Assembly (NCBI RefSeq): GCF_000152785.1
Contig: NZ_CH672414.1
Location: 2,063,639-2,127,638 of the forward strand
Direction: 5' to 3'
DNA from: Yoonia vestfoldensis SKA53
GTDB taxonomy: Bacteria > Pseudomonadota > Alphaproteobacteria > Rhodobacterales > Rhodobacteraceae
Length of the DNA stretch: 64,000 nt
Below, in pieces: positions 1 through 64,000 of this stretch. The notes under the pieces are model-generated. The model did not search any database. It was not told where the DNA came from and saw only the letters and a list, made by a program, of their open reading frames with translations. Every line of letters begins with the position of its first letter. Positions within the stretch are counted from its first letter, which is position 1. The position numbers and the translations under genes are program-made.

Positions 1-702
1 GATCGGCGGTTCCTGATCAGTCAGGGTGATCCGCACGATCGACTTGATCGACTTGAACCCATATTTCCACGGCACCACCAGCCGGATCGGGGCGCCGTTC
101 TGGTTGGCAATGGGTTCGCCGTAAATACCGGTCGCCATGATGGTCAGAGGATGCATCGCTTCGTCCAGACGCAGACCTTCGACATAGGGGAAATCCAGCA
201 CGCGGCGCTGCACCCCGATCATGTTTTCGGGCTGGACCACGGTTTCAAAGGCAACGTAGCGCGCGCCGGACTGCACACCGACCTTGTTCAGGATGTCCGC
301 CAGTTCGATCCCATTCCACGGAATGACCATCGACCACGCCTCGACACAGCGGAACCGATAGATGCGATCCTCGACCGTCAGGCCTGCCAACAGATCGCCC
401 AGCGCGTAATCGCCGGGGCGGTCCACCATGCCATCGACCTTGATCGACCAAGGCGCTGTGACAAGCTGGTGCGCATTCGCGGCGGGGTCGCCCTTGCCAG
501 TGCCAAATTCATAAAAGTTGTTGTAGCTGCGGATTTCCTCGAGCGTGTTAGGCTCCAGCCCAGCCTGCGCATCAGCCGCGCGTGGCACCAGACCGATCGC
601 ACCCAGCCCTGCGGCGCCCGCAAGGATCTGTCGCCGGTTAAGATACGCCGCTTTTGGCGTGATGTCTGCGTGGGTCAGCGTGTTCTTCCAGCGATAGGCC
701 AT
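1..702 (-). CDS. msrP: Protein-methionine-sulfoxide reductase catalytic subunit MsrP (3' end cut by window)
   Basis: Periplasmic molybdopterin enzyme (YedY/MsrP family) that repairs oxidised methionines in envelope proteins together with the haem membrane subunit MsrQ. The visible 234 residues begin MAYRWKNTL and carry a Tat signal around residues 23-46 (NRRQILAG followed by a hydrophobic stretch ending AADAQA). The motif RFRCVEAWSMVIPW contains the cysteine expected to ligate molybdenum, and GIYGEPIANQNGAPIRLVVPWKYG is typical of the family. The start ATG (complement of 700-702) gives the expected short distance to the Tat motif. The rest of the gene, and msrQ if it follows, lie to the left of the window. 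Family assignment is firm; the physiological substrates are inferred from the family. Confidence 0.93.
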   Translation of the reverse strand, partial: MAYRWKNTLTHADITPKAAYLNRRQILAGAAGLGAIGLVPRAADAQAGLEPNTLEEIRSYNNFYEFGTGKGDPAANAHQLVTAPWSIKVDGMVDRPGDYALGDLLAGLTVEDRIYRFRCVEAWSMVIPWNGIELADILNKVGVQSGARYVAFETVVQPENMIGVQRRVLDFPYVEGLRLDEAMHPLTIMATGIYGEPIANQNGAPIRLVVPWKYGFKSIKSIVRITLTDQEPPI

Positions 703-822
703 TGTCTGTCTCCGATTCAGGTGGGTTACTTGTCTATACGACAGAAAGCTGAATTTGTTTCTCACGATGCTGCCAAGGTTTGAAATGTTCCAGTTTTGCA
801 CGGAATTTTCACGACTTTTCAC

Positions 823-860
823 AGGAGGTTGATTTGAAATCGCAGATGACGGCGGCTTAG
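823..860 (+). other. Strong Shine-Dalgarno followed by an eight-codon ORF
   Basis: AGGAGG at 823-828 is followed at 5 nt by TTG and eight codons ending TAG at 858-860. No longer frame is served by this ribosome-binding site. It lies between msrP and the fasciclin gene. It may be chance, or a tiny leader peptide. Confidence 0.2.
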
Positions 861-977
861 CCCGCGCGCCCTTTCTGTCAAGCGGCGTAGGCGGGAATCC
901 CCGCTGATCCAGCCGTAAAACACTACGTAAAAAGCACGATGCCAACGAAAAGGCATTTCCAACTGAAGGAACATATC

Positions 978-1454
978 ATGCTACGTAGAACTTTTGTCGC
1001 AATCGCCACTACCACCGCCTTGTCGTCGGTCGCTTTCGCTGCCGGACATTCCAAGGACATCGTGGACACGGCCGTCGAAGCAGGCACATTCACAACGCTG
1101 GTCGCCGCTGTCGAAGCCGCAGGTCTGGTTGAGACGCTCAAGAGCGAAGGCCCGTTCACCGTATTCGCCCCCACTGACGAAGCCTTTGCCGCCCTGCCTG
1201 CAGGCACCGTCGAAGGTCTGCTGGCCGATCCAGAAGCACTGGCCGCGATCCTGACCTACCATGTTGTCGCTGGCAAAGTGATGTCGACCGATCTGTCGGA
1301 TGGCATGACCGCAACAACCGTGAACGGCGCGGACATCACCATCGGCACCACGAATGGCGTGACCGTCAATGGCGCGAATGTCGTGACCGCAGATATCGAA
1401 GCATCGAACGGCGTGATCCACGTCATCGACGCGGTGATCCTGCCACCGATGTAA
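978..1454 (+). CDS. Secreted fasciclin (FAS1) domain protein
   Basis: A 158-residue exported protein with a signal peptide ([21 protein letters not shown], cleaved before AGHSKDIV) and one FAS1 domain filling the mature part. Family hallmarks are [34 protein letters not shown] and the C-terminal segment ending [14 protein letters not shown]. Such single-domain FAS1 proteins are widespread in marine alphaproteobacteria and are linked to adhesion or surface interactions; no enzymatic role is known. I chose the ATG at 978 because GAAGGAA lies 7 nt upstream and the signal peptide begins there; an in-frame ATG at 939 would put an unlikely hydrophilic extension in front of it. A strong terminator follows directly, so it is probably monocistronic. 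Confidence 0.9.
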
Positions 1455-1476
1455 GACCTGTCCTCTTGGATACGAC

Positions 1477-1507
1477 AAAGCCCCGGTCAATGACCGGGGC
1501 TTTTTTG
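1477..1507 (+). terminator. Rho-independent terminator of the fasciclin gene
   Basis: AAAGCCCCGGTC-AAT-GACCGGGGC followed by six T: a perfect GC-rich stem and T run. The A run on the other side could also stop minus-strand transcription coming out of clpB. Confidence 0.9.
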
Positions 1508-1548
1508 TTTTCAGACGCTGCCGGATGCGGGCGTTTGATGGCGCTGAA

Positions 1549-1582
1549 GCCTCCGGCGGGGATATTTCGGCTCGAAAGATGG
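1549..1582. repeat. Dispersed repeat 'GCCTCCGGCGGGGATATTT', copy 1
   Basis: The core GCCTCCGGCGGGGATATTT followed by CGGCTCGAAAGATGG recurs in this window at 7774-7806, 16415-16447 and 28570-28602 (with small changes and in both orientations), always between genes. Here it lies just outside the 3' end of clpB. It resembles the short extragenic repeats common in Rhodobacteraceae. Confidence 0.7.
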
Positions 1583-1596
1583 GAAAGGCTTTGGCC

Positions 1597-4209
1597 TTAA
1601 TGCAGCGGCAGGTTTGGCGGTGCGATCTGGCTGCTGGTGGCGACACGGTCGCCCACGATCAATCCGTCCACTCCGGCCGTGACCTTGATCACGGCGCCTT
1701 CCAAGACATCACCGCCAAGGATCATTTCTGCCAACTGGTCCTGCAAGGTGCGCTGGATCACCCGTTTCAGTGGGCGCGCACCGAACACCGGATCGTAGCC
1801 TTCATCGGCCAGCCAACGCAGCGCGCCATCATCCAGATCAAGGCTGATGTTGCGCCCGGCAAGCCGTTTGGCCAGCAGACCCAGCTGGATCGCGACGATC
1901 CCCGCCATGTCATCACGCGCCAGACGGTCAAAGATGATCGTCTCATCCAGCCGGTTCAGGAATTCGGGCCGGAAATGGGCACGCACGGCATCCATCACAT
2001 CGCGTTTGGCGGCACCCGAATCCACCCCGTCAGGCAACTGGCTCAGCGCCTGCGCGCCAAGGTTGGACGTCAGGATGATCAGCGTCTGTTTGAAATCGAC
2101 ATGCCGCCCTTGGCCATCGGTCAGCACCCCGTCGTCCAGCACCTGCAACAGTACGTTGAACACATCAGGATGCGCCTTTTCAACCTCGTCGAACAGGATC
2201 ACCTGATAGGGGCGGCGGCGCACAGCCTCGGTCAGCACGCCGCCTTCGTCGTAACCAACATAGCCCGGAGGTGCGCCAATCAGCCGTGACACGGCATGCT
2301 TTTCCATGAATTCGGACATATCGATCCGCACCATCGCGCTGTCGTCGTCGAACAGGTACTCGGCAACGGCCTTGGTCAGTTCGGTCTTGCCCACGCCGGT
2401 TGGCCCGAGAAACAGAAACGACCCCAGCGGGCGGTTTTCGTCATTCAAGCCCGCCCGCGCACGGCGCACGGCATTGGCGACGGCGCGCACGGCGGTTTTC
2501 TGGCCGATGACGCGCTTGCCCAGCGCGTCTTCCATGCGCAAAAGCTTGTCACGCTCGCCTTCGAGCATCTTGGACATCGGGATACCGGTCCAGCGTTCCA
2601 CCACTTCGGCGATTTGTTCGGGGCGCACGGCCTCTTCGACCATCAGGTCGTCATTCGCCTCGACCTCGGCCAGTTGGCGTTCCAGTTGCGGGATCACGCC
2701 ATAGGACAGCTCGCCCGCTTTCGCCAGATTGCCTTCGCGCTTGGCGATATCCAGATCGGCGCGCGCACGGTCAAGCCGTTCCTTGACGCCGCGGGTATCC
2801 TCTAGCTTATCACGCTCGGTCTGCCATTTCGCGGTCATTTCCGACGCGCGGTCCTGCACATCGGCCAGTTCCTTTTCCAGCTTTTCCAGCCGGTCCTTGG
2901 ACGCTTTGTCGTCTTCTTTTTTCAACGCCTCGGCCTCGATCTGCAATTGCAGGATCTGGCGGTCGAGTGCGTCGAGCTCTTCGGGCTTGCTGTCCACTTC
3001 CATGCGCAACCGGCTGGCGGCCTCGTCCATCAGGTCGATGGCCTTGTCCGGCAGGAAACGGTCGGTGATATAGCGGTGGGACAGCGTGGCGGCGGCGACC
3101 AGCGCGCTATCCGAAATCCGCACGCCGTGGTGCAATTCATATTTTTCCTTGATCCCGCGCAGGATACTGATCGTGTCGACGACGGTCGGTTCTTCGACCA
3201 GCAAAGGCTGGAACCGGCGGGCAAGAGCTGCGTCCTTTTCCACATATTTGCGATATTCGGCCAAGGTGGTGGCACCGATGCAATGCAATTCGCCCCGGGC
3301 CAGCGCCGGCTTGATCAGGTTGGCGGCGTCCATTGCGCCATCAGCCTTACCGGCACCGACCAGCGTATGCATCTCGTCGATGAACAAGATGATCTCGCCG
3401 GCGGCGGTTTCAATCTCTTTCAGCACGGCCTTTAGCCGTTCTTCAAACTCGCCCCGATATTTCGCACCGGCAATCAGCGCACCCATATCCAGCGCCATCA
3501 GTTTCTTGTGACGCAGCGATTCAGGCACATCGCCATTGACGATGCGCAGCGCCAGACCTTCGGCAATCGCGGTTTTCCCCACACCAGGTTCACCGATCAG
3601 CACCGGATTGTTCTTGGTCCGGCGCGACAGCACCTGCATCGCGCGGCGAATTTCCTCGTCCCGCCCAATGATCGGGTCGATCTTGCCTTGCTCGGCGGCT
3701 TCGGTCAGGTCGCGGGCATATTTTTTCAGCGCGTCGAAACTGTCTTCGGCGCTGGCGCTATCGGCGGTTCGGCCTTTGCGCATGTCGTTGATCGCGGCAT
3801 TCAGCGCCTGTGCAGTGACGCCACCGGCATCCAGCGCATCCTTGGCTTTGGATTTTACCAATGCCAACGCGGTCAGCAAGCGTTCAACTGGCACGAAACT
3901 GTCGCCCGCCTTTTTGGCGATTTTTTCAGCCTCATCCACCACCGTGGCGGTGATATTGTCGAGATAGACCTGCGCAGCATCGCCGGTCACCTTGGGCAGT
4001 TTGGCAAGGGTTGCGTTGACGGCGCCCAGCACATCGGCAGGGCGGCCACCGGCACGGGTGATCAGATTGGCGGCAAGCCCTTCCTCGTCGTCCAGCAAGG
4101 CTTTCAACAGATGTTCAGGTGTCAAACGCTGATGGTTTTCGCGCATCGCGATCGTCTGGGCGGATTGGATAAAACCGCGCGACCGCTCTGTGAACTTGTC
4201 CAAGTTCAT
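1597..4209 (-). CDS. clpB: ATP-dependent protein disaggregase ClpB
   Basis: Hexameric AAA+ chaperone that pulls aggregated proteins apart together with DnaK. The 870-residue product has full family length: N-terminal Clp_N double repeat (about 1-145), first AAA+ module with Walker [14 protein letters not shown] near residue 205 and Walker [14 protein letters not shown], the coiled-coil M domain (about 400-520), second AAA+ module with [13 protein letters not shown] near 605 and [14 protein letters not shown], and the ClpB C-terminal domain. I chose the ATG at 4209 ([10 protein letters not shown]) because AAGGAGA lies just upstream on the minus strand; the frame stays open further upstream but without coding character. 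It is divergent from pyrF. No clear sigma-32 promoter is visible to me. Confidence 0.98.
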
Positions 4210-4264
4210 GGTGTTCTCCTTTATAAAGCGCCCGTTGACGAACATGCCCGGCTTTGCGGCACAT

Positions 4265-4276
4265 GCCCAATTGGGC
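4265..4276. promoter_or_regulatory. 12-bp perfect palindrome between clpB and pyrF
   Basis: GCCCAATTGGGC lies in the 150-bp divergent intergenic region, next to two direct copies of ACATGCCC (about 4243 and 4261). It could be an operator for clpB or pyrF; no known regulator is recognised. Confidence 0.25.
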
Positions 4277-4361
4277 CTCATGGTATAAATGGGTGGGGCG
4301 GATTGATTGCGCAAGACCAGCGCGCAGGCTAGACCGCAACAAACAGATAAGGATTGCCAAG

Positions 4362-5072
4362 ATGCCCGATGACCGCCTGATTGTTGCGATGGATGTCCCC
4401 AATGTCGTGGCCGGTCTGGAACTGGCGGCCCTACTTGGCGACAGCGTCAGCTTCTACAAGATCGGTCTGGGGATGTTGACGGGCGGCGGTCTGGCGTTGG
4501 CCAACGAGCTGAAACAGGATCAGGGCAAGCGCATCTTTCTGGATATGAAACTGTTCGACATCAGCGCCACAATCGAGGCGGCAGTGCGCGGCATCGCAGC
4601 TTTTGATCTGGATTTCCTGACCGTGCATGGCGACCCGCATGTGGTGCGCGCGGCACGGCAGGGGGCGGCAGGGTCGGATATGAAAATACTTGCCGTGACG
4701 ATCCTGACGTCGCTGGACCGCAATGATCTGGACGCGTCCTGTATCAAGGCGGGCAATATCACCGATTTGGTGCAGGAACGTGCGGGGCTGGCGCTGATGG
4801 CGGGGGCCGATGGCGTGATCGCGTCACCACAAGAAGCGGGATTAATTCGCGCGCTCCCCGAAGCGGCAGGCAAGCTGATTGTGACCCCCGGCGTGCGGCC
4901 GGTCGGGGCAGATCGGGGCGACCAGAAACGCGTGGCGACCCCTGCGCAAGCCGTGGCAAACGGGGCTGATCATGTCGTCGTCGGGCGTCCGATCTGGCAG
5001 GCAGCCGATCCGCGCGCAGCCGCCCAAGATATCCTGCGCGAACTGTCTTCAGTGCAAGCGACCGCGCCTTAG
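4362..5072 (+). CDS. pyrF: Orotidine 5'-phosphate decarboxylase
   Basis: Last enzyme of de novo UMP synthesis, a cytosolic TIM-barrel dimer. The 236-residue product shows the catalytic signature FLDMKLFDI (Asp-Lys-Asp set) near residues 57-65, the substrate-loop region ending TPGVRPVGADRGDQKRVATP, and the C-terminal phosphate-binding VVGRPI. I chose the ATG at 4362 (MPDDRLIVAMD): AAGGA lies 8 nt upstream and it matches the family start; the frame is open back to 4254 but that extension is not family-like. The 3' end overlaps the convergent nfeD-like gene by 4 nt. Confidence 0.97.
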   Translation: MPDDRLIVAMDVPNVVAGLELAALLGDSVSFYKIGLGMLTGGGLALANELKQDQGKRIFLDMKLFDISATIEAAVRGIAAFDLDFLTVHGDPHVVRAARQGAAGSDMKILAVTILTSLDRNDLDASCIKAGNITDLVQERAGLALMAGADGVIASPQEAGLIRALPEAAGKLIVTPGVRPVGADRGDQKRVATPAQAVANGADHVVVGRPIWQAADPRAAAQDILRELSSVQATAP

Positions 5073-5341
5073 TCGTTGATATCAGTTTCCCAGACCTTGA
5101 CCTGTCCCTGACGCAGCCGGAAAAACCGGCGCATCCCCAGATAGGATAGCAAAGACAGAACTGCGAAGATCACAAGAGTTAGCGCAAGCCCGGTTGCATT
5201 GATCCCGAACAGGATTAGCAGACCCAACAATCCGGCACCGATGGCAAAGCCCAGAAAGATATAGCCGGGGATCAAGACCTCCAACGTCGCCAGGATCAGC
5301 GCGCCGGACATCCAGACCCACCATTGTGCCCACAATACCAT
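5069..5341 (-). CDS. NfeD-like short membrane protein
   Basis: A 90-residue protein with two or three membrane segments (residues about 8-30 and 33-65) and a short basic/acidic tail, matching the truncated NfeD proteins that are encoded next to SPFH/stomatin genes. It follows the SPFH gene after 1 nt on the same strand, so the two are surely cotranscribed and probably form a membrane-microdomain complex. It lacks the protease domain and most of the OB fold of long NfeD proteins. The function is inferred from the pair, not from catalytic residues. Confidence 0.8.
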   Translation of the reverse strand: MVLWAQWWVWMSGALILATLEVLIPGYIFLGFAIGAGLLGLLILFGINATGLALTLVIFAVLSLLSYLGMRRFFRLRQGQVKVWETDIND

Positions 5342-5342
5342 A

Positions 5343-6233
5343 TCAGCGCCCCTTCAACATCTTGAACGCATCGGCAAAAGCATCCAGCGCATTGGCCGGC
5401 AGCACGACGGTCTGGTTGCCTTGCCCTGCACCCATTTTTGATATCGCCTCGACCTGTTTGAGCGCGACTTGGTATTGCGCAGCTTCCAGCCCGTTTTCGG
5501 CAATCGCACCTGCCACAACCTGCGTTGCATAGGCTTCGGCATCAGCCAGCACGCGGCGCGCCTTGGCTTCTTGTTCGGCGGCGTAAAGATCGGCATCGGC
5601 CTGCAATTCAACAGACCGTTTCTTGCCCTCGGCCTCGGTCACTTGGGCACGGCGGGCGCGTTCGGCGTTCAACTGCTGCAGCATCGCGGCGCGGGTCGCC
5701 TGATCCAGATTGACGTCAAGGATTTCGGCGCGCGTCACCTCGATCCCCCAATCATCGACTTGCTGGGATACCTGTTCGCGCACTGCTTCGATCAACCGGC
5801 TGCGATTGGCCTGCACCTGATCAAGCTCCATCCGGCCAATCTCGGACCGCACGATCCCCGCGACGGTGGTCGAGATCGCAGCATCGACGTCACGAATGCG
5901 ATAAACCGTCTTTTCAGGTTCGATGATGCGGTAAAACACCGATGTTTCGACCTGTACCAGCACGTTGTCAGAGGTGATCGCATCCTGCGTCATCGGAGGC
6001 AATTGCCGTTCGAGGATCGACACCTGGTGGCGGACACGATCCAGAAACGGCACGATGAAATTGATACCGGGGCCAAGCACCGATTGCAGGCGGCCAAGAC
6101 GTTCCACCACGAACTTTTCCGATTGCGGCACGATGCGCACACCCGCCATGACGCAAACGACGATGAACACCGCCAGCAAAAGATAAAGTATGTTCTGGCC
6201 GAAAAACTCGGCCAGAAATTGATCCATCGGCAT
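5343..6233 (-). CDS. SPFH/Band 7 (stomatin-like, QmcA type) membrane protein
   Basis: A 296-residue protein: one N-terminal membrane helix (about 15-32), then the SPFH domain beginning VRIVPQSEKFVVERLGRLQSVLGPGINFIVPFLDRV, and a coiled-coil rich in Ala/Glu (about 190-250: AERARRAQVTEAEGKKRSVELQAD region). Such proteins form large ring assemblies that organise membrane domains and often regulate FtsH-type proteolysis. Partner: the NfeD-like protein encoded 1 nt downstream. The start could be residue 1 or Met3; both precede the membrane helix. Confidence 0.9.
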   Translation of the reverse strand: MPMDQFLAEFFGQNILYLLLAVFIVVCVMAGVRIVPQSEKFVVERLGRLQSVLGPGINFIVPFLDRVRHQVSILERQLPPMTQDAITSDNVLVQVETSVFYRIIEPEKTVYRIRDVDAAISTTVAGIVRSEIGRMELDQVQANRSRLIEAVREQVSQQVDDWGIEVTRAEILDVNLDQATRAAMLQQLNAERARRAQVTEAEGKKRSVELQADADLYAAEQEAKARRVLADAEAYATQVVAGAIAENGLEAAQYQVALKQVEAISKMGAGQGNQTVVLPANALDAFADAFKMLKGR

Positions 6234-6261
6234 TGGTGCATCCCTTGCGTTGTCTTGAGTG

Positions 6262-7518
6262 TCAGTTAGGCACGATTGACGCGGATTTCAAATCATACCG
6301 CGCCATGCTGTTGCTTTTGAAACGCGCGGCGATGGTTGCGCCGATGGCGTCCGCTGTCGCGGGGCTCAGCGTCCAGCCCAGATGACCATGGCCGGTGTTG
6401 TAAAACACGCGGTCATTGCGGCCCTGCCCGACGCGCGGCATCATGTTGGGCATCATCGGGCGCAGGCCCGCCCAAGGCACACAAGCCTCGGTCGAAACAT
6501 CGGGAAAATGCGTTTCGCACCATTGGATCAAGGGGCGCACACGACGTTCCAGAATATCGCGGTTTTCGCCGTTGAACTCCGCCGTACCCGCAATCCGCAG
6601 CCGGTCCCGACCCAGACGGGATGTGACGATCTTGGCCTTGTCATCCAGCAAGGAAGTCGTTGGCGCCGCCGCCTGACTGGCCGCATCGTTCAGATTGACC
6701 GTGATCGAATAGCCTTTGACCGGATAGATGTTCACGCGATCCCCCAGCTTGGCCGCGAATTTGCGACTGGCGACACCGGCCGAAATGACGATACCGTCAA
6801 AGCGGGTCTCGTCTCCGCTTTCCACATAAACCCCGTCATCGCGCAGATGCAGGTCCGTCACCGGCACACCAAGGCGAAAGGTCACGCCCTGCTTTTGCAG
6901 CCAATCGGCCAGCCCGACGGTGAATTTGTGAATATCACCGGTGCTGTCGCTTTCGGTCCAGAACCCGCCAATGATATCGCCACGCAGGGTGGGTTCGCGC
7001 GCCAAAACCTCGTCCACGGTCAGTTCGCGGCGATCCAGACCGCCCTCGCGCAACAACCCGTTGACCATGCGGGCATGGCGCAGGTCCTTGTCAGTCTTGT
7101 AGAAATGCAGGATGCCCGCAGGGCTGAAATCGAAATCCACACCGGACCTGTCCGCCATCTCCGCCAGACCCGCGCGCGCGGCAACAGCCAACCGCGCGGT
7201 CTTGACGGTGTTGGACTTGTAATTGGGGATATTGCCCAGAAATTCCATCATCCAGCTGACCTTGTGCCAACCGGGGCGCGGATTCACAAACAAGGGCGCA
7301 TCGCCCTGCAACATCCATTTGATCCCTTTCAGCACGGTGGACCATTGGTTCCAGACCTCGGCATTGGAGGCACTCAACTGGCCGCCATTGGCAAAACTGG
7401 TCTCCATTCCGGCGTAACGCTGGCGGTCATAGACCGTCACGTCGAACCCGCGGATCATCAGGGAATAGGCAGTGGTGACGCCGGTAATCCCGGCACCGAT
7501 AACAGCAATCGAAGGCAT
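6262..7518 (-). CDS. DadA-type FAD-dependent amino acid dehydrogenase
   Basis: A 418-residue FAD oxidoreductase of the DAO/DadA family. It starts with the dinucleotide-binding motif VIGAGITGVTTAYSL, continues with YAGMETSFANGGQLSASNAEVWNQW (the DadA substrate-side signature) and ends with the FAD-contacting WAGLRPMMPNMMPRVG and NTGHGHLGWTLSPATA. It oxidises a D-amino acid (D-alanine in the classic enzyme), or glycine or sarcosine in relatives, and passes electrons to the respiratory chain. I chose the ATG at 7518 because GGAGAAAGCC precedes it at ideal spacing; the ATG at 7533 overlaps that ribosome-binding site. A tandem glycine riboswitch lies immediately upstream, which suggests glycine or a glycine-yielding substrate. 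The exact substrate is not readable from sequence. Confidence 0.9.
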   Translation of the reverse strand: MPSIAVIGAGITGVTTAYSLMIRGFDVTVYDRQRYAGMETSFANGGQLSASNAEVWNQWSTVLKGIKWMLQGDAPLFVNPRPGWHKVSWMMEFLGNIPNYKSNTVKTARLAVAARAGLAEMADRSGVDFDFSPAGILHFYKTDKDLRHARMVNGLLREGGLDRRELTVDEVLAREPTLRGDIIGGFWTESDSTGDIHKFTVGLADWLQKQGVTFRLGVPVTDLHLRDDGVYVESGDETRFDGIVISAGVASRKFAAKLGDRVNIYPVKGYSITVNLNDAASQAAAPTTSLLDDKAKIVTSRLGRDRLRIAGTAEFNGENRDILERRVRPLIQWCETHFPDVSTEACVPWAGLRPMMPNMMPRVGQGRNDRVFYNTGHGHLGWTLSPATADAIGATIAARFKSNSMARYDLKSASIVPN

Positions 7519-7555
7519 GGCTTTCTCCGCCATTGGCGCTTGCGCGCGCTCGCCC

Positions 7556-7716
7556 CCGCCGTTGCTGTGCCTGAGAGATTCACCCGTCGCGGGGCTTGCT
7601 CCTTCGGCGGACCATCAAAGGCCACTCTTCGGCGTGTTGCACCCCAACCGGTCCTTTTGCCTGAGAGTGACCGGGGCGGTTGCTCCTTCGGCGACGGACA
7701 TCCGTTCTCTCCCGGA
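7556..7716 (-). promoter_or_regulatory. Tandem glycine riboswitch upstream of the DadA-like gene
   Basis: Read on the minus strand, two aptamers follow each other. Each has the conserved GCCGAAGGAGCAA and CTCTCAGGCA segments; the first ends with CTCAGGCAAAAGGACCGG, the second with CTCTCAGGCACAGCAACGG. Spacing between them (about 30 nt) fits the cooperative tandem glycine riboswitch. The dadA-like start codon lies about 37 nt downstream. A GC-rich hairpin (CGCGCGCAAGCGC) sits between aptamer 2 and the ribosome-binding site. Confidence 0.93.
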
Positions 7717-7773
7717 TGGCGTGTGATGTGGCGGGGTTACGCCGGAACCCGGCACCACGCAAATGAAATTCCG

Positions 7774-7806
7774 CATCTTCCGAGGATAAATATCCCCGCC
7801 GGAGGC
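7774..7806. repeat. Dispersed repeat, copy 2 (inverted relative to copy 1)
   Basis: CATCTTCCGAGGATAAATATCCCCGCCGGAGGC, the reverse complement of the 1549-1582 element with a few changes. It lies between the riboswitch and dinB. Confidence 0.7.
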
Positions 7807-7849
7807 CAGAAGTCTCTTTTTTACGCAACCGCCCAGTCTATTATGCGAC

Positions 7850-9103
7850 ATGCCTGCATTATGCCGCGATTGCCTGACGACATTCGACAGCGAAACACGC
7901 TGTCCCGCCTGCCGGTCACCCCGCGTGACACGGCACCCCGAATTGTTCGCACTGGGCATCGCGCATATGGATTGTGACGCCTTCTATGCTTCGGTGGAAA
8001 AGCGCGACAATCCGGGTCTCGCCGACAAACCTGTAATCATCGGCGGTGGCAGGCGCGGGGTCGTGTCCACCGCCTGCTATCTGGCGCGCATCAAGGGCGT
8101 CAAATCCGCCATGCCGATGTTTCAGGCGCTGAAGCTTTGCCCAGAGGCTGTCGTCATCAAACCGCGGTTCGACGCCTATGTCAAAGCGTCCCGCGCGATC
8201 CGCGCGATGATGGATGACTTGACGCCTCTGGTCGAACCTTTGTCATTGGACGAGGCGTTCATGGACCTGCGCGGCACCGCAAAACTGCACCATGCGCCAC
8301 CCGCCGTGATGCTGGCGCGGCTGATCAAGCGGATGAAGGATGAATTGGGCCTGACGGGGTCGATTGGGTTGTCGCATAATAAATTTCTGGCCAAGGTCGC
8401 GTCCGATCTGGAAAAGCCGCGCGGCTTTTCGATCATCGGCAAGGATGAAACCCCGGCCTTCCTGCGGCCTAGATCAGTCAGGCTGATCTGGGGGATCGGT
8501 CCTGCGGCACAGGCCAGCCTCGAATCTGCGGGCATCCGCACCTTTGACGATCTGTTGCGCTGGGACCGGCGCGACCTGCACGCGCGATTCGGCCACACGG
8601 GGGAACGGCTTTATGCACTGGCGCGCGGCGAAGACGGGCGCCGGATCAGCCCCAATGCACCGGTCAAGACGCTGTCAAATGAAACCACTTTTCACGAAAA
8701 CACCGGCAATCCCGATATTCTTGACGGGCATCTGTGGCGCATGGCCGAAAAGGTCAGCGCGCGGGCCAAGGCGACCGACAAGGCGGGGCGTGTCGTGCAG
8801 CTGAAGCTCAAGACAGCAGATTTTCGGCTCATCTCGAAACGGCAAAGCCTGCATCACCCCACGCAGCTGGCTGACACGATCTATCGCACCGCGCGGGGTC
8901 TGTTTGATCAGGTACCGGGGTCGGGGCCTTACCGTTTGCTGGGGGTCGGGCTGTCAGACATCACAGCGGCTGCGGATGCGGACCGCAGCGGCGACCTGCT
9001 GGACCCTACGGCAGACCAACGGGCCAAGGCGGAGCATGCCACCGATGTTATCCGACAGAGATTCGGGTCCGATGCGATCATCAAGGGGCGCGCGTTGCGG
9101 TAA
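7850..9103 (+). CDS. dinB: DNA polymerase IV (Y family) with N-terminal zinc ribbon
   Basis: Error-prone lesion-bypass polymerase. Residues 5-23 hold two Cys-x2-Cys pairs (CRDC and CPAC), a small zinc ribbon not present in E. coli DinB but frequent in Rhodobacterales copies. The polymerase begins at about residue 37 with GIAHMDCDAFYASVEKRDNP (first catalytic Asp) and has SLDEAFMDL (catalytic Asp-Glu), the helix-hairpin-helix RLIWGIGPAAQASLESAGI, and the little-finger domain with the LKLKTADF strand. At 417 residues it is full length. The beta-clamp motif is not obvious at the C-terminus. No alphaproteobacterial SOS box (GTTC-N7-GTTC) is visible upstream. Confidence 0.93.
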   Translation: MPALCRDCLTTFDSETRCPACRSPRVTRHPELFALGIAHMDCDAFYASVEKRDNPGLADKPVIIGGGRRGVVSTACYLARIKGVKSAMPMFQALKLCPEAVVIKPRFDAYVKASRAIRAMMDDLTPLVEPLSLDEAFMDLRGTAKLHHAPPAVMLARLIKRMKDELGLTGSIGLSHNKFLAKVASDLEKPRGFSIIGKDETPAFLRPRSVRLIWGIGPAAQASLESAGIRTFDDLLRWDRRDLHARFGHTGERLYALARGEDGRRISPNAPVKTLSNETTFHENTGNPDILDGHLWRMAEKVSARAKATDKAGRVVQLKLKTADFRLISKRQSLHHPTQLADTIYRTARGLFDQVPGSGPYRLLGVGLSDITAAADADRSGDLLDPTADQRAKAEHATDVIRQRFGSDAIIKGRALR

Positions 9104-9118
9104 GGTGCTTGATCCACC

Positions 9119-9982
9119 TTACTCGGCGGCGACACGCACCGCAGGCACGCGTCCGATATTGGCAAGTGCGGCGATCACCCCGTCCAGCAAATCCCGAAAC
9201 GCATCAAAACCGGCGCTGGGCGTCAGCGTTGTTTCATGCATGTAAAGCGCGCGGTCGATCTCGACCTGAATGGCGTGCTGGTTGCGCGACGGGCGGCCAT
9301 AATGCTGCGTGATATAGGCCCCGGCAAAAGGCATGTTGCGCGCCACTTTCAGCCCCGCCGCGATAAATGCCGCCTCGACCTGATCCATCACCGCGCCCGA
9401 CGCCGTTGCCCCGAAACGGTCCCCGAGCACGACATCGGGACGGCCCGCTCCCGGCGGCCCCATGTTTTCCAGCGCCTCATGCGGCATCGAATGACAATCT
9501 ATCAGAACAGCCTGACCAAAATCATTGATGCTTTGGTCTATCAGCATCTGCAAACGGTCATGATAGGGCCGCCAATATTGAATGATGCGTTGATGCGCCT
9601 CAACCAGTGTCAGCTTGCCGCGATAGATCTGCCGGCCATTCGCCACAACGCGCGGAATCACACCCAAACCGCTGGCGACGCGTGGGTTATGGATGTTGCG
9701 CCGAACGCCTTCGATCAGGGCCGGGTCGAATTCATCCGGCCCACGATTGAGATCAAGAAAAGCGCGCGGCGCAGTCGCGGTCAGGAACGGGGCGCCATGC
9801 AGTGGTGCTGATGCAAACAGCAGATCGACAAATGCATCTTCCGACGACCGAATTTCCTGCGCATCCAGCACCGCGCGGCGCAGAAACGACGCAGGATAGT
9901 CACGCCCGCTGTGTGGCGAAGCGAAAACGACGCTGGTCGAACGCGCCTCTGGCAGCAATAGGTGATAGGGCGATGTCGGCAA
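9119..9982 (-). CDS. N-formylglutamate amidohydrolase family protein
   Basis: A 287-residue zinc-dependent hydrolase of the N-formylglutamate amidohydrolase (FGase/HutG-like) family, as used at the end of histidine degradation. Family motifs are FASPHSGRDYP near the N-terminus, DLNRGPDEFDP, VIDCHSMPHEA in the middle (read as VLIDCHSMPHEAL) and HAIQVEIDRALYMHE. No hut genes are adjacent, so histidine breakdown cannot be inferred from context and it may act on another N-acyl amino acid. A 7-bp hairpin (TAAGGTG...CACCTTA, 9101-9121) lies at the convergent junction with dinB. Confidence 0.88.
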   Translation of the reverse strand: MPTSPYHLLLPEARSTSVVFASPHSGRDYPASFLRRAVLDAQEIRSSEDAFVDLLFASAPLHGAPFLTATAPRAFLDLNRGPDEFDPALIEGVRRNIHNPRVASGLGVIPRVVANGRQIYRGKLTLVEAHQRIIQYWRPYHDRLQMLIDQSINDFGQAVLIDCHSMPHEALENMGPPGAGRPDVVLGDRFGATASGAVMDQVEAAFIAAGLKVARNMPFAGAYITQHYGRPSRNQHAIQVEIDRALYMHETTLTPSAGFDAFRDLLDGVIAALANIGRVPAVRVAAE

Positions 9983-10038
9983 TGAAACACTCCTTCAGGT
10001 CTTCAATCTAGCGCATTTGTGGAAATGAGCAAAAGCCC

Positions 10039-10067
10039 TTGATCCCTGTTCCGACTCCTTTTATAGA
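10039..10067 (+). promoter_or_regulatory. Probable promoter of tRNA-Val
   Basis: TTGATC (10039-10044), a 17-bp spacer and TATAGA (10062-10067) form a good sigma-70-type promoter about 70 nt before the tRNA. Confidence 0.45.
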
Positions 10068-10135
10068 CCGCACGACTGACGCGGTTCGTGCCGCGTCCTA
10101 TTTCGTTATAGGGCGCATCAAACCGTTGACGGCAT

Positions 10136-10210
10136 GGATGATTAGCTCAGCGGTAGAGCACTTCGTTGACATCGAAGGGGTCACTGGTTCGATCCCAGTA
10201 TCGTCCACCA
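10136..10210 (+). tRNA. tRNA-Val (GAC anticodon)
   Basis: A 75-nt cloverleaf with encoded CCA: acceptor GGATGAT/ATCGTCC (one T-G pair), D arm GCTC-AGCGGTA-GAGC, anticodon stem CTTCG/CGAAG around loop TTGACAT with anticodon GAC, and T arm CTGG-TTCGATC-CCAG. GAC reads GUC valine codons. Confidence 0.97.
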
Positions 10211-10285
10211 TGATTTCGCGGGCCATTCCGGCCTAAATGCAACCCAAGGCGCAATCCGCGCGCCGCGACATGAAGGACACGCACC

Positions 10286-10411
10286 ATGAAGGTCCGTAAC
10301 TCCCTCCGCTCGCTCAAGCAGCGCCATCGCGATTGCCGCGTCGTGCGCCGTAAGGGCCGCGTCTATGTGATCAACAAGACGCAACGCCGGTTCAAGGCCC
10401 GTCAGGGCTAA
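10286..10411 (+). CDS. rpmJ: 50S ribosomal protein L36
   Basis: A 41-residue basic protein, [18 protein letters not shown]..., of the long-insert L36 type that lacks the full zinc-binding set: only one Cys is present (DCRVV), so this is the C-minus form. It ends [17 protein letters not shown] sits 8 nt before the ATG. A terminator follows immediately, so it is transcribed alone or with the upstream tRNA, 75 nt away. Confidence 0.96.
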
Positions 10412-10432
10412 GACCTGCCAAAGCAGCAGATC

Positions 10433-10467
10433 AAAAAGGTCGCATCCTTCGGGGCGCGGCCTTTTTC
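10433..10467 (+). terminator. Rho-independent terminator of rpmJ
   Basis: AAAAAGGTCGC, loop, GCGCGGCCTTTTT: an imperfect stem flanked by A and T runs. Confidence 0.8.
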
Positions 10468-10580
10468 TTTGTGACGGGATCAGAAAGTTGCGGGCAGATC
10501 GCCACCCGGACTGGAAAAGCCCGCAAGGGTTGTATTAACGTGGCACAACGTTTTGTTTTGATTGCCGCGAAGGAAACCAG

Positions 10581-11780
10581 ATGGCACGTAGATCCATTCC
10601 CCAACCAGCTACATTATCTGTCATTTTGCTCAGTCTTGCCGCCCCTGCATTTGCCCAAGACCTCTGCGGTGGCGTAGGGTCCGGCGGGCAATGGATCGGC
10701 GGCGACGCCGCCAGTTCAGATATGACAACGGCCGACAATTTCCGTGAACAATTGGCGCTCGTGATGGGTGGCAATGATTACGTCGCCCTGTTCACCCTGT
10801 CTGAGACGACCGATGTCCGGCTAGAAGCGGCAGGCCGGGGCGCGGGCGATCCGATCATCGACTTGCTGCATGCGGACGGCAGCCTGATCCTGTCGGATGA
10901 TGATTCCGGTGGCAATGCCGCATCGCGCGCCGAAACAACGCTCGACGCAGGCAGCTATTGCATGGCGATGCGCAGCTATGACGGCGGACCGATGACCGCA
11001 TTCGTCCGCATCGGGCGGCAGGACCATGAACCGCTGACCGAGGGGATCGCCTTGCAGGTTGATCCCGGTAGCAGCGGCAGCTGTGCCGAGGCGGTGCCGA
11101 TCGGCCCGCTGGGGTCCAGCGTCAACGGGTCAGCCATTGACGACCCCTACTGGAGCTTCACGCTGGATCAACCCACTGCAATCAGCATTACCGCTGTGAA
11201 CGAATCCGCCGACCCGTTGATCACGCTTTATGACGGCGCCAATAATTATATCGCCGAGAATGACGATCACGACGGGTTCAATTCGCGCATCGACATGACA
11301 GACCCGCTGGCCGCTGGCACCTATTGCATCAGTCTGAACGCATTGGCCGATGAAACCGCGCCAATCACCTTGACCGTCAGCGCCTATGACCCGCAGGCCG
11401 CCGTGCTCGCGATCTACGACCGCGGTGAAGCGGCACCACCGCTGGACGGGACGGTGCCTGTGACAGACCTTGGCCTTGTCAGCACCCGCATCCGGCAGGA
11501 TGTTAACGGAAGTTCCATCGCATCATGGTTCACCGTTGACGTCGACGCACCCGGCCTGCTGATGCTGGAAGCCATTGGCAATGCGAGCGCCGATCCGGTT
11601 CTGGTGATCTTTGACGATCTTGGCCGCGAGATTGGCCGCAACGATGACCACGGCAACACGACCGACAGCCTGATCGCAGCACGGGTGACCCCCGGCACCT
11701 ATACCATCGGCGTATGGAAATACGGCGGAAGTCTGGGGCTGATCCGCCTGCTTGTGGAACGCTACGTTCCGGCCCAGTAA
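10581..11780 (+). CDS. Secreted protein with three PPC-like beta-sandwich repeats
   Basis: A 399-residue exported protein: basic start MARRSIPQ, hydrophobic core, cleavage after AFAQ. Three related units of about 75-90 residues follow (roughly 60-140, 185-270 and 310-395). Each contains a strand like VRLEAAGR/ISITAVNE/LMLEAIGN, then DP-x-(I/L)-x-(L/I)-(hydrophobic)-D, an acidic loop (DDDSGGN, NDDHDGFN, NDDHGNTT) suited to calcium, and a final GSYCMAM/GTYCISL/GTYTIGV strand. This is the pre-peptidase C-terminal (PPC) domain pattern. No enzyme domain is attached, so it may be a structural or binding protein. Cys pairs occur in the N-terminal part. Function unknown. Confidence 0.75.
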   Translation: MARRSIPQPATLSVILLSLAAPAFAQDLCGGVGSGGQWIGGDAASSDMTTADNFREQLALVMGGNDYVALFTLSETTDVRLEAAGRGAGDPIIDLLHADGSLILSDDDSGGNAASRAETTLDAGSYCMAMRSYDGGPMTAFVRIGRQDHEPLTEGIALQVDPGSSGSCAEAVPIGPLGSSVNGSAIDDPYWSFTLDQPTAISITAVNESADPLITLYDGANNYIAENDDHDGFNSRIDMTDPLAAGTYCISLNALADETAPITLTVSAYDPQAAVLAIYDRGEAAPPLDGTVPVTDLGLVSTRIRQDVNGSSIASWFTVDVDAPGLLMLEAIGNASADPVLVIFDDLGREIGRNDDHGNTTDSLIAARVTPGTYTIGVWKYGGSLGLIRLLVERYVPAQ

Positions 11781-11818
11781 AGGGTCAGGCATCAGCGCGT
11801 GATGCGTCGTTATTGGCA

Positions 11819-13015
11819 TCAGGTGTCATAGCTTCGGCGATCCTCGATCACCAACCCGTCGCGCGGCAGCGTGCCGGGCGCACAACAGATCACCTCGCCC
11901 TTCAGTTTCAGGATATCGACGACAGCGGCAGCGATGGCCGTTGCATCCAGCCCGGTGCCTTCGACATGGACCTGCATCGTATCGGCATCGCCAGCACGGT
12001 CGGCGATAACGCGCGCACGCGCAGCACCCAGCTTGGCGACAAGGGCAGCCACCTGTTCGGGGCGGACGAACATGCCCTTGATCTTGGTCGTTTGATCGGC
12101 GCGGCCCATCCAGCCTTTGATGCGCATATTGGTGCGCCCGCAGGCGCTCGTGCCTGGCATCGCGGCGCTCATGTCGCCAGTCGCAAAGCGGATCAGCGGG
12201 TAATCGGGGTTCAGGGACGTAACCACGACCTCGCCCACATCGCCGGGGACGACCGGATCGCCGGTGCCGGGGGTGACGATTTCGACGATCACGCCTTCAT
12301 CGACGATCATGCCTTCGACGGGGGCCGTTTCATAGGCGATATGGCCCAGATCGGCGGTCGCATAGCATTGCAGACAGGTGACACCACGGTCAGCATAATA
12401 CTGGCGCAATTGCGGAAACAGCGCGCCACCCGAAACAGCGGCCTTGGTGATTTTCAGGGCGACACCCATCTCGTCCGCTTTCTCAAGGATCACCTTGAGG
12501 TAATCAGGCGTGCCGGCATAGGCAGTTGTCCCGATATCGGCGGCGGCACGGACCTGCAATTCGGTCTGGCCGGTGCCGGCAGGCAGGATCGCGGCACCGA
12601 CGGCGCGCGCGCCATTCTCGAACATCGTGCCGGCAGGTGTCAGATGATAGCCGAAACAATTCTGCACGATATCTGTCGCGCCGATCCCGCAGGCATGCAG
12701 GAACCGCCCGAACCGCCACCAGTCATGCGAAGATCCACCCGGTTCATAGATCGGGCCGGGCGACTGGAACACATGGGTCATGTTGGACACATGCAGTCCG
12801 CCAAAGGGTGGCTGTGCCTTTTGCCAGCTGCCAAGATCGGATTTGCGCAGGACCGGAAACTTTGCAAGATCCGCCATCGACGTCACGACGACATCGGGCA
12901 GACAGGCCCCCGGCATCGCGCGCACGCGTGCGATCTGTGCGCGCAGCTGGTCGAGCTGGGCTGCGGCGCGGGCCTGAGGCGTGCGTGTTTCCAGATCGTC
13001 GAAATAGGTCGTCAT
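11819..13015 (-). CDS. Phenylacetate-CoA ligase family protein
   Basis: A 398-residue acyl-adenylating enzyme resembling PaaK: it starts with the short helical N-terminus YFDDLETRTPQARAAAQLDQLRAQIARVRA and contains PVLRKSDL, the aromatic-acid-pocket segment and a C-terminal ligase subdomain (GRADQTTKIKGMFVRPEQV). It would activate an aromatic or other carboxylic acid to its CoA thioester. It is the last gene of the minus-strand unit 20335-11819 after an ABC importer, so it likely acts on the imported compound. No paa degradation genes are in view, so phenylacetate itself is not established. Confidence 0.83.
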   Translation of the reverse strand: MTTYFDDLETRTPQARAAAQLDQLRAQIARVRAMPGACLPDVVVTSMADLAKFPVLRKSDLGSWQKAQPPFGGLHVSNMTHVFQSPGPIYEPGGSSHDWWRFGRFLHACGIGATDIVQNCFGYHLTPAGTMFENGARAVGAAILPAGTGQTELQVRAAADIGTTAYAGTPDYLKVILEKADEMGVALKITKAAVSGGALFPQLRQYYADRGVTCLQCYATADLGHIAYETAPVEGMIVDEGVIVEIVTPGTGDPVVPGDVGEVVVTSLNPDYPLIRFATGDMSAAMPGTSACGRTNMRIKGWMGRADQTTKIKGMFVRPEQVAALVAKLGAARARVIADRAGDADTMQVHVEGTGLDATAIAAAVVDILKLKGEVICCAPGTLPRDGLVIEDRRSYDT

Positions 13016-13114
13016 CAGTGTCTCCTGTCCACATCCATGCAGCGACGTGGATCAAGGCAGGTCTGGCCCTGCACGCACCGCTATTCAAAGCGCCCCCTCA
13101 GAAGGGCGCGATCA

Positions 13115-13930
13115 TCATGCCAACCACCGCTTGCGCCGCCGGTAGCTGCGCACGTCACGAAACGATTTGCGCCCCTCGTCCGACATGCCCAGATAAAATT
13201 CCTTCACATCGGGATTTTCGCGCAATTCGGCGGCGGGGCCTTCCATCACGACACGCCCGCTTTCAAGGATATAGCCTTGATGCGCGAACCGCAGGGCGAC
13301 GTTGGTATTCTGTTCGGCCAAAAGGAAGGACACGCCTTCGTTTTCGTTGAGGTTTTTCACGATGGTGAAAATCTCCTCGACCAATTGCGGCGCAAGACCC
13401 ATCGACGGCTCGTCCAGCAGGATCGTTTCAGGCCGCGACATCAGCGCGCGCCCGATGGCGCACATCTGCTGTTCCCCCCCCGAAGTATAGCCCGCCTGAC
13501 TTTTGCGCCGTTCTTTGAGGCGTGGGAAATAGGTATAGACCATCTCAAGATCAGCCGCGACAGCCGCCCCGCCATCACGGCGGGTATAGGCCCCAGTCAG
13601 CAGGTTTTCCTCGATTGTCAGATGCTCGAAACAATGCCGGCCTTCCATGACCTGCACGACGCCTTTCTTGACCAAGGCCTCTGGCGACAAGTGATGCACG
13701 GGTTCGCCGCGATAGATCACCGATCCTTTCGTCACCTCGCCGCGTTCGGAATGCAAAAGGTTGGATATTGCCTTGAGCGTGGTGGTCTTGCCTGCGCCAT
13801 TACCACCCAAAAGCGCCGTAATCCCGCCTTTGGGCACATTCAACGACACGCCTTTCAGCACCAGAATGACGTGATTGTAGATCACTTCGATGTTGTTGAC
13901 CTCAAGCAGGGTCTCTTTGCTGTCCGGCAT
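13115..13930 (-). CDS. Branched-chain-type ABC transporter ATPase (LivF family)
   Basis: A 271-residue ATP-binding subunit: Walker A GGNGAGKTT near residue 40, signature TSGGEQQM (relaxed LSGGQ), Walker B ETILLDEPSMGL, and switch His in LLAEQNTNVAL region. The ATG at 13930 (MPDSKETLLEV) has GGAG at ideal spacing; the frame opens 12 nt earlier. Together with LivG-, LivM- and LivH-like proteins it forms a hydrophobic-amino-acid-type importer. The C-terminal extension after EFYLGMSDEGR is basic (SYRRRKRW), somewhat longer than in standard LivF. Confidence 0.93.
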   Translation of the reverse strand: MPDSKETLLEVNNIEVIYNHVILVLKGVSLNVPKGGITALLGGNGAGKTTTLKAISNLLHSERGEVTKGSVIYRGEPVHHLSPEALVKKGVVQVMEGRHCFEHLTIEENLLTGAYTRRDGGAAVAADLEMVYTYFPRLKERRKSQAGYTSGGEQQMCAIGRALMSRPETILLDEPSMGLAPQLVEEIFTIVKNLNENEGVSFLLAEQNTNVALRFAHQGYILESGRVVMEGPAAELRENPDVKEFYLGMSDEGRKSFRDVRSYRRRKRWLA

Positions 13931-13981
13931 TACTGGCTCCATGGAAAACGGACGGCCCGAAGGCCGCCCGTGGTGATGTGT

Positions 13982-15265
13982 TTAGAGACAGCCGGGAGTG
14001 ATCCCACTTTCGGCGGCAAATGCGGCCGAATCTTCGGCAATCAAAGGTGCGATGACCGAAGCGTCAGGCGAAATGAAACCCGTCAGCGGTTCCCAGACCC
14101 CAGCCGAGGCATTCCACTGCTGCACAAGGCCCTGCCCCGTGCCTCCATGGTTCTGGCAGGTGACCGCAAATTCCGGCCCGATTCCTTCCATGCCCAGTTC
14201 GGTCATACGGGCGTTGGTGATCTCCAGCGCCTCCATCCCATCGCGGACCATCGCAGGGGTCACATCAGCCACCCCGTGGATGTCCTGCGCATTGGCAATG
14301 GCTTCGGCGGCCAGCATGGCGGCATACATGCCCCGCACATAAAGCACCGACCCAAGGTTCGATCCGTCACCGGCCGCGTTGCCCGCCTCATGCACAAGGC
14401 TCTGGATTTCGCTCAACACCGGATAGTCGGTGATCGGGTTCATGTTCAGCGATTTGTACCCGTTCGCGGCCATGCCCGCCGGTGTCACGTCATGCTCAGC
14501 CCCGGCCCACCAATTGCCGATGAAGTTTTCCATCGGGAAACCGATATTCGCGGCTTCCTGCACGGCAACCTGGTTCATCACGCCCCAGCCCCACATCAGC
14601 ACATAGTCAGGCCGCTCGCGCCGGATTTGCAGCCATTGCGATTTCTGTTCCTGACCAGGGTGATCCACAGCCAGCTGCGTCAGGGTAAACCCATGCAGCG
14701 CAGACAGGTCTTCCAGCGTGCGGATCGGTTCCTTACCATAGGCGGAATTGTGATACACAAGTGCGATGGTCTTGCCATCCAGCGACCCGCCGTTTTCATC
14801 AAGCAGGTAATTCACCGCAACTGATGCAGCATCCCAATAATTGGCGGGATAGTTGAACACCCAGTTGAACACCTCGCCATTGGCGGCAGATGTGCGGCCA
14901 TAGCCCATCGTGTGCAGCGGGATATTGTCGGCCGTAGTGCGCGGGATCAACTGATAGGTGATACCCGTAGATAGGGGTTGATAGATCAAGGCACCCTCAC
15001 CCTTGGTCGCCTCGTAACATTCGACACCGCGTTCGGTGTTGTAGGCCGTCTCGCATTCGATCACGCGGACAGGCTCGCCGCCGATCCCGCCATCACGGGC
15101 ATTCAGCAGCGCGAAATAATCCTGATACCCGTCCGAAAACGGCACGCCGCCCGCCGCATAGGGGCCAGTGCGATAGCTCAGATCCGGGATCACCAGATCG
15201 GCCATGGCGGTCCCTGCGGTCATCGACCCAGCCAGGGCCATTACGGCCAGTGTCTTCATCTTCAT
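13982..15265 (-). CDS. Periplasmic substrate-binding protein of the ABC importer (LivK-like)
   Basis: A 427-residue secreted binding protein with signal peptide MKMKTLAVMALAGSMTAGTAMA and a type I periplasmic fold (SYRTGPYAAGGVPFSDGYQDYFALLNARDGGIGG...). It determines the substrate of the adjacent LivHMGF-like transporter. The family of long (over 400 residues) LivK-like proteins encoded beside acyl-CoA ligases is usually linked to aromatic or short carboxylic acids rather than leucine; that is inference. It has a Cys pair near 70-82 (ECETAYNTERGVEC) and a C-terminal Cys, as expected for a periplasmic disulfide. Confidence 0.9.
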   Translation of the reverse strand: MKMKTLAVMALAGSMTAGTAMADLVIPDLSYRTGPYAAGGVPFSDGYQDYFALLNARDGGIGGEPVRVIECETAYNTERGVECYEATKGEGALIYQPLSTGITYQLIPRTTADNIPLHTMGYGRTSAANGEVFNWVFNYPANYWDAASVAVNYLLDENGGSLDGKTIALVYHNSAYGKEPIRTLEDLSALHGFTLTQLAVDHPGQEQKSQWLQIRRERPDYVLMWGWGVMNQVAVQEAANIGFPMENFIGNWWAGAEHDVTPAGMAANGYKSLNMNPITDYPVLSEIQSLVHEAGNAAGDGSNLGSVLYVRGMYAAMLAAEAIANAQDIHGVADVTPAMVRDGMEALEITNARMTELGMEGIGPEFAVTCQNHGGTGQGLVQQWNASAGVWEPLTGFISPDASVIAPLIAEDSAAFAAESGITPGCL

Positions 15266-15322
15266 CGGTCTCTCCTCCCAATGGTTACGATTGTTCTGCC
15301 GGGGTGTACCCCGATCTGTCTT

Positions 15323-16399
15323 TTAATAGGGGAACGGCCATAGCCGCAGTTTCTCTTTTGCCACGCGCCAAAGCTGGGCAAGGCCGTGGGGTTCCTTGAT
15401 CAAAAAGAACATGATCAGCCCGCCCACGATCACCAGTTGCAGATGGGCCACCAGATCCGTGGGCCAACCCAGCAGATCAACGCCAATCACCTTCAGCGCG
15501 ACAGGCAACAGCACCAGAAACGCCGCCCCCGCGAAGCTGCCGAACAGCGACCCCAGCCCGCCGATAATGATCATGAACAACACCAGGAACGATTTCTGGA
15601 TGCCGAATGCCTCGCCCACCTCGACAGCGCCCAGATAGACGGCAAAGAACAAAGCACCCGATATCCCGATAAAGAACGACGACACGGCAAAGGCGGTCAG
15701 CTTGGCCTTCAGCGGGTTGACCCCGATGATCTCGGCCGCGATATCCATGTCGCGGATCGCCATCCATGACCGGCCAATCGTGCCGCGCGTCAGGTTGCGC
15801 GCGATCAACGCGCAGATCGTCAGAAACACCAGACAGATCATGTATTGCGCCCAAGGCGCGGTATTCGGCCCTGTCACGGCGATGCCAGCGACAAAACGTT
15901 CCGGCGCGTTGATCTGGCCAGATGCGGAATAATTATAGAACCAGCTGACCTTGTTGAACATCCAGACCAGAAAGAACTGCGCGGCCAGCGTCGCCACTGC
16001 CAGATAGAACCCTTTGATCCTCAGGCTAGGCAGCCCAAACGCCGCACCGACAGCCGCGGTGATCCCGCCTGCCAGAATGATATGGATCACGATCGATACG
16101 TCCGGAAAGGACGTCATCAGCTTGTAACAGGCATAGGCCCCCACAGCCATGAACCCGCCGGTGCCCAGGCTGACCTGCCCGCAATAGCCTGTCAGGATAT
16201 TCAGCCCGATCGCTGCAATCGCATAGATCAGGAACGGCACCAGAATGGCATTCGCCCAATAGGCATTGACGAAAAACGGCACCACGCAAAAAGCAATGAC
16301 CAGCACAGCCCAATACCGCCAGCGATCAAAAGCAATAGGAAAGGTCTGGCTATCCGCCTGATAGGATGTCTTGAAATCGCCCGCCTCACGATACAGCAT
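15323..16399 (-). CDS. Branched-chain-type ABC transporter permease (LivM family)
   Basis: A 358-residue inner membrane permease with about nine membrane segments and the LivM hallmark GYCGQVSLGTGGFMAVGAYACY followed by GAAFGLPSLRIKGFYLAVATLAAQF. It has an N-terminal soluble extension of about 30 residues (MLYREAGDFKTSYQADSQTF). It is in one operon with the livH-, livG-, livK- and livF-like genes. A dispersed repeat separates it from livH. Confidence 0.93.
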   Translation of the reverse strand: MLYREAGDFKTSYQADSQTFPIAFDRWRYWAVLVIAFCVVPFFVNAYWANAILVPFLIYAIAAIGLNILTGYCGQVSLGTGGFMAVGAYACYKLMTSFPDVSIVIHIILAGGITAAVGAAFGLPSLRIKGFYLAVATLAAQFFLVWMFNKVSWFYNYSASGQINAPERFVAGIAVTGPNTAPWAQYMICLVFLTICALIARNLTRGTIGRSWMAIRDMDIAAEIIGVNPLKAKLTAFAVSSFFIGISGALFFAVYLGAVEVGEAFGIQKSFLVLFMIIIGGLGSLFGSFAGAAFLVLLPVALKVIGVDLLGWPTDLVAHLQLVIVGGLIMFFLIKEPHGLAQLWRVAKEKLRLWPFPY

Positions 16400-16414
16400 G
16401 ACTTAATCCCTTCC

Positions 16415-16447
16415 CATCTTCCGAGCCCAAATATCCCCGCCGGAGGC
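16415..16447. repeat. Dispersed repeat, copy 3
   Basis: CATCTTCCGAGCCCAAATATCCCCGCCGGAGGC, inside the operon between the livM- and livH-like genes, same orientation as copy 2. Confidence 0.7.
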
Positions 16448-16476
16448 CAAAAAGTTCTTTTGAAATGACGCTTGCA

Positions 16477-17475
16477 TCACACACGTTCGATGATCCTTTC
16501 GCCAAACAACCCCTGCGGACGGAACACGAGGAACACCAGCGCCAGCATATAGGCGAACCAGTTTTCCGTAGCCCCGCCCAGATAGGGCGCACCAATCGTG
16601 TATTCGAACAGCTTTTCGCCGACCCCAATGATCATACCACCAACGATGGCCCCAGGAATCGACGTGAAACCGCCCAGCATCAGCACCGGCAAAGCTTTCA
16701 ACGCGATCAGCGACAGCGAGAACTGCACGCCGGATTTTGCACCCCACATAACCCCAGCGACAAGGGCAACGATCCCTGCCAGCGACCAGACCAGCACCCA
16801 GATATAGCTCAGCGAAATGCCAACGCTCAGTGCGGCCTGATGGTCGTCGGCCACAGCCCGCATCGCGCGGCCCTGCTTGGTATATTGCGCAAAGGCGACT
16901 AGCCCCGCGACCAGCACCAGCGCCACAAGGGTCGCGACCATGTCCAGCTTGTCGATGAAAAAACCGTAGAAATCATCGCCGCCCAGCCCGTTCGTCATCT
17001 CCTCGACCCAGAGCGACCCACCCTGTGGCAGGCCCAGCGCCAGCGTGCGGATGCTTGACCCCCACATCAGATCGCCCACACCTTCAAGGAAATAGGCCAG
17101 ACCGATGGTCGCCATGAACAGGATGATCGGTTCCTGTCCGACCAGATGTCGGAACACGAAATGCTGCACCGCCCATGCAAAGGCGATCATCACCAGCACC
17201 GTCAGGAAAATCGCGAGGATGGCCGGCACCTGCCAGCCGAAATGGTGGATGTTCGTGCCAAAGACTGCGTTGATCAGATGGGCAAAGGGCACCTGCCCTT
17301 CCATGATCCCCACCAATGTCAGTGCCGCGAACAGCGCCATCACGCCTTGGGCAAAGTTGAAGATGCCAGACGCCTTGAAGATCAGCACAAAGCCAAGGGC
17401 GACCAGCGCATAAAGCACACCGGCCATCAGCCCGTTGAGGACGACTTCGATGCCGTAAAGAAAATCAGCCGACAT
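16477..17475 (-). CDS. Branched-chain-type ABC transporter permease (LivH family)
   Basis: A 332-residue permease with the LivH signature GLMAGVLYALVALGFVLIFKASGIFNFAQGVMALFAA at its start and GGFTSIPGAIVGGMIIGVGEKLFE near its end. It pairs with the LivM-like protein to form the channel of the importer. The spacing to the livG-like gene is 86 nt and contains two palindromes. Confidence 0.94.
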   Translation of the reverse strand: MSADFLYGIEVVLNGLMAGVLYALVALGFVLIFKASGIFNFAQGVMALFAALTLVGIMEGQVPFAHLINAVFGTNIHHFGWQVPAILAIFLTVLVMIAFAWAVQHFVFRHLVGQEPIILFMATIGLAYFLEGVGDLMWGSSIRTLALGLPQGGSLWVEEMTNGLGGDDFYGFFIDKLDMVATLVALVLVAGLVAFAQYTKQGRAMRAVADDHQAALSVGISLSYIWVLVWSLAGIVALVAGVMWGAKSGVQFSLSLIALKALPVLMLGGFTSIPGAIVGGMIIGVGEKLFEYTIGAPYLGGATENWFAYMLALVFLVFRPQGLFGERIIERV

Positions 17476-17488
17476 AGCGTGCCTCCCC

Positions 17489-17551
17489 GCCCCGGGCCTG
17501 ACCCGGGGCCTCTTGCCAATGGTGGTCGAGGTCCCGGATCAGGTCCGGGAC
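17489..17551. repeat. Two REP-like palindromes within the operon
   Basis: GCCCCGGG-CCTGA-CCCGGGGC (17489-17509) and GTCCCGGA-TCAGG-TCCGGGAC (17531-17551): 8-bp arms and 5-nt loops each, between the livG- and livH-like genes. Such palindromes are frequent extragenic repeats in this group and could stabilise segments of the operon mRNA. Confidence 0.65.
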
Positions 17552-17561
17552 GGCGAAGGCG

Positions 17562-18380
17562 TTATTCATGCGCCACCCCCAGATAGGCGTCGATCACCTC
17601 TTGATTGTTGCGCACCTCGTCGGGGGTGCCGTCGCCGATCTTGCGACCGTAATCCATCACCACAACACGGTCGGACAGGTCCATGACCACGCCCATATCA
17701 TGTTCGATCAGCGCGATGGTCGTGCCGAATTCGTCGTTCACATCCAGAATAAAGCGGCTCATGTCCTCTTTCTCCTCGACGTTCATGCCGGCCATGGGTT
17801 CGTCCAGCAGCAAAAGCTTGGGTTCGGCGGCAAGCGCACGCGCCAGCTCCACCCGCTTTTTCAACCCGTAAGGCAGGCGGCCGACAGGCGTCTTGCGGAT
17901 CGCCTGAATTTCCAGAAAGTCGATGACCTTTTCCACGATTTCGCGGTTGGCGACCTCTTCAGCCTCAGCGCGACCTTTCCAGATCGCCTGCGCCAGCAAA
18001 CCGGTTTTCATATGTGTCAACCGCCCGGTCATGATGTTGTCGAGCACGCTCATCCCCTCGAACAACGCGATATTCTGGAAGGTGCGCGCGATGCCAAGGC
18101 GGGCGACCTGATAGGGTTTCATCGGCTTGCGCTTTTCGCCACGAAACCAAACCTCGCCGTCCTGAGGATGATAGAACCCCGAGATCACGTTCAGCATCGA
18201 CGATTTGCCCGCCCCATTCGGCCCGATGATCGCCCTGATCTCGCCTTCGCGGATATCAAACGAAATGTTCTTGATCGCCTCCACCCCGCCGAACCGCAGG
18301 GTGATGCCGCGCATGTCCATCAACACGCCACCGATCTGGCGGCCGTCAGCGGTCACATAGGGTGCAACACCGTCCATCAT
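17562..18380 (-). CDS. Branched-chain-type ABC transporter ATPase (LivG family)
   Basis: A 272-residue ATPase with Walker A GPNGAGKSSML near 55, a relaxed signature LPYGLKKRVELARALA, Walker B LLLLDEPMAGM and the LivG-specific C-terminal segment ending VIDAYLGVAHE. It overlaps the 3' end of the AMP-ligase gene by 4 nt (ATGA), so translation is coupled. The N-terminal extension (MMDGVAPYVTADGRQIGG) is longer than usual. Confidence 0.93.
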   Translation of the reverse strand: MMDGVAPYVTADGRQIGGVLMDMRGITLRFGGVEAIKNISFDIREGEIRAIIGPNGAGKSSMLNVISGFYHPQDGEVWFRGEKRKPMKPYQVARLGIARTFQNIALFEGMSVLDNIMTGRLTHMKTGLLAQAIWKGRAEAEEVANREIVEKVIDFLEIQAIRKTPVGRLPYGLKKRVELARALAAEPKLLLLDEPMAGMNVEEKEDMSRFILDVNDEFGTTIALIEHDMGVVMDLSDRVVVMDYGRKIGDGTPDEVRNNQEVIDAYLGVAHE

Positions 18381-20335
18381 TCTGCCGCCACCTTGTGTTG
18401 TTCCGCCGCGACCTGAGCGTCGCAGATCGCCAGCGTCGCCGTAATCTTGCCCTTGCGGCCGTCCTCATAGGTGACTTCTGTTTCAGTGTAGATATCAGCC
18501 GCCCCGCCATAAAGCGCCGTGATCAGGTCGTGGAATTTCTCTTCCACGATCCGGCGGCGGACCTTGCGGGTGCGAGTCATCTCGCCGTCATCGGCGTCAA
18601 GTTCCTTGTGCAGCACCAGAAAGCGATGCACCTGACAGCCTGCCAGCATCGGGTCGGCGGCCACGGAGCGGTTCACCTCGGACACATGGCCAAGGATCAT
18701 GTCCAGCACGCGCGGATGCTGCGACAATTCCTGATAGCTGGAATAGGCGATATTGTTGCGTTCCGCCCAATTGCCCACCGCTGTCAGGTCGATGTTGATG
18801 AAGGCGGTGCAATAGTCGCGGTTCGCGCCGAACACGACGGCCTCGAGGATATTGGGATAGAACTTGAGCTTGTTCTCGACGTATTTGGGCGCGAACAGCC
18901 GCCCATCAGCCATCTTGCCCACATCCTTGGCACGGTCGATGATCCGCAGGTGGCCGGTGCCATCCTCGATGAACCCCGCATCCCCCGTCGCGACCCAGCC
19001 GTCGGCATCCTTTGTGGACGCTGTGCTTTCAGGGTTCTTGTAATATTCGACAAAGACGCCAGGGCTACGATAATAGACCTCGCCATTCTCGGCGATGCGC
19101 AGCTCCACACCGGGGCTTGGCACGCCGACTGTATCGGACCGGACTTCGCCATCGGGTTGCTGGGTGATGAACACGGTCGCCTCGGTCTGGCCGTAAAGCT
19201 GTTTGAGGTTGATGCCCAGCGCGCGGTAGAAATCGAAAATCTCTGGCCCGATAGCCTCGCCCGCGGTATAGCCCACACGCACGCGGCTAAGGCCAAGGGT
19301 GTTTTTCAACGGCCCGATCACCAGCAGTTTCGCCAGCATGTAATTCAACCGGTCGCCAGCGCTGACCTGCTTGCCATCCAGCAACAGCGCACCGACCCTG
19401 CGCCCCACCGCCATATAGCGATGGAACAGCCATTTCTTGACCCGCCCCGCATCTTCCATGCGGATCATCACATTGGTCAGTTGCTGTTCGAACACGCGTG
19501 GCGGGGCAAAGAAATAGGTCGGCCCGATCTCGCGCAGGTCCAGCTGCATCGTGTCCGCACTTTCGGGGCAATTGACACAAAAACCGGTCCACATCGCTTG
19601 CCCCACCGAAAAGATGAAATCCCCGACCCAGGCCATTGGCAGATAGGCCAGCACCTCGTCATCGGCGCGCAGATGGTCGAATTCAGACGAGTTTTTCGAT
19701 GTTTCGATCACATTGCGGTTGGACAGCACAACGCCCTTGGGCCGCCCGGTGGTGCCGGAGGTATACAGCATCACACATGTGTCGTCATAGGTCCGCGCAG
19801 CGCTGCGGGCATTGACCTGATCCAGCAAACCGGACGCGCGCCCCGCCTTTTGCACATCAGCATAGCTGGTCATCGCGGCATGGTCGTATTTACGCAAACC
19901 CCGCCCGTCGAGGTAGATCACATGGTCAAGCTGGGTCAGCCCGTCACGGACATCGGCGATTTTATCCACCTGTTCCTGATCGCCTACTACCGCAAAGCGC
20001 GCGCCACAATGGTCCAATGCATAGGCGATTTCCTCGGCCGCGGCTTCGGCATAAAGCGGGACGGGGATACAGCCGATCCGTTGTGCCGCAACCATCGCCC
20101 AGTAAAGCGCAGGGCGATTCCGACCAGAGACAGCAACATGGTCGCCCACATTCGCCCCCAGCGTCAGCAAGCCCATCGCCAGCGCGTCAATCTGTTCAGA
20201 TGCCTGCGCCCAGGTCCAGCTTTGCCAGATACCGAATTCCTTTTCGCGGTAAGCGGGCTTTGCCCCATGGCGCGCCACATTGCGCGCCAGCAGGTCGGGG
20301 ATTGTGACAAGGCCGCCGTCAGCGGGTGCGTGCAT
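18377..20335 (-). CDS. Long-chain-type AMP-dependent acyl-CoA ligase
   Basis: A 652-residue adenylate-forming ligase. It shows the AMP-binding motif LYTSGTTGRPKGVVLSN, the A5-like YGQTEATVFIT and the hinge region WVATGDAGFIEDGTGHLRIIDRAKD. It belongs to the long-chain-fatty-acid-CoA-ligase-like group that is encoded at the head of LivFGHMK operons. It is the first gene of the unit and overlaps the livG-like gene by 4 nt, which ties acid activation to uptake. The second ligase at the end of the unit suggests two substrates or two steps. The acid is unknown. Confidence 0.9.
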   Translation of the reverse strand: MHAPADGGLVTIPDLLARNVARHGAKPAYREKEFGIWQSWTWAQASEQIDALAMGLLTLGANVGDHVAVSGRNRPALYWAMVAAQRIGCIPVPLYAEAAAEEIAYALDHCGARFAVVGDQEQVDKIADVRDGLTQLDHVIYLDGRGLRKYDHAAMTSYADVQKAGRASGLLDQVNARSAARTYDDTCVMLYTSGTTGRPKGVVLSNRNVIETSKNSSEFDHLRADDEVLAYLPMAWVGDFIFSVGQAMWTGFCVNCPESADTMQLDLREIGPTYFFAPPRVFEQQLTNVMIRMEDAGRVKKWLFHRYMAVGRRVGALLLDGKQVSAGDRLNYMLAKLLVIGPLKNTLGLSRVRVGYTAGEAIGPEIFDFYRALGINLKQLYGQTEATVFITQQPDGEVRSDTVGVPSPGVELRIAENGEVYYRSPGVFVEYYKNPESTASTKDADGWVATGDAGFIEDGTGHLRIIDRAKDVGKMADGRLFAPKYVENKLKFYPNILEAVVFGANRDYCTAFINIDLTAVGNWAERNNIAYSSYQELSQHPRVLDMILGHVSEVNRSVAADPMLAGCQVHRFLVLHKELDADDGEMTRTRKVRRRIVEEKFHDLITALYGGAADIYTETEVTYEDGRKGKITATLAICDAQVAAEQHKVAAE

Positions 20336-20450
20336 CTTGATGATCCTCCCTCTGGGCGGTTATCCCGCCCTTGGCCACGAGTCGCCTCCTCGCAACGTGC
20401 AGCCTTGGGGTGATCTTGCGGACCATAGGGCGATCCGTCAAATCTTTTTT

Positions 20451-20464
20451 TGAACGGGCGTTCA
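20451..20464. promoter_or_regulatory. Perfect palindrome TGAACG-GG-CGTTCA upstream of the ligase/importer operon
   Basis: A 14-bp palindrome 116 nt before the first gene of the operon. AACG-N2-CGTT cores of this kind are bound by TetR-family regulators of acyl-CoA metabolism (PaaR-type); the assignment is inference. No regulator gene is adjacent. Confidence 0.4.
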
Positions 20465-20479
20465 GTTAATCGGTGGGAC

Positions 20480-23245
20480 TTACTCCGCCGCGACCTCGCT
20501 TTGCGCTTTCTCGACCCGCACGGCGGCGAATTTGAATTCGGGGATCTTGCCATAGGGGTCGATGGCGGGGTTGGTCAGGATATTCGCCGCCGCTTCGACA
20601 TAGGCGAAGGGGACGAAGACCATGTCGGGGGCGACGGCGCGGTCGGACCGCGCCATGATGTCAATGCTGCCGCGCCGTGTCGTCAGGCGCACCATGCCGC
20701 CGGGTTCCACGCCCAGCCTGCGCAGGGTGGACGGGTGCAGCGAACAATTCGCCTCGGGTTCGACCGCATCCAGCACGCGCGACCGCCGTGTCATCGACCC
20801 CGTGTGCCAATGTTCCAGCTGGCGGCCGGTGGTCATGATCATCGGATAGTCGGCATCGGGGGTCTCGTCGGGGGCAATCACGCTGGCGGGGGTGAATTTG
20901 GCGCGCCCATTCTCGCGCGGGAAACCATCGGCAAAGACAATCGGCTGGCCCGGATCATCGGGCGTCAGCGACGGATAGGTCACCGCGCTCTGCGCCTCCA
21001 GCCGGTCCCATGTGATATTGTTGAGCGACGCCATCACTTGGGTCATTTCGCCGAACACCTCGGACGGATGCGCATAGGTCCATGGCAGGCCCAGCCGTTT
21101 GGCCAGTTCCACGGTGATCCACCAATCCTCGCGTGCGTCACCTGGCGGCGGCACGGCGGGGCGGCCCATCTGGACCTGCCGGTTGGTGTTGGTCACGGTG
21201 CCGGTCTTTTCGGCAAAGGCGCTGGCGGGCAGGATCACATCGGCGAAATTGGCGGTTTCGGTGATGAAAATGTCCTGCACCACCAGATGCGACAGCTTGG
21301 CCAAGGCCGCGCGGGCATGGTCCACATCGGGGTCCGACATGGCGGGGTTTTCGCCAAGGATATACATACCGTGGATGTCGCCATCATGCACGGCATCCAG
21401 AATCTCGGTCACAGTCAGGCCCTTGGTGGCGTCGATCTCGCCGTGTTGCCAGACCTCCTGAAACGCGGTGCGCACCCCTTGGTCGCCGACGGGCTGGTAA
21501 TCGGGCAAAAACATCGGGATCATGCCGGCATCCGACGCGCCTTGCACGTTGTTCTGCCCGCGCAGCGGGTGCAGCCCTGCCCCCGGACGCCCAACCTGCC
21601 CCGTCATCAGTGCAAGCGAGATCAGGCAACGCGCGTTGTCGGTGCCGTGGATATGCTGGCTGACGCCCATGCCCCAAAAGATCATCGCGGCCTTTGCACC
21701 GGCAAAGGTGCGCGCCACGTCGCGCAGGGTTTCGGCGTCGATCCCGCATATCCCAGCCATCTTTTCGGGGCTGAAATCGGCCAGATGCGCCTTTTCGGCC
21801 TCCCAATTCTCGGTATAGGCGGCGATGTATTGCCGGTCGTAAAGCTGTTCTTCGACGATCACATGCATGATCGCATTCAGCATCGACACATCGGCACCCG
21901 GACGGAATTGCAGCATGTGGCTGGCATGCCGTTTCAGCGCCTGCCCGCGCGGGTCCATCACGATCAGCTTGCCACCGCGTTTGGCGAATTGCTTGAAATA
22001 GGTCGCGGCGACGGGGTGGTTCTCGATCGGGTTGGCACCGATGACGATGGCGACATCGGAATGTTCGATCTGGTTGAAGGTCGCGGTCACAGCACCGGAG
22101 CCGACATTTTCCATCAGGGCCGCCACCGATGACGCATGGCACAGCCGCGTGCAGTGGTCGACGTTGTTGTGGCCGAACCCCTGACGGATCAGTTTCTGGA
22201 ACAGATAAGCCTCTTCATTGGTGCATTTGGCAGACCCGAAGCCCGCGACACCTGTGCCGCCAATCGCGCGCAACCCGCCGGCAGCTGCGTCCAGTGCTTC
22301 GTCCCATGTCGCCTCGCGAAAATGTTTCTGCCAGTTGCCGGGATCGACGTTCAGCCCCTTGGCGGGCGCATCGGCGCGGCGGATCAGCGGTTTTGTCAGG
22401 CGGTGCGGGTGGTGGATATAGTCGAACCCGAACCGCCCCTTGACGCAGAGCCGTCCTTCGTTTGCCGGGCCATTGATGCCCTCGACGAACTTGACCCTGT
22501 TGTCCTTGATCTTCAGGCTGACCTGACAACCGACACCGCAGAACGGGCAGACGCTAGCGACCTCGCGGTCGTAATCGGCAGTATCGCCCTGCTGGTTTTC
22601 ATCAGTCACCGTCGCAGGTAAAAGCGCGCCAGTCGGGCAGGCCTGCACGCATTCCCCGCAAGCCACGCAGGATGATCCCCCCATCGGGTCATCCATGTCG
22701 AATACCGGATAGGCCGTGCCACCGCGCCCCGCCATGCCGATCACGTCGTTGACCTGCACTTCGCGGCAGGCGCGCACGCAAAGCCCGCACTGGATACAGG
22801 CATCAAGGTTCACCGACATCGCGACATGGCTGTCATCCAGCAGCGGAATATGCTCGGCCTTGGCGGGAAAACGGCTGACAGCCACACCTTGCGCGCCTGC
22901 CATGTCCCACAGATGGCTGGACCGGTCATGCGCCACGTCTTGCGCCGGTTGGTCGGCGACCAGCAATTCCATCACCATGCGTCGCGCCTGCACCTCGCGC
23001 GGGCCATCAGTCGTGACAACCATGCCGTCGCGCGGTTCGCGGATACAGGAGGCGGCAAGCGTCCGTTCGCCTTCGATGGCGACCATGCAGGCGCGGCAAT
23101 TGCCGTCCGACCGGTAACCGGGCGCGGGTTTGTGGCACAGATGTGGGATCACCAGACCGCGGCCGTTCGCCACCTCCCAGATCGTCTGGCCGGGGACGGC
23201 GGTGACGGTCACGCCATCAAGGGTAAAGGTGATCTGGTCGGACAT
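20480..23245 (-). CDS. Formate dehydrogenase-type molybdopterin oxidoreductase, alpha subunit
   Basis: A 921-residue protein. Order of domains: a 2Fe-2S ferredoxin (HLCHKPAPGYRSDGNCRACM, about residues 35-55, then a Cys near 68), two 4Fe-4S motifs (CIQCGLCVRAC about 150 and CVACGECVQACP about 193), the MopB 4Fe-4S motif CPFCGVGC about 232, the catalytic region VDHCTRLCHASS about 365 with the cysteine expected to ligate Mo/W, and a C-terminal MoCo-binding domain (TTGRQLEHWHTGSMTRRS). This layout fits NAD-linked formate dehydrogenase alpha subunits, but the beta/gamma (flavin/NAD) subunits and fdhD are not beside it. I do not see the extra His-Cys3 cluster motif of FdsA between the ferredoxin and the 4Fe-4S pair. 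The electron acceptor is therefore open. Confidence 0.85.
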   Translation of the reverse strand: MSDQITFTLDGVTVTAVPGQTIWEVANGRGLVIPHLCHKPAPGYRSDGNCRACMVAIEGERTLAASCIREPRDGMVVTTDGPREVQARRMVMELLVADQPAQDVAHDRSSHLWDMAGAQGVAVSRFPAKAEHIPLLDDSHVAMSVNLDACIQCGLCVRACREVQVNDVIGMAGRGGTAYPVFDMDDPMGGSSCVACGECVQACPTGALLPATVTDENQQGDTADYDREVASVCPFCGVGCQVSLKIKDNRVKFVEGINGPANEGRLCVKGRFGFDYIHHPHRLTKPLIRRADAPAKGLNVDPGNWQKHFREATWDEALDAAAGGLRAIGGTGVAGFGSAKCTNEEAYLFQKLIRQGFGHNNVDHCTRLCHASSVAALMENVGSGAVTATFNQIEHSDVAIVIGANPIENHPVAATYFKQFAKRGGKLIVMDPRGQALKRHASHMLQFRPGADVSMLNAIMHVIVEEQLYDRQYIAAYTENWEAEKAHLADFSPEKMAGICGIDAETLRDVARTFAGAKAAMIFWGMGVSQHIHGTDNARCLISLALMTGQVGRPGAGLHPLRGQNNVQGASDAGMIPMFLPDYQPVGDQGVRTAFQEVWQHGEIDATKGLTVTEILDAVHDGDIHGMYILGENPAMSDPDVDHARAALAKLSHLVVQDIFITETANFADVILPASAFAEKTGTVTNTNRQVQMGRPAVPPPGDAREDWWITVELAKRLGLPWTYAHPSEVFGEMTQVMASLNNITWDRLEAQSAVTYPSLTPDDPGQPIVFADGFPRENGRAKFTPASVIAPDETPDADYPMIMTTGRQLEHWHTGSMTRRSRVLDAVEPEANCSLHPSTLRRLGVEPGGMVRLTTRRGSIDIMARSDRAVAPDMVFVPFAYVEAAANILTNPAIDPYGKIPEFKFAAVRVEKAQSEVAAE

Positions 23246-23386
23246 TGCATCGCTCCGCTTGGCTTGGCCCGACTAGACCACGACTGCCACGATGCGGAAA
23301 GGTCAGGCGCGACCGCCAGCGGCATTTTTGCGCCATGGTATCCACCGTGTCGCAAAATGCATCGAGGCGCAGCCGCGGCCCTGCAA

Positions 23387-23674
23387 TCAGACAAAGGCCC
23401 CGATATTGTTGATCAGGAAGATTCGCAGGATTTCCAGACCGACCAGCACGATCACCGGAGCCAGGTCAATACCACCCATGTTCGGCATCATGCGGCGCAC
23501 CGGGCCATAGATCGGGTCAAGCACGCGTTCGAGCGTGTACCACACCTGCCCGACGAATTGCTGGCGCACGTTCAGAACCTCGAACCGGATCAGCCAGCTC
23601 ATGATGAAATGCGCAATGACGAAAAACCGCACGACGCCGATGATCACGAGCAAGGCCTGTATGATGGTAAGCAT
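23387..23674 (-). CDS. YggT family membrane protein
   Basis: A 95-residue protein with two membrane helices (about 5-27 and 73-92), a connecting segment VWYTLERVLDPIYGPVRRMMPNMGGIDLAP typical of YggT proteins. In other bacteria they lie near cell-division genes and influence osmotic tolerance; the role here is unknown. I chose the ATG at 23674 (MLTIIQALL) on family length; the frame is open much further upstream without family similarity. It is divergent from the thioesterase gene. Confidence 0.88.
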   Translation of the reverse strand: MLTIIQALLVIIGVVRFFVIAHFIMSWLIRFEVLNVRQQFVGQVWYTLERVLDPIYGPVRRMMPNMGGIDLAPVIVLVGLEILRIFLINNIGAFV

Positions 23675-23759
23675 GAAAAGATCGCCCTTTTGAAACTGTC
23701 GTACTGACCTAAGCGGTTCAGCCTTGTCCGACAAGCCCAAGGTTGCCCCAAGGTCAAAA

Positions 23760-23774
23760 TTGACGTTAACGTCA
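23760..23774. promoter_or_regulatory. Palindrome TTGACGTTAACGTCA, possible LiuR-type operator
   Basis: TGACGTTAACGTCA (23761-23774) is a perfect 14-bp palindrome located 39 nt before the thioesterase start, in the divergent yggT/thioesterase region. It matches the general form of MerR-family LiuR sites that control branched-chain amino acid and acyl-CoA catabolism. Assignment is inference. Confidence 0.35.
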
Positions 23775-23812
23775 GGTGGGATCACTTTGCGCCCAGCAGC
23801 AAAAGGCGTCGC

Positions 23813-24358
23813 ATGTATCCTGTCATTCGCACCCTCAAGGAAATCATCGTAAACCGGCGTAGGTCCGCACTTGGGCCGATGGAGGCGCATGTGTCGTGGC
23901 ACCGCTGCTGGCCGCAGGATATCGACATTTATCTCGAGATGAACAACGGGCGCATCCTGACGATCATGGATCTGGGGCGCACCGGGCTTGGTATCCGCAC
24001 CGGTCTGGTGGCGGCGCTGCGGCGCAATCGCTGGGGGCTAACGATGGCGGGGGCATCTGTGCGGTATCGCAAACGGATCAGGCCCTTCACGCGGTTCCGC
24101 ATGGTCAGCAAATGCATCGGCTGGGATGACAAGTTCATCTATCTGGACCAGTCGATCTGGATCGGACAGGATTGCGCGGTGCAGATCCTCTACCGCTCTG
24201 CCGCGACGGACAGGAACGGGATCGTCAAACCCGAACGGCTGCTGGCCGAAATGGGCATGCGTGATCCGCAACCATCCCTGCCCGACTGGGTGCAAGGCTG
24301 GATCGACGCCGACCGTGTGCGCCCGTGGCCGCCGGTCGATCATAGCCCGCAACCCTAA
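23813..24358 (+). CDS. Hotdog-fold acyl-CoA thioesterase family protein
   Basis: A 181-residue protein of the 4HBT-like thioesterase group: HVSWHRCWPQDIDIYLEMNNGRILTIMDLGRTGL contains the usual Asp/Asn-Asn-Gly of the active-site helix, followed by strands with ASVRYRKRIRPFTRFRMVSKCIGWDDKFIYLDQSIW. It would hydrolyse an acyl-CoA; the chain length is unknown. A palindromic site resembling LiuR operators lies upstream. Confidence 0.78.
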   Translation: MYPVIRTLKEIIVNRRRSALGPMEAHVSWHRCWPQDIDIYLEMNNGRILTIMDLGRTGLGIRTGLVAALRRNRWGLTMAGASVRYRKRIRPFTRFRMVSKCIGWDDKFIYLDQSIWIGQDCAVQILYRSAATDRNGIVKPERLLAEMGMRDPQPSLPDWVQGWIDADRVRPWPPVDHSPQP

Positions 24359-24422
24359 AGCTTGTCTTGCCAGAGCCGTGATTTGCAGTGTCTAGTCCCC
24401 GAAGGGACAGTAGAGGCAGGTC

Positions 24423-25796
24423 ATGTCAGTGAGCAAAAAACGTATCTGGGGATGGATGGCGTTCGATTGGGCGTCGCAGCCGTTTTACACGCTTGGCCTG
24501 ACCTTCATCTTCGGCCCCTATTTCGCTGTCGTCGCCGCCCAGTATTACCTTGGGGCGGGGCTGGACGAGGCTGCTGCAAACGCCCGTGCGCAATGGATCT
24601 GGTCGGCAGGCCAGACCGTCGCGGGGTTGCTGATTGCCTTTAGCGCGCCGTTTTTGGGGGCCTTTGCAGACCGGTCGGGGCGCAAGATCCCGTGGATCGC
24701 CTTTTTCTCGGTCGTCTATGTGGTGACGACATGGATGCTTTGGGGTCTGACGCCGGACGGCGCATCTCTGATCCTGATCCTGGTCCTGTTTTATATCGGC
24801 TTTATCGCCGCAGAAAGTGCGCTGAACTTTGTCAACGCGATCCTACCGTCGCTTGGCAATGACCGCGAGGTTGGGCGCATTTCAGGGTCTGGTGCGGCAT
24901 TCGGCTATTGGGGCGGGGTGGTGTCGCTGTTTTTGATGCTGCTGTTGCTGGCGGAAAACGATCAAGGCGTGACCCTGCTGGGCAATGCGCCGTTGTTCGG
25001 GCTGGACCCTGACCTGCGCGAAGGCACACGGGCGGTCGGGCCGTTCATCGCGATCTGGTATGTGATCTTTATCATCCCGTTCTTTCTGTATGTCCGCGAC
25101 GACCCCCATGCCCCGCGTCAATCCACCAACCTGCGCGCCGTGACAGGCGAATTGATCGACACGCTGCGATCCGTGGTGAAGCGCAAAAGTCTGTTCAACT
25201 TTCTGCTGGGGTCGATGTTCTATCGTGATGCGCTGAACGCGGTCTATGCATTCGGCGGGGTCTATGCAGCACTTGTGCTGGAATGGCAGACGATCCAGAT
25301 CGGCGTCTTTGGCATCATCGCGGCCATCGCCGCGGCTATCGTGACATGGCTGGGCGGTCTGGGCGATGCGCGCTATGGCCCGAAACCCGTGATCACCGCC
25401 TGCGTCTGGGTGCTGATCGGCGTGTCCGTCATCATCGTCGGCATGTCGCGGCAGGCGATGTTTGGCATCCCGCTACCCCAAGGATCCCCGATCCCCGACA
25501 TGGTGTTCTATGTCTGCGGCGTCTTTATCGGCGGTGCGGGTGGCGCACTATATTCCGCGTCACGGTCGATGATGGTGCGCCACACCCACCCCGATCGTCC
25601 GGCCGAGGCGTTCGGCCTGTTCGCCCTGACCGGCAAGGCAACGGCCTTTCTGGCCCCCGCGCTGATTACAATTTTCACAATCGTGACCGGCAGCAACCAG
25701 CTAGGCTTTTTGCCGATCATCTTTCTTTTTGTGATCGGGCTTTTCTTGCTACGCTCTGTCAACAAGAACGGAGATCGTGACGCATGGTCCGCCTGA
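24423..25796 (+). CDS. MFS transporter of the UMF1 (Atg22-like) family
   Basis: A 457-residue permease with about twelve membrane helices. Family marks are WMAFDWASQPFYTLGLTFIFGPYF at the start, FLGAFADRSGRKIPW between helices 2 and 3, and GSGAAFGYWGGVVSL. Relatives are often assigned to peptide or amino acid efflux; no substrate can be read. A small hairpin (GTCCC-CCGAA-GGGAC region, about 24395-24408) precedes the ribosome-binding site. The 3' end overlaps mepA by 13 nt. Confidence 0.88.
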   Translation: MSVSKKRIWGWMAFDWASQPFYTLGLTFIFGPYFAVVAAQYYLGAGLDEAAANARAQWIWSAGQTVAGLLIAFSAPFLGAFADRSGRKIPWIAFFSVVYVVTTWMLWGLTPDGASLILILVLFYIGFIAAESALNFVNAILPSLGNDREVGRISGSGAAFGYWGGVVSLFLMLLLLAENDQGVTLLGNAPLFGLDPDLREGTRAVGPFIAIWYVIFIIPFFLYVRDDPHAPRQSTNLRAVTGELIDTLRSVVKRKSLFNFLLGSMFYRDALNAVYAFGGVYAALVLEWQTIQIGVFGIIAAIAAAIVTWLGGLGDARYGPKPVITACVWVLIGVSVIIVGMSRQAMFGIPLPQGSPIPDMVFYVCGVFIGGAGGALYSASRSMMVRHTHPDRPAEAFGLFALTGKATAFLAPALITIFTIVTGSNQLGFLPIIFLFVIGLFLLRSVNKNGDRDAWSA

Positions 25797-26680
25797 CCGC
25801 AGCACTCATCCTGAGCATGGGGCTTGCCGCGTGCCAGCCTGATACACCACGGATCGCGGTGACGCAAAACGCAGGCGACACCCGCGTGGCCAAGGTGTTG
25901 TTCGGCGCGGCCCCGCGCCCGACAGCACAATCCCCCTCCGCCTTGGGAAGCTATGCGCGCGGCTGTCAGGCCGGCGCAGTCGCCCTGCCCGAAACCGGCC
26001 CGACATGGCAGGCGATGCGCCTGTCGCGCAACCGCAACTGGGCGCAGCCGATCACCGTGGATTATGTGCAGGATCTCAGCCGGTTTGCGGCAACCTTGCC
26101 GGGCTGGAACGGGATCTATGTTGGCGACCTGAGCCAGCCACGCGGCGGGCCGATGCTGACGGGGCATGCCAGCCACCAGACTGGGCTTGACGCCGATATC
26201 TGGATGCTGCCAGCAACACGGCTGGACCTGTCGCGCGCCGAACGCGAGGCGATTTCGTCGATTTCCATGCGGCGGGCGAACGGCGCCTATGTCAACACCG
26301 ACTGGACCCCGCAGCACGAGGCGCTCATCCGCGCTGCAGCATCCGACCCGCGCACGGCACGGATTTTCGTGTTTCCGGGTGCCAAGGTCGAAATGTGCAA
26401 CAACGCAACCGGCGACCGCAGCTGGCTGAACAAGGTCCGGCCTTGGTACGGGCATCATTACCATTTCCACGTCCGGCTAAACTGCCCCGCAGGGGACGCA
26501 ACCTGCGTCGATCAGGCCCCGCCGCCAGCCGGAGACGGCTGCGCCGAAGCGCAAGATTGGGTGAACACTATCCTGAACCCACCACCGCCTGACCCGACAG
26601 CACCGCCTGCCCTGCCACGGGGTGAATTGACGATGGCAAGCCTGCCAGGCCAATGCCTTGGCGTGCTGAACGCCAACTGA
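25784..26680 (+). CDS. mepA: Penicillin-insensitive murein DD-endopeptidase MepA (lipoprotein)
   Basis: Zinc peptidase that cuts cross-links between peptidoglycan peptides in the periplasm. The 298-residue product starts with a lipoprotein signal (LSMGLAAC, Cys17). Zinc-site motifs are GHASHQTGLDADIWM (His and Asp ligands) near residue 126 and WYGHHYHFHVRL near 223. Cysteine pairs in the C-terminal part (MCNN, LNCPAGDATC, GCAEAQ, GQC) fit the disulfides of the family. The gene overlaps the upstream MFS gene by 13 nt. Confidence 0.93.
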   Translation: MVRLTAALILSMGLAACQPDTPRIAVTQNAGDTRVAKVLFGAAPRPTAQSPSALGSYARGCQAGAVALPETGPTWQAMRLSRNRNWAQPITVDYVQDLSRFAATLPGWNGIYVGDLSQPRGGPMLTGHASHQTGLDADIWMLPATRLDLSRAEREAISSISMRRANGAYVNTDWTPQHEALIRAAASDPRTARIFVFPGAKVEMCNNATGDRSWLNKVRPWYGHHYHFHVRLNCPAGDATCVDQAPPPAGDGCAEAQDWVNTILNPPPPDPTAPPALPRGELTMASLPGQCLGVLNAN

Positions 26681-26753
26681 TCTGCGTAAAGCGATCTTAA
26701 CCCTGCCAGACTATGGTCGGCTATGACGCCTGCCCCAATGAAATGATCCCGCC

Positions 26754-27605
26754 TTGCGCCTGACCGCATTATTGCCCGCCCTCTGGTTCGCCCTTCCCGC
26801 CCAGTCAGACCCTGTCCTGATCGGCAGCCATGCCTGGGTTCTGGATGATCCGCGCTTTGGCGGCTTCTCCGCGATTGAAGTATCAGATGACGGGGACAGT
26901 TTTCTCGCGCTGAGCGACCGCGGCGTGTTTGTAAGGGGGCAGTTTGCACGGTCTGGCGACCAGATCACCGGAATCACAGCAGGCCCCATCGTCACGGTGT
27001 CAGGCCCCGGCGGGCAGGCGTTGACCCGCGCGGAAAGCGACAGTGAGGGGCTGGCAATCGGTGCCGACGGGACGATCTACGTGTCCTATGAATGGACGCA
27101 TGGCATCCGCAGCTTTGCCGCCATCGACGCACCCGCGTCCGATCTGATGACGACGCCCGCGTTTGACGGGATGCAGACCAATGCATCGCTGGAAGCCTTG
27201 GCCATCGACCGCGATGGCGCGCTTTATACCATCCCCGAACGGTCTGGTGGCGCGACGCAGCCATTCCCCGTTTTCCGGCTGCGCAATGGCATCTGGGACC
27301 AGCCGTTCAGTATCCCGCGGCGGGGCGCGTTTCTGGTCGCAGGCGCGGATATCGGGCCGGACGGGCGGCTTTATGTGCTGGAACGGGATTTTCTTGGCAT
27401 AGGGTTTCGCAGCCGGGTCCGGCGGTTTGATCTGACCGGCGGGAACGAACAGGTTCTGTTGGAAACGCGCCTGCGCGCGCATGACAATCTAGAAGGTATC
27501 AGCGTCTGGCAGGACGAACAGGGACTGCGGATGACCCTGATCTCGGACGACAACTTTCGCGCGTTCCAGCGGACCGAGATCGTGGAATACAGGTTGACGG
27601 ACTGA
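26754..27605 (+). CDS. Secreted esterase-like protein of the phytase-like beta-propeller family
   Basis: A 283-residue exported protein with signal peptide [18 protein letters not shown] and the 'esterase-like activity of phytase' domain: [23 protein letters not shown] near the N-terminus, [39 protein letters not shown], and [25 protein letters not shown] at the end. Acidic loops suggest calcium binding. The start is TTG at 26754; no better codon gives the signal peptide. Substrate unknown. Confidence 0.82.
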
Positions 27606-27678
27606 CAGGCGGGCGTTAGGTCGCGCTGTCCCCTTTGGGGGCCAAGTGCCGCACCCTTGTCAAAACGGAAACATTCAA

Positions 27679-28320
27679 ATGACACGCATCCTTCCCGGCG
27701 TTATCGCCATGGCCGCCATCGTTGTGGCCTCAAATATCCTTGTGCAATTTCTGATCCTCGATGGCCTGCTGACCTGGGGGGCATTCACCTATCCGCTGGC
27801 GTTTCTTGTCACCGACGTCATGAACCGCGTCTACGGCACCCAAGCCGCGCGCAGGGTCGTGTTCGCGGGGCTGATCGTGGGGATCATCTGTTCGCTGATC
27901 GGCAGCCAGATCATGCTGCAAGGCGACGGGTACGAATACCCCGCCGTTGCACTGCGCATCGCGATCGGGTCGGCGACCGCCTTTGCCGTCGCGCAGATGC
28001 TCGACATCGCAATGTTCAACCGGCTGCGCGACGGGTCGTGGTGGAAAGCGCCCTTGGGCAGCACGCTGGTCGGGTCCACCGTGGATACGGTGATCTTTTT
28101 CGCGATTGCGTTTTCGGCGGTGTTCAACGGGCTGTCGGCAGCGGCGGCAGATGAAATCATCTGGGCGCAGGACGCCGTGCCGTTCTTGAACGCGGGGCCG
28201 CTGGTGCCGCTGTGGGTATCGCTCGCCGTGGCGGATTGGGGGGTCAAGCTGACCATCGCACTGTTGGCGCTGTTGCCATTCCGCCTGATTGTTGGGCGAA
28301 TGCAGCGGGCGAAAATTTAA
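27679..28320 (+). CDS. Queuosine precursor transporter (VUT/YhhQ family)
   Basis: A 213-residue membrane protein with about six helices; hallmarks are LTWGAFTYPLAFLVTDVMNRVYGTQAARRVV and the later TLVGSTVDTVIFFAIAFS. The family imports 7-cyano-7-deazaguanine or related queuosine precursors used for tRNA wobble modification. The ATG at 27679 fits the family start; the frame is open to 27646. The leader holds a CCCC-TTT-GGGG hairpin (about 27626-27638), which does not match a preQ1 riboswitch I know. Confidence 0.88.
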   Translation: MTRILPGVIAMAAIVVASNILVQFLILDGLLTWGAFTYPLAFLVTDVMNRVYGTQAARRVVFAGLIVGIICSLIGSQIMLQGDGYEYPAVALRIAIGSATAFAVAQMLDIAMFNRLRDGSWWKAPLGSTLVGSTVDTVIFFAIAFSAVFNGLSAAAADEIIWAQDAVPFLNAGPLVPLWVSLAVADWGVKLTIALLALLPFRLIVGRMQRAKI

Positions 28321-28330
28321 ACGCGAGTGG

Positions 28331-28357
28331 TGGTATATTTTTACTTGAAATATACCA
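28331..28357. promoter_or_regulatory. AT-rich inverted repeat after the transporter gene, ahead of the arfB leader
   Basis: TGGTATATTT-TTACTTG-AAATATACCA: perfect 10-bp arms and a 7-nt centre, very AT-rich compared with its surroundings. It could be an operator or promoter element for the small leader transcript (TTGAAA at 28345 lies within it), or an RNA hairpin ending the transporter transcript; there is no T run. Confidence 0.45.
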
Positions 28358-28391
28358 AATCTGTGCAACTCTACGGATATCGAAACATTTG

Positions 28392-28407
28392 AAAGGAGGT
28401 GATCCAG
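28392..28407 (+). promoter_or_regulatory. 16-nt perfect complement to the 16S rRNA 3' end (extended Shine-Dalgarno)
   Basis: AAAGGAGGTGATCCAG is the exact reverse complement of CTGGATCACCTCCTTT, the 3' end of bacterial 16S rRNA. GGAGG is spaced 7 nt from the GTG at 28407. Typical ribosome-binding sites match only 4-7 nt. Confidence 0.85.
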
Positions 28408-28463
28408 TGCATCATGAAGTTCTGGAGACGTGTGGCGGGACAACTTGGGGGGCGCGCAGCTAA
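28407..28463 (+). CDS. 18-residue peptide, possible arfB leader peptide
   Basis: GTG start at ideal spacing from an extreme Shine-Dalgarno, 18 codons, TAA stop: MHHEVLETCGGTTWGARS. I do not recognise the peptide. A second frame, ATG at 28414 to TGA at 28479 (21 codons, starting MKFWRRVAGQ, basic), overlaps it but is 14 nt from the GGAGG, less favourable. Downstream lie hairpins, an intrinsic terminator and then arfB, the arrangement of a leader peptide/attenuator. It could also be a free-standing small-protein gene ending at the terminator. Confidence 0.5.
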   Translation: MHHEVLETCGGTTWGARS

Positions 28464-28527
28464 GGCAGCCCTTGGCTGAATTAACCCCAAGGTGGAGATC
28501 CTAACCGACCCACCTCCGACATTCAGG
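28444..28527 (+). promoter_or_regulatory. Competing RNA hairpins between the 18-codon ORF and the arfB terminator
   Basis: Visible pairings: CTTGGGG (28444-28450) with CCCCAAG (28485-28491); CAGCC (28466-28470) with GGCTG (28474-28478); AGGTGG (28490-28495) with CCACCT (28510-28515). Alternative partners: AGCCCTT (28467-28473) is a perfect complement of AAGGGCT (28529-28535), the 5' arm of the terminator, and CACCTCC (28511-28517) is a perfect complement of GGAGGTG (28395-28401), the Shine-Dalgarno. The mutually exclusive pairings are the hallmark of an attenuator; function is inferred. Confidence 0.45.
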
Positions 28528-28560
28528 AAAGGGCTATCCCAACGCGGGGTAGCCCTTTTT
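28528..28560 (+). terminator. Intrinsic terminator upstream of arfB
   Basis: AAAGGGCTA-T-CCC, loop AACGC, GGGG-TAGCCCTTT then TT: 9 perfect outer pairs, further inner pairs and a run of T. It lies 46 nt before the arfB start. Confidence 0.9.
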
Positions 28561-28569
28561 GACTTTGAG

Positions 28570-28602
28570 GCCTCCGGCGGGAGTATTTCGAACAAAGCGA
28601 GG
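28570..28602. repeat. Dispersed repeat, copy 4
   Basis: GCCTCCGGCGGGAGTATTTCG followed by AACAAAGCGAGG, same orientation as copy 1, between the terminator and the arfB ribosome-binding site. Confidence 0.6.
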
Positions 28603-28606
28603 CGAG

Positions 28607-29020
28607 ATGCGCATCACCGACCAGATCGAGATTGCCGATTGGGAGCTGACAGAAAGCTTTGCCCGCGCGTCCGGACCGGGCGGGCAGAATGTGAACAAGG
28701 TATCCACTGCGGTCGAATTGCGGTTCGAGGCGGAACGGTCCCCCAACCTGCCCGATCCGGTGAAACGGCGGCTGCGGCGGCTGGCGGGGCGGCGCTGGAC
28801 GAATGACGGGGCCATCGTGATCTTTGTGCAGGACACCCGCAGCCAGGCCCGCAACCGTGACATCGCCCGCGAGAGGCTGGCCGAACTGGTCCTGTCCGCC
28901 ACCGTGGTCCCCAAACGCCGCGTCGCCACGAAACCGACCTATGGGTCGGTCAAGCGGCGGCTGAAAGAGAAGAAGGTGCGCGGGGAAGTGAAGGCGATGC
29001 GGGGGAAGGTAGATGAGTGA
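28607..29020 (+). CDS. arfB: Peptidyl-tRNA hydrolase ArfB (ribosome rescue, YaeJ/ICT1 family)
   Basis: Releases nascent chains from ribosomes stalled without a stop codon. The 137-residue product has the catalytic ASGPGGQNVNKVSTAVELRF (GGQ) near residue 24 and a basic C-terminal tail (KRRLKEKKVRGEVKAMRGK) that enters the empty mRNA channel. The ATG at 28607 follows GAGGCGAG; the frame is open to 28559 but the extension falls in a repeat. The gene lies 46 nt after an intrinsic terminator preceded by a tiny ORF, so it may be controlled by attenuation. Confidence 0.95.
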   Translation: MRITDQIEIADWELTESFARASGPGGQNVNKVSTAVELRFEAERSPNLPDPVKRRLRRLAGRRWTNDGAIVIFVQDTRSQARNRDIARERLAELVLSATVVPKRRVATKPTYGSVKRRLKEKKVRGEVKAMRGKVDE

Positions 29021-29046
29021 TGGGGATTGCTATCGCTCCCTCATCT
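29011..29046 (+). other. Hairpin at the arfB 3' end
   Basis: AGATGAG (29011-29017) and CTCATCT (29040-29046) form a 7-bp stem around a 22-nt loop, spanning the arfB stop codon. There is no T run on the plus strand. It marks the left edge of the AT-rich island. Confidence 0.4.
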
Positions 29047-29067
29047 AAAAAGTAGGTTAAAATACTG

Positions 29068-30405
29068 CTATGCTTGATCCTGAAAAACAAACTTAAAGAA
29101 AGCTAACTGCTTTTGCTCGTCGTTTAGCTTATGGTTCGATAGCATCTGACCTATCGCGTCCTTTGCGTCACTATGCTGTCCCGATATTAACTGCAGCGCA
29201 CTATGAGGCTCGTAAACATTGTAGCGAGTAAATGCGTCCTCAAGACTGCGGATGACTAAACGATAATACAAAAACGCGTTTTCGACCAATGGGGCAATAA
29301 ATGGACTTCTGCTCCCTGAATGAACAATGTCGTTGCGCTCCCTATAAATTCTATTGACCTGCCAAGAAACTCTACTCTCATGCGTTGTCGTTTTACCAAG
29401 ACCATCTTTTGGATTTAGAAGTACTCGTTGCAATGACCAGACCCTGTTCATCAGCAATGGACTATCAGCCAGGGACTTCATTAACATCTTTTGATATGCA
29501 GGCTCTCCAATCAAAATACTGCCTAGCCTCTCAGCCGGACTTGCACCAGCGCCGTGGTCATCAAGAACTTTCTGAAAACTACCCCCAACGCTAGCGGCAC
29601 AAACCGAGAAGCAATTTTGAAACTTTGACAATAAATATTTTCTCGCAACACACGGAACGATCAGCTTATTAAAGTGTACTATTCTAACGTGTTTACCATC
29701 ATCTTTTGACGGAGCAGGTAGAAGAGCCTCAAATGCAGACCATAAAGTAATCAACTGAGTCTCAGAATCAGATGAGTTGGCCGCTAACGAAGCAGAGTTT
29801 AGCGACCGCAACATCATGCCCATCGTTTTTCGGTCGCTCATCACTTCGCTAGCAAGAGCGTACTCTGCAAAACTCTTAACTGATTTTGATGCCGACTTAA
29901 TCATGCTAGACTTTGACGGCAAAGATGAAACAGTTGACTTACGCGAAATCTTGTGGAGCTTACTTGTTTTTCCTTCTATGACGATGCACTCATCTTCTAA
30001 TGCCTCACGCAATCCGGACGGGTAGATAAACAAGAAAGAGCGTGGAAGAGTTAAGAAGCTCTCGACGCCCTTAACAGCCGAATAAGGATCTCTTGCCTTG
30101 TACTGAGTTAACACCAATATTTTTTTGTCAGCAGGCAAACCTATCTTTTCAGGCTCTATGATCTTCACTTTAGGTGGAAGAGATTCAATGTTCGAGTAAG
30201 CTGGTATTGAGAAAACTCCTGATAGGAAATTAATATAACGAGAACTACCTATCAACAGAATCGTAAAATCGCCACCGCCATCGCGGTGAAATTTGTCGAA
30301 AAAACCCATTAGTAAATATCTTGAGCACTGCTTGACCCTGTCTTTACAAAATAATTCTTTAACTGATTGCTCGACCCAACCTCGATGGAATCCAGAGCCA
30401 ATCAA
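29068..30405 (-). CDS. HEPN-domain (Apea-like) protein, C-terminal reading frame of a frameshifted gene
   Basis: A 445-residue frame whose C-terminal third has the Apea-like HEPN pattern: LITLWSAFEALLP (about 218-230) and RIYRERNDIVHSG (352-364), in which R357-x4-H362 is the RNase-type R-x4-H motif. HEPN proteins of this group are candidate RNases in toxin-antitoxin and anti-phage systems. The only start in the frame is a TTG at 30405 without a ribosome-binding site, while the frame remains open upstream to a TGA at 30454-30456. The residues encoded there (SELLVLTKLYISFL) continue an apparent helix. I infer one 601-residue protein made by joining this frame to the upstream ORF (30426-30872) through a -1 shift at 30444-30450. 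Base composition is far more AT-rich than neighbouring genes, which suggests transfer. Confidence 0.7.
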   Translation of the reverse strand: MIGSGFHRGWVEQSVKELFCKDRVKQCSRYLLMGFFDKFHRDGGGDFTILLIGSSRYINFLSGVFSIPAYSNIESLPPKVKIIEPEKIGLPADKKILVLTQYKARDPYSAVKGVESFLTLPRSFLFIYPSGLREALEDECIVIEGKTSKLHKISRKSTVSSLPSKSSMIKSASKSVKSFAEYALASEVMSDRKTMGMMLRSLNSASLAANSSDSETQLITLWSAFEALLPAPSKDDGKHVRIVHFNKLIVPCVARKYLLSKFQNCFSVCAASVGGSFQKVLDDHGAGASPAERLGSILIGEPAYQKMLMKSLADSPLLMNRVWSLQRVLLNPKDGLGKTTTHESRVSWQVNRIYRERNDIVHSGSRSPFIAPLVENAFLYYRLVIRSLEDAFTRYNVYEPHSALQLISGQHSDAKDAIGQMLSNHKLNDEQKQLAFFKFVFQDQA

Positions 30406-30425
30406 AAATGAAATGTATAGCTTTG

Positions 30426-30872
30426 TTAGAACAAGTAGCTCACTTTTCCCCCCTCAGTTTCGCAACACTGAATTATCATTTCCTCACAGGTTCTTCGGTA
30501 TTCCTTTTTTACTAATCGTTGAGCGAGCTTTGTTCTGCTATTAATTTCTTCTGTTGTTTCTGTAATCAGCGGTGTAATCACAGATACGTCTAGCTTTAAA
30601 TCTGAAAGTATCTTCTTTACAACCAAATCGCTTTTTATGGCTTCATTAACTTCATCAACTATTGAGCCAATCGAAGCCTTAGGAAACTGCCTGTCTATCA
30701 CTTTCTGGCTGTTAACTAATAACTCAGCCAACTTTAACGGAGTTGAGAGCGCGTGAACTCTGTAACTGTCATGTGACTTAGGGTTAACTAACTCAGCACA
30801 ACGCTCAGCAAAAAGCTTATAGCGAACTGCGTTTGGTGTTTTTGGCCAAATTGTATCGCCAACACTGTGCAT
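30426..30872 (-). CDS. N-terminal reading frame of the frameshifted HEPN gene
   Basis: A 148-residue ORF whose ATG overlaps the pncB stop (TAATG on the minus strand). It is predicted mostly helical, rich in Lys, Glu, Ser and Ile, with AT-rich codons. I recognise no domain. Read alone it ends VSYLF-stop 6 codons after a G6A4 run; a -1 shift on that run continues into the HEPN frame. It could be a separate small antitoxin-like protein, but the immediate openness of the next frame favours a single gene, either programmed to frameshift, recently mutated, or mis-sequenced by one base. Confidence 0.6.
   Translation of the reverse strand: MHSVGDTIWPKTPNAVRYKLFAERCAELVNPKSHDSYRVHALSTPLKLAELLVNSQKVIDRQFPKASIGSIVDEVNEAIKSDLVVKKILSDLKLDVSVITPLITETTEEINSRTKLAQRLVKKEYRRTCEEMIIQCCETEGGKVSYLF
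30444..30450 (-). other. -1 frameshift heptamer G GGA AAA
   Basis: On the minus strand the first ORF reads GAG GGG GGA AAA GTG. The phase G GGA AAA fits the X XXY YYZ slippery rule exactly. After a -1 slip translation proceeds AGT GAG CTA... with no stop until 29068. In the -1 frame a TGA sits at 30454-30456, directly before the G run, so the second frame opens exactly at this site. Confidence 0.6.
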
Positions 30873-32164
30873 TAGACCACAACCTCAACCCTTTTCTGAT
30901 CCCCCACCCCAAACACTCGCTTATAACGTGCAATCTCGTCAAGAGGCCCCATCGCCTTGTTGGGGTTGTCGCTCAGCTTGACCGTGGGCCGGCCGTTCGC
31001 ACTCACTGCCTTGCAGACAAGGCTGAACGGCGCCAGCGCGTCGTCTGCCACCAAGCCTATGAAATCATTGGTCAGCATCGTCCCCCAGCCAAAGCTGACC
31101 CGCACCCGTCCGGCGAATTGCTGGTGCAGTTCGATGATCTTGGCCACGTCCAGCCCGTCGGAAAAGATGACCAGTTTCTGGCGCGGATCCTCGCCGCGTG
31201 ACTGCCACCAGGCGATCGCCGTCTCGGCCCCCGCCGCCGGATCGCCGCTGTCCACGCGGATGCCCGTCCAGCCTGCCAGCCAATCGGGGGCGCGGTCCAG
31301 AAACCCCTTGGACCCAAAGGTGTCGGGCAGGATGATCCGCAGGTTGCCGTCGTGTTCCTCCTGCCAGTCGGCTAGCACCGCATAGGGCGCGTGGCGCAGA
31401 GCTTCGTCGCTGTCGGCCAGTGCGGCATAGACCATGGGCAGTTCGTGGGCATTGGTGCCGATCGCCTCGATCTCGCGCTGCATGGCGATGCGGCAGTTGG
31501 AGGTGCCGGTGAAATTGGCGCCCAGCCCTTCCATCATCGCCTGCACGCACCAGTCCTGCCACAGATAGGAATGCCGCCGCCGCGTGCCGAAATCGGCCAG
31601 CCGCAGGTCGGGGATATGGCGCAGGTCCTCGACCTTTTCCCACAGCTTTGTCATGGCGCGGGCGTAGAGCACCTGCAATTCGAACCGCCCCAGCGTTTTG
31701 AGCACCGCACGGCTGCGCAATTCCATGATCACGGCCAGCGCGGGGATTTCCCACAGCATGACCTCGGGCCAGGACCCTTCGAAGGTCAGTTCATACTGCC
31801 CGTCGATCTTTTCCAGATGGTAAGGCGGCAGTTGCAGGTTTTCGAACCATGTCATGAAGGCGGGGGTGAACATCTGCCGTTTGCCATAAAACGTGTTGCC
31901 GCGCAGCCACGTGCTTTCGCCCCGCGTCAGCCGTAGGCTGCGGATATGGTCCAGCTGTTCGCGCAATTCGCCTTCATCCACCAGATCAGCCAGCCGGATG
32001 GTTTTGGTCCGGTTGATCAGGCTGAAGGTGACCTGCGTGTCGGGATGGTTGCGGAACACCGACTGGCACATCAGCAGTTTATAGAAATCAGTATCAATGA
32101 GCGAGCGGACGATCGGGTCGATCTTCCATTTGTGGTTCCAGACGCGGGTGGCGATATCGACCAT
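30872..32164 (-). CDS. pncB: Nicotinate phosphoribosyltransferase
   Basis: NAD salvage enzyme: nicotinate + PRPP (+ATP) to nicotinate mononucleotide. The 430-residue product has the family start [23 protein letters not shown], the central [19 protein letters not shown] with the active-site region, [10 protein letters not shown] and the phosphate-binding [21 protein letters not shown]...[12 protein letters not shown]. It follows the glycosyltransferase gene by 56 nt on the same strand. Its stop codon overlaps the ATG of the next, AT-rich ORF (TAATG), an unusual coupling. Confidence 0.97.
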
Positions 32165-32220
32165 GTTGTTCCCCTGACGGTTTGGGGTGTTAGAGCAAGT
32201 GACCGGCCTGAGGGCAAGGG

Positions 32221-33153
32221 TTAGGCTTGAAGAGTGTTATGCGCAATTCTGCGCTGGTATCGCTTTTTGCCGGCGCATTTAATCTGCCAAAAAAGCCAGG
32301 CGCGCAGGCGCAAACGAAAAGGCTGCAGGTCCCTTAAAAGAATCTTTGGCGTTTCCTTAACGCCATTGTACGCCGCAAAACGAAGGCATCTCCGGATCAG
32401 GGCCCATTGTTCCGCCGAGTGAGTTTTGAAATAGTTCTGGTTACGCTGGAAGGTGCGCAAATGACACTGGGATTCAATTAATTTGTCACTTCCGCGTGTC
32501 AGCTGGGGCGCATCGCTCCCCGAGACAGCATAGCTGCGACTATAGATGCAGCCTGGTTCAGTCTCGAACCATGCTTTTTGTCGATGGCCGTAAAGCCTAA
32601 AACAATAATCCGTATCTTCGTCTAGCTTCTGATCGACATAGATTGGACCAAGCTCGGTGAACACTTGCCGCCTTATCCAAAAGCCCTGACTAAATGCTGG
32701 TAGGCGGTCAAGAATAGGCACGTCGTCACCCACCAAGCCACTAGAAATTCGTGGAGTCTCATCATACCGGGCAAGGCTGAGCGGTTGATCAATCCCGTTG
32801 ATCTCAGCTAGCCGCGCAAACCCCCAATCAGCGCCACTTTGCGCTGCCGCAGCCAGCACCCGCCCCGGATAATCCGCGACCATCACATCATCATCATCCA
32901 GAAACATCACGATCTCGCCCTTGGCCTGCGCAATCCCGTGGTTGCGGGCACCTGCGGCGCCTTTGTCGCCTGTGTTGGTCGTGATCCGCAGCCGTGGGTC
33001 GGTGACATCGCACAAGGCTGTCTGGGCGGTATCGGACCTGTCGTCGATCACGATGACTTCGCCATCCTGCGGGCAGGCCGCCAAGGCGGAGACTACAGCC
33101 CGTTGCAGCAAGGCAGGCCGGTTGTAGGTCGGAATGATGATCGAAACCGTCAT
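32221..33153 (-). CDS. GT2-family glycosyltransferase
   Basis: A 310-residue GT-A fold enzyme: [22 protein letters not shown] at the start, [12 protein letters not shown], and the metal-binding MFLDDDDVM near residue 85. Donor and acceptor sugars are not readable. Its ATG overlaps the pncA stop (ATGA), so it is translated with NAD salvage genes although no link in function is evident. The second half is somewhat poorer in GC than the first. Confidence 0.88.
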
Positions 33154-33743
33154 ACCAGAACGACACCCGCCGCCTGCATGTCCGCCTTGGCCCGCGCCAG
33201 TGATCCGTCGAAATCAATCGCTCGGCACAAATCCAGCCGGACCATGACGTCGAACCCCAGCTTTGCCGCATCCAGCGCGGAATAGGCGACGCAGAAATCT
33301 GTCGCCAGCCCGACCAGCGTGATCCGGTCGATACCGCGCGTGCGCAGATATCCTTCCAGCCCGGTCGGCGTGTTCCGGTCGTTTTCGAAAAACGCCGAAT
33401 AGCTGTCGATGGCCGGATTATGCCCTTTGCGCAGGATCAGATCGGCGCGGTCCACCGTCAGATCGGGGTGAAACTGCGCGCCAAGCGATCCCTGGATGCA
33501 GTGATCCGGCCATAGCACCTGTGGGCCGTAGCGCATGTCCATCATGCTCATCGGGGCGGCACCATGGGTCGATGCAAAAGAAGAATGCCCCGCTGGATGC
33601 CAATCTTGCGTCAGCACGACGATATCGAAATCACTCATCGCCACATTGATCCCCGGCACGATCTGGTCGCCTTGCGCCACGGCCAGCGCCCCGCCGGGGC
33701 AAAAGTCTTTTTGCACGTCGATCACGATCAGCGCATGTGTCAT
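33150..33743 (-). CDS. pncA: Nicotinamidase
   Basis: Deamidates nicotinamide to nicotinate, which PncB (two genes downstream) then uses. The 197-residue product has the triad segments ALIVIDVQKDFCPGG (Asp near residue 9), a Lys before HNPAID (LRKGHN) and GLATDFCVAYSALDA (nucleophilic Cys), plus the metal site DWHPAGHSSFAS. The ATG at 33743 matches the family start; the frame is open to 33932 without similarity. It is divergent from the Hsp70-like gene. Confidence 0.95.
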   Translation of the reverse strand: MTHALIVIDVQKDFCPGGALAVAQGDQIVPGINVAMSDFDIVVLTQDWHPAGHSSFASTHGAAPMSMMDMRYGPQVLWPDHCIQGSLGAQFHPDLTVDRADLILRKGHNPAIDSYSAFFENDRNTPTGLEGYLRTRGIDRITLVGLATDFCVAYSALDAAKLGFDVMVRLDLCRAIDFDGSLARAKADMQAAGVVLV

Positions 33744-33857
33744 GGCGGCTTTCCTGTCTTGCTTCACCCACAATCTGCCATTGATTTGTCGCAAGCGAAA
33801 CCCGAGGGCTTGCGCCTTGCCTGCAATTTTCCTATCGGCGGCATCTTTGCAGGGGGC

Positions 33858-35099
33858 ATGATGGCAACGCTCGGGATCGATTTCGGCACGTCCAATACGG
33901 CGGCGGGTGTCATGGTGGCAGGCAGGCCGCATCTGATCGCCGTCGAACCGGCGCAGTCCACCTTGCCGACATCGGTGTTCTTTGACCCCGATCGGAAGGT
34001 CACGCTCTATGGGTCCGCGGCCAATGCCGCCTTAATCGAAGGTCGCGAAGGCCGCTTCATGCGCGCGCTGAAATCGGTCTTGGGCACGCCCTTGCTGCGT
34101 GAACGGCGCATGATCGCGCATGAACGCCTGACCCTGCTAGAAGTCGTGGCGCGGTTTCTGGCGATGATCCGCGCAAAGGCCGAGGCCGAGACGGGCCAGA
34201 CCTATAACCATGCCCTGTCGGGGCGTCCTGTCCGGTTTCATTCCGCCGACCCCGCCCGCGATGCGCAGGCCGAACTGGACCTGCACGAGGCTTATCTGCT
34301 GGCCGGTTTCCGCGATGTCACCTTTATGAACGAACCCGAAGCAGCGGCGCTGGCTGCTGGCCCGCTGGACAAAGGCGCCTTGGGGCTGGTCATCGATATC
34401 GGCGGCGGCACGTCAGATTTCACGATTTTCGAACGCGACGGCAGCGCCACGCGGATTGTCGCCAGCCACGGCGTGCGCGTCGGCGGCACCGATTTCGACC
34501 GTGCGCTGTCACTCGCGCAGGTGATGCCACTGCTGGGGCGCGGTGCCGAGATCGGCAATGCCATCGGCAACGGGCGGCATCTGGCGCCAAATGCGATCTA
34601 CAACGATCTGGCGACATGGCAGAAAATCCCTTTCGTCTATACGCCTGAAAACCGCCGCATGGCGGCAGGTTTTGCCAAACAAGGGGTCGATCCTGCCCTG
34701 TTCGCGCGGTTGCAGACTGTGCTGGACATGGAACTGGGTCATGACATCGCCTTTGCCGTCGAGGCTGCCAAGATCAGGCTGAACGCCCCCGACACCGACC
34801 AGACCGGCATCGATTTGCGCTTTGTCGCCTCCGATCTTTGGGCGCAGACCCTCAAGGCGGAAATGGATGCAGCCCTTTCCGATCATACTGCCGCGATCAG
34901 GGCCTGTGCGGTGGACACACTGGCGCAGGCGGGTATCACGCCAGACCGGATCGCAAAGATCGTCTTTGTCGGCGGGTCCAGCCTGTTGCAGGCAGTCGAG
35001 GCATCGGTGAGCCAGCTTTTCCCGCAGGCAGCGCTTGAACGCGGCGAGGCGTTCACCGCTGTCGTGGATGGGCTGGCGCTGGCATCCGGCCCCTCTTGA
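33858..35099 (+). CDS. Hsp70-family ATPase-domain protein (YegD-like)
   Basis: A 413-residue actin/Hsp70-fold ATPase without the peptide-binding C-terminal domain of DnaK. Nucleotide-site motifs are [14 protein letters not shown] (residues 5-18), [16 protein letters not shown] near 175 and [15 protein letters not shown] near 372. YegD-type proteins are poorly understood chaperone relatives. The start is ATG 33858 or the adjacent ATG 33861, which has better spacing from AGGGGG. It is followed closely by trhO. Confidence 0.9.
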
Positions 35100-35125
35100 A
35101 CCTGATGGCGGGCAGGCGTAACTCA

Positions 35126-36037
35126 ATGCCCATGTATATCGTCGCTGCCCTTTACCATTTCACCCGCTTTGCCGACCCTGCCACGCTGCGCGGGCCGCTT
35201 TTGGACCTGTGCCGCGCGCGCGCGATCAGCGGCACGCTGTTGCTGGCAGGCGAAGGCATCAACGGCACGATTGCTGGCGACCGCGCCGGTGTTGATGCCG
35301 TGCTGGCGCATATCCGTGCCTTGCCCGGTTGTGCCGATCTGGACTGGAAAGAAAGCACCGCCGTTGACGCCCCGTTTCATCGCATGAAAGTCCGGCTGAA
35401 ACGTGAAATCGTGACCATGGGCCAGCCGGATATCGACCCGGTGTCGCGGGTGGGCCATTACGTTGAACCTGCTGACTGGAACGACCTTATCAGCGCCCCC
35501 GATGTCGCTGTCATCGACACCCGCAACGATTACGAGGTTGCTATCGGCACCTTCGACGGCGCGATAGACCCACAAACCAAGTCTTTCGGCGAATTCCCCG
35601 CATGGTGGGAAGCCAACAAGCACCGGTTCCACAACAAGCGTATCGCGATGTTCTGCACCGGCGGCATCCGCTGCGAAAAATCCACCAATTACCTGATGGG
35701 TCAGGGGGTGGAAGACGTCTATCACCTCAAGGGCGGCATCCTGAAATATCTGGAGGAAGTCCCGCAAGACGCCAGCAAATGGGACGGTGAATGTTTCGTC
35801 TTTGACGGGCGCGTCAGTGTCGGGCACGGGCTGGCCGAGGGGCCGCATATCCTGTGCCACGGTTGCCGCCGCCCGCTGCTGCCCGAGGACCGTCATCATC
35901 CAGCATTTGAACAAGGTGTCAGCTGCCATCATTGCGTGGACGAGACGACCACCCAGGACAAGGCCCGTTTCCGAGAACGGCAAAAGCAGATCGCCTTGGC
36001 AAAGGGCCGTGGGGTCCGGCATATTGGCGGGCTTTGA
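35126..36037 (+). CDS. trhO: tRNA uridine-34 hydroxylase (rhodanese-domain, TrhO/YceA)
   Basis: Oxygen-dependent 5-hydroxylation of wobble uridine in tRNA. The 303-residue product has the N-terminal acylphosphatase-like domain ([24 protein letters not shown]), then a rhodanese domain with [19 protein letters not shown] and the active-site loop [16 protein letters not shown]. The C-terminal part carries Cys pairs (CHGCRRP, CHHCVDE) that probably bind a metal. I chose ATG 35126 (MPMYIVAAL); ATG 35132 is also possible. The 3' end overlaps the AbrB-family gene. Confidence 0.93.
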
Positions 36038-37070
36038 TCGCAAGACAGCACTGGCGCTGCTGCTCGGGCTGACGGGTGGCGTGGTGGCGTATTTTGTGGG
36101 CCTCCCACTGCCTTGGATGCTGGGGCCGATGATCGCCAATGTCGCCGCCGCCATGCTGCGCGCACCGGTCAAGGGGCCAGCCGGGCTGCGCAATATCGTC
36201 GTGCCGGTGATCGGTGTGCTGCTCGGGTCGGGTGTCACGGCAGAGCTGTTCGGGCTGGTCTCGACATGGGTGCTGACGCTGGCCCTGCTGCCGCCTTTCC
36301 TGCTGGTCGCGGCGGGGGTGTCGTTCCTGATCTACCGCCGCGTCGGGGGCTATGATCCCGTCACCGCCTATTACGCCGCCATGCCCGGCGGTCTGAACGA
36401 GATGATCCTGTTAGGGGCAGAGGCTGGTGGCAGCGAACGCCAGATCGCCCTAGCCCATGCCGCGCGGGTGATGATCGTGATTATCTTCGTCGCACTGTTT
36501 TTCGGGCTGGTGCTTGGTGTGTCGGCGGGTGGCACAGGTGGCGCCAACTGGACAGCGCTTGATGCGCTGAGCTTGCGCGATTACGCCGTGCTTGGCCTAT
36601 GCGCCATCGCGGGGGCATGGCTGGGCAAAATCGCGCGCCTTCCTGCCGCCCCCGTCTTTGGCCCTATGATCCTAAGCGCGATCGCCCATTATACTGGCCT
36701 TGTCACCGTGCCGCCGCCAAGCCTGTTTGTGATCGCAGCCCAACTGACCATCGGCACCGTGATCGGCACCCGCTTTGTCGGGGCAAAAATGGCCGACCTG
36801 CGGCGTGAACTGGGGCTGGCGGCGCTCGCATCGGGGATCATGCTAGCCATCGCCCTCGGTTTCGCCGAAGTGATCGTGCTGGCGGGCGGAATGCCGCTGG
36901 CACAAGCGTTTCTGGCCTATGCGCCGGGCGGGCTGACGGAAATGTCGCTGCTCACCCTCGCGATGGGGCAGGATGCGACCTATGTATCAGTGATCCACGT
37001 CATCCGCATCACGCTGGTGATTGCGGCCGCACCCCTTGTTTTTGCAATGATCCGCAAACGCGCCCTTTGA
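36009..37070 (+). CDS. AbrB-family membrane transporter
   Basis: A membrane protein of about 350 residues with ten or so helices and the internal AbrB duplication: ...[18 protein letters not shown] in the first half and ...[22 protein letters not shown] in the second, and [18 protein letters not shown] near the end paired with [18 protein letters not shown] earlier. Substrate unknown. The start is GTG 36009 (AAAGGG just upstream) or TTG 36024; both overlap the end of trhO in another frame, so translation is probably coupled. Confidence 0.85.
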
Positions 37071-37082
37071 TTGGAAGCCTTG

Positions 37083-39167
37083 ATGTTCAAACATTTGCCC
37101 AACGCCCCTTTGGCCGGCAAACGCCCTACCACGGCCACGGCGCATGGCGTCACGCTACGCGATGATTTTGCATGGCTGCGCGCGGACAACTGGCAAGAGG
37201 CGATGCGCGACCCCGCCAAACTGCCCAGCGACATCGCGGATTATCTGACGGCCGAGAATGGCTATTACGACGCGGCCATGGCCGATACGGCAGACCTGCA
37301 GACCGCGCTGATCGCGGAAATGCGGGGGCGGATCAAGGAAGACGACACATCCGTCCCGCGCAAGAACGGGGCCTATGCCTATGTGATGCGCTACAGCGAA
37401 GGGGCCGAACACCCCGTCTATATCCGCACCCCACGCAATGGCGGGGACGAGGTCGTGCTGCTTGACGTCAACGCCGAAGCTGCGGCGCATGAATATTTTG
37501 ACCTGGGCGCTGTCGCCGTGTCACCCGATCACGAGGTGCTGGCATGGAAGGCCGATACCACGGGGTCAGAGTTTTTCACCCTGCGGCTGCGCGATACCAC
37601 GACCGGACAGGATAGTGCCACATTGATCGCGGATGTGGGGTCGGTGGCTTGGGCGAATGAAAGCACATTGTTCTATGTCCGCGTCGACGCCCAGCACCGC
37701 CCGAACAAGGTGTTTCGCCACACCATCGGCAGCGATCCGGCGGATGACGTGCTGGTTTACGAGGAAAAAGACCCCCGGTACTTCGTCGGCGTCAGCCGGT
37801 TGCGGTCGGGGGCCTATGTCCAGATCGCCACTGGCATGAACGACGAAAACGAGGTTTGGGTGATCCCCACCGCCACACCCGATGCGCAGCCTGCGCTGAT
37901 CGCGGCGCGCACTGAAGGGCTGGAATACGAAATTGACCATCAGGGCGACCAGTTTGTCATCCTGACCAACGCGGGTGGCGCGGTGGATTTCAAGATCGTC
38001 ACCGCCCCCACAGCCACGCCGCAGCGCGCGCATTGGGTTGATCGGGTGCCCTATCGCGCGGGGCGCATGGTGATCGGGCTGGCCGCCTATCGCGACTGGC
38101 TGATCTGGGTGGAACGCGAAAACGCGCTGCCGCGCATATGTTACCAGGGACGGTCAGGCCCTGTGCAAAGCATCGCTTTTGACGAAGAAGCCTATGCTTT
38201 GGGGGCCGACCCGAGTGCAGAATACGACACCGACATGTTCCGCTTTACCTATTCGTCGCCCACGACGCCGTCGCAAGTCTTTGACTTTGATCTGTCCAGC
38301 GGCGACCGCGTGTTGATGAAACAGGTCGAACTGCCCAGCGGTCACGACCCTGCCGATTATGTCACCCGCCGGATCATGGCGCCATCGCATGACGGCGCGC
38401 TCGTGCCGGTCACAATCCTGCACCATGCGACGACCCTATTGGATGGCACTGCACCTTGCCTGCTTTATGGCTACGGGTCCTACGGCGCCTCCATGCCCGC
38501 AGGGTTTTCCGCCAACCGGCTGTCGCTGGTGGATCGCGGTTTCATCTATGCCATCGCCCATGTGCGCGGCGGTGAGGAAAAAGGTCGCGCCTGGTACGAG
38601 GACGCGAAATTCGGGCGCAAGGTCAACACGTTCCACGATTTCATCGGTGCCGCCCAGTCGCTGATTGACGAAGGTTACACCGGCAAGGGCCGGATCGTCG
38701 CACAAGGCGGATCGGCAGGCGGGTTGCTGGTGGGCGCAGTCGTGAACATGGCACCTGACCTTTGGGCAGGGATCATCGCCGATGTGCCTTTTGTCGATGT
38801 GCTGACCACGATCCTTGACGACACGCTACCTCTGACGCCCGGCGAATGGTCGCAATGGGGCAACCCGATCGAAAGCCGCGCCGCATTCGACGACATCCGC
38901 GCCTATTCGCCCTATGACAATGTCACCGAACAGGATTACCCTGCGATGCTGGTGACGGCCGGCGTGTCCGACCCGCGCGTGACCTATTGGGAACCGGCCA
39001 AATGGGTGGCCAAGCTGCGGACCACCAAGACGGATGACAATATCCTGCTGCTGAAAACAAACATGACATCGGGGCATTTTGGCAAGACAGGGCGGTTCGC
39101 CGCACTGGAGGATGCGGCACGATCCTATGCCTTTGCGATCAAGGCGGTAGGTAGGATGGTGGGCTAA
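37083..39167 (+). CDS. ptrB: Oligopeptidase B (prolyl oligopeptidase family)
   Basis: Cytosolic serine peptidase cutting short peptides after Lys/Arg. The 694-residue product has the beta-propeller half (LRADNWQEAM... to about 400) and the alpha/beta hydrolase half with the nucleophile motif GGSAGGLLVG near 545, the catalytic Asp in AGVSDPRVTYWEPAKW and His in SGHFGKTGR. The acidic residues of the S1 site seem present (RGGEEKGRAWYEDAK). ATG 37083 follows the abrB-like gene by 12 nt. The stop codon lies inside a palindromic REP element. Confidence 0.95.
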   Translation: MFKHLPNAPLAGKRPTTATAHGVTLRDDFAWLRADNWQEAMRDPAKLPSDIADYLTAENGYYDAAMADTADLQTALIAEMRGRIKEDDTSVPRKNGAYAYVMRYSEGAEHPVYIRTPRNGGDEVVLLDVNAEAAAHEYFDLGAVAVSPDHEVLAWKADTTGSEFFTLRLRDTTTGQDSATLIADVGSVAWANESTLFYVRVDAQHRPNKVFRHTIGSDPADDVLVYEEKDPRYFVGVSRLRSGAYVQIATGMNDENEVWVIPTATPDAQPALIAARTEGLEYEIDHQGDQFVILTNAGGAVDFKIVTAPTATPQRAHWVDRVPYRAGRMVIGLAAYRDWLIWVERENALPRICYQGRSGPVQSIAFDEEAYALGADPSAEYDTDMFRFTYSSPTTPSQVFDFDLSSGDRVLMKQVELPSGHDPADYVTRRIMAPSHDGALVPVTILHHATTLLDGTAPCLLYGYGSYGASMPAGFSANRLSLVDRGFIYAIAHVRGGEEKGRAWYEDAKFGRKVNTFHDFIGAAQSLIDEGYTGKGRIVAQGGSAGGLLVGAVVNMAPDLWAGIIADVPFVDVLTTILDDTLPLTPGEWSQWGNPIESRAAFDDIRAYSPYDNVTEQDYPAMLVTAGVSDPRVTYWEPAKWVAKLRTTKTDDNILLLKTNMTSGHFGKTGRFAALEDAARSYAFAIKAVGRMVG

Positions 39168-39182
39168 AAAAGCCCACCCTAC
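39151..39182. repeat. REP element with GTAG ends, copy 1
   Basis: GTAGGATGGTGGGCT, AAAAA, AGCCCACCCTAC: a long palindrome containing the ptrB stop codon. The GTAG head and GGTGGGC stem are typical of REP sequences mobilised by RAYT transposases. Confidence 0.7.
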
Positions 39183-39204
39183 GACCACCCCGATTTGAAG
39201 AACC

Positions 39205-39226
39205 GTAGGGTGCGCTTCAGCGCACC
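39205..39226. repeat. REP element with GTAG head, copy 2
   Basis: GTAGGGTGCGCTTCAGCGCACC, 22 nt after copy 1 and directly at the 3' end of gyrB. The two copies form a paired (BIME-like) unit between the convergent ptrB and gyrB genes and could end both transcripts. Confidence 0.7.
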
Positions 39227-39229
39227 ATT

Positions 39230-41644
39230 CTAAAAATCGAGATTCTCGACGTTCAGCGCGTTCGTCTGGATGAACTCGCGGCGCGGCTCAACAACATCGC
39301 CCATCAGCTTGGTGAACAGATCGTCGGCTTCGGCCACGTCTTCGACCTTGACCTGCAACAGGGTGCGCGCATCTGGGTCCAGCGTGGTTTCCCACAGCTG
39401 GTCGGGGTTCATTTCGCCCAAGCCTTTGTAGCGCTGCAGGGACAGACCCTTTTCGCCTTCTTCCAGAATAGCGCGCAGCAGGTCCAGCGGGCCATGGATC
39501 AACTGGCTGCGATCCTTGCGCACCAATGTCGCGGGCAGGTTGTAAACGTCTTGCAGGCTTTGCGTGAAGGTGCCTGTGCGCCGCGCCTCGCCCGACCGCA
39601 GCATGGTGCCGTCCAGCGTGCGCACCTCTTCTACGCCGCGCAGGATGCGGGCCAGACGCATGCCTTTGTCTTGCGTGATCCGGCCTTGCCAGCCACGTTC
39701 CCATTCCAGCGCGACCAGATCAAGGCGCTGCGCCACGCGGTCGGCAGTGCCTTGCAGGTCGTTTTCCACGACGCCCGGCACGAAGGCACCAGCAATGGCT
39801 GCCTGTTCAAGGATATGGCGAGGGTAATGGGTTGGAAACGCTTCCAGCACGCGCTTCAATTGGCGTGCTTCATCGACGATGCGGCGCAGGTCGGCACCGG
39901 CAATTTCCTCGCCATTGCCTTGGCGCAGCATGGCGCCATCAATGCCCTGTTCGATCAGATATTCATCCATCGCGGCCTGATCTTTGAGATAAACCTCTGA
40001 CCGGCCACGCGTGACTTTGTACAGCGGAGGCTGCGCGATATACAGATGCCCGCCTTCGATCAATTCAGGCATCTGGCGGAAGAAAAAGGTCAGCAAAAGC
40101 GTTCGGATATGCGCACCGTCCACGTCGGCGTCGGTCATGATGATGACCTTGTGATAGCGCAGCTTATCGATCTTGAATTCGTCGCGCCCGATACCCGTGC
40201 CAAGCGCCATGACCAGATTGCCGATCTCCTGACTGCCCAGCATCCGGTCGAACCGCGCGCGTTCCACGTTCAGGATCTTGCCCTTCAGCGGCAGGATCGC
40301 CTGCGTGCCACGGTCGCGGCCTGTCTGGGCGGACCCGCCGGCGCTGTCACCCTCGACAAGAAAGACTTCAGTCTTGGACGGGTCCTTTTCGGAACAATCC
40401 TTGAGCTTTGAGGCGTTGAAATTCACATCCATCGCGGATTTACGGCGGATTTCGCGGGCCTTGCGCGCGGCTTCACGCGCTGCTGCGGCCTCGACGATCT
40501 TGGAGATGATGGATTTCGCGGTCGCAGGGTTTTCCTCAAACCATTCGTTCAGTTTCTCGCCCATCAGGTTTTCAACAGCGGGCCTGACCTCGGAACTGAC
40601 CAGCTTGTCCTTGGTCTGGCTGGAAAACTTTGGGTCCGGCACCTTGACCGACAACACACAGGTCAGCCCTTCGCGGGCATCATCGCCTGTCAGGGCGATC
40701 TTTTCCTTTTTCGTAATCCCGGTTTCGGTGGCATATTTGATAATCGCGCGGGTCAGCGCGCCACGGAAACCGGCCAAATGCGTGCCACCATCGCGCTGGG
40801 GAATGTTGTTGGTGAAGGGCAGCACCATTTCGTTATAGCTGTCGTTCCACCACATCGCGACCTCGACCCCGATGTCGTCGCGTTCGCCGGTGACATAGAT
40901 CGGCGTTTCCATCAGCGGGGTCTTCGAACGGTCCAGATATTTGACGAATTCGCGCACGCCGCCTTCATAGAACAATTCGTTGCGCAAAGGTTCCGCAGGA
41001 CGCAAATCTTCCAAGATGATCCGCACGCCAGAGTTCAGGAACGCCAGTTCGCGCAGCCTCTTTTCCAGAATATGGAAATCGAAATCGCGGTTGGAAAAGG
41101 TGGTCAGCGCCGCAAGAAAAGTTACTTCCGTGCCTTTGCGCCCATTAGCGTCGCCAACGACACGCAGGGATTCCACGGTAAAGCCACCCTCGAACCGGGC
41201 ATAATGCTCCTTGCCTTCACGCCAGATGCGCAGTTCCAGAAAATCAGATAGCGCGTTCACAACCGACACACCAACACCGTGCAGACCGCCCGAGACCTTA
41301 TAGGAATTGCTGTCGAACTTGCCGCCCGCATGCAGCTGGGTCATGATCACCTCAGCGGCGGACACGCCTTCGCCTTCGTGGATACCGACAGGAATACCGC
41401 GCCCGTTATCGCCCACAGTGACAGAGCTGTCGGCGTTGATCCGTACATAGACATGATCGGCGTGACCGGCCAAAGCCTCGTCAATGCCGTTATCCACGAC
41501 CTCGTAAACCATATGGTGCAGACCGGACCCGTCATCAGTATCACCGATATACATACCGGGACGCTTACGAACAGCCTCTAAGCCCTTGAGAACTTTGATA
41601 GAATCCGCACCGTATTCTTCCGGTTGCTTGTTGTCATCGGCCAT
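39230..41644 (-). CDS. gyrB: DNA gyrase subunit B
   Basis: ATPase subunit of gyrase. The 804-residue product has the GHKL ATPase domain (EVVDNGIDEALAGHAD, GDNGRGIPVGIHE, GGLHGVGVSVVNALS), the transducer domain with QTKDKLVSSEVRP, the Toprim domain with LVEGDSAGGSAQTGRDRGTQAILPLKGKILNVE and MTDADVDGAHIRTLLLTFFFR, and the C-terminal QRYKGLGEMNPDQLWETTLDP. ATG 41644 (MADDNKQP) has AGGAC upstream; the frame opens 18 nt earlier. It ends at the REP pair. Confidence 0.98.
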   Translation of the reverse strand: MADDNKQPEEYGADSIKVLKGLEAVRKRPGMYIGDTDDGSGLHHMVYEVVDNGIDEALAGHADHVYVRINADSSVTVGDNGRGIPVGIHEGEGVSAAEVIMTQLHAGGKFDSNSYKVSGGLHGVGVSVVNALSDFLELRIWREGKEHYARFEGGFTVESLRVVGDANGRKGTEVTFLAALTTFSNRDFDFHILEKRLRELAFLNSGVRIILEDLRPAEPLRNELFYEGGVREFVKYLDRSKTPLMETPIYVTGERDDIGVEVAMWWNDSYNEMVLPFTNNIPQRDGGTHLAGFRGALTRAIIKYATETGITKKEKIALTGDDAREGLTCVLSVKVPDPKFSSQTKDKLVSSEVRPAVENLMGEKLNEWFEENPATAKSIISKIVEAAAAREAARKAREIRRKSAMDVNFNASKLKDCSEKDPSKTEVFLVEGDSAGGSAQTGRDRGTQAILPLKGKILNVERARFDRMLGSQEIGNLVMALGTGIGRDEFKIDKLRYHKVIIMTDADVDGAHIRTLLLTFFFRQMPELIEGGHLYIAQPPLYKVTRGRSEVYLKDQAAMDEYLIEQGIDGAMLRQGNGEEIAGADLRRIVDEARQLKRVLEAFPTHYPRHILEQAAIAGAFVPGVVENDLQGTADRVAQRLDLVALEWERGWQGRITQDKGMRLARILRGVEEVRTLDGTMLRSGEARRTGTFTQSLQDVYNLPATLVRKDRSQLIHGPLDLLRAILEEGEKGLSLQRYKGLGEMNPDQLWETTLDPDARTLLQVKVEDVAEADDLFTKLMGDVVEPRREFIQTNALNVENLDF

Positions 41645-41737
41645 GTGGTCAGTCCTGTTCATCTACCCGCAAAATATATGCGGTTTGACGGGGAATGTCA
41701 CGCGAATGACACCATATTTTGTATGTTAGCAAAGCGC

Positions 41738-42358
41738 TTAGCTGATGGCGATGACGGCCCCGACCGCAACCAGCAAACAGCCTGCGACAAGATTGATCCG
41801 ACGCAGCGTTTCAGGTGACTTCAGCGCGCCGCGCATTCGCCCGATGAACCCAGCCAACAGCAGATTGCCAACCAGCGGGATCACAAAACTCAGCGTGCAG
41901 ATTGCGACGACATCGGTCAGCGTCACCTGCGTCAGATCGAAAAACCCCGGAAGCACCCCCATGTAGAACAGTACCGCCTTGGGATTGCCAAGGATCACGG
42001 CGACACCAGCGACAAAGCCCGCCCAGCGCCCCGGCCGCGTCAGGCGGCTGTCCGCGCGCAGCGTATGCCCACCCGACCGTATCAGCCCGATCCCCATGAC
42101 GATGAAAACGGCAACGGCGATCCATTTCATCACCATCATCACCTCGGCAAAGGCCGAGACCAGCCATGTCACGCCAAGGATCGCAACCAGCGGCCAAAAG
42201 ATATCACCCAGCGCAACCCCCACCGCCAAGGGCCATGCGGCCGCAAACCCACCCGACAGGGACCGCGCGAGCAGCGCGACCCAGACCGGACCGGGTGTGA
42301 CGAACAGGATCAGCAAGGCACCAGCATAAAGCATAAGGCCCGAGGCGGTAACGGTCAT
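41738..42358 (-). CDS. LysE/RhtB-family amino acid exporter
   Basis: A 206-residue protein with about six membrane helices and the family pattern FVTPGPVWVALLARSLSGGFAAAWPLAVGVALGD. It exports an amino acid or derivative; the substrate cannot be read. Its ATG overlaps the recF stop by 4 nt (ATGA), so it is inserted in the recF-gyrB interval and is likely translated with recF. Confidence 0.9.
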   Translation of the reverse strand: MTVTASGLMLYAGALLILFVTPGPVWVALLARSLSGGFAAAWPLAVGVALGDIFWPLVAILGVTWLVSAFAEVMMVMKWIAVAVFIVMGIGLIRSGGHTLRADSRLTRPGRWAGFVAGVAVILGNPKAVLFYMGVLPGFFDLTQVTLTDVVAICTLSFVIPLVGNLLLAGFIGRMRGALKSPETLRRINLVAGCLLVAVGAVIAIS

Positions 42359-43455
42359 ACTGCGTCTTTGCGCTCCACTGCCGATTGGCCGTGCGTTTCG
42401 GTGACTTCGGCGTATTGCGCGCGGGACCCCAGTTCGGCGAACAGTTCCGGCCCCGTGCCTGTCATGAACGCCTGTGCGCCCAGCGCGCAGATTTCATCAT
42501 AAAGCGCGGCACGGCGGGTGGCGTCAAGATGGGCTGCGACCTCGTCCAGCAAAAGGATCGGCGGCGCGCCAAAGTCCTGCGCCAGCGCGCGCGCATTGGC
42601 GAGGATCAGGCTGATCAGCAAGGCCTTTTGTTCGCCGGTAGAGCAATCCCGGGCAGGCACATGCTTGTCTGCAAAAACTGCATCGAGATCCGCGCGATGC
42701 GGCCCCAAGAGCGTGCGCCCGGCGGCCATGTCACGACTGCGGTGATCGGCAAGCGCCGATTGTAAATCAGTTGGCAGCGGGTCGGAATAGGTCAGCGTCA
42801 ACTGCGCGGTAGGAAAGGCGCTGACCGCCGCCGCTTGTGCTGCCATCAGTGCCGCGATCGCCTTTGTGCGGTTTGCGGTGATCTGAGTTGCGGCCGCGGC
42901 CATCTGGCCTTCGATTGCCGCATACCAATGCGGATCGCGCACCATATCTTTCAGCAGGCGGTTGCGTTCGCGCATCGCCTTTTCATAGGTCAGCACGACA
43001 TCGGCATGACCAGGTTCAAAGCTCAGCGTCGCGCGGTCAAGAAACCGCCGCCGCCCGTCGGCCCCTTCGGTCCAAAGCCGGTCCATCGCGGGCACCAGCC
43101 ACAGCACCCGCGCGATCCGGCCCAAAGCCACCTGTGGCGCTGTCTTGCCGTCGATACGCAGCTGGCGCGGCTGGCCGGCCTCGGCCCAGGTTTCGATTTC
43201 ATGGACCTGATAAAGCGATTGCAGCACGCCGGTGATCTTCCAGCCCAGCGCCTCTGGCCTGCGCGCCAGATCGTCGGCCCCCGCACGGCGCAACCCGCGC
43301 CCCGGTGACAACAGCGACACAGCTTCAAGGATATTGGTCTTTCCCGCGCCATTCGGCCCAAAGATCGCCAAAGGGCGCGGATCAAGGTCCAGCACCGCGC
43401 GTTTATGCGACCGCAGATGCGACAGGGTCAGTTGCAAAAGTGCAAGCCCAGTCAT
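42355..43455 (-). CDS. recF: DNA replication and repair protein RecF
   Basis: SMC-like ATPase acting in RecFOR gap repair. The 366-residue product has Walker A AIFGPNGAGKTNILEAV near residue 31, the signature region STGEQKALLISLILANA and Walker B PPILLLDEVAAHLD. ATG 43455 (MTGLALLQLTLSHLRSH) matches the family; the frame opens 66 nt earlier. It lies 40 nt after dnaN on the same strand, in the ancestral dnaN-recF-gyrB order. Confidence 0.96.
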   Translation of the reverse strand: MTGLALLQLTLSHLRSHKRAVLDLDPRPLAIFGPNGAGKTNILEAVSLLSPGRGLRRAGADDLARRPEALGWKITGVLQSLYQVHEIETWAEAGQPRQLRIDGKTAPQVALGRIARVLWLVPAMDRLWTEGADGRRRFLDRATLSFEPGHADVVLTYEKAMRERNRLLKDMVRDPHWYAAIEGQMAAAATQITANRTKAIAALMAAQAAAVSAFPTAQLTLTYSDPLPTDLQSALADHRSRDMAAGRTLLGPHRADLDAVFADKHVPARDCSTGEQKALLISLILANARALAQDFGAPPILLLDEVAAHLDATRRAALYDEICALGAQAFMTGTGPELFAELGSRAQYAEVTETHGQSAVERKDAV

Positions 43456-43495
43456 GGGCAACGCCGGGTCATGCCGCCAGACGTGTTTTGCCCCG

Positions 43496-44614
43496 TCACA
43501 CGCGCATCGGCATGACGACATAGATCGCCGACATGTCGTTGCCTTCGCGCATCAGGGTCGGATCGCCCGAGGAATTGAACATGAAAACGGCGTTCTCGCG
43601 GTCCACCTGGCTGGCGATTTCCAGCAAATATTTGGCATTGAACCCAATTTCCAACCGTTCGTCGGAATAGGCGACGGCCAGTTCTTCTTCGGCGGCACCT
43701 GAATCTGGCGAATTAACCGACAGGATCAGCCGGTCTTCGTCCAGTGACAGCTTCACAGCGCGCGACCGCTCGGACGACACAGTGGCCACACGGTCCACGG
43801 CGCGGGCGAATTCGCTGGCATCAACTTCTAGCCTGCGCGTGTTGCCCTGCGGGATGACGCGGGTGTAATCAGGGAATGTGCCGTCGATCACCTTAGAGGT
43901 AAGGGTGATGTCGGGGGTGGCAAAACGGATCTTGGTTTCGGACACCGACACCGCAATCTTCATGTCGTCATCATCCAAAAGCTTGCGCAATTCGCCCACG
44001 GTCTTGCGCGGCACGATCACACCAGCCATGTTTTCGGCGCCCATCGGCAATTCCGCATCAATCCGCGCCAGACGGTGACCGTCGGTCGCCACACAGCGCA
44101 GGACCTTGCCATTTTCGCCATCGGCCACATGCATGTAGACACCGTTGAGGTAATAGCGCGTTTCTTCGGTCGAGATGGCAAATTTGGATTTGTCGAACAG
44201 CCGCCGCAGCACGGGTGCCTTGGCCGAGAAATTGGCCGCGTAATCGGACGAGGCCATCACGGGAAAATCTTCTTTCGGCAGCGTCGCGAGCGAGAAGTTG
44301 GAGCGCCCCGCCTCGATTGTCAGGCGGCCTGTGGCGCTTTCCTCGGTCAGGGTGACCAGCGCGCCATCGGGCAGTTTGCGCACGATTTCGTTCAGGGTCA
44401 CGGCCGACACTGTGGTCGCTCCGGCGCGGTCCACCTTGGCGGGGGCCTTATCGACGATTTCGATATCAAGATCTGTCGCGCGGAAATGCACCTCGTCGCC
44501 CTGCGCCTCGATCAGCACATTGGCAAGGATCGGAATCGTGTTGCGTCGTTCAACGACGGATTGAGCCTGCGCGACCGCCTTGAGCAATACCGCGCGTTCA
44601 ATGCTGAATTTCAT
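43496..44614 (-). CDS. dnaN: DNA polymerase III beta sliding clamp
   Basis: Processivity clamp of the replicative polymerase, a 372-residue three-domain ring subunit. It starts MKFSIERAVLLKAVAQAQSVVERRNTIPILANVLIEA and ends with the clamp C-terminal MSAIYVVMPMRV, which carries the canonical PMR end. It is 113 nt downstream of dnaA on the same strand. Confidence 0.98.
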   Translation of the reverse strand: MKFSIERAVLLKAVAQAQSVVERRNTIPILANVLIEAQGDEVHFRATDLDIEIVDKAPAKVDRAGATTVSAVTLNEIVRKLPDGALVTLTEESATGRLTIEAGRSNFSLATLPKEDFPVMASSDYAANFSAKAPVLRRLFDKSKFAISTEETRYYLNGVYMHVADGENGKVLRCVATDGHRLARIDAELPMGAENMAGVIVPRKTVGELRKLLDDDDMKIAVSVSETKIRFATPDITLTSKVIDGTFPDYTRVIPQGNTRRLEVDASEFARAVDRVATVSSERSRAVKLSLDEDRLILSVNSPDSGAAEEELAVAYSDERLEIGFNAKYLLEIASQVDRENAVFMFNSSGDPTLMREGNDMSAIYVVMPMRV

Positions 44615-44727
44615 GTCCCAATCTCCGCCTGTCTTGTTGCCGGACGAGGCCGGGATGCGAAATCTACTGCATTCCGGCGCGGCCTCAAGTGTTTTGTTTC
44701 TGATGCCGACGCCAGCGTCAAGCGCGC

Positions 44728-46071
44728 CTATGCTTCCAATGCGCGGCGCAGCAGTTCCAGATCATCCGCGATCTGGCTGTCCAGCAATTTCAGTTCTTCG
44801 ATCTTGCGCACGCCATGCATGACTGTCGTATGGTCGCGCCCCCCAAACCGCCGCCCAATTTCGGGCAAGGACCGGCTGGTCATCTGCTTGGCCAGATACA
44901 TCGCCATTTGCCGCGGGCGGGCATAATTACGCACGCGTTTCGGCCCGATCATATCGGACAGGCGAATGTTGTAATGTTCTGAAACCTTGCGCTGGATTTC
45001 TTCAACCGTGACCTTGCGATCCGACGCTTTAAGCACATCGGACAGGCAATCCTGTGTCAGTTCCAGATTAATCTCGCGGCCGACCAGGGATGCAAAGGCG
45101 AACAGCCGGGTCAGCGCGCCTTCGAGCACCCGAACATTGGTCGAAATGCGATGCGCAAGAAATTCAAGCACACCAGGTGCGACCGCCAGACCGGGGTATT
45201 GCGCCGAAAACGCATCGACCTTTGATTGCAGGATGCCAAGGCGCAGTTCATAATCAGTCGGGTGCAGGTCAACGACCAGCCCGCATTGCAGCCGCGACCT
45301 GATCCGGTCCTCGAGGTCCTTGATTTCACCCGGCGCACGGTCAGCGGAAATGATGATTTGCTTTTGGCCGTCCACCAGCGCGTTGAACGTGTGAAAAAAC
45401 TCTTCCTGCGTGCTGTCCTTGCCGGCAATGAATTGCACGTCATCGACCATCAGCACATCGACAGAACGGAACAATTGTTTGAAATCCATCATCTTGCGTT
45501 CGCGCAACGCGGTGATGAAGCGGTACATGAATTGTTCGGCGGACAGATACAGCACGTTCAATTCGGGCGACCGGCGCTGCAATTCATGCGCGATGGCGTG
45601 CATCAGATGAGTTTTCCCCAAGCCCACCCCACCATATAAAAACAGCGGGTTAAAGGTGACAGGCCCACCGTCGGCGACGCGGCGTGCGGCCGCATGGGCC
45701 AGTTCGTTGGGCTTGCCGACCACAAAGGTATCAAACGTAAACCGTGCATCCAGCGGAGAGCCGGAAATGTCGTCCACATTTACAATGCGGGCAGTGGGTT
45801 TCGGCGCAGGCTTTAGCGTGACCTGTGCGCTGACGGGTACCTTGAATTGCAGGCGCTGCACATCTTCGCCCTGCTGGCCCAACTGATAGATGATCTGATC
45901 ACCGAAATTCTGGGATACATAATTGCCGATGAAATTGGTCGGGACATGGAAGACGGCAACGCCATCAGCAAGTTGGGCAAATTCCAGTGGTTCGATCCAG
46001 TTGGAATAATTGTTAACCCCAAGTGCCCCCTTGAGTGTCAGAAGCACCTTTGCCCAGATATCGTTCGTCAT
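44728..46071 (-). CDS. dnaA: Chromosomal replication initiator DnaA
   Basis: Origin-binding AAA+ initiator, 447 residues. It has N-terminal domain I (MTNDIWAKVLLTLKGALG), Walker A LYGGVGLGKTHLMHAIAHEL, Walker B VLMVDDVQFIAGKDSTQEEFFHTFNAL and the DNA-binding signature GRRFGGRDHTTVMHGVRKIE at the C-terminus. ATG 46071 fits the family; the frame is open 33 nt further. The linker domain II is short. It is followed by dnaN and recF. Confidence 0.98.
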   Translation of the reverse strand: MTNDIWAKVLLTLKGALGVNNYSNWIEPLEFAQLADGVAVFHVPTNFIGNYVSQNFGDQIIYQLGQQGEDVQRLQFKVPVSAQVTLKPAPKPTARIVNVDDISGSPLDARFTFDTFVVGKPNELAHAAARRVADGGPVTFNPLFLYGGVGLGKTHLMHAIAHELQRRSPELNVLYLSAEQFMYRFITALRERKMMDFKQLFRSVDVLMVDDVQFIAGKDSTQEEFFHTFNALVDGQKQIIISADRAPGEIKDLEDRIRSRLQCGLVVDLHPTDYELRLGILQSKVDAFSAQYPGLAVAPGVLEFLAHRISTNVRVLEGALTRLFAFASLVGREINLELTQDCLSDVLKASDRKVTVEEIQRKVSEHYNIRLSDMIGPKRVRNYARPRQMAMYLAKQMTSRSLPEIGRRFGGRDHTTVMHGVRKIEELKLLDSQIADDLELLRRALEA

Positions 46072-46593
46072 TCTTTTCTTTACCCTAACCCCGCACAACC
46101 CCACAGCAGAGCCGCACCCATCCTCGCGATGTCACATCAGCGCCGAAAACGGCAATCTCTTCGCCCGAGGTCCCCACCCCAACCGAAATGCCATTTGTCA
46201 AACTAAGGTCCATTCAGGGCACACGACGAAAAGTCGCGCACCAAAACGGCAGACGAATGGTGACACAGCAGCACAGAACATCAAAGAGCAGCCCTTGATG
46301 TCCACACAGACACAAATGTCGGGACCCTACGTTGTCGCAGTGTACCCCCGTCACATTTGCATGAAGGCCGACCCTTTTATTCTGACAGCAGCCGCCACAG
46401 CAATGGGCGCACGGATGTCAAACTGGATCGATCCCCCCATGTCCCCCCGGAACGATGTGAATCGCTGGGTCAAGCTAGCAAGGGGTTTGGGGCTGCTTCA
46501 ACACAACAACGTGCTTGACTCTGACTTTACCTAAAAAGAATCTCTGGCCTCTGGGTTTTGCGTCAAAATCTTGGCCAGCCTGCAACACCTGCA
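46072..46593. other. Intergenic region between dnaA and rpsT, without a recognised gene
   Basis: This 520-bp stretch must hold the dnaA promoter (minus strand). I see no convincing DnaA boxes (TTATNCACA), so it is probably not oriC. A degenerate piece of the dispersed repeat (minus strand CCAGAGGCCAGAGATTCTTTTT, about 46531-46553) is present. A plus-strand open frame (46298-46534) has no ribosome-binding site and I do not call it. Confidence 0.5.
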
Positions 46594-46628
46594 CAAAAAA
46601 AGACGCGCCCCAAAAAAGGACGCGTCTT
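46594..46628 (-). terminator. Rho-independent terminator of rpsT
   Basis: On the minus strand AAGACGCGTCC, loop TTTTTT, GGGGCGCGTCTT, then a run of seven T. Confidence 0.9.
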
Positions 46629-46657
46629 GTCAAATCTGGCCGATAGTCGCCGGTGGT

Positions 46658-46921
46658 TCAGCCGATCGCTTTGACACGGGCCGACAGGCGCGACATTTTC
46701 CGCGCTGCGGTGTTCTTGTGAACAACGCCTTTGGTCACGCCGCGCATCAGCTCTGGCTGGGCAGCGCGCAATGCTGCGATTGCGACGGTCTGATCGCCAG
46801 TTGCGATTGCCTCTTCGACTTTGCGCAGGAATGTGCGGATGCGCGAACGGCGCATTTTGTTAACCTGGAAACGAGCGTCGTTCTGACGGGCCCGTTTTTT
46901 GGACTGTGGTGAGTTTGCCAT
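46658..46921 (-). CDS. rpsT: 30S ribosomal protein S20
   Basis: A basic 87-residue protein, [22 protein letters not shown]..., with the S20 helical pattern [41 protein letters not shown] 46921 is the family start; a longer in-frame start at 46945 is unlikely. Its own terminator follows, so dnaA has a separate promoter. Confidence 0.97.
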
Positions 46922-47069
46922 GGGTCTTTCCCTTCGTCGGGTCAAATTAAAACTGTTAAGCGCAAAAAGCCCCGACCGGGTTCAGTACCGGTGATTCTGG
47001 CCTAAGCGGGCCTCTCGCGCATGTGGTGTCGGCATTAGTGCAGTTTTCCCGCAAAGGAAACCCGAAATA

Positions 47070-47846
47070 TCAACGATCGCGGAACTGCGCCTCGCGCTTT
47101 TCCAGAAAGGCAGTCATGCCTTCGGTCTGGTCATCGGTGGCGAACATCGACTGGAACAGCCGGCGTTCGTACTGCAGCCCTTCGGCCAGCGTGGTCTCGA
47201 AAGCCCGGTTCACCGCATCCTTAGCCGCGATTGCCGCAATCTGCGACTTTGCAGCGATCTTGACCGCAGCCTTGCGCGCCTCGCCAAGCAGATCCTTGGC
47301 GGGGACAACGCGGCTTACCAGCCCGCTGCGCTCCGCCTCGGCTGCATCCATGAAACGGCCTGTCAGATGCATGTCCATGGATTTTGATTTGCCGACGAAA
47401 CGGGTCAGGCGCTGGGTACCACCCAGCCCCGCAATGACACCAAGGTTGATCTCGGGCTGGCCGAATTTCGCGGTATCGGCGGCGATGATGAAATCGCACA
47501 TCATCGCCAGTTCGCATCCGCCGCCCAGCGCATAGCCTGCGACAGCAGCGATAATCGGCTTGCGGGTGCGGTTGAAACGGTCGGTTTCATTCTCAAAGAA
47601 CCGTGTTGTGTAAAGATCGACGAATGTCTTGTCCGCCATCTCGGCAATATCCGCACCTGCGGCGAATGCCTTTTCCGATCCGGTGATGATGATGCAGCGC
47701 ACCTTGTCGCTGGTGTCGGCCTCTTCCAGCGCGGTGCATAATTCGCGCAGCAGATCGCCGTTGAGCGCATTCAGCGCGTCGGGCCGGTTCAGCGTGATGG
47801 TCGCCACGTCGTCGCGCGTATCCACGATGATGTTCTCGTAAGCCAT
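47070..47846 (-). CDS. Enoyl-CoA hydratase (crotonase family)
   Basis: Hydrates trans-2-enoyl-CoA in beta-oxidation. The 258-residue product has the oxyanion-hole segments [15 protein letters not shown] and [15 protein letters not shown], and both expected catalytic glutamates: the one in [10 protein letters not shown] and the one in [20 protein letters not shown]. It resembles FadB1/PaaF-type hydratases. It lies between rpsT and mutM on the same strand, an arrangement common in Rhodobacterales. Confidence 0.95.
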
Positions 47847-47872
47847 GCTGCCGTCCTTTGCTGATGGTCAGG

Positions 47873-47891
47873 CCTTTGTGCTTAACAAAGG
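47873..47891. other. Hairpin between mutM and the enoyl-CoA hydratase gene
   Basis: CCTTTGT-GCTTA-ACAAAGG: perfect 7-bp arms, no T run, in the 60-nt gap after mutM. It could be a weak terminator or mRNA stem. Confidence 0.35.
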
Positions 47892-47907
47892 CTGCGGCTG
47901 GTTCAAG

Positions 47908-48759
47908 TTATCTTTGGCATTGCGCACAAAAGAAAGATGACCGGCCCGATTGTACGATTCGGCTGATCGGGCGGGCACAGTCTGGGGTGACACAGGGCGC
48001 GCCTTCACGGTCATAAACCTGAAACCCGTGCTGGAAATAACCCAACTCACCATCACTTTGCCGGTAGTCGCGCAGGCTTGATCCGCCCGCGGCGATCGCC
48101 TCGTGCAGCACATCGCGGATCAGCGGCACCAATGACGCCACCCGGCGCGCGGCGATTTGACCCGCCTTGCGCCGTGGGTCGATACCCGCGCGGAACAGCA
48201 CCTCGCAAACATAGATATTGCCCAGACCTGCCACGATCCGCTGGTCGAGCAAGGCCGATTTGATCGGCGTGTTGCGCCCTTTCAGCCGGGCGACCAGGTA
48301 GGTTTCGTCGAACGCATTGCCCAAGGGTTCCGGCCCCAGATCGCGGATCAGCCAGTGATCGTCCTGCGCTGCTGTCGGCATCAGGTCCATCGCGCCGAAA
48401 CGGCGGGCATCGTTAAACGTGATCCGCGCGCCACCATCCATATGCAGGACAACGTGGTCATGTTTGGCGGGTGCCGGATGCGGGTGGTAGAATGCGCCCT
48501 GTGCCGCCCCGGACACCAGAATCCGGCCCGACATGCCCAGATGGATCAACAATGTCTCGGCACTGTCCAGATCGACCAGTATGTATTTCGACCGCCGCCG
48601 CAGACCCAGAACGCGCCGCCCGGTCAGACGATCTGCCATGTTTTCAGGGAAAGGCCAACGCAGGTCGGGGCGGTTCACCTCGGCCTTTGCGATCAACTGC
48701 CCTGTCATGACGGGGGCTATTCCGGCCTTGACGGTTTCGACCTCGGGCAATTCGGGCAT
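47908..48759 (-). CDS. mutM: Formamidopyrimidine-DNA glycosylase
   Basis: Removes 8-oxoguanine and ring-opened purines, with beta/delta lyase activity. The 283-residue product begins [13 protein letters not shown] (catalytic Pro2, Glu3), has the helix-two-turn-helix segment [26 protein letters not shown] and ends with the zinc finger [28 protein letters not shown]. It is divergent from ubiE with 85 nt between the start codons. Confidence 0.98.
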
Positions 48760-48844
48760 GGCGGACTTTCTATCGGCAGGTCGGCGTTGTAAGCCTTTGT
48801 CTGCGCCCTATAGTTGGGACGAGCGCAAAGGACCACAAGCACCG

Positions 48845-49597
48845 ATGACCGACGATACAGAAAAGACCACCCATTTCGGTTTCGACACCGTCCGCGAAGA
48901 TGAAAAGGCAGGCCGCGTGCAGGGCGTGTTTTCCTCTGTCGCCAGCAAATATGACATCATGAACGACGTGATGTCCGGCGGTATCCACCGGATCTGGAAA
49001 GATGCCATGATGGATTGGCTTGCCCCACGACCCGGGCAGCGGTTGCTGGATGTCGCAGGCGGCACCGGCGATGTGTCGTTTCGGTTTCTCAAACGCGCGG
49101 GGCGCGGCCATGCGACCGTGCTGGACCTGACCGAATCCATGCTGGTCGCCGGGCGCAAACGCGCCGAAGCGGCACAGATGTCCGACAGCCTCGACTGGGT
49201 CGTGGGCGATGCGATGGCCCTGCCATTCGAGGCGAACACCTTTGACGTCTATACGATTTCTTTCGGGATCAGAAACGTGACCCGTCCCCAAGACGCGCTG
49301 GCCGAGGCGTTTCGCGTGCTCAAGCCCGGCGGGCGGTTGATGGTACTGGAATTCAGCCAGATCCCGAACCCGATGTTGCAGGCCGCCTATGACGCCTATT
49401 CGTTCAACGTGATCCCTCGCATGGGCCAGATCATCGCAGGCGACCGTGACAGTTACCAATATCTTGTCGAATCGATCCGGCAATTCCCCGATCAGGACAC
49501 TTTCCTTGGCATGGTCCGCGATGCAGGATTCGGGAATGCGAAGTACCGCAACCTGACCATGGGTGTCGCCGCGCTGCACTCAGGGTGGAAGATTTAG
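48845..49597 (+). CDS. ubiE: Demethylmenaquinone/2-methoxy-6-polyprenyl-1,4-benzoquinol methylase
   Basis: C-methyltransferase of ubiquinone synthesis. The 250-residue product shows [25 protein letters not shown], the SAM-binding [16 protein letters not shown], and [35 protein letters not shown] 48845 ([16 protein letters not shown]) matches the family. ubiB starts 2 nt after its stop. Confidence 0.98.
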
Positions 49598-49598
49598 G

Positions 49599-51128
49599 GT
49601 GCGCGGACCTCACAACATCATCCGGCTGATCCGGACCGGGGCGACGCTGGAGCGTACCGGTGCAATGAAGGTGATCCTTGACGCCTTTGATGTCGGGTTG
49701 TTGCTGCGCATCACGCTACGATCCTTGGTCTGGCCGTTCCAATGGCTGGGCTACAAGGGCGATCCGTCGATGCCGCCCGCGCCCCGCGCGCTGACGGCAC
49801 TTGGCCCTGCTTACATCAAATTCGGGCAGATCCTGTCGACACGCCCCGATGTCGTCGGTGAGGACATGGCCGTGCAGCTGCGCGTGCTGCAGGACAAGCT
49901 GCCGCCCTTTTCCATGGCCGAGGCCAAGGCCGAAATCCAGCGCGAGCTGGGGATGCCCGTGGAAAAGCTGTTTTCCACCTTTTCTGCCCCCGTCGCCGCC
50001 GCATCACTGGCGCAGGTCCACAAGGCCCATCTGGCCGACACGGGCGAAGCTGTCGCCGTCAAGATCCTGCGCCCCGGCATCGAAAAGGCATTTCGCCGCG
50101 ACATTGACGCGTTTTATTTTGCGGCCCGCACGATCGAGGTGCTGTCACCCTCGTCGCGCCGCCTGCGCCCGATGGATGTGATCACCCATTTCGAAGGCGT
50201 GGTAATGGGCGAACTTGATCTGCGGCTGGAAAGCTCTGCGGCAGCCGAATTCGCCGCCAATACCAAGGATGATCTGGGTTTCACCGTGCCACAGGTGCGC
50301 TGGCATCTGTCAGGGCGGCGGGTGATGACGCTGGACTGGGCCGAAGGAATCGGGATCGGGGATAATGCAGCACTAGATGCCGCCGGACACGACCGGCGGG
50401 CGCTGGCAGACCGTGTGCTGGGGTTATTTTTGAATCATGCGCTGCGCGACGGCTATTTCCACGGCGACATGCACCAGGGGAATCTCAAGGTCAGCGCGAC
50501 CGGAGAGATCATCGCCTATGATTTCGGGATCATGGGGCGGATCGACGAATATACCCGCCGCGTTTATGCCGAAATCCTGTTCGGGTTTATCCGCAAGGAT
50601 TACCAGCGCGTGGCCGAAGTGCATTTCGAGGCGGGTTATGTCCCTGCCAACCGCGACGTCGATGAATTCGCCCGCGCCCTGCGCGCAGTGGGCGAACCGA
50701 TATTTGGCATGGATGCCAGCCGCATTTCGATGGCGCGGCTTTTGGCCTATCTGTTCGAGGTGACCGAGCGTTTCGGCATGGAAACCCGCACCGAGCTGAT
50801 CCATTTGCAGCGCACAATGGTCGTGGTCGAAGGCGTGGCCCGTTCGCTCGACCCGCGGATGAATATCTGGGAAGTCGCGAAACCTGTGGTCGAAGACTAT
50901 ATCAAGCAAAGCATTGGGCCAAAGGCCCTGCTGCGCGACCTTGGCCGCACGGCAATGATCCTGTCGCGGTTCGGCCCGCAGCTACCGCGTCTTGCCGAAC
51001 AGGCGTTGATCCGCCTGAACAACCCCGCGCCCGAACCCAAACCACAACGCCGGATCGCGCGCCTGTCGTGGATGGCGCTGGGGGGCGTGTTGGTTGGCGG
51101 TGCAATGTGGCTTGGCCAGATGATGTAG
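49599..51128 (+). CDS. ubiB: Ubiquinone biosynthesis protein kinase-like UbiB
   Basis: ABC1/ADCK-type atypical kinase needed for ubiquinone synthesis, 509 residues. The hallmark KxGQ motif is present as YIKFGQILSTRPDVVGEDM; further AAASLAQVHKAHL (Ala-rich loop), VAVKILRPGIEKAF, HGDMHQGNL and DFGIMGRID. Two C-terminal membrane helices are expected; one is clear (LSWMALGGVLVGGAMWLGQMM). Start GTG at 49599, inferred from spacing to ubiE; the frame is open inside ubiE. Confidence 0.95.
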   Translation: MRGPHNIIRLIRTGATLERTGAMKVILDAFDVGLLLRITLRSLVWPFQWLGYKGDPSMPPAPRALTALGPAYIKFGQILSTRPDVVGEDMAVQLRVLQDKLPPFSMAEAKAEIQRELGMPVEKLFSTFSAPVAAASLAQVHKAHLADTGEAVAVKILRPGIEKAFRRDIDAFYFAARTIEVLSPSSRRLRPMDVITHFEGVVMGELDLRLESSAAAEFAANTKDDLGFTVPQVRWHLSGRRVMTLDWAEGIGIGDNAALDAAGHDRRALADRVLGLFLNHALRDGYFHGDMHQGNLKVSATGEIIAYDFGIMGRIDEYTRRVYAEILFGFIRKDYQRVAEVHFEAGYVPANRDVDEFARALRAVGEPIFGMDASRISMARLLAYLFEVTERFGMETRTELIHLQRTMVVVEGVARSLDPRMNIWEVAKPVVEDYIKQSIGPKALLRDLGRTAMILSRFGPQLPRLAEQALIRLNNPAPEPKPQRRIARLSWMALGGVLVGGAMWLGQMM

Positions 51129-51241
51129 CGTGTTGGATTATGTCGTGTGTGTGTCCGTCCGCCAGTGCCTTGGTTGGCGATTTGCGCGCCATAATCTGCG
51201 GTGATTTGTCCATGAGGACCGCAGACACGCATCGTCACTGA

Positions 51242-51898
51242 TCATGACGGACTGCGCAGAGCCGTCACGTCGCCTACTCGAATCATGATACCGCCATGTG
51301 CGACAAGGCTGGTTTGACCGGCAAAAGACTGGACCTCTGTTACCGTGTTATAGGTCTCGACCGGGTTTTCACCCAAAACCTCACCATCGCTCAGGCTCGC
51401 AAAGGCGAAGCTGTACACACCATCTGGTACCACGACCCCGTTGCGGCCGACACCGTCCCATTGCACAGGATCGGTCGTGGCGGGTGACGCAAAACGGTGC
51501 ACCACGGCTCCGCTGGCATCGCGAACAACAATTTCGCCTGCGGTCGCAGCCGCCATAGGGTTGGGATGCAATGTGACAGGCGCGCCATCAAAATAGACGG
51601 GCGCAGGGGCGCGCACCTCCTTGCCGACCCAGGAAGCCAATCCGGAAACTCCGATTTGCAACGAAAGCCCCCGCAACAGATCGTTCGTCAGTACGGCCTG
51701 TTCAACACCTGAAAATGTCGCCAACTGCGTCGCGAAATCCGCTGATTCAACTGGATTGAGCGGATCTTGATTTTTCATTTGCGCGGTCAGCATTCGCAAG
51801 AAGGTTTCAAAATCCGAACTGATCGCAGATTGGGACTCCGCTACCGACGGCGAGCGATTCGTTGTAATGGCGCTGCTAGATTGAGGGATTTCCATCAT
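51242..51898 (-). CDS. flgD: Flagellar hook capping protein FlgD
   Basis: Scaffold for hook assembly. The 218-residue product has the conserved N-terminus FETFLRMLTAQMKNQDPLNPVESADFATQLATFSGVEQAVLTNDLL and a C-terminal FlgD Ig/tudor-like part (VVRDASGAVVHRFASPATTDPVQWDGVGRNGVVVPDGVYSF). It follows fliK by 6 nt on the same strand. Confidence 0.95.
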   Translation of the reverse strand: MMEIPQSSSAITTNRSPSVAESQSAISSDFETFLRMLTAQMKNQDPLNPVESADFATQLATFSGVEQAVLTNDLLRGLSLQIGVSGLASWVGKEVRAPAPVYFDGAPVTLHPNPMAAATAGEIVVRDASGAVVHRFASPATTDPVQWDGVGRNGVVVPDGVYSFAFASLSDGEVLGENPVETYNTVTEVQSFAGQTSLVAHGGIMIRVGDVTALRSPS

Positions 51899-51904
51899 TT
51901 CTCC

Positions 51905-53173
51905 TTAAAGGCGCAGGTCAAGGCCGCCACGCGGCTGCCGCATGCCCGTTTGTTCAGGCGCCTGTGTTTCGGTGGTATCCTCGGCATTTTCGGTCAACGG
52001 ACTGGCGTCATGGCGCGCCTCGTCCTGTGTGCGTCCGTCGCCGAAATCAAAGGAAATATCGTTATATCCAAGGCTGCGAAATTCCTGTGCCAAGGTATCA
52101 ATGTGACGCCGCAGCAAATCGGCCGTTTCTGGCCGTTCGGCGTTGATATGCAACATAAGGGTACCATCGGTCAGCGACATGCTCATCCGGACCCGCCCCA
52201 ATTCTTCGGGGTTGAGCGCGATTTCGGTCGGTTGCCCCGCGGTCTGCGTGATCGTGACGGCCAGCTGCTGCGCAACATGACGGGCAAGACCAGGCGCAGA
52301 TTGCGCTTCCGACGTTTTGGCCACGCCCGAAGCCGTGTCGCCAGCCGGGGCAAAGGGCAAGGTGGATTCGTCACCACCCAGAGCAGCGTCCACCTTGGGG
52401 TCCAGCCCTTTGACAATCGGGATCACAAGTTCAGGCCGCTTGATCGCTGTGGCAACAGGCGACATTGGCACTGTCCGATCCATGACGGTTGCTGGCGGCA
52501 AAGGCTCGGGGATGTCGCGCGTCGCCAGCGGCGCAGACGAAGGCATCTGCGCCGCAACAGGCGACGGCGCAATTGTTGGCTGAGCCGCAACAGTACTCGC
52601 GATACGCGCAACTGGTGCGCCCTCCTTGATGGCGGTCTCGCGCTTGGTCGGACCAGCATCTGTATCAGCCAAACCGGCCCGGGCAATTTCCTCTGCGGAT
52701 ACGGGCTGACGCGCACCGGGCAGCACCGTCACCAGCGCTGCTACATCAGCCGCATCGGCAGGCGGCGGTGCTGCGGGCGCGGCTGGCTGATCGAACATCA
52801 TCTGGATCAGTGCATGTTGGGTGATTTTAACCGGCAGGCGGGGGTCACCCGCAGGCAAGAAGGGAACGGCACCTTTCTGGTCAGGGCTGCCAGCAATCTT
52901 CACAGGCTCCGCCGTTGTAAGCGGCACCAAATCAGCACCCATTTCCCCCGTCACGTCATCGGCAAGCATCAGCATGTCCGGATCAGAGCCCACAGATACT
53001 GTCTGGTCAGGGGGCATGATCACCACCTCGATCAAAGGCTGTGGGTCAACCGCCGCCAATCCGGCAGCGGCATCATAGGTCAGTTGAAAATCGTTCTGCC
53101 CTGCCAGCGCGACAGCCCCTGCAGGGGCCACAGGCAGCGCCGACGCGGCGGGGATCAAATGGGGCACAAGCAT
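51905..53173 (-). CDS. fliK: Flagellar hook-length control protein FliK
   Basis: Secreted molecular ruler of the hook. The 422-residue product is low in complexity (Ala/Pro/Thr-rich) for about 300 residues and ends with the Flg_hook domain: TEIALNPEELGRVRMSMSLTDGTLMLHINAERPETADLLRRHIDTLAQEFRSLGYN. The ATG at 53173 has AGGA at 7 nt; an ATG at 53212 is open but lacks a ribosome-binding site. Cotranscribed with flgD, divergent from flgJ-like gene. Confidence 0.9.
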   Translation of the reverse strand: MLVPHLIPAASALPVAPAGAVALAGQNDFQLTYDAAAGLAAVDPQPLIEVVIMPPDQTVSVGSDPDMLMLADDVTGEMGADLVPLTTAEPVKIAGSPDQKGAVPFLPAGDPRLPVKITQHALIQMMFDQPAAPAAPPPADAADVAALVTVLPGARQPVSAEEIARAGLADTDAGPTKRETAIKEGAPVARIASTVAAQPTIAPSPVAAQMPSSAPLATRDIPEPLPPATVMDRTVPMSPVATAIKRPELVIPIVKGLDPKVDAALGGDESTLPFAPAGDTASGVAKTSEAQSAPGLARHVAQQLAVTITQTAGQPTEIALNPEELGRVRMSMSLTDGTLMLHINAERPETADLLRRHIDTLAQEFRSLGYNDISFDFGDGRTQDEARHDASPLTENAEDTTETQAPEQTGMRQPRGGLDLRL

Positions 53174-53276
53174 GCAATGTCCTGTCAAATAAAGTTCGAC
53201 AGCTTGTGACATAAGAAAATTACTGAATGTTTACGGCTTTATCGCAGGATGAAAAAAATCACTGACGGAGCCGGAC

Positions 53277-53570
53277 ATGACCATCATCCCCGTATTGTCA
53301 CCCCCACGGGGGCCGATCGCCATACCCGAATCGCTGCGCGGCGATACCAAACTGCGCGAAGCCGCTCAAAAACTCGAAGCAACGTTTCTGGCGGAAATGC
53401 TGAAATCGGCAGGGCTCGGGACCAGCCGACCAGCTTTCGGCGGCGGCATCGGAGAGGATCAGTTTTCATCCTTCCTACGCGATGCACAGTCGATCGAGCT
53501 GGCAAAATCAGGTGGAATCGGGCTTGCCGAATCGCTGTTCAACGCAATGAAGCGCAGCATTGATGCGTGA
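53277..53570 (+). CDS. FlgJ-like rod-binding protein (without muramidase domain)
   Basis: A 97-residue protein matching the rod-binding domain: LREAAQKLEATFLAEMLKSAGLGTSRPAFGGGIGEDQFSSFLRDAQSIELAKSGGIGLAESLFNAM. It corresponds to the short FlgJ/chemotactic-signal-response form of alphaproteobacteria, in which the cell-wall hydrolase is a separate protein. GGAG lies 6 nt before the ATG. It overlaps the following gene by 8 nt. Confidence 0.88.
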   Translation: MTIIPVLSPPRGPIAIPESLRGDTKLREAAQKLEATFLAEMLKSAGLGTSRPAFGGGIGEDQFSSFLRDAQSIELAKSGGIGLAESLFNAMKRSIDA

Positions 53571-53904
53571 CCCTACGGTATCCGAATTGCGCAGCGTGTT
53601 AGCGGCAGAAACTGCAGCGATCCTTGCCGGGCAATATGCACAGCTTGACGATCTGGCCGCGCGCAAGGACCAGCTGTTCAACGCATTGCAACAGGCGCCG
53701 CGCGCGGCGGCGGATCTGCGCGCGATATCGCGGATGCTTGCGCGAAACCAGGCGCTGCTCGCGGCAGCATTGAAAGGCATCAGCGCGGCGCGCCTGCGGC
53801 TGACGGCGCTCAAGGCGGTGCGTGACGGCTTGCAGGTCTACGATCAGTCAGGGCGCTTTGCAGCCAGCCCTATCACACGGCCTGATCTGGTCAGGAAGGC
53901 CTGA
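53563..53904 (+). CDS. Probable FlgN-like flagellar chaperone
   Basis: A 113-residue helical protein rich in Ala, Leu and Arg (LRSVLAAETAAILAGQYAQLDDLAARKDQLFNAL...), the pattern of FlgN-type hook-filament junction chaperones, following a flgJ-like gene with 8 nt overlap. The assignment rests on helical character and position; sequence hallmarks of this family are weak. Confidence 0.55.
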   Translation: MRDPTVSELRSVLAAETAAILAGQYAQLDDLAARKDQLFNALQQAPRAAADLRAISRMLARNQALLAAALKGISAARLRLTALKAVRDGLQVYDQSGRFAASPITRPDLVRKA

Positions 53905-54085
53905 TTTGACTCGAATTGGCTGAATCAGCGTTCTGGAGATTAATCCGTTGTTCAGAATCCAACGATTAAGTCACAGCACTGCCCGAATGGCAGGATGACA
54001 GGCACCAAGGTGCTCGGATCAACGTCAGAATGGCGCGACAACCTGCATATCCGCAGCTTTATGAACCAACCCGGCGCAAAGCGCC
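53905..54085. other. Intergenic region downstream of the flagellar genes
   Basis: No gene recognised. An imperfect inverted repeat, TTAATCCGTTG / CAACGATTAA (53940-53968), could be a transcript end. Two small plus-strand frames (53995-54108, 54030-54134) overlap the motB remnant and are not supported. Confidence 0.4.
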
Positions 54086-54196
54086 TTATGAAGGACCTAC
54101 AATCATAGCGACCTTCCAAGCGCCACCGTGGTGACCGCCGCCAGAGATCACCTTTTTACGTTTTATGATCGTCGGCGTGTTTTTATCTTTTGTCAT
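54086..54196 (-). pseudogene. motB: Truncated motB remnant (N-terminal 30 codons)
   Basis: A 36-codon frame begins MTKDKNTPTIIKRKKVISG and continues GGHHGGAWKVA, the invariant cytoplasmic N-terminus of the flagellar stator protein MotB (normally followed by YADFVTAMMAFFLLMWLL). Immediately after WKVA the match ends and the frame stops (MIVGPS, TAA). The membrane helix with the proton-carrying Asp and the OmpA domain are absent. Divergent position after fliK/flgJ/flgN genes fits a former flagellar locus. I interpret it as the scar of a deletion or rearrangement at the border with the bacteriochlorophyll genes. Confidence 0.8.
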
Positions 54197-54288
54197 CCCG
54201 CACCTCTGCCACCCGGTGCCACGTTTAGCTTCACGGGTGTGAAGAGGAAATTAATGCCGCAATACGATTAAAATATCAGGAAATACGC

Positions 54289-54684
54289 TCAGGAATCGCG
54301 CAATACCCCTGTCACCGATCCTGCGACGTGGCGCGCATAGCATTGGTTGATGCCTGTGCGCGCCTCGGCCGCCGACGCGATGGTCGCCAGCAAGGCCTGC
54401 GACAAAGCAACGAAAGCGATGCCATATTCCTTACTGGCGTCGCAATTCTGAAGATCCTTGATCAGCGTCATCTGATCCCGGCGCGCATCGCCAAGTTGCT
54501 GGATCAGGTCTGCCAACACATCATCGGGCGGCATGATCCGGTCGGCAAGACGCGAGAGCAGCCCATGCTGGCGGCGAAGTTCTGTTTGCAGCACCGGATC
54601 GTCCGCAGCATCCAGTCGCAGTTGCAGGTCAACAATCCGGTCGATCAGGTCGGCAGGGTCGGCCGGGACAAGAATATCGTTCAT
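54289..54684 (-). CDS. Hypothetical helical protein (DUF6165-like pattern)
   Basis: A 131-residue protein starting MNDILVPADPADLIDRIVDLQLRLDAADD; the LIDRI..LQLRL and the C-terminal half (FVALSQALLATIASAAEARTGIN) loosely recall DUF6165 proteins. It is helical with no membrane segment and no visible active site. I use the ATG at 54684 because upstream codons (to 54810) look non-coding; its ribosome-binding site is weak. It lies between the motB scar and the divergent bchG promoter. Function unknown. Confidence 0.5.
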   Translation of the reverse strand: MNDILVPADPADLIDRIVDLQLRLDAADDPVLQTELRRQHGLLSRLADRIMPPDDVLADLIQQLGDARRDQMTLIKDLQNCDASKEYGIAFVALSQALLATIASAAEARTGINQCYARHVAGSVTGVLRDS

Positions 54685-54880
54685 TTGAACTGTTCCACTT
54701 CGGGTCACGTCAGAAGGCCGGTCGTGCGGTTGCAGGCCGCGCCATGCGACAAGACCGTAAACGGAAATCCTTGTCAAAAGACCCACCGTACGGTGGTATT
54801 GACACAGCACTTGATCGGTTAGGGATTTTGTGGCAACCGCCGCGCGCCACGGCCATCCGCAACGCGACCGATTGGCGCAG

Positions 54881-54898
54881 TGTAAGCTTTAGTTTACA
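54881..54898. promoter_or_regulatory. PpsR/CrtJ binding site 1 (TGT-N12-ACA)
   Basis: TGTAAGCTTTAGTTTACA matches the consensus TGT-N12-ACA and is itself nearly palindromic. TTTACA at 54893-54898 is a plausible -35 hexamer, so a bound repressor would block the promoter. Confidence 0.85.
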
Positions 54899-54915
54899 CT
54901 TGCTCTGACCACTAC

Positions 54916-54933
54916 TGTCATCTTAGACTGACA
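54916..54933. promoter_or_regulatory. PpsR/CrtJ binding site 2 (TGT-N12-ACA)
   Basis: TGTCATCTTAGACTGACA, a second perfect consensus 17 nt after the first (35 bp centre to centre) and ending 2 nt before the first bchG ATG. It overlaps the expected -10 region. Confidence 0.85.
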
Positions 54934-54935
54934 GT

Positions 54936-55847
54936 ATGAGCGTCATGTCCGATCTTCCGCTAAACCGTACCACGCGCCGCTGGCCAGAGCCGCGGGCGAT
55001 GGTGTGGTTGATAAAGCCTGTCACGTGGTTCCCGCCAATGTGGGCGCTGCTCTGCGGGATCGTATCCTCGGGCGCAGCCTTCACTGGCAATTGGACCCTG
55101 ATTCTGCTGGGCGTGCTGTTGGCCGGCCCGATTGTCTGCGGCATGAGCCAGGCCGCCAACGATTGGTGCGACCGGCATGTGGACGCGATCAACGAACCTG
55201 ACCGGCCGATCCCGTCAGGGCGGATACCGGGGCGCTGGGGCTTGTGGATCGCGCTGGCGATGACGGGGCTGGGGCTGGGTGTCGGCTATACCTTGGGGCC
55301 TTGGGTTTTTGGCGCGACGGTTCTGGCTGTGCTAGCGGCTTGGGCCTATTCGGCGGAACCGGTGCGCGCCAAGAAATCGGGAATCTGGGGGCCAGCGCTT
55401 TGCGGGCTGGCATACGAGACGCTGCCATGGATCACGGGGGCGGCTATCCTGACATCGGGTGCCCCATCTGTGCCTGTCATCATGATTGCCGTCCTTTACG
55501 GGCTGGGCGCGCATGGGATCATGACGCTGAACGATTTCAAGGCGGTCGAGGGCGACCGCGCCATGGGCCTGCGGTCCTTGCCCGTCACGCTGGGGGCTGA
55601 CCGCGCGGCGCGGGTCGCCTGCTGGGTCATGGCGGTGCCGCAGATCGCGGTTATCGGGTTGCTGGTCACTTGGGGCTATCCCTTCCACGCGCTGGGCATC
55701 GGCGCGATGCTTGCCGTGCAACTGGCCGCGATGCGGGTGCTGTTGCGCGATCCATTGGGCAAGGCGCAATGGTATCAAGGCATGGGCATCCTGTTCTATA
55801 TCAGCGGCATGATGATCGCTTCCTTCGCATTGGGGGCGATGGCATGA
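54936..55847 (+). CDS. bchG: Bacteriochlorophyll synthase (esterifying polyprenyltransferase)
   Basis: Attaches the geranylgeranyl or phytyl tail to bacteriochlorophyllide a. The 303-residue UbiA-family membrane protein has the prenyl-diphosphate motif NDWCDRHVDAINEPDRPIPSGR (DxxxD type) near residue 72 and the second motif NDFKAVEGDRAMGLRSLPVTLG near 198, plus about eight helices. The N-terminus WPEPRAMVWLIKPVTWFPPMWALLCG is BchG-like. The start is ATG 54936 or 54945; the promoter overlapping the PpsR sites would leave almost no leader. It overlaps the next gene by 4 nt. Confidence 0.94.
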   Translation: MSVMSDLPLNRTTRRWPEPRAMVWLIKPVTWFPPMWALLCGIVSSGAAFTGNWTLILLGVLLAGPIVCGMSQAANDWCDRHVDAINEPDRPIPSGRIPGRWGLWIALAMTGLGLGVGYTLGPWVFGATVLAVLAAWAYSAEPVRAKKSGIWGPALCGLAYETLPWITGAAILTSGAPSVPVIMIAVLYGLGAHGIMTLNDFKAVEGDRAMGLRSLPVTLGADRAARVACWVMAVPQIAVIGLLVTWGYPFHALGIGAMLAVQLAAMRVLLRDPLGKAQWYQGMGILFYISGMMIASFALGAMA

Positions 55848-57124
55848 ACCTGACTTGGGTCCAAATTATCCGGCTGGGTCTGGTGCAGATGGCGCTGGGC
55901 GCGATTGTTGTACTCATGACATCAACGCTGAACCGGCTGATGGTCGTGGAACTCGCCCTGCCTGCGGTGATCCCCGGCATGCTGGTGGCGCTGCATTACG
56001 GCGTCCAGATGTCGCGGCCCAAATGGGGCCATGCATCTGATGCCGGTGGGCAGCGCACGCGCTGGATCATCGGCGGGATGGTGGCGCTGGGGGCAGGCGC
56101 CATGGCCGCAACTGTCGGGCTGGTGGTGCTGGAAGCCTCTTTTACATGGGGCATGGTTCTGTCCATCGCCGCCTATGGGCTGATTGGCGTCGGCGTCGGC
56201 GCGTCGGGTACATCATTGCTGGCGCTACTGGCGACCACGACTGCGCCACACCGGCGCGCGGCGGCGGCGACGATCACTTGGCTGATGATGATCTTCGGGA
56301 TCGCCATGACGGCAGGCATCGTCGGCACGCTGATCGACCCTTACACCCCGCTGCGCCTGATCGAGATCGTGGCCGCTGTTGTCCTGATCGCCATCGGCGT
56401 CACCACCCTTGCCGTCTGGGGCATCGAACGGGGCCTGAAAGTCACCCGCGAGCCCGACCCTACCCCGTTCCGCGAAGGGCTGGCCGAGGTTTGGGCCGAA
56501 CCAAAGGCGCGCAATTTCACCATGTTCGTGTTTTTGGCGATGACCGCCTATTTCATGCAGGAACTGATCCTAGAACCCTATGCAGGGCTGGTTTTCGGCC
56601 TGACGCCGGGACAGACCACGTCGCTGTCGGGCGCGCAGAACGGCGGCGTGTTTATCGGCATGCTGACCGTGGGCATCATGGCAACGGGGCTGAAAATCGG
56701 GGCGCTGCGCAACTGGGTCATGGCGGGCTGTCTGGGCTCGGCGGGCGCGCTGGCCATCATCACCCTGCTGGGGCCATTGGGACCGGGTGCACCGATCCTG
56801 CCAGCTGTCATGACGTTGGGTTTTTTCAACGGCATGTTCGCCGTCGCGGCGATCGGGTCGATGATGGCGCTGGCAGGCGAAGGCCGCGAACGCCGCGAAG
56901 GAACGCGGATGGGCCTTTGGGGCGCGGCGCAGGCCATCGCTGCCGGTTTCGGCGGACTGGTCGGGGCAGCGATGGCCGATATCCTGCGCCTGACGCTGAC
57001 CGATACCCAAGCCTTTGGCGCGGTGTTCCTGTTCGAAGCCAGCCTTTTCATTGCTGCCGCAGTCGTGGCCGCCAAAATCATGGACCGCAAGATGCCGTCC
57101 GCAACACTCGTTCCGGGAGAATAG
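55844..57124 (+). CDS. PucC/LhaA-family MFS protein (ORF428 type, light-harvesting/BChl delivery)
   Basis: A 426-residue major-facilitator-type protein of the BCD/PucC family with about twelve helices: LVQMALGAIVVLMTSTLNRLMVVELALPAVIPGMLVALHYGVQMSRPKWGH at the start, and GTRMGLWGAAQAIAAGFGGLVGAAMADI near the end. Related proteins (PucC, LhaA) assist assembly of light-harvesting complexes. The bchG-ORF428-bchP order is that of purple-bacterial photosynthesis clusters. Start ATG 55844 overlaps the bchG stop. Confidence 0.9.
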   Translation: MNLTWVQIIRLGLVQMALGAIVVLMTSTLNRLMVVELALPAVIPGMLVALHYGVQMSRPKWGHASDAGGQRTRWIIGGMVALGAGAMAATVGLVVLEASFTWGMVLSIAAYGLIGVGVGASGTSLLALLATTTAPHRRAAAATITWLMMIFGIAMTAGIVGTLIDPYTPLRLIEIVAAVVLIAIGVTTLAVWGIERGLKVTREPDPTPFREGLAEVWAEPKARNFTMFVFLAMTAYFMQELILEPYAGLVFGLTPGQTTSLSGAQNGGVFIGMLTVGIMATGLKIGALRNWVMAGCLGSAGALAIITLLGPLGPGAPILPAVMTLGFFNGMFAVAAIGSMMALAGEGRERREGTRMGLWGAAQAIAAGFGGLVGAAMADILRLTLTDTQAFGAVFLFEASLFIAAAVVAAKIMDRKMPSATLVPGE

Positions 57125-57127
57125 CCA

Positions 57128-58309
57128 ATGCAATATGATGTCGTCGTCGTAGGTGCGGGGCCTTCCGGGGCCACTGCCGCCGAAGATCTCGCCCGTTCCG
57201 GCCACAAGGTCGCGTTTATCGACCGCGAAGGCCGGATCAAACCCTGTGGCGGGGCGATCCCGCCCCGCCTGATCGCGGATTTCTTTATCCCCGATGACCA
57301 GATCGTCGCCAAGGTGAACACCGCGCGCATGATCTCGCCTACCGGGCGGCAGGTCGATATCCCGATCGAGAACGGCTATGTCGGCATGGTGGACCGCGAA
57401 CATTTCGACTCATTCCTGCGGCAACGCGCGCAGGATGCGGGCGCGCACCGTTATGCCGGTACGTTTACCAAGATCACCCGCGACGCAGATGGCACTCATG
57501 TCGTCTATCGCGACAAGATCAGCGGCAATGACATGCGGCTGACGACGAAACTGGTGATCGGGGCCGATGGCGCGCGGTCCAATGTCGCGCGCGCGGAAAT
57601 CAAGGATGGCGACAAGATTCCCTATGTGATCGCCTACCATGAGATTATCGAGGCCCCCGCCGCCAATGCGACCTATGATCCGCTGCGCTGTGATGTGGTC
57701 TATGACGGGCGCATCTCGCCCGATTTTTATGGCTGGGTTTTCCCGCATGGGGCGCAGGCGAGCGTCGGCATGGGATCGATGCTGAAATCTGTCGATGTCA
57801 AACAGGCAACCGCCGATCTGCGCGCGGCATCCGGCCTGACCGATTGCAAGACGATCCGCCGCGAAGGCGCGCCGATCCCTCTCAAACCACTGGATTGTTG
57901 GGACAATGGTCGTGATGTCGTGCTGGCCGGTGATGCGGCGGGTGTCGTCGCGCCGTCGTCTGGCGAAGGCATCTATTACGCGATGGTCGGCGGGCGTGTG
58001 GCGGCGACTGCTGCGGCGGCCTGCCTTGCATCCGGCAGGGTCAAGGATTTGCAATTGGCGCGCAAATTGTTCATGCGCGAACACAAGCAGGTGTTCCGCG
58101 TTCTGGGGGCCATGCAGAACGCCTATTACCGCAGCGATGAACGGCGCGAACGGTTTGTGTCCCTGTGTCATGATGTCGACGTGCAAAAACTGACGTTCGA
58201 GGCATATATGAACAAGAAACTGGTAAAGGCCCGCCCCATGGCGCATTTGAAAATTGGGATCAAGAATCTCGCGCATCTGACGCGGCTAGTGTCGCCGCTG
58301 CGGACGTGA
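57128..58309 (+). CDS. bchP: Geranylgeranyl bacteriochlorophyll/diphosphate reductase
   Basis: FAD-dependent reductase that saturates three double bonds of the geranylgeranyl tail to phytyl. The 393-residue product has the FAD motif VVVGAGPSGATAAEDLARSGHKVAFIDREGRIKPCGGAIPPR, the GD motif VLAGDAAGVVAPSSGEGIYYAM and a C-terminal domain with FRVLGAMQNAYYRSDERRERFV. It lies 3 nt after the PucC-like gene and overlaps idi. Confidence 0.95.
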   Translation: MQYDVVVVGAGPSGATAAEDLARSGHKVAFIDREGRIKPCGGAIPPRLIADFFIPDDQIVAKVNTARMISPTGRQVDIPIENGYVGMVDREHFDSFLRQRAQDAGAHRYAGTFTKITRDADGTHVVYRDKISGNDMRLTTKLVIGADGARSNVARAEIKDGDKIPYVIAYHEIIEAPAANATYDPLRCDVVYDGRISPDFYGWVFPHGAQASVGMGSMLKSVDVKQATADLRAASGLTDCKTIRREGAPIPLKPLDCWDNGRDVVLAGDAAGVVAPSSGEGIYYAMVGGRVAATAAAACLASGRVKDLQLARKLFMREHKQVFRVLGAMQNAYYRSDERRERFVSLCHDVDVQKLTFEAYMNKKLVKARPMAHLKIGIKNLAHLTRLVSPLRT

Positions 58310-58839
58310 CAATCATGATCCCGGCCTGGGTGAACGGCAAACTGCAACCGGTGGAAAAGCTGGACGCGCATCAGCGCGGGCTAAAACACAAGGCCGTCAG
58401 CGTCTTTGTGATGAACCGCGGGCGGGTGCTGATTCAGCAACGCGCGCTGGAAAAATACCACACCCCGGGGCTGTGGGCGAATACCTGTTGCACCCATCCG
58501 GAATGGAACGAAGACCCCGCCGCATGCGCGCTGCGCCGTCTGGACGAGGAATTGGGCATCACCGGGTTGTATCCGACGCACCGCGACCAGATCGAATATC
58601 GTGCCGATGTTGGCAACGACCTGATCGAACATGAACTGGTCGAGGTCTATGTCGCCGATGCGCCGAACAATCTGCGCATCACCCCCAACCCATCCGAGGT
58701 GATGGCGACGCGCTGGGTGGACTTCTATGACCTGTCCGCCGATGTGACGCGCCACCCCGAGCATTATACCCCATGGCTGCAAATCTATCTGCGTGATTAT
58801 CAGGATGCGATCTTTGGCGATCTGATGCGCGCGGTCTGA
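58306..58839 (+). CDS. idi: Isopentenyl-diphosphate delta-isomerase (type 1)
   Basis: Nudix-fold isomerase interconverting IPP and DMAPP, supplying prenyl precursors to carotenoids and bacteriochlorophyll tails. The 177-residue product has the Cys-containing NTCCTHP motif, the Nudix-like CALRRLDEELGI and the second Glu in DLIEHELVEVYV. The start is GTG 58306 or ATG 58315; the former overlaps the bchP stop. It is the last gene of the PpsR-controlled unit. Confidence 0.95.
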   Translation: MTIMIPAWVNGKLQPVEKLDAHQRGLKHKAVSVFVMNRGRVLIQQRALEKYHTPGLWANTCCTHPEWNEDPAACALRRLDEELGITGLYPTHRDQIEYRADVGNDLIEHELVEVYVADAPNNLRITPNPSEVMATRWVDFYDLSADVTRHPEHYTPWLQIYLRDYQDAIFGDLMRAV

Positions 58840-58896
58840 CCCCTTTCCGTCAGCGCCTAAACGGTGTTTATGGGCATGACAGGAAAGGGCAGTTTT

Positions 58897-59421
58897 ATGT
58901 GGGTTTTCGGATATGGGTCGCTGTTGTGGAACCCAGGCTTTACGCCGGTGCGGCGCGTCACCGCACGCCTGCCCGATTATCACCGCAGCTTCTGCATGCT
59001 GTCGATCCATCATCGCGGCACACCCGACCATCCGGGCCTTGTGCTGGCGCTAGACCATCAGCCCGGCGGGCAATGCACCGGCGTCGCGTTTCAAGTAGCA
59101 CCGCAGGATCAGGACGAAGTGCTGGCGATGCTGCGCGAACGCGAATTGGTATCATCGGCCTATGTCGAACAAGAGGTTCCGCTAATCTGCGACACGGGTG
59201 ACCAGGTCACGGCACTGGCCTATGTCGTGGACCGCACCCATATCCAATATTGCCAGTTCGATCTGGAACAGCAGGCGCAGATGATTGCCCATGCGACAGG
59301 CGGCCGTGGGCCGAATACAGAATATCTTTACAACACTGTCACCCATCTGGCCGAGATCGGGATCAAGGATGCCGACATGGCATGGCTGGCAGACAGGGTC
59401 CGTGCCTTGACGGCAACATAA
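58897..59421 (+). CDS. ChaC-like gamma-glutamylcyclotransferase
   Basis: A 174-residue enzyme of the ChaC family, which cleaves glutathione to 5-oxoproline and Cys-Gly. The hallmark MWVFGYGSLLWNPGF with YGSL is at the start; the proposed catalytic Glu lies in LRERELVSSAYVEQEV. I chose ATG 58897 because AGGAAAGG lies at correct distance; the frame opens at 58864. It is not obviously linked with the upstream photosynthesis genes. Confidence 0.9.
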   Translation: MWVFGYGSLLWNPGFTPVRRVTARLPDYHRSFCMLSIHHRGTPDHPGLVLALDHQPGGQCTGVAFQVAPQDQDEVLAMLRERELVSSAYVEQEVPLICDTGDQVTALAYVVDRTHIQYCQFDLEQQAQMIAHATGGRGPNTEYLYNTVTHLAEIGIKDADMAWLADRVRALTAT

Positions 59422-59510
59422 GATCACTACGATTTTGTTTGGGTTGGTCCCTCTGCCGCCATATGCTGCTATGGGTGCAGTGACCGACCCCCAGATAAGG
59501 ATGAACCTGC

Positions 59511-60659
59511 GTGTCAGACAAACGGGCAGCCAAGGCAGCGCCGCAGTTTTCCCAGCCGATCCGCCAGCTTTTGTTCATGTTGATCGTGATTGGGCTGCTG
59601 GGCGCGGGGATCTACCTTGGGCTTGAACAGATCACCGCGATTTACCTGTCAAACCCCTATCTGAACGGGGTGATCCTGGGCGTTTTCGTGCTGGGGGTGC
59701 TGTCATGTTTCAATCAGGTGTTTCTGCTGATGAACTCGGTCCGCTGGATCGAGCTGTTCGCGCGCGAAACCGGCGGGCATAGTTTTACCGCAGCACCGTC
59801 CTTGCTGGCGCCATTGGCCACATTGCTGCGGTCGCGCGGCGCGCGGACGCAGGTTTCGTCAAGTTCCGGCCGGTCGATCCTCGATTCTGTTGCCCAGCGC
59901 ATCGACGAAGACCGCGAGATAACGCGCTACATCGGGAATTTGCTAATCTTTCTGGGGCTTCTGGGCACATTCTATGGGTTGGCAACCACCGTTCCTGCAT
60001 TGGTGGAAACCATCAAATCGTTGAACCCTGGTGACGGCGAATCCGGTGCTGACATCTTTGGTCGGCTGCAGGTCGGTCTGGAAAACCAGTTGGGTGGGAT
60101 GGGCACCGCCTTTTCCAGCTCTTTGTTGGGGTTGGCGGGGTCTTTGGTGGTTGGCTTGCTGGAACTTTTCGCAGGACATGGGCAAAATCGGTTCTACCGC
60201 GAACTGGAAGAATGGATGTCCACCATCACCCGCGTCGGTATTGACGGCGACGACAGCGCTGGCACGGGCGGGGCCGCAACCACGGCCATGGTCGAACAGA
60301 TGGGCGAAGTGATGGACACGATCCAGCTGCTTTTGGCACAGAACGAGGCAGACCGCGCCGCGACTGACAACCGCTTCCAAGCGCTGGCCGAGGCGATTAC
60401 GACGCTGATGCAGGTCACAACCACGCAAGACACATCCGCCTCTCTGGCCCGTGTGGCCGACGGACAGGCCACGCTGATCCAGAAACTGGACGACAGCGGG
60501 ATGGACGGGATCGATGCCGAAAGCCGGATGCGGCTGCGGTCGATCGACGTGCAATTGCTGCGGATACTTGAAGAGCTTTCCGCAGGTCGGCAGGAAAGCA
60601 TCGGCGCGCTGCGGCATGATCTGGCCACCCTTGCCAGCGCAATACGGGACAGAGGCTGA
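59511..60659 (+). CDS. MotA/TolQ/ExbB-like proton channel protein
   Basis: A 382-residue membrane protein with four helices (about 19-40, 48-70, 140-162, 198-222). NLLIFLGLLGTFYGLATTVPALVE and GLENQLGGMGTAFSSSLLGLAGSLVVGLLE are the two conserved helices of the MotA/TolQ/ExbB ion-channel superfamily. A C-terminal cytosolic tail of about 150 residues follows. Start is GTG at 59511 with AAGGA upstream. It is 3 nt before the OmpA-like gene, so the two proteins likely form a stator-like complex. It is not flagellar motA. Its pairing resembles ZorA-ZorB of Zorya defence but is shorter and has no ZorC/D neighbours. Confidence 0.85.
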   Translation: MSDKRAAKAAPQFSQPIRQLLFMLIVIGLLGAGIYLGLEQITAIYLSNPYLNGVILGVFVLGVLSCFNQVFLLMNSVRWIELFARETGGHSFTAAPSLLAPLATLLRSRGARTQVSSSSGRSILDSVAQRIDEDREITRYIGNLLIFLGLLGTFYGLATTVPALVETIKSLNPGDGESGADIFGRLQVGLENQLGGMGTAFSSSLLGLAGSLVVGLLELFAGHGQNRFYRELEEWMSTITRVGIDGDDSAGTGGAATTAMVEQMGEVMDTIQLLLAQNEADRAATDNRFQALAEAITTLMQVTTTQDTSASLARVADGQATLIQKLDDSGMDGIDAESRMRLRSIDVQLLRILEELSAGRQESIGALRHDLATLASAIRDRG

Positions 60660-60662
60660 TTC

Positions 60663-62264
60663 ATGGCGCTGAGCCGCAGATCATCCAACCGTTTTCAAAA
60701 CGCGATCTGGCCGGGCTTCGTGGATGCAATGACCGGCATCCTGCTGGTGCTGATGTTCGTGCTGAGCATTTTCATGGTGATCCAGTTCACGCTGCGCGAA
60801 ACCATCACCGGGCAGGAATCGGAACTTGATCTGCTGTCAGGCGAAATGACTGCGCTTGCCGCAACGCTGGGGCTGGAACGCGCACGGACAGCGACACTGA
60901 GCACCGATCTCGACGCCGCCAATGCGCAGGCGGCACGGCAGGCCAACCAGATCGCCAGCCTGATCGCGCAGCGCGCGGCACAGGATCAGGCGCTGGCACA
61001 GGCGCAGAACCAGATTACCAGTTTCGAGGCGCAGGTCGCAGGGCTGCTGTCGGACCAGCGGCAAGCGCGCGATACAATTTCGGGACTGGAGGCGGCGCAG
61101 GACCAGCTGCTGTCGGACCAAGAGGCGCTCAACCTTGCCCTTGCGCAGGCGCGTGATGAAATCGACGCAGGTGCCGAGACCGCGCGCCTAGCAGCCGCAA
61201 GGCGTGAAGCGTTGGAAGCCTTGATCGTCGATCTTGAAACCGCGCGGGACGAAAACGCAGCGCGGATCAGCACGTTTGAGGCAAAACGCATTGCCGATGC
61301 CGCCGCGGCCGCAGCCCTGCGCGCACGACTGGAAAACGCGGATGCCGAACTGACCGCGATGACCCTGAACCTGGAACGCCAGCGCCGCGAAGCCGAGGAG
61401 ACACTGACGCTTCTGGCCGCCGCCCGAACCGCGCAGGCCACACTTGCCGCAGACCGCACCGAGGCCCTGACAGAGGCCGAACGCCAAGCCGCCCTGCTGG
61501 CCACAGCGACTGCTGCGCTGTCAGAACAAAAAGCGCAATCCGATGCCAGCCAGCGGCAGGTTGCCGTTTTGAACGAACAGATCCTTGCGCTGCGCAATCA
61601 GGTGGGCAATCTGCAAAGCCTGCTAAACATTGCCGAAGATTCAGACCGTGCAGCACAGGTGCAAATCGAAACGCTCGGCGCGCAGTTGAACACCGCCCTC
61701 GCGCGGGTGGTGTCCGAGGAAAGGCAGCGCATTGCGCTGGAAGAAGCCGAACGCTCTAGGCTAGAGGCCGAAGCCGCCCGCCTGCAGGCCGAGGCTGAAA
61801 ACCTTGAAAGGTTCCGGTCGGATTTCTTTGGTCAGCTGCGGCAGGTGCTGGAAGGTCAGGACCGGATCAGGATCGAAGGTGACCGTTTCGTGTTCTCCTC
61901 CGAAGTCCTGTTCGAAGTCGGGCGCGCCGATCTTTCACCGCAGGGGCGCGACGAAATCGCAAATGTCGCGGGTATTCTGAACGACATCGCCGACGATATT
62001 CCCGCTGGGATCGACTGGATCATCCGCGTGGACGGGCATACCGACGACAACCCGATCGCCGCTGGCGGCCGCTTTGCGGACAACTGGGAATTAAGCCAGG
62101 CCCGTGCGCTGTCCGTAGTGCGGTTCATGGTCGATGATCTGGGCATCCCACCAATGCGGCTGGCCGCAAATGGGTTTGGCGAATACCAGCCGCTGAACAC
62201 AGCGGATACGGCACAAGCGCGCGCCCAGAACCGCCGGATCGAGCTGAAGCTGACCGAAAGGTAG
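60663..62264 (+). CDS. MotB/OmpA-like peptidoglycan-binding protein with long coiled coil
   Basis: A 533-residue partner of the preceding channel protein. One N-terminal membrane helix (WPGFVDAMTGILLVLMFVLSIFMVIQFTL, about 16-44) begins with an Asp placed like the proton-carrying Asp of MotB. A coiled coil of about 340 residues (roughly 50-390), dominated by Ala, Gln, Arg, Glu and Leu, leads to a C-terminal OmpA/MotB domain with GHTDDNPIAAGGRFADNWELSQARALSVVRFMV and RLAANGFGEYQPLN...RNRRIELKL (read as QNRRIELKL). The coiled coil makes a periplasmic reach of about 50 nm possible. Function unknown, probably envelope-linked force transmission. Confidence 0.85.
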   Translation: MALSRRSSNRFQNAIWPGFVDAMTGILLVLMFVLSIFMVIQFTLRETITGQESELDLLSGEMTALAATLGLERARTATLSTDLDAANAQAARQANQIASLIAQRAAQDQALAQAQNQITSFEAQVAGLLSDQRQARDTISGLEAAQDQLLSDQEALNLALAQARDEIDAGAETARLAAARREALEALIVDLETARDENAARISTFEAKRIADAAAAAALRARLENADAELTAMTLNLERQRREAEETLTLLAAARTAQATLAADRTEALTEAERQAALLATATAALSEQKAQSDASQRQVAVLNEQILALRNQVGNLQSLLNIAEDSDRAAQVQIETLGAQLNTALARVVSEERQRIALEEAERSRLEAEAARLQAEAENLERFRSDFFGQLRQVLEGQDRIRIEGDRFVFSSEVLFEVGRADLSPQGRDEIANVAGILNDIADDIPAGIDWIIRVDGHTDDNPIAAGGRFADNWELSQARALSVVRFMVDDLGIPPMRLAANGFGEYQPLNTADTAQARAQNRRIELKLTER

Positions 62265-62363
62265 GGGCGGGGCGTTCCGCTTGGTCAACTTGCACCAGCG
62301 GCTTGGAGTGCTGGTCCGGTATCACCAAATCGGCAGAGCAAGACACCAAGAATCATCCTTTGA

Positions 62364-62451
62364 GTTTCGGGAAAAAAAATCCGCTGTTCACTGCCGCTCG
62401 TTGCGCTCGAACGTCAAAAGCGGCAATCGGTTTTCCACTATTTCCCGAAAC
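62364..62451. repeat. Nested inverted repeat downstream of the Hint gene
   Basis: Outer arms GTTTCGGGAAA (62364-62374) and TTTCCCGAAAC (62441-62451), 11 of 11; inner arms TGCCGCT (62392-62398) and AGCGGCA (62419-62425). An A8 run on the plus strand gives T8 on the minus strand after the inner stem. It probably ends the Hint-gene transcript. Confidence 0.55.
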
Positions 62452-62454
62452 GTG

Positions 62455-63642
62455 CTATGCAAAAACCAATGGCTGCGCATTGCGTTGATGGCGCGAGACC
62501 AGATTGCGCGCGGGCCCACCAGTGACGACGGGGCGGGCGAAAGCAGCCGTTTCATTTTCCATGTCTGGAAACAGTTCAAGAAGTTCGTTGCGCGTCGCTA
62601 TATCCAGGCTGCGCAGCACCATAGGTCCAAGATAGAAACTTTCCATCGGCGCGCCTTCGGCCAGAACGATCCGGTGCGCATCAAACATCAAATGGATGTA
62701 ATCTACGTCAGTAATGTCATCTGCGCGCGCAATACCCGGCAGACCGACAAGGTCTTTGGCCGCGACCAGCACCTCGTCAGCGTCGAACATCCGCTGGGCG
62801 ATACGCGAACGGATCAAGACCCGATGCTGAGGCGACACCATCATATCCCGCTTTGGCAAACCAGCGCCAAGCGCGCCGGCGCTGATGCGAACGGGGCACC
62901 ATTTCGGCATGCGAGACAAGACGTCCGAACTGATATGGCGGCGACCGACCCATCGCAATTCCTGCAGCCCCGCATCGCAGGTCAGGATGCGATCACCCGG
63001 CAATAATTCCTCGATTAGGCGTGGGCCGGTCTCGGTTTCGATCAGGGTTCCCGCAGCAAAGCAGAACGGGAAAAAGCCGGTTTTCAGGACAGGTGCGGCA
63101 ACGCCAGACCCAAGGCGCACATCGTTGGAATACGGGTTAAATCCAGTCGGCCCCTCGCGCAGGCCGCCGCCACCGCGTTGCCAGGGATTGAAGCCCCCGG
63201 GATAGTCGTTGCCAACCGAAATCAGGGTAAAGGTTGTTCCGATCGGCGGTGGCCCAACCCATTCCTGGGTAACCGGATTCCAGCCTTCGGACATGACACT
63301 GCCGTTATACAGGGAATCTGCCAGAACGCTGACCTTTACCTTGCCGACAAAATAATCGATGCCGTTACTGTCACGGACGATAAACCCATAATCCATTTCG
63401 ACCGACGAGCCGGCACCAAAGCTGCGCCCGCTGATCGTATAGGTCTGGGATAGTCCCCTTGCCGCAGAAGGACTGTCTGCGAGCCCGTCGCCACGGACAG
63501 TCACGACCTGCCCCGATTCAGGGTTCCTGAGCGTTATCTGGTCGCCCGTTCTTGCTCTTCCCAGGTTGTCACTTTGGTTGAGCATGCTACGCGGATCATC
63601 CCATGCATCACGGTTGAACAAATAAAAACTGTAAGACATCAC
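62455..63642 (-). CDS. Hint-domain (intein/hedgehog-type) protein
   Basis: A 395-residue protein: an N-terminal part of about 190 residues with short beta-rich strands (MMSYSFYLFNRDAWDDPRSMLNQSDN...), then a Hint_2 domain starting at the Cys in FFPFCFAAGTLIETETGPRLIEELLPGDRILTCDAGLQELRWVGRRH, continuing PVRISAGALGAGLPKRDMMVSPQHRVLIRS with the conserved His. Such proteins are numerous in Rhodobacterales, and the Hint module is expected to cleave autocatalytically before its first Cys. No secretion signal is evident; RTX repeats are absent. The N-terminal passenger is of unknown function. Confidence 0.85.
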   Translation of the reverse strand: MMSYSFYLFNRDAWDDPRSMLNQSDNLGRARTGDQITLRNPESGQVVTVRGDGLADSPSAARGLSQTYTISGRSFGAGSSVEMDYGFIVRDSNGIDYFVGKVKVSVLADSLYNGSVMSEGWNPVTQEWVGPPPIGTTFTLISVGNDYPGGFNPWQRGGGGLREGPTGFNPYSNDVRLGSGVAAPVLKTGFFPFCFAAGTLIETETGPRLIEELLPGDRILTCDAGLQELRWVGRRHISSDVLSRMPKWCPVRISAGALGAGLPKRDMMVSPQHRVLIRSRIAQRMFDADEVLVAAKDLVGLPGIARADDITDVDYIHLMFDAHRIVLAEGAPMESFYLGPMVLRSLDIATRNELLELFPDMENETAAFARPVVTGGPARNLVSRHQRNAQPLVFA

Positions 63643-63831
63643 GCGCCTCCTACAGCTATCCCTAAGAGCAAAAACTTAAAAAACTCTTTCGATGCGAAAG
63701 CGCGTCCATTTTGAAAGAAATTTTGTTTAGTTTTGATTCACACAGGAACGTCATGTCGCCATGCAGAGGTCGCCTGCCTTTGGCGATTAGCGGCCCGATC
63801 AGAACTTGCGCCATGCAGTCAGTTGCCCAAC
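63643..63831. other. Upstream region of the Hint gene
   Basis: No gene seen in this AT-richer 190-bp stretch. It must contain the minus-strand promoter of the Hint gene. Confidence 0.4.
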
Positions 63832-63863
63832 AAAAACGGGCGCCAGCATCACGCCAGCGCCCG
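63832..63863 (-). terminator. Terminator of the partial gene at the right edge
   Basis: Minus strand GGGCGCTGGC-GTGAT-GCTGGCGCCC, then GTTTTTG: stem with one wobble region and a short T run. Confidence 0.65.
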
Positions 63864-63887
63864 CATTGCTCGTCATGACAGGTCAGA

Positions 63888-64000
63888 TCAGTTCAGCGCC
63901 TGATCCGTGATCAGATGCGTCCATGCGCCTGTGGGTGCAGCCGAGATCACGGGGTCAGACCCGCCACCCAGCAACGTCGCGACCGTACGTTCGTAATCGG
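63888..64000 (-). CDS. C-terminal fragment of an unidentified protein (cut by window)
   Basis: The last 37 residues of a minus-strand gene are visible, ending ...VISAAPTGAWTHLITDQALN and TGA. The following terminator supports a real gene end. The fragment is too short for a firm family; the GAWTH-x-(V/I)-TD-x-A pattern is not one I can assign. Confidence 0.5.
   Translation of the reverse strand, partial: DYERTVATLLGGGSDPVISAAPTGAWTHLITDQALN

Follow-up and report, generated by a model that had tools for sequence, protein, structure and literature searches.

In Sinorhizobium meliloti, a gene for a DUF1127 protein is controlled by a translation-sensing upstream open reading frame (uORF) (PMC12218461). 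As described in the accessible part of that report, the duf1127 leader resembles the RNA considered here in its short uORF, in a ribosome-binding site that pairs with a C-rich stretch, and in a proposed sensing of ribosome availability; it differs in having no intrinsic terminator, in a proposed dependence on Rho, and in carrying the C-rich partner inside the ORF. Likened by description in this way, it appears to offer the nearest published logic. The S. meliloti rnTrpL/peTrpL system, in the accessible parts of its reports (PMC7298713, PMC10117765), is an attenuator RNA with a functional leader peptide and is similar in that its leader carries a short translated ORF and gives rise to a small RNA. 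Its ORF is leaderless and forms part of the trp attenuator, whereas the RNA described below has a perfect Shine-Dalgarno (SD) sequence and no evident operon to attenuate.

The closest known RNA family appears from sequence comparison to be CC2171 (Rfam RF01867), a Caulobacter small RNA (sRNA). In the accessible literature CC2171 appears as no more than a name, in PMC5596092 (candidate MH_s33) and in the Rfam 15 paper (PMC11701678). Schrader et al. (2014) reported that two earlier Caulobacter non-coding RNAs are actually translated, and from the accessible text CC2171 may or may not be among them (PMC4117421). No match to the RNA was established in the accessible parts of reports on Hfq-bound Caulobacter RNAs (PMC11005374) and Bradyrhizobium sRNAs (PMC5082802). 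A literature search on CC2171/RF01867, the SD sequence and arfB, covering the titles and abstract openings of the papers listed, with few subscription papers among the sources, found no description of the RNA, and for an R. sphaeroides sRNA next to a release-factor gene no paper turned up.

Layout of the locus

The window, meaning the whole 64,000-nt stretch of Yoonia vestfoldensis SKA53 DNA that was analysed, carries the ribosome-rescue gene arfB, whose product is identified by NCBIfam NF006718 (185 bits; cut-off 100). Between arfB and its upstream neighbour lies a candidate RNA gene with the following features.

27679..28320, + strand: gene for the queuosine precursor transporter TIGR00697 (here named yhhQ), upstream neighbour
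28345..28372, + strand: putative promoter, with -35 TTGAAA (28345-28350), a 16-nt spacer and -10-like AACTCT (28367-28372)
~28379-28560, + strand: RNA unit, candidate autonomous gene, from folding and comparison
28391..28407, + strand: SD, 17-nt exact complement of the 16S rRNA 3′-end; AAAGGAGGTGATCC (28392-28405, + strand) lies within it
28407..28463, + strand: 18-codon ORF with GTG start at 28407, predicted product MHHEVLETCGGTTWGARS and TAA stop at 28461-28463
28403..28426, + strand: hairpin A, pairing the 3′ side of the SD and the start codon (28403-28410) with codons 5-7 (28419-28426)
28444..28491, + strand: outer helix, 28444-28450/28485-28491
28458..28477, + strand: inner hairpin, 28458-28465/28470-28477, holding the stop codon and all of AGCCCTT (in loop and 3′ arm)
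28467..28473, + strand: AGCCCTT, suggested antiterminator partner of 28529-28535, unsupported
28493..28512, + strand: hairpin 2 (GGTGG/CCACC type), which offers the anti-SD segment an alternative partner
28511..28517, + strand: anti-SD CACCTCC, which pairs with SD positions 28395-28401
28529..28560, + strand: predicted intrinsic terminator of the RNA, stem 28529-28540/28546-28557 with a T-run to 28560; its 5′ arm includes AAGGGCT (28529-28535)
28607..29020, + strand: arfB, ATG at 28607, probably outside the RNA unit

The SD, the 18-codon ORF, the hairpins, the terminator and arfB 46 nt further on are all in place as the initial annotation had described them. Positions 28380-28620 fold better than 200 of 200 shuffles (z -3.89), and a similarity search of the interval against plasmid records gave no match. 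A simple consensus scan flagged neither the terminator nor the promoter of the RNA, so both calls rest on folding and comparison. The SD is the exact reverse complement, over 17 nt, of the 16S rRNA 3′-end of a same-genus genome (L220); a search of the window's own assembly found no 16S rRNA, and the complementarity is therefore taken from relatives. The exact 14-mer form of the SD occurs once in the whole genome.

The promoter block upstream of the RNA is conserved, at a steady distance, in 39 regions whose ORF is of the MHHE type found in the window. Its -35 element is TTGAAA in the window; a visual count gives TTGACA in 21 of the 29 relatives of other types. A 16-nt spacer separates the -35 from a -10-like hexamer whose second base is A and whose sixth is T; L074, L097 and L118 are among the relatives that depart from this pattern. 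A palindrome, GGTATATTT..AAATATACC (28332-28356), overlaps the -35 and is kept in only part of the genus. Beyond the terminator, GCCTCCGGCGGGAGTATTT (28570-28588) looks like a dispersed repeat and recurs just before arfB in L006, L008, L018, L029 and L081. Elsewhere, the window holds a glycine riboswitch aptamer (7639-7724, - strand, 65.2 bits).

The ORF was compared among 68 distinct relatives (39 of the MHHE type and 29 others) that had been selected solely on a peptide motif spanning codons 6-12; L001, L002, L081, L175, L176 and L192-L194 were excluded beforehand, and L135 (no terminator match) and the duplicates L183 and L190 are also outside the set. In all 68 the frame ends at codon 19 (TAG in 44, TAA in 13, TGA in 11, TGG in none), with no earlier in-frame stop, bearing out by comparison that a short ORF precedes the terminator. 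Over codons 13-18 the true frame has no stops in 408 codons and the other two frames have five and three, a gap that is slight when taken alone. Third positions of conserved residues are nearly invariant (Thr12 is ACA in 66/66); part of the conservation of the ORF therefore belongs to the RNA and not to the peptide. A second frame, opening at an ATG (28414 onward; MKFWRRVAGQLGGRAAKAALG), was considered as the coding frame and set aside, since its length varies within the genus and the ATG is missing in MSR-type RNAs, whereas the GTG frame is fixed.

Structure of the RNA and pairing of its Shine-Dalgarno

The structure was assessed on an alignment of 37 MHHE-type RNAs, 35 of them from genus genomes and the other two being L066 and L102; of the full 39, L035 and L059 were left out. 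Four helices, namely the outer helix, the inner hairpin, hairpin 2 and the terminator, are paired in 94.4% of cells, against 26-65% for slid versions of the same helices. Double changes occur at 11 pairs, with 46 cells changed on both sides, and none of 500 shuffles scored as high in pairing or in double changes. The terminator is paired in 98.2% of cells with double changes in five pairs, and its mean ΔG is -24.6 kcal/mol over 39 sequences; the corresponding values are 97.6% and three pairs for the inner hairpin, and 91.9% and two pairs for the outer helix. Hairpin 2 is the weakest of the four (81.1%), and L022 and L025 are misaligned there by one column. The segment CAAGGTGGAGATCC (28488-28501), which contains the 5′ arm of hairpin 2, reads as an imperfect second copy of the SD with three mismatches and competes for the same anti-SD.

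When folded as an alignment without constraints (RNAalifold), the SD pairs with the anti-SD (CRCCUCC) and the start codon lies in a hairpin with codons 5-7. This hairpin A is paired in 98.7% of cells over 68 sequences, against 39-47% in slid controls, with no double changes within the 29 non-MHHE sequences alone. The pairing of CACCTCC with the SD, which had been raised as a possibility in the initial annotation, is borne out by comparison and folding: it is present in 99.2% of cells over 37 sequences (44-59% in slid versions) and has a mean probability of 0.96 in 68 folded RNAs, and the anti-SD motif is found in 65 of the 68 relatives. The covariation analysis that had been called for is thus positive for the hairpins and the terminator and negative for the AGCCCTT pairing, discussed below, and for SD:anti-SD, where an invariant SD leaves no covariation to be seen.

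The SD is paired with a mean probability of 0.98 in the 68 sequences, a value that drops to 0.68 once the sequence downstream is shuffled. Among 110 loci of other classes of the RNA the value is 0.67 against 0.74 in shuffled-downstream controls, and the latch is therefore a feature of one class, here class A. Except for a few contigs, class A consists of Rhodobacterales; L125, filed as Pararhizobium, also has the latch.

Distribution, relatives and the possible link to arfB

The RNA unit is present in all 36 same-genus genomes, 26 of them by comparison of the DNA before arfB and 10 examined separately. The comparison covered 30 loci, with the whole unit in 26, a part in L012, and the unit absent there in L024, L028 and L032; the 10 further genomes, which include the four behind these exceptions, each have the RNA once. 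Within the family, the exact SD-start motif was found in 90 of 198 genomes, one copy each, and in none with a reversed-pattern control (0/198). Across the class it was found in 30 of 385 genomes under 26 family labels (control 0), and both counts are lower bounds because an exact motif misses diverged copies.

Against the CC2171 model, the window copy scores 43.7 bits (E 2.5e-8). Since this is below the gathering cut-off of 75, the window RNA is not filed as a member of the family. The two begin with the same GAAAGGAGGUGAUCCAGUG, the alignment runs end to end (model 1-159) from SD to terminator, and both have a terminator at the end; they differ in the peptide, MSHC.. in CC2171 and MHHEVLE.. 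here, and the middle aligns poorly, with many non-standard pairs. Six of 10 RNA-bearing relatives match at E ≤ 1e-3 (36-48 bits, all below 75); three further loci were scanned whose sequence stretch does not hold the RNA. In another scan of 17 loci with Rfam, six scored above the CC2171 gathering cut-off, all with MSHC ORFs, and the other types and L105 fell below. The latch of class A is a further difference, as it is not seen in other classes.

The pattern GAAAGGAGGTGATCCARTG occurs in at least 119 stretches of named genomes. Most of these are under Alphaproteobacteria labels, and a short ORF comes after most of them. Among the matches listed, the ORF types are MSRxxLERGVGT (Rhodobacterales), MSHC (Caulobacterales, Hyphomicrobiales and others), MSSE, and MSYTKRCHLAGIAR (Bradyrhizobium). 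By sequence, the classes share a layout of near-perfect 16S-complementary SD, short ORF (mostly 14-26 codons) and terminator, and the window RNA is most likely the Rhodobacterales form of this alphaproteobacterial group. In 60 MSHC-type ORFs, Trp16 is kept in 49 and synonymous codons are used at Cys4, Ser20 and Leu18, while other codons are nearly fixed (TCT in 60/60 for Ser2, GCC in 30/32 for Ala19), a mixture suggesting that both peptide and RNA may be under selection in this type. The Bradyrhizobium type has 14 codons ending in KRCHLAGIAR and is identical in 11 loci (L056, L063, L068, L069, L083, L093, L095, L112, L127, L128 and L174). In L055, L078, L106 and L117 (Geminicoccaceae, Azospirillum) the same perfect SD heads a longer, secreted-looking ORF, of 57-59 codons in the three printed whole (L055, L078 and L106). 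A perfect SD with a short ORF also occurs in metagenome-assembled genomes filed under Phycisphaerales, Nitrosomonadales, Deltaproteobacteria and Burkholderiales (L041, L099, L086, L110 and L151), which may reflect chance, misbinning or wider spread.

Downstream genes vary in the classes other than A. In a set of 149 loci with flanks from less than 100 nt to about 7.8 kb, the only ones outside class A with arfB close to the RNA are L061 and L108, where it is on the opposite strand. Ten convergent neighbours of same-layout RNAs in other orders were printed, of which at least one (L180) looked spurious; five likely to be real were picked, and all five belong to known Pfam families.

ArfB is present in 42 of 60 relatives searched. 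The neighbourhood was surveyed in 80 of the 90 motif-bearing family genomes. In 66 of these arfB follows on the same strand at no more than 460 nt, in seven it is 0.7-7.6 kb on, and in seven it is elsewhere, four times on another contig of a draft (G428, G610, G426 and G435). The remaining three are G591, with arfB on the same contig as the RNA, 4.16 Mb in length, but 3.06 Mb further along (about 1.1 Mb should the contig be circular), G510, with arfB 67 kb off on the other strand of the same contig, and G541, likewise on the other strand of the same contig. The steadier neighbour is yhhQ, found beside the RNA in 75/80 family genomes; it is not adjacent in G610, G426 and G435, which may hold another type of the RNA. 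Within the genus, G006, G009 and G026 keep the RNA by yhhQ with arfB 1.8, 2.5 and 3.9 kb on, respectively, and the interval holds long opposite-strand ORFs in G006 (one) and G009 (two) and four same-strand ORFs in G026. Class A loci without arfB in a flank of 1.5-3.8 kb are L046, L057, L082 and L121, and also L125. Thirteen RNAs were examined, 11 of them with yhhQ adjacent and arfB distant: all 13 retain the 18-codon ORF and its stop, the terminators being read by eye, and in the three missed by the strict anti-SD motif (L204, L207 and L214) CCTCC is still present.

In 15 of 29 loci with arfB, the gap between terminator and gene is 16-55 nt (one of the 15, L135, with an unsure terminator end), which leaves little room for a separate arfB promoter. 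Of 64 loci, 14 have a -10-like TANNNT at a distance of 4-9 nt upstream of the arfB start; shuffles that keep base content only give 3.6 ± 1.8. Start codons in this count were assigned by script, and at least two (L122 and L134) are one codon off. Some relatives may therefore start arfB transcripts right at the gene. A promoter for arfB after the terminator, named at the outset, when joined to a lack of readthrough, as what would refute attenuation, has some backing in relatives and none in the window itself, where no such element was found 4-9 nt before arfB. Some arfB copies are irregular. Additional partial matches, covering the last 35-43 residues of ArfB, occur beside the full gene in G429 (contig 7, 200-1187) and away from it in G021 (contig 1, 1520180-1520995). 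In G016 arfB is seemingly split over two frames, and in G488 and G438 it has one in-frame stop each; the defects in these three could be sequencing error.

Readings of the RNA gene

The anatomy of the locus, comprising the promoter block, the SD, a frame with a fixed stop, covarying hairpins, a terminator and SD:anti-SD complementarity, is shown by comparison of sequences. The reading that we favour, with a probability of about 0.7, is that of an autonomous small RNA gene at ~28379-28560 with its own promoter and terminator, which would act as a small mRNA or a dual-function RNA and whose start site would close itself. The ORF would be translated when a ribosome loads on the RNA while it is still being made; loading would have to precede transcription of the 3′ anti-SD (CRCCUCC), about 110 nt later. 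Where timely loading fails, the finished RNA would be shut, with the SD in the anti-SD helix and the start codon in hairpin A, and would stay silent. The output would be the 18-residue peptide, an RNA acting in trans, or both, and the gene would thus read out free ribosomes. On this reading arfB would be a long-standing neighbour whose expression comes from a start of its own or from leaky readthrough. In favour of the reading are the promoter block at a steady distance, the presence in all genus genomes, the fixed stop, the covarying helices, the higher SD pairing with the native downstream sequence, the RNAs kept with arfB far off, the convergent genes after same-layout RNAs in other orders and the -10-like elements before some arfB starts; against it count the closeness of arfB in most family genomes surveyed, the narrow gaps between terminator and arfB, the want of a -10-like element at that place in the window, the latch not being seen in other classes and the nearly invariant third positions.

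The initial annotation had instead proposed an attenuator, in which AGCCCTT would pair with the 5′ arm of the terminator whenever no ribosome finishes the ORF, allowing arfB to be read. The elements stand in the right order, arfB follows closely in most family genomes surveyed, and the AGCCCTT:AAGGGCT pairing, at 81.4% of cells in 37 sequences, exceeds its slid versions (33-69%). Shuffles do equally well, however, there are no double changes, and the outermost pair exists in only seven of the 37. Forcing the longest antiterminator-type helix costs 8.1-27.5 kcal/mol relative to the best fold (mean 21.7, 39 sequences), and the terminator keeps a probability of 0.97 whether the RNA is free or has its stop region masked, and of 0.98 if the start region is masked instead; the values describe the finished RNA at equilibrium and are silent on co-transcriptional kinetics. 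Nor would AGCCCTT be left free when no ribosome initiates, as had been supposed, since the covarying inner hairpin takes up four of its seven bases in the 3′ arm and the other three in the loop. The AGCCCTT pairing, the one antiterminator tested, was accordingly rejected as a conserved alternative to the terminator. With no covariation in AGCCCTT, and with the RNA retained where arfB is not adjacent, the attenuator is weak and very improbable. The proposed tie to arfB fares better in a looser form, in which some polymerases would pass the terminator into arfB and translation of the ORF or ribosome supply would tune the fraction, for example through Rho or polymerase-ribosome coupling. The close, co-directional arfB of most family genomes is compatible with such regulated readthrough, and the S. 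meliloti DUF1127 gene, as far as described, provides a precedent for control by a translation-sensing uORF (PMC12218461). Against this stand the persistence of the RNA where arfB is elsewhere, the -10-like elements that some relatives have immediately ahead of arfB, and the S. meliloti leader's want of an intrinsic terminator, and we consider looser coupling unlikely.

A purely non-coding sRNA, acting in trans by base-pairing with targets (CRCCUCC with SD sequences, for example) and carrying the ORF incidentally, would account for the nearly fixed third positions and the strong covarying structure, and CC2171 is itself filed as an sRNA. It sits poorly with an 18-codon frame and stop kept in every relative compared, with all three stop codons in use, and with a perfect SD at an ordinary distance from GTG or ATG, which makes it distinctly unlikely. 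A broader proposal, rather unlikely as a whole, is that a widespread, typically single-copy alphaproteobacterial RNA gene, whose least variable part mirrors the free 16S rRNA tail and leads into a tiny ORF, gauges free 30S subunits: an early-loaded copy would stay open and make peptide, and an unloaded Rhodobacterales copy would shut through its anti-SD and leak into arfB, tying rescue capacity to ribosome supply.

CC2171, filed as non-coding, and its relatives below threshold seem to belong together as small transcripts that are probably translated and whose SD match is very long. In Rhodobacterales, where that SD is predicted to be masked by the RNA's own 3′-end, the gene would be a natural setting in which to study the effects of an over-long SD and the question of whether it lets cells sense ribosome supply.
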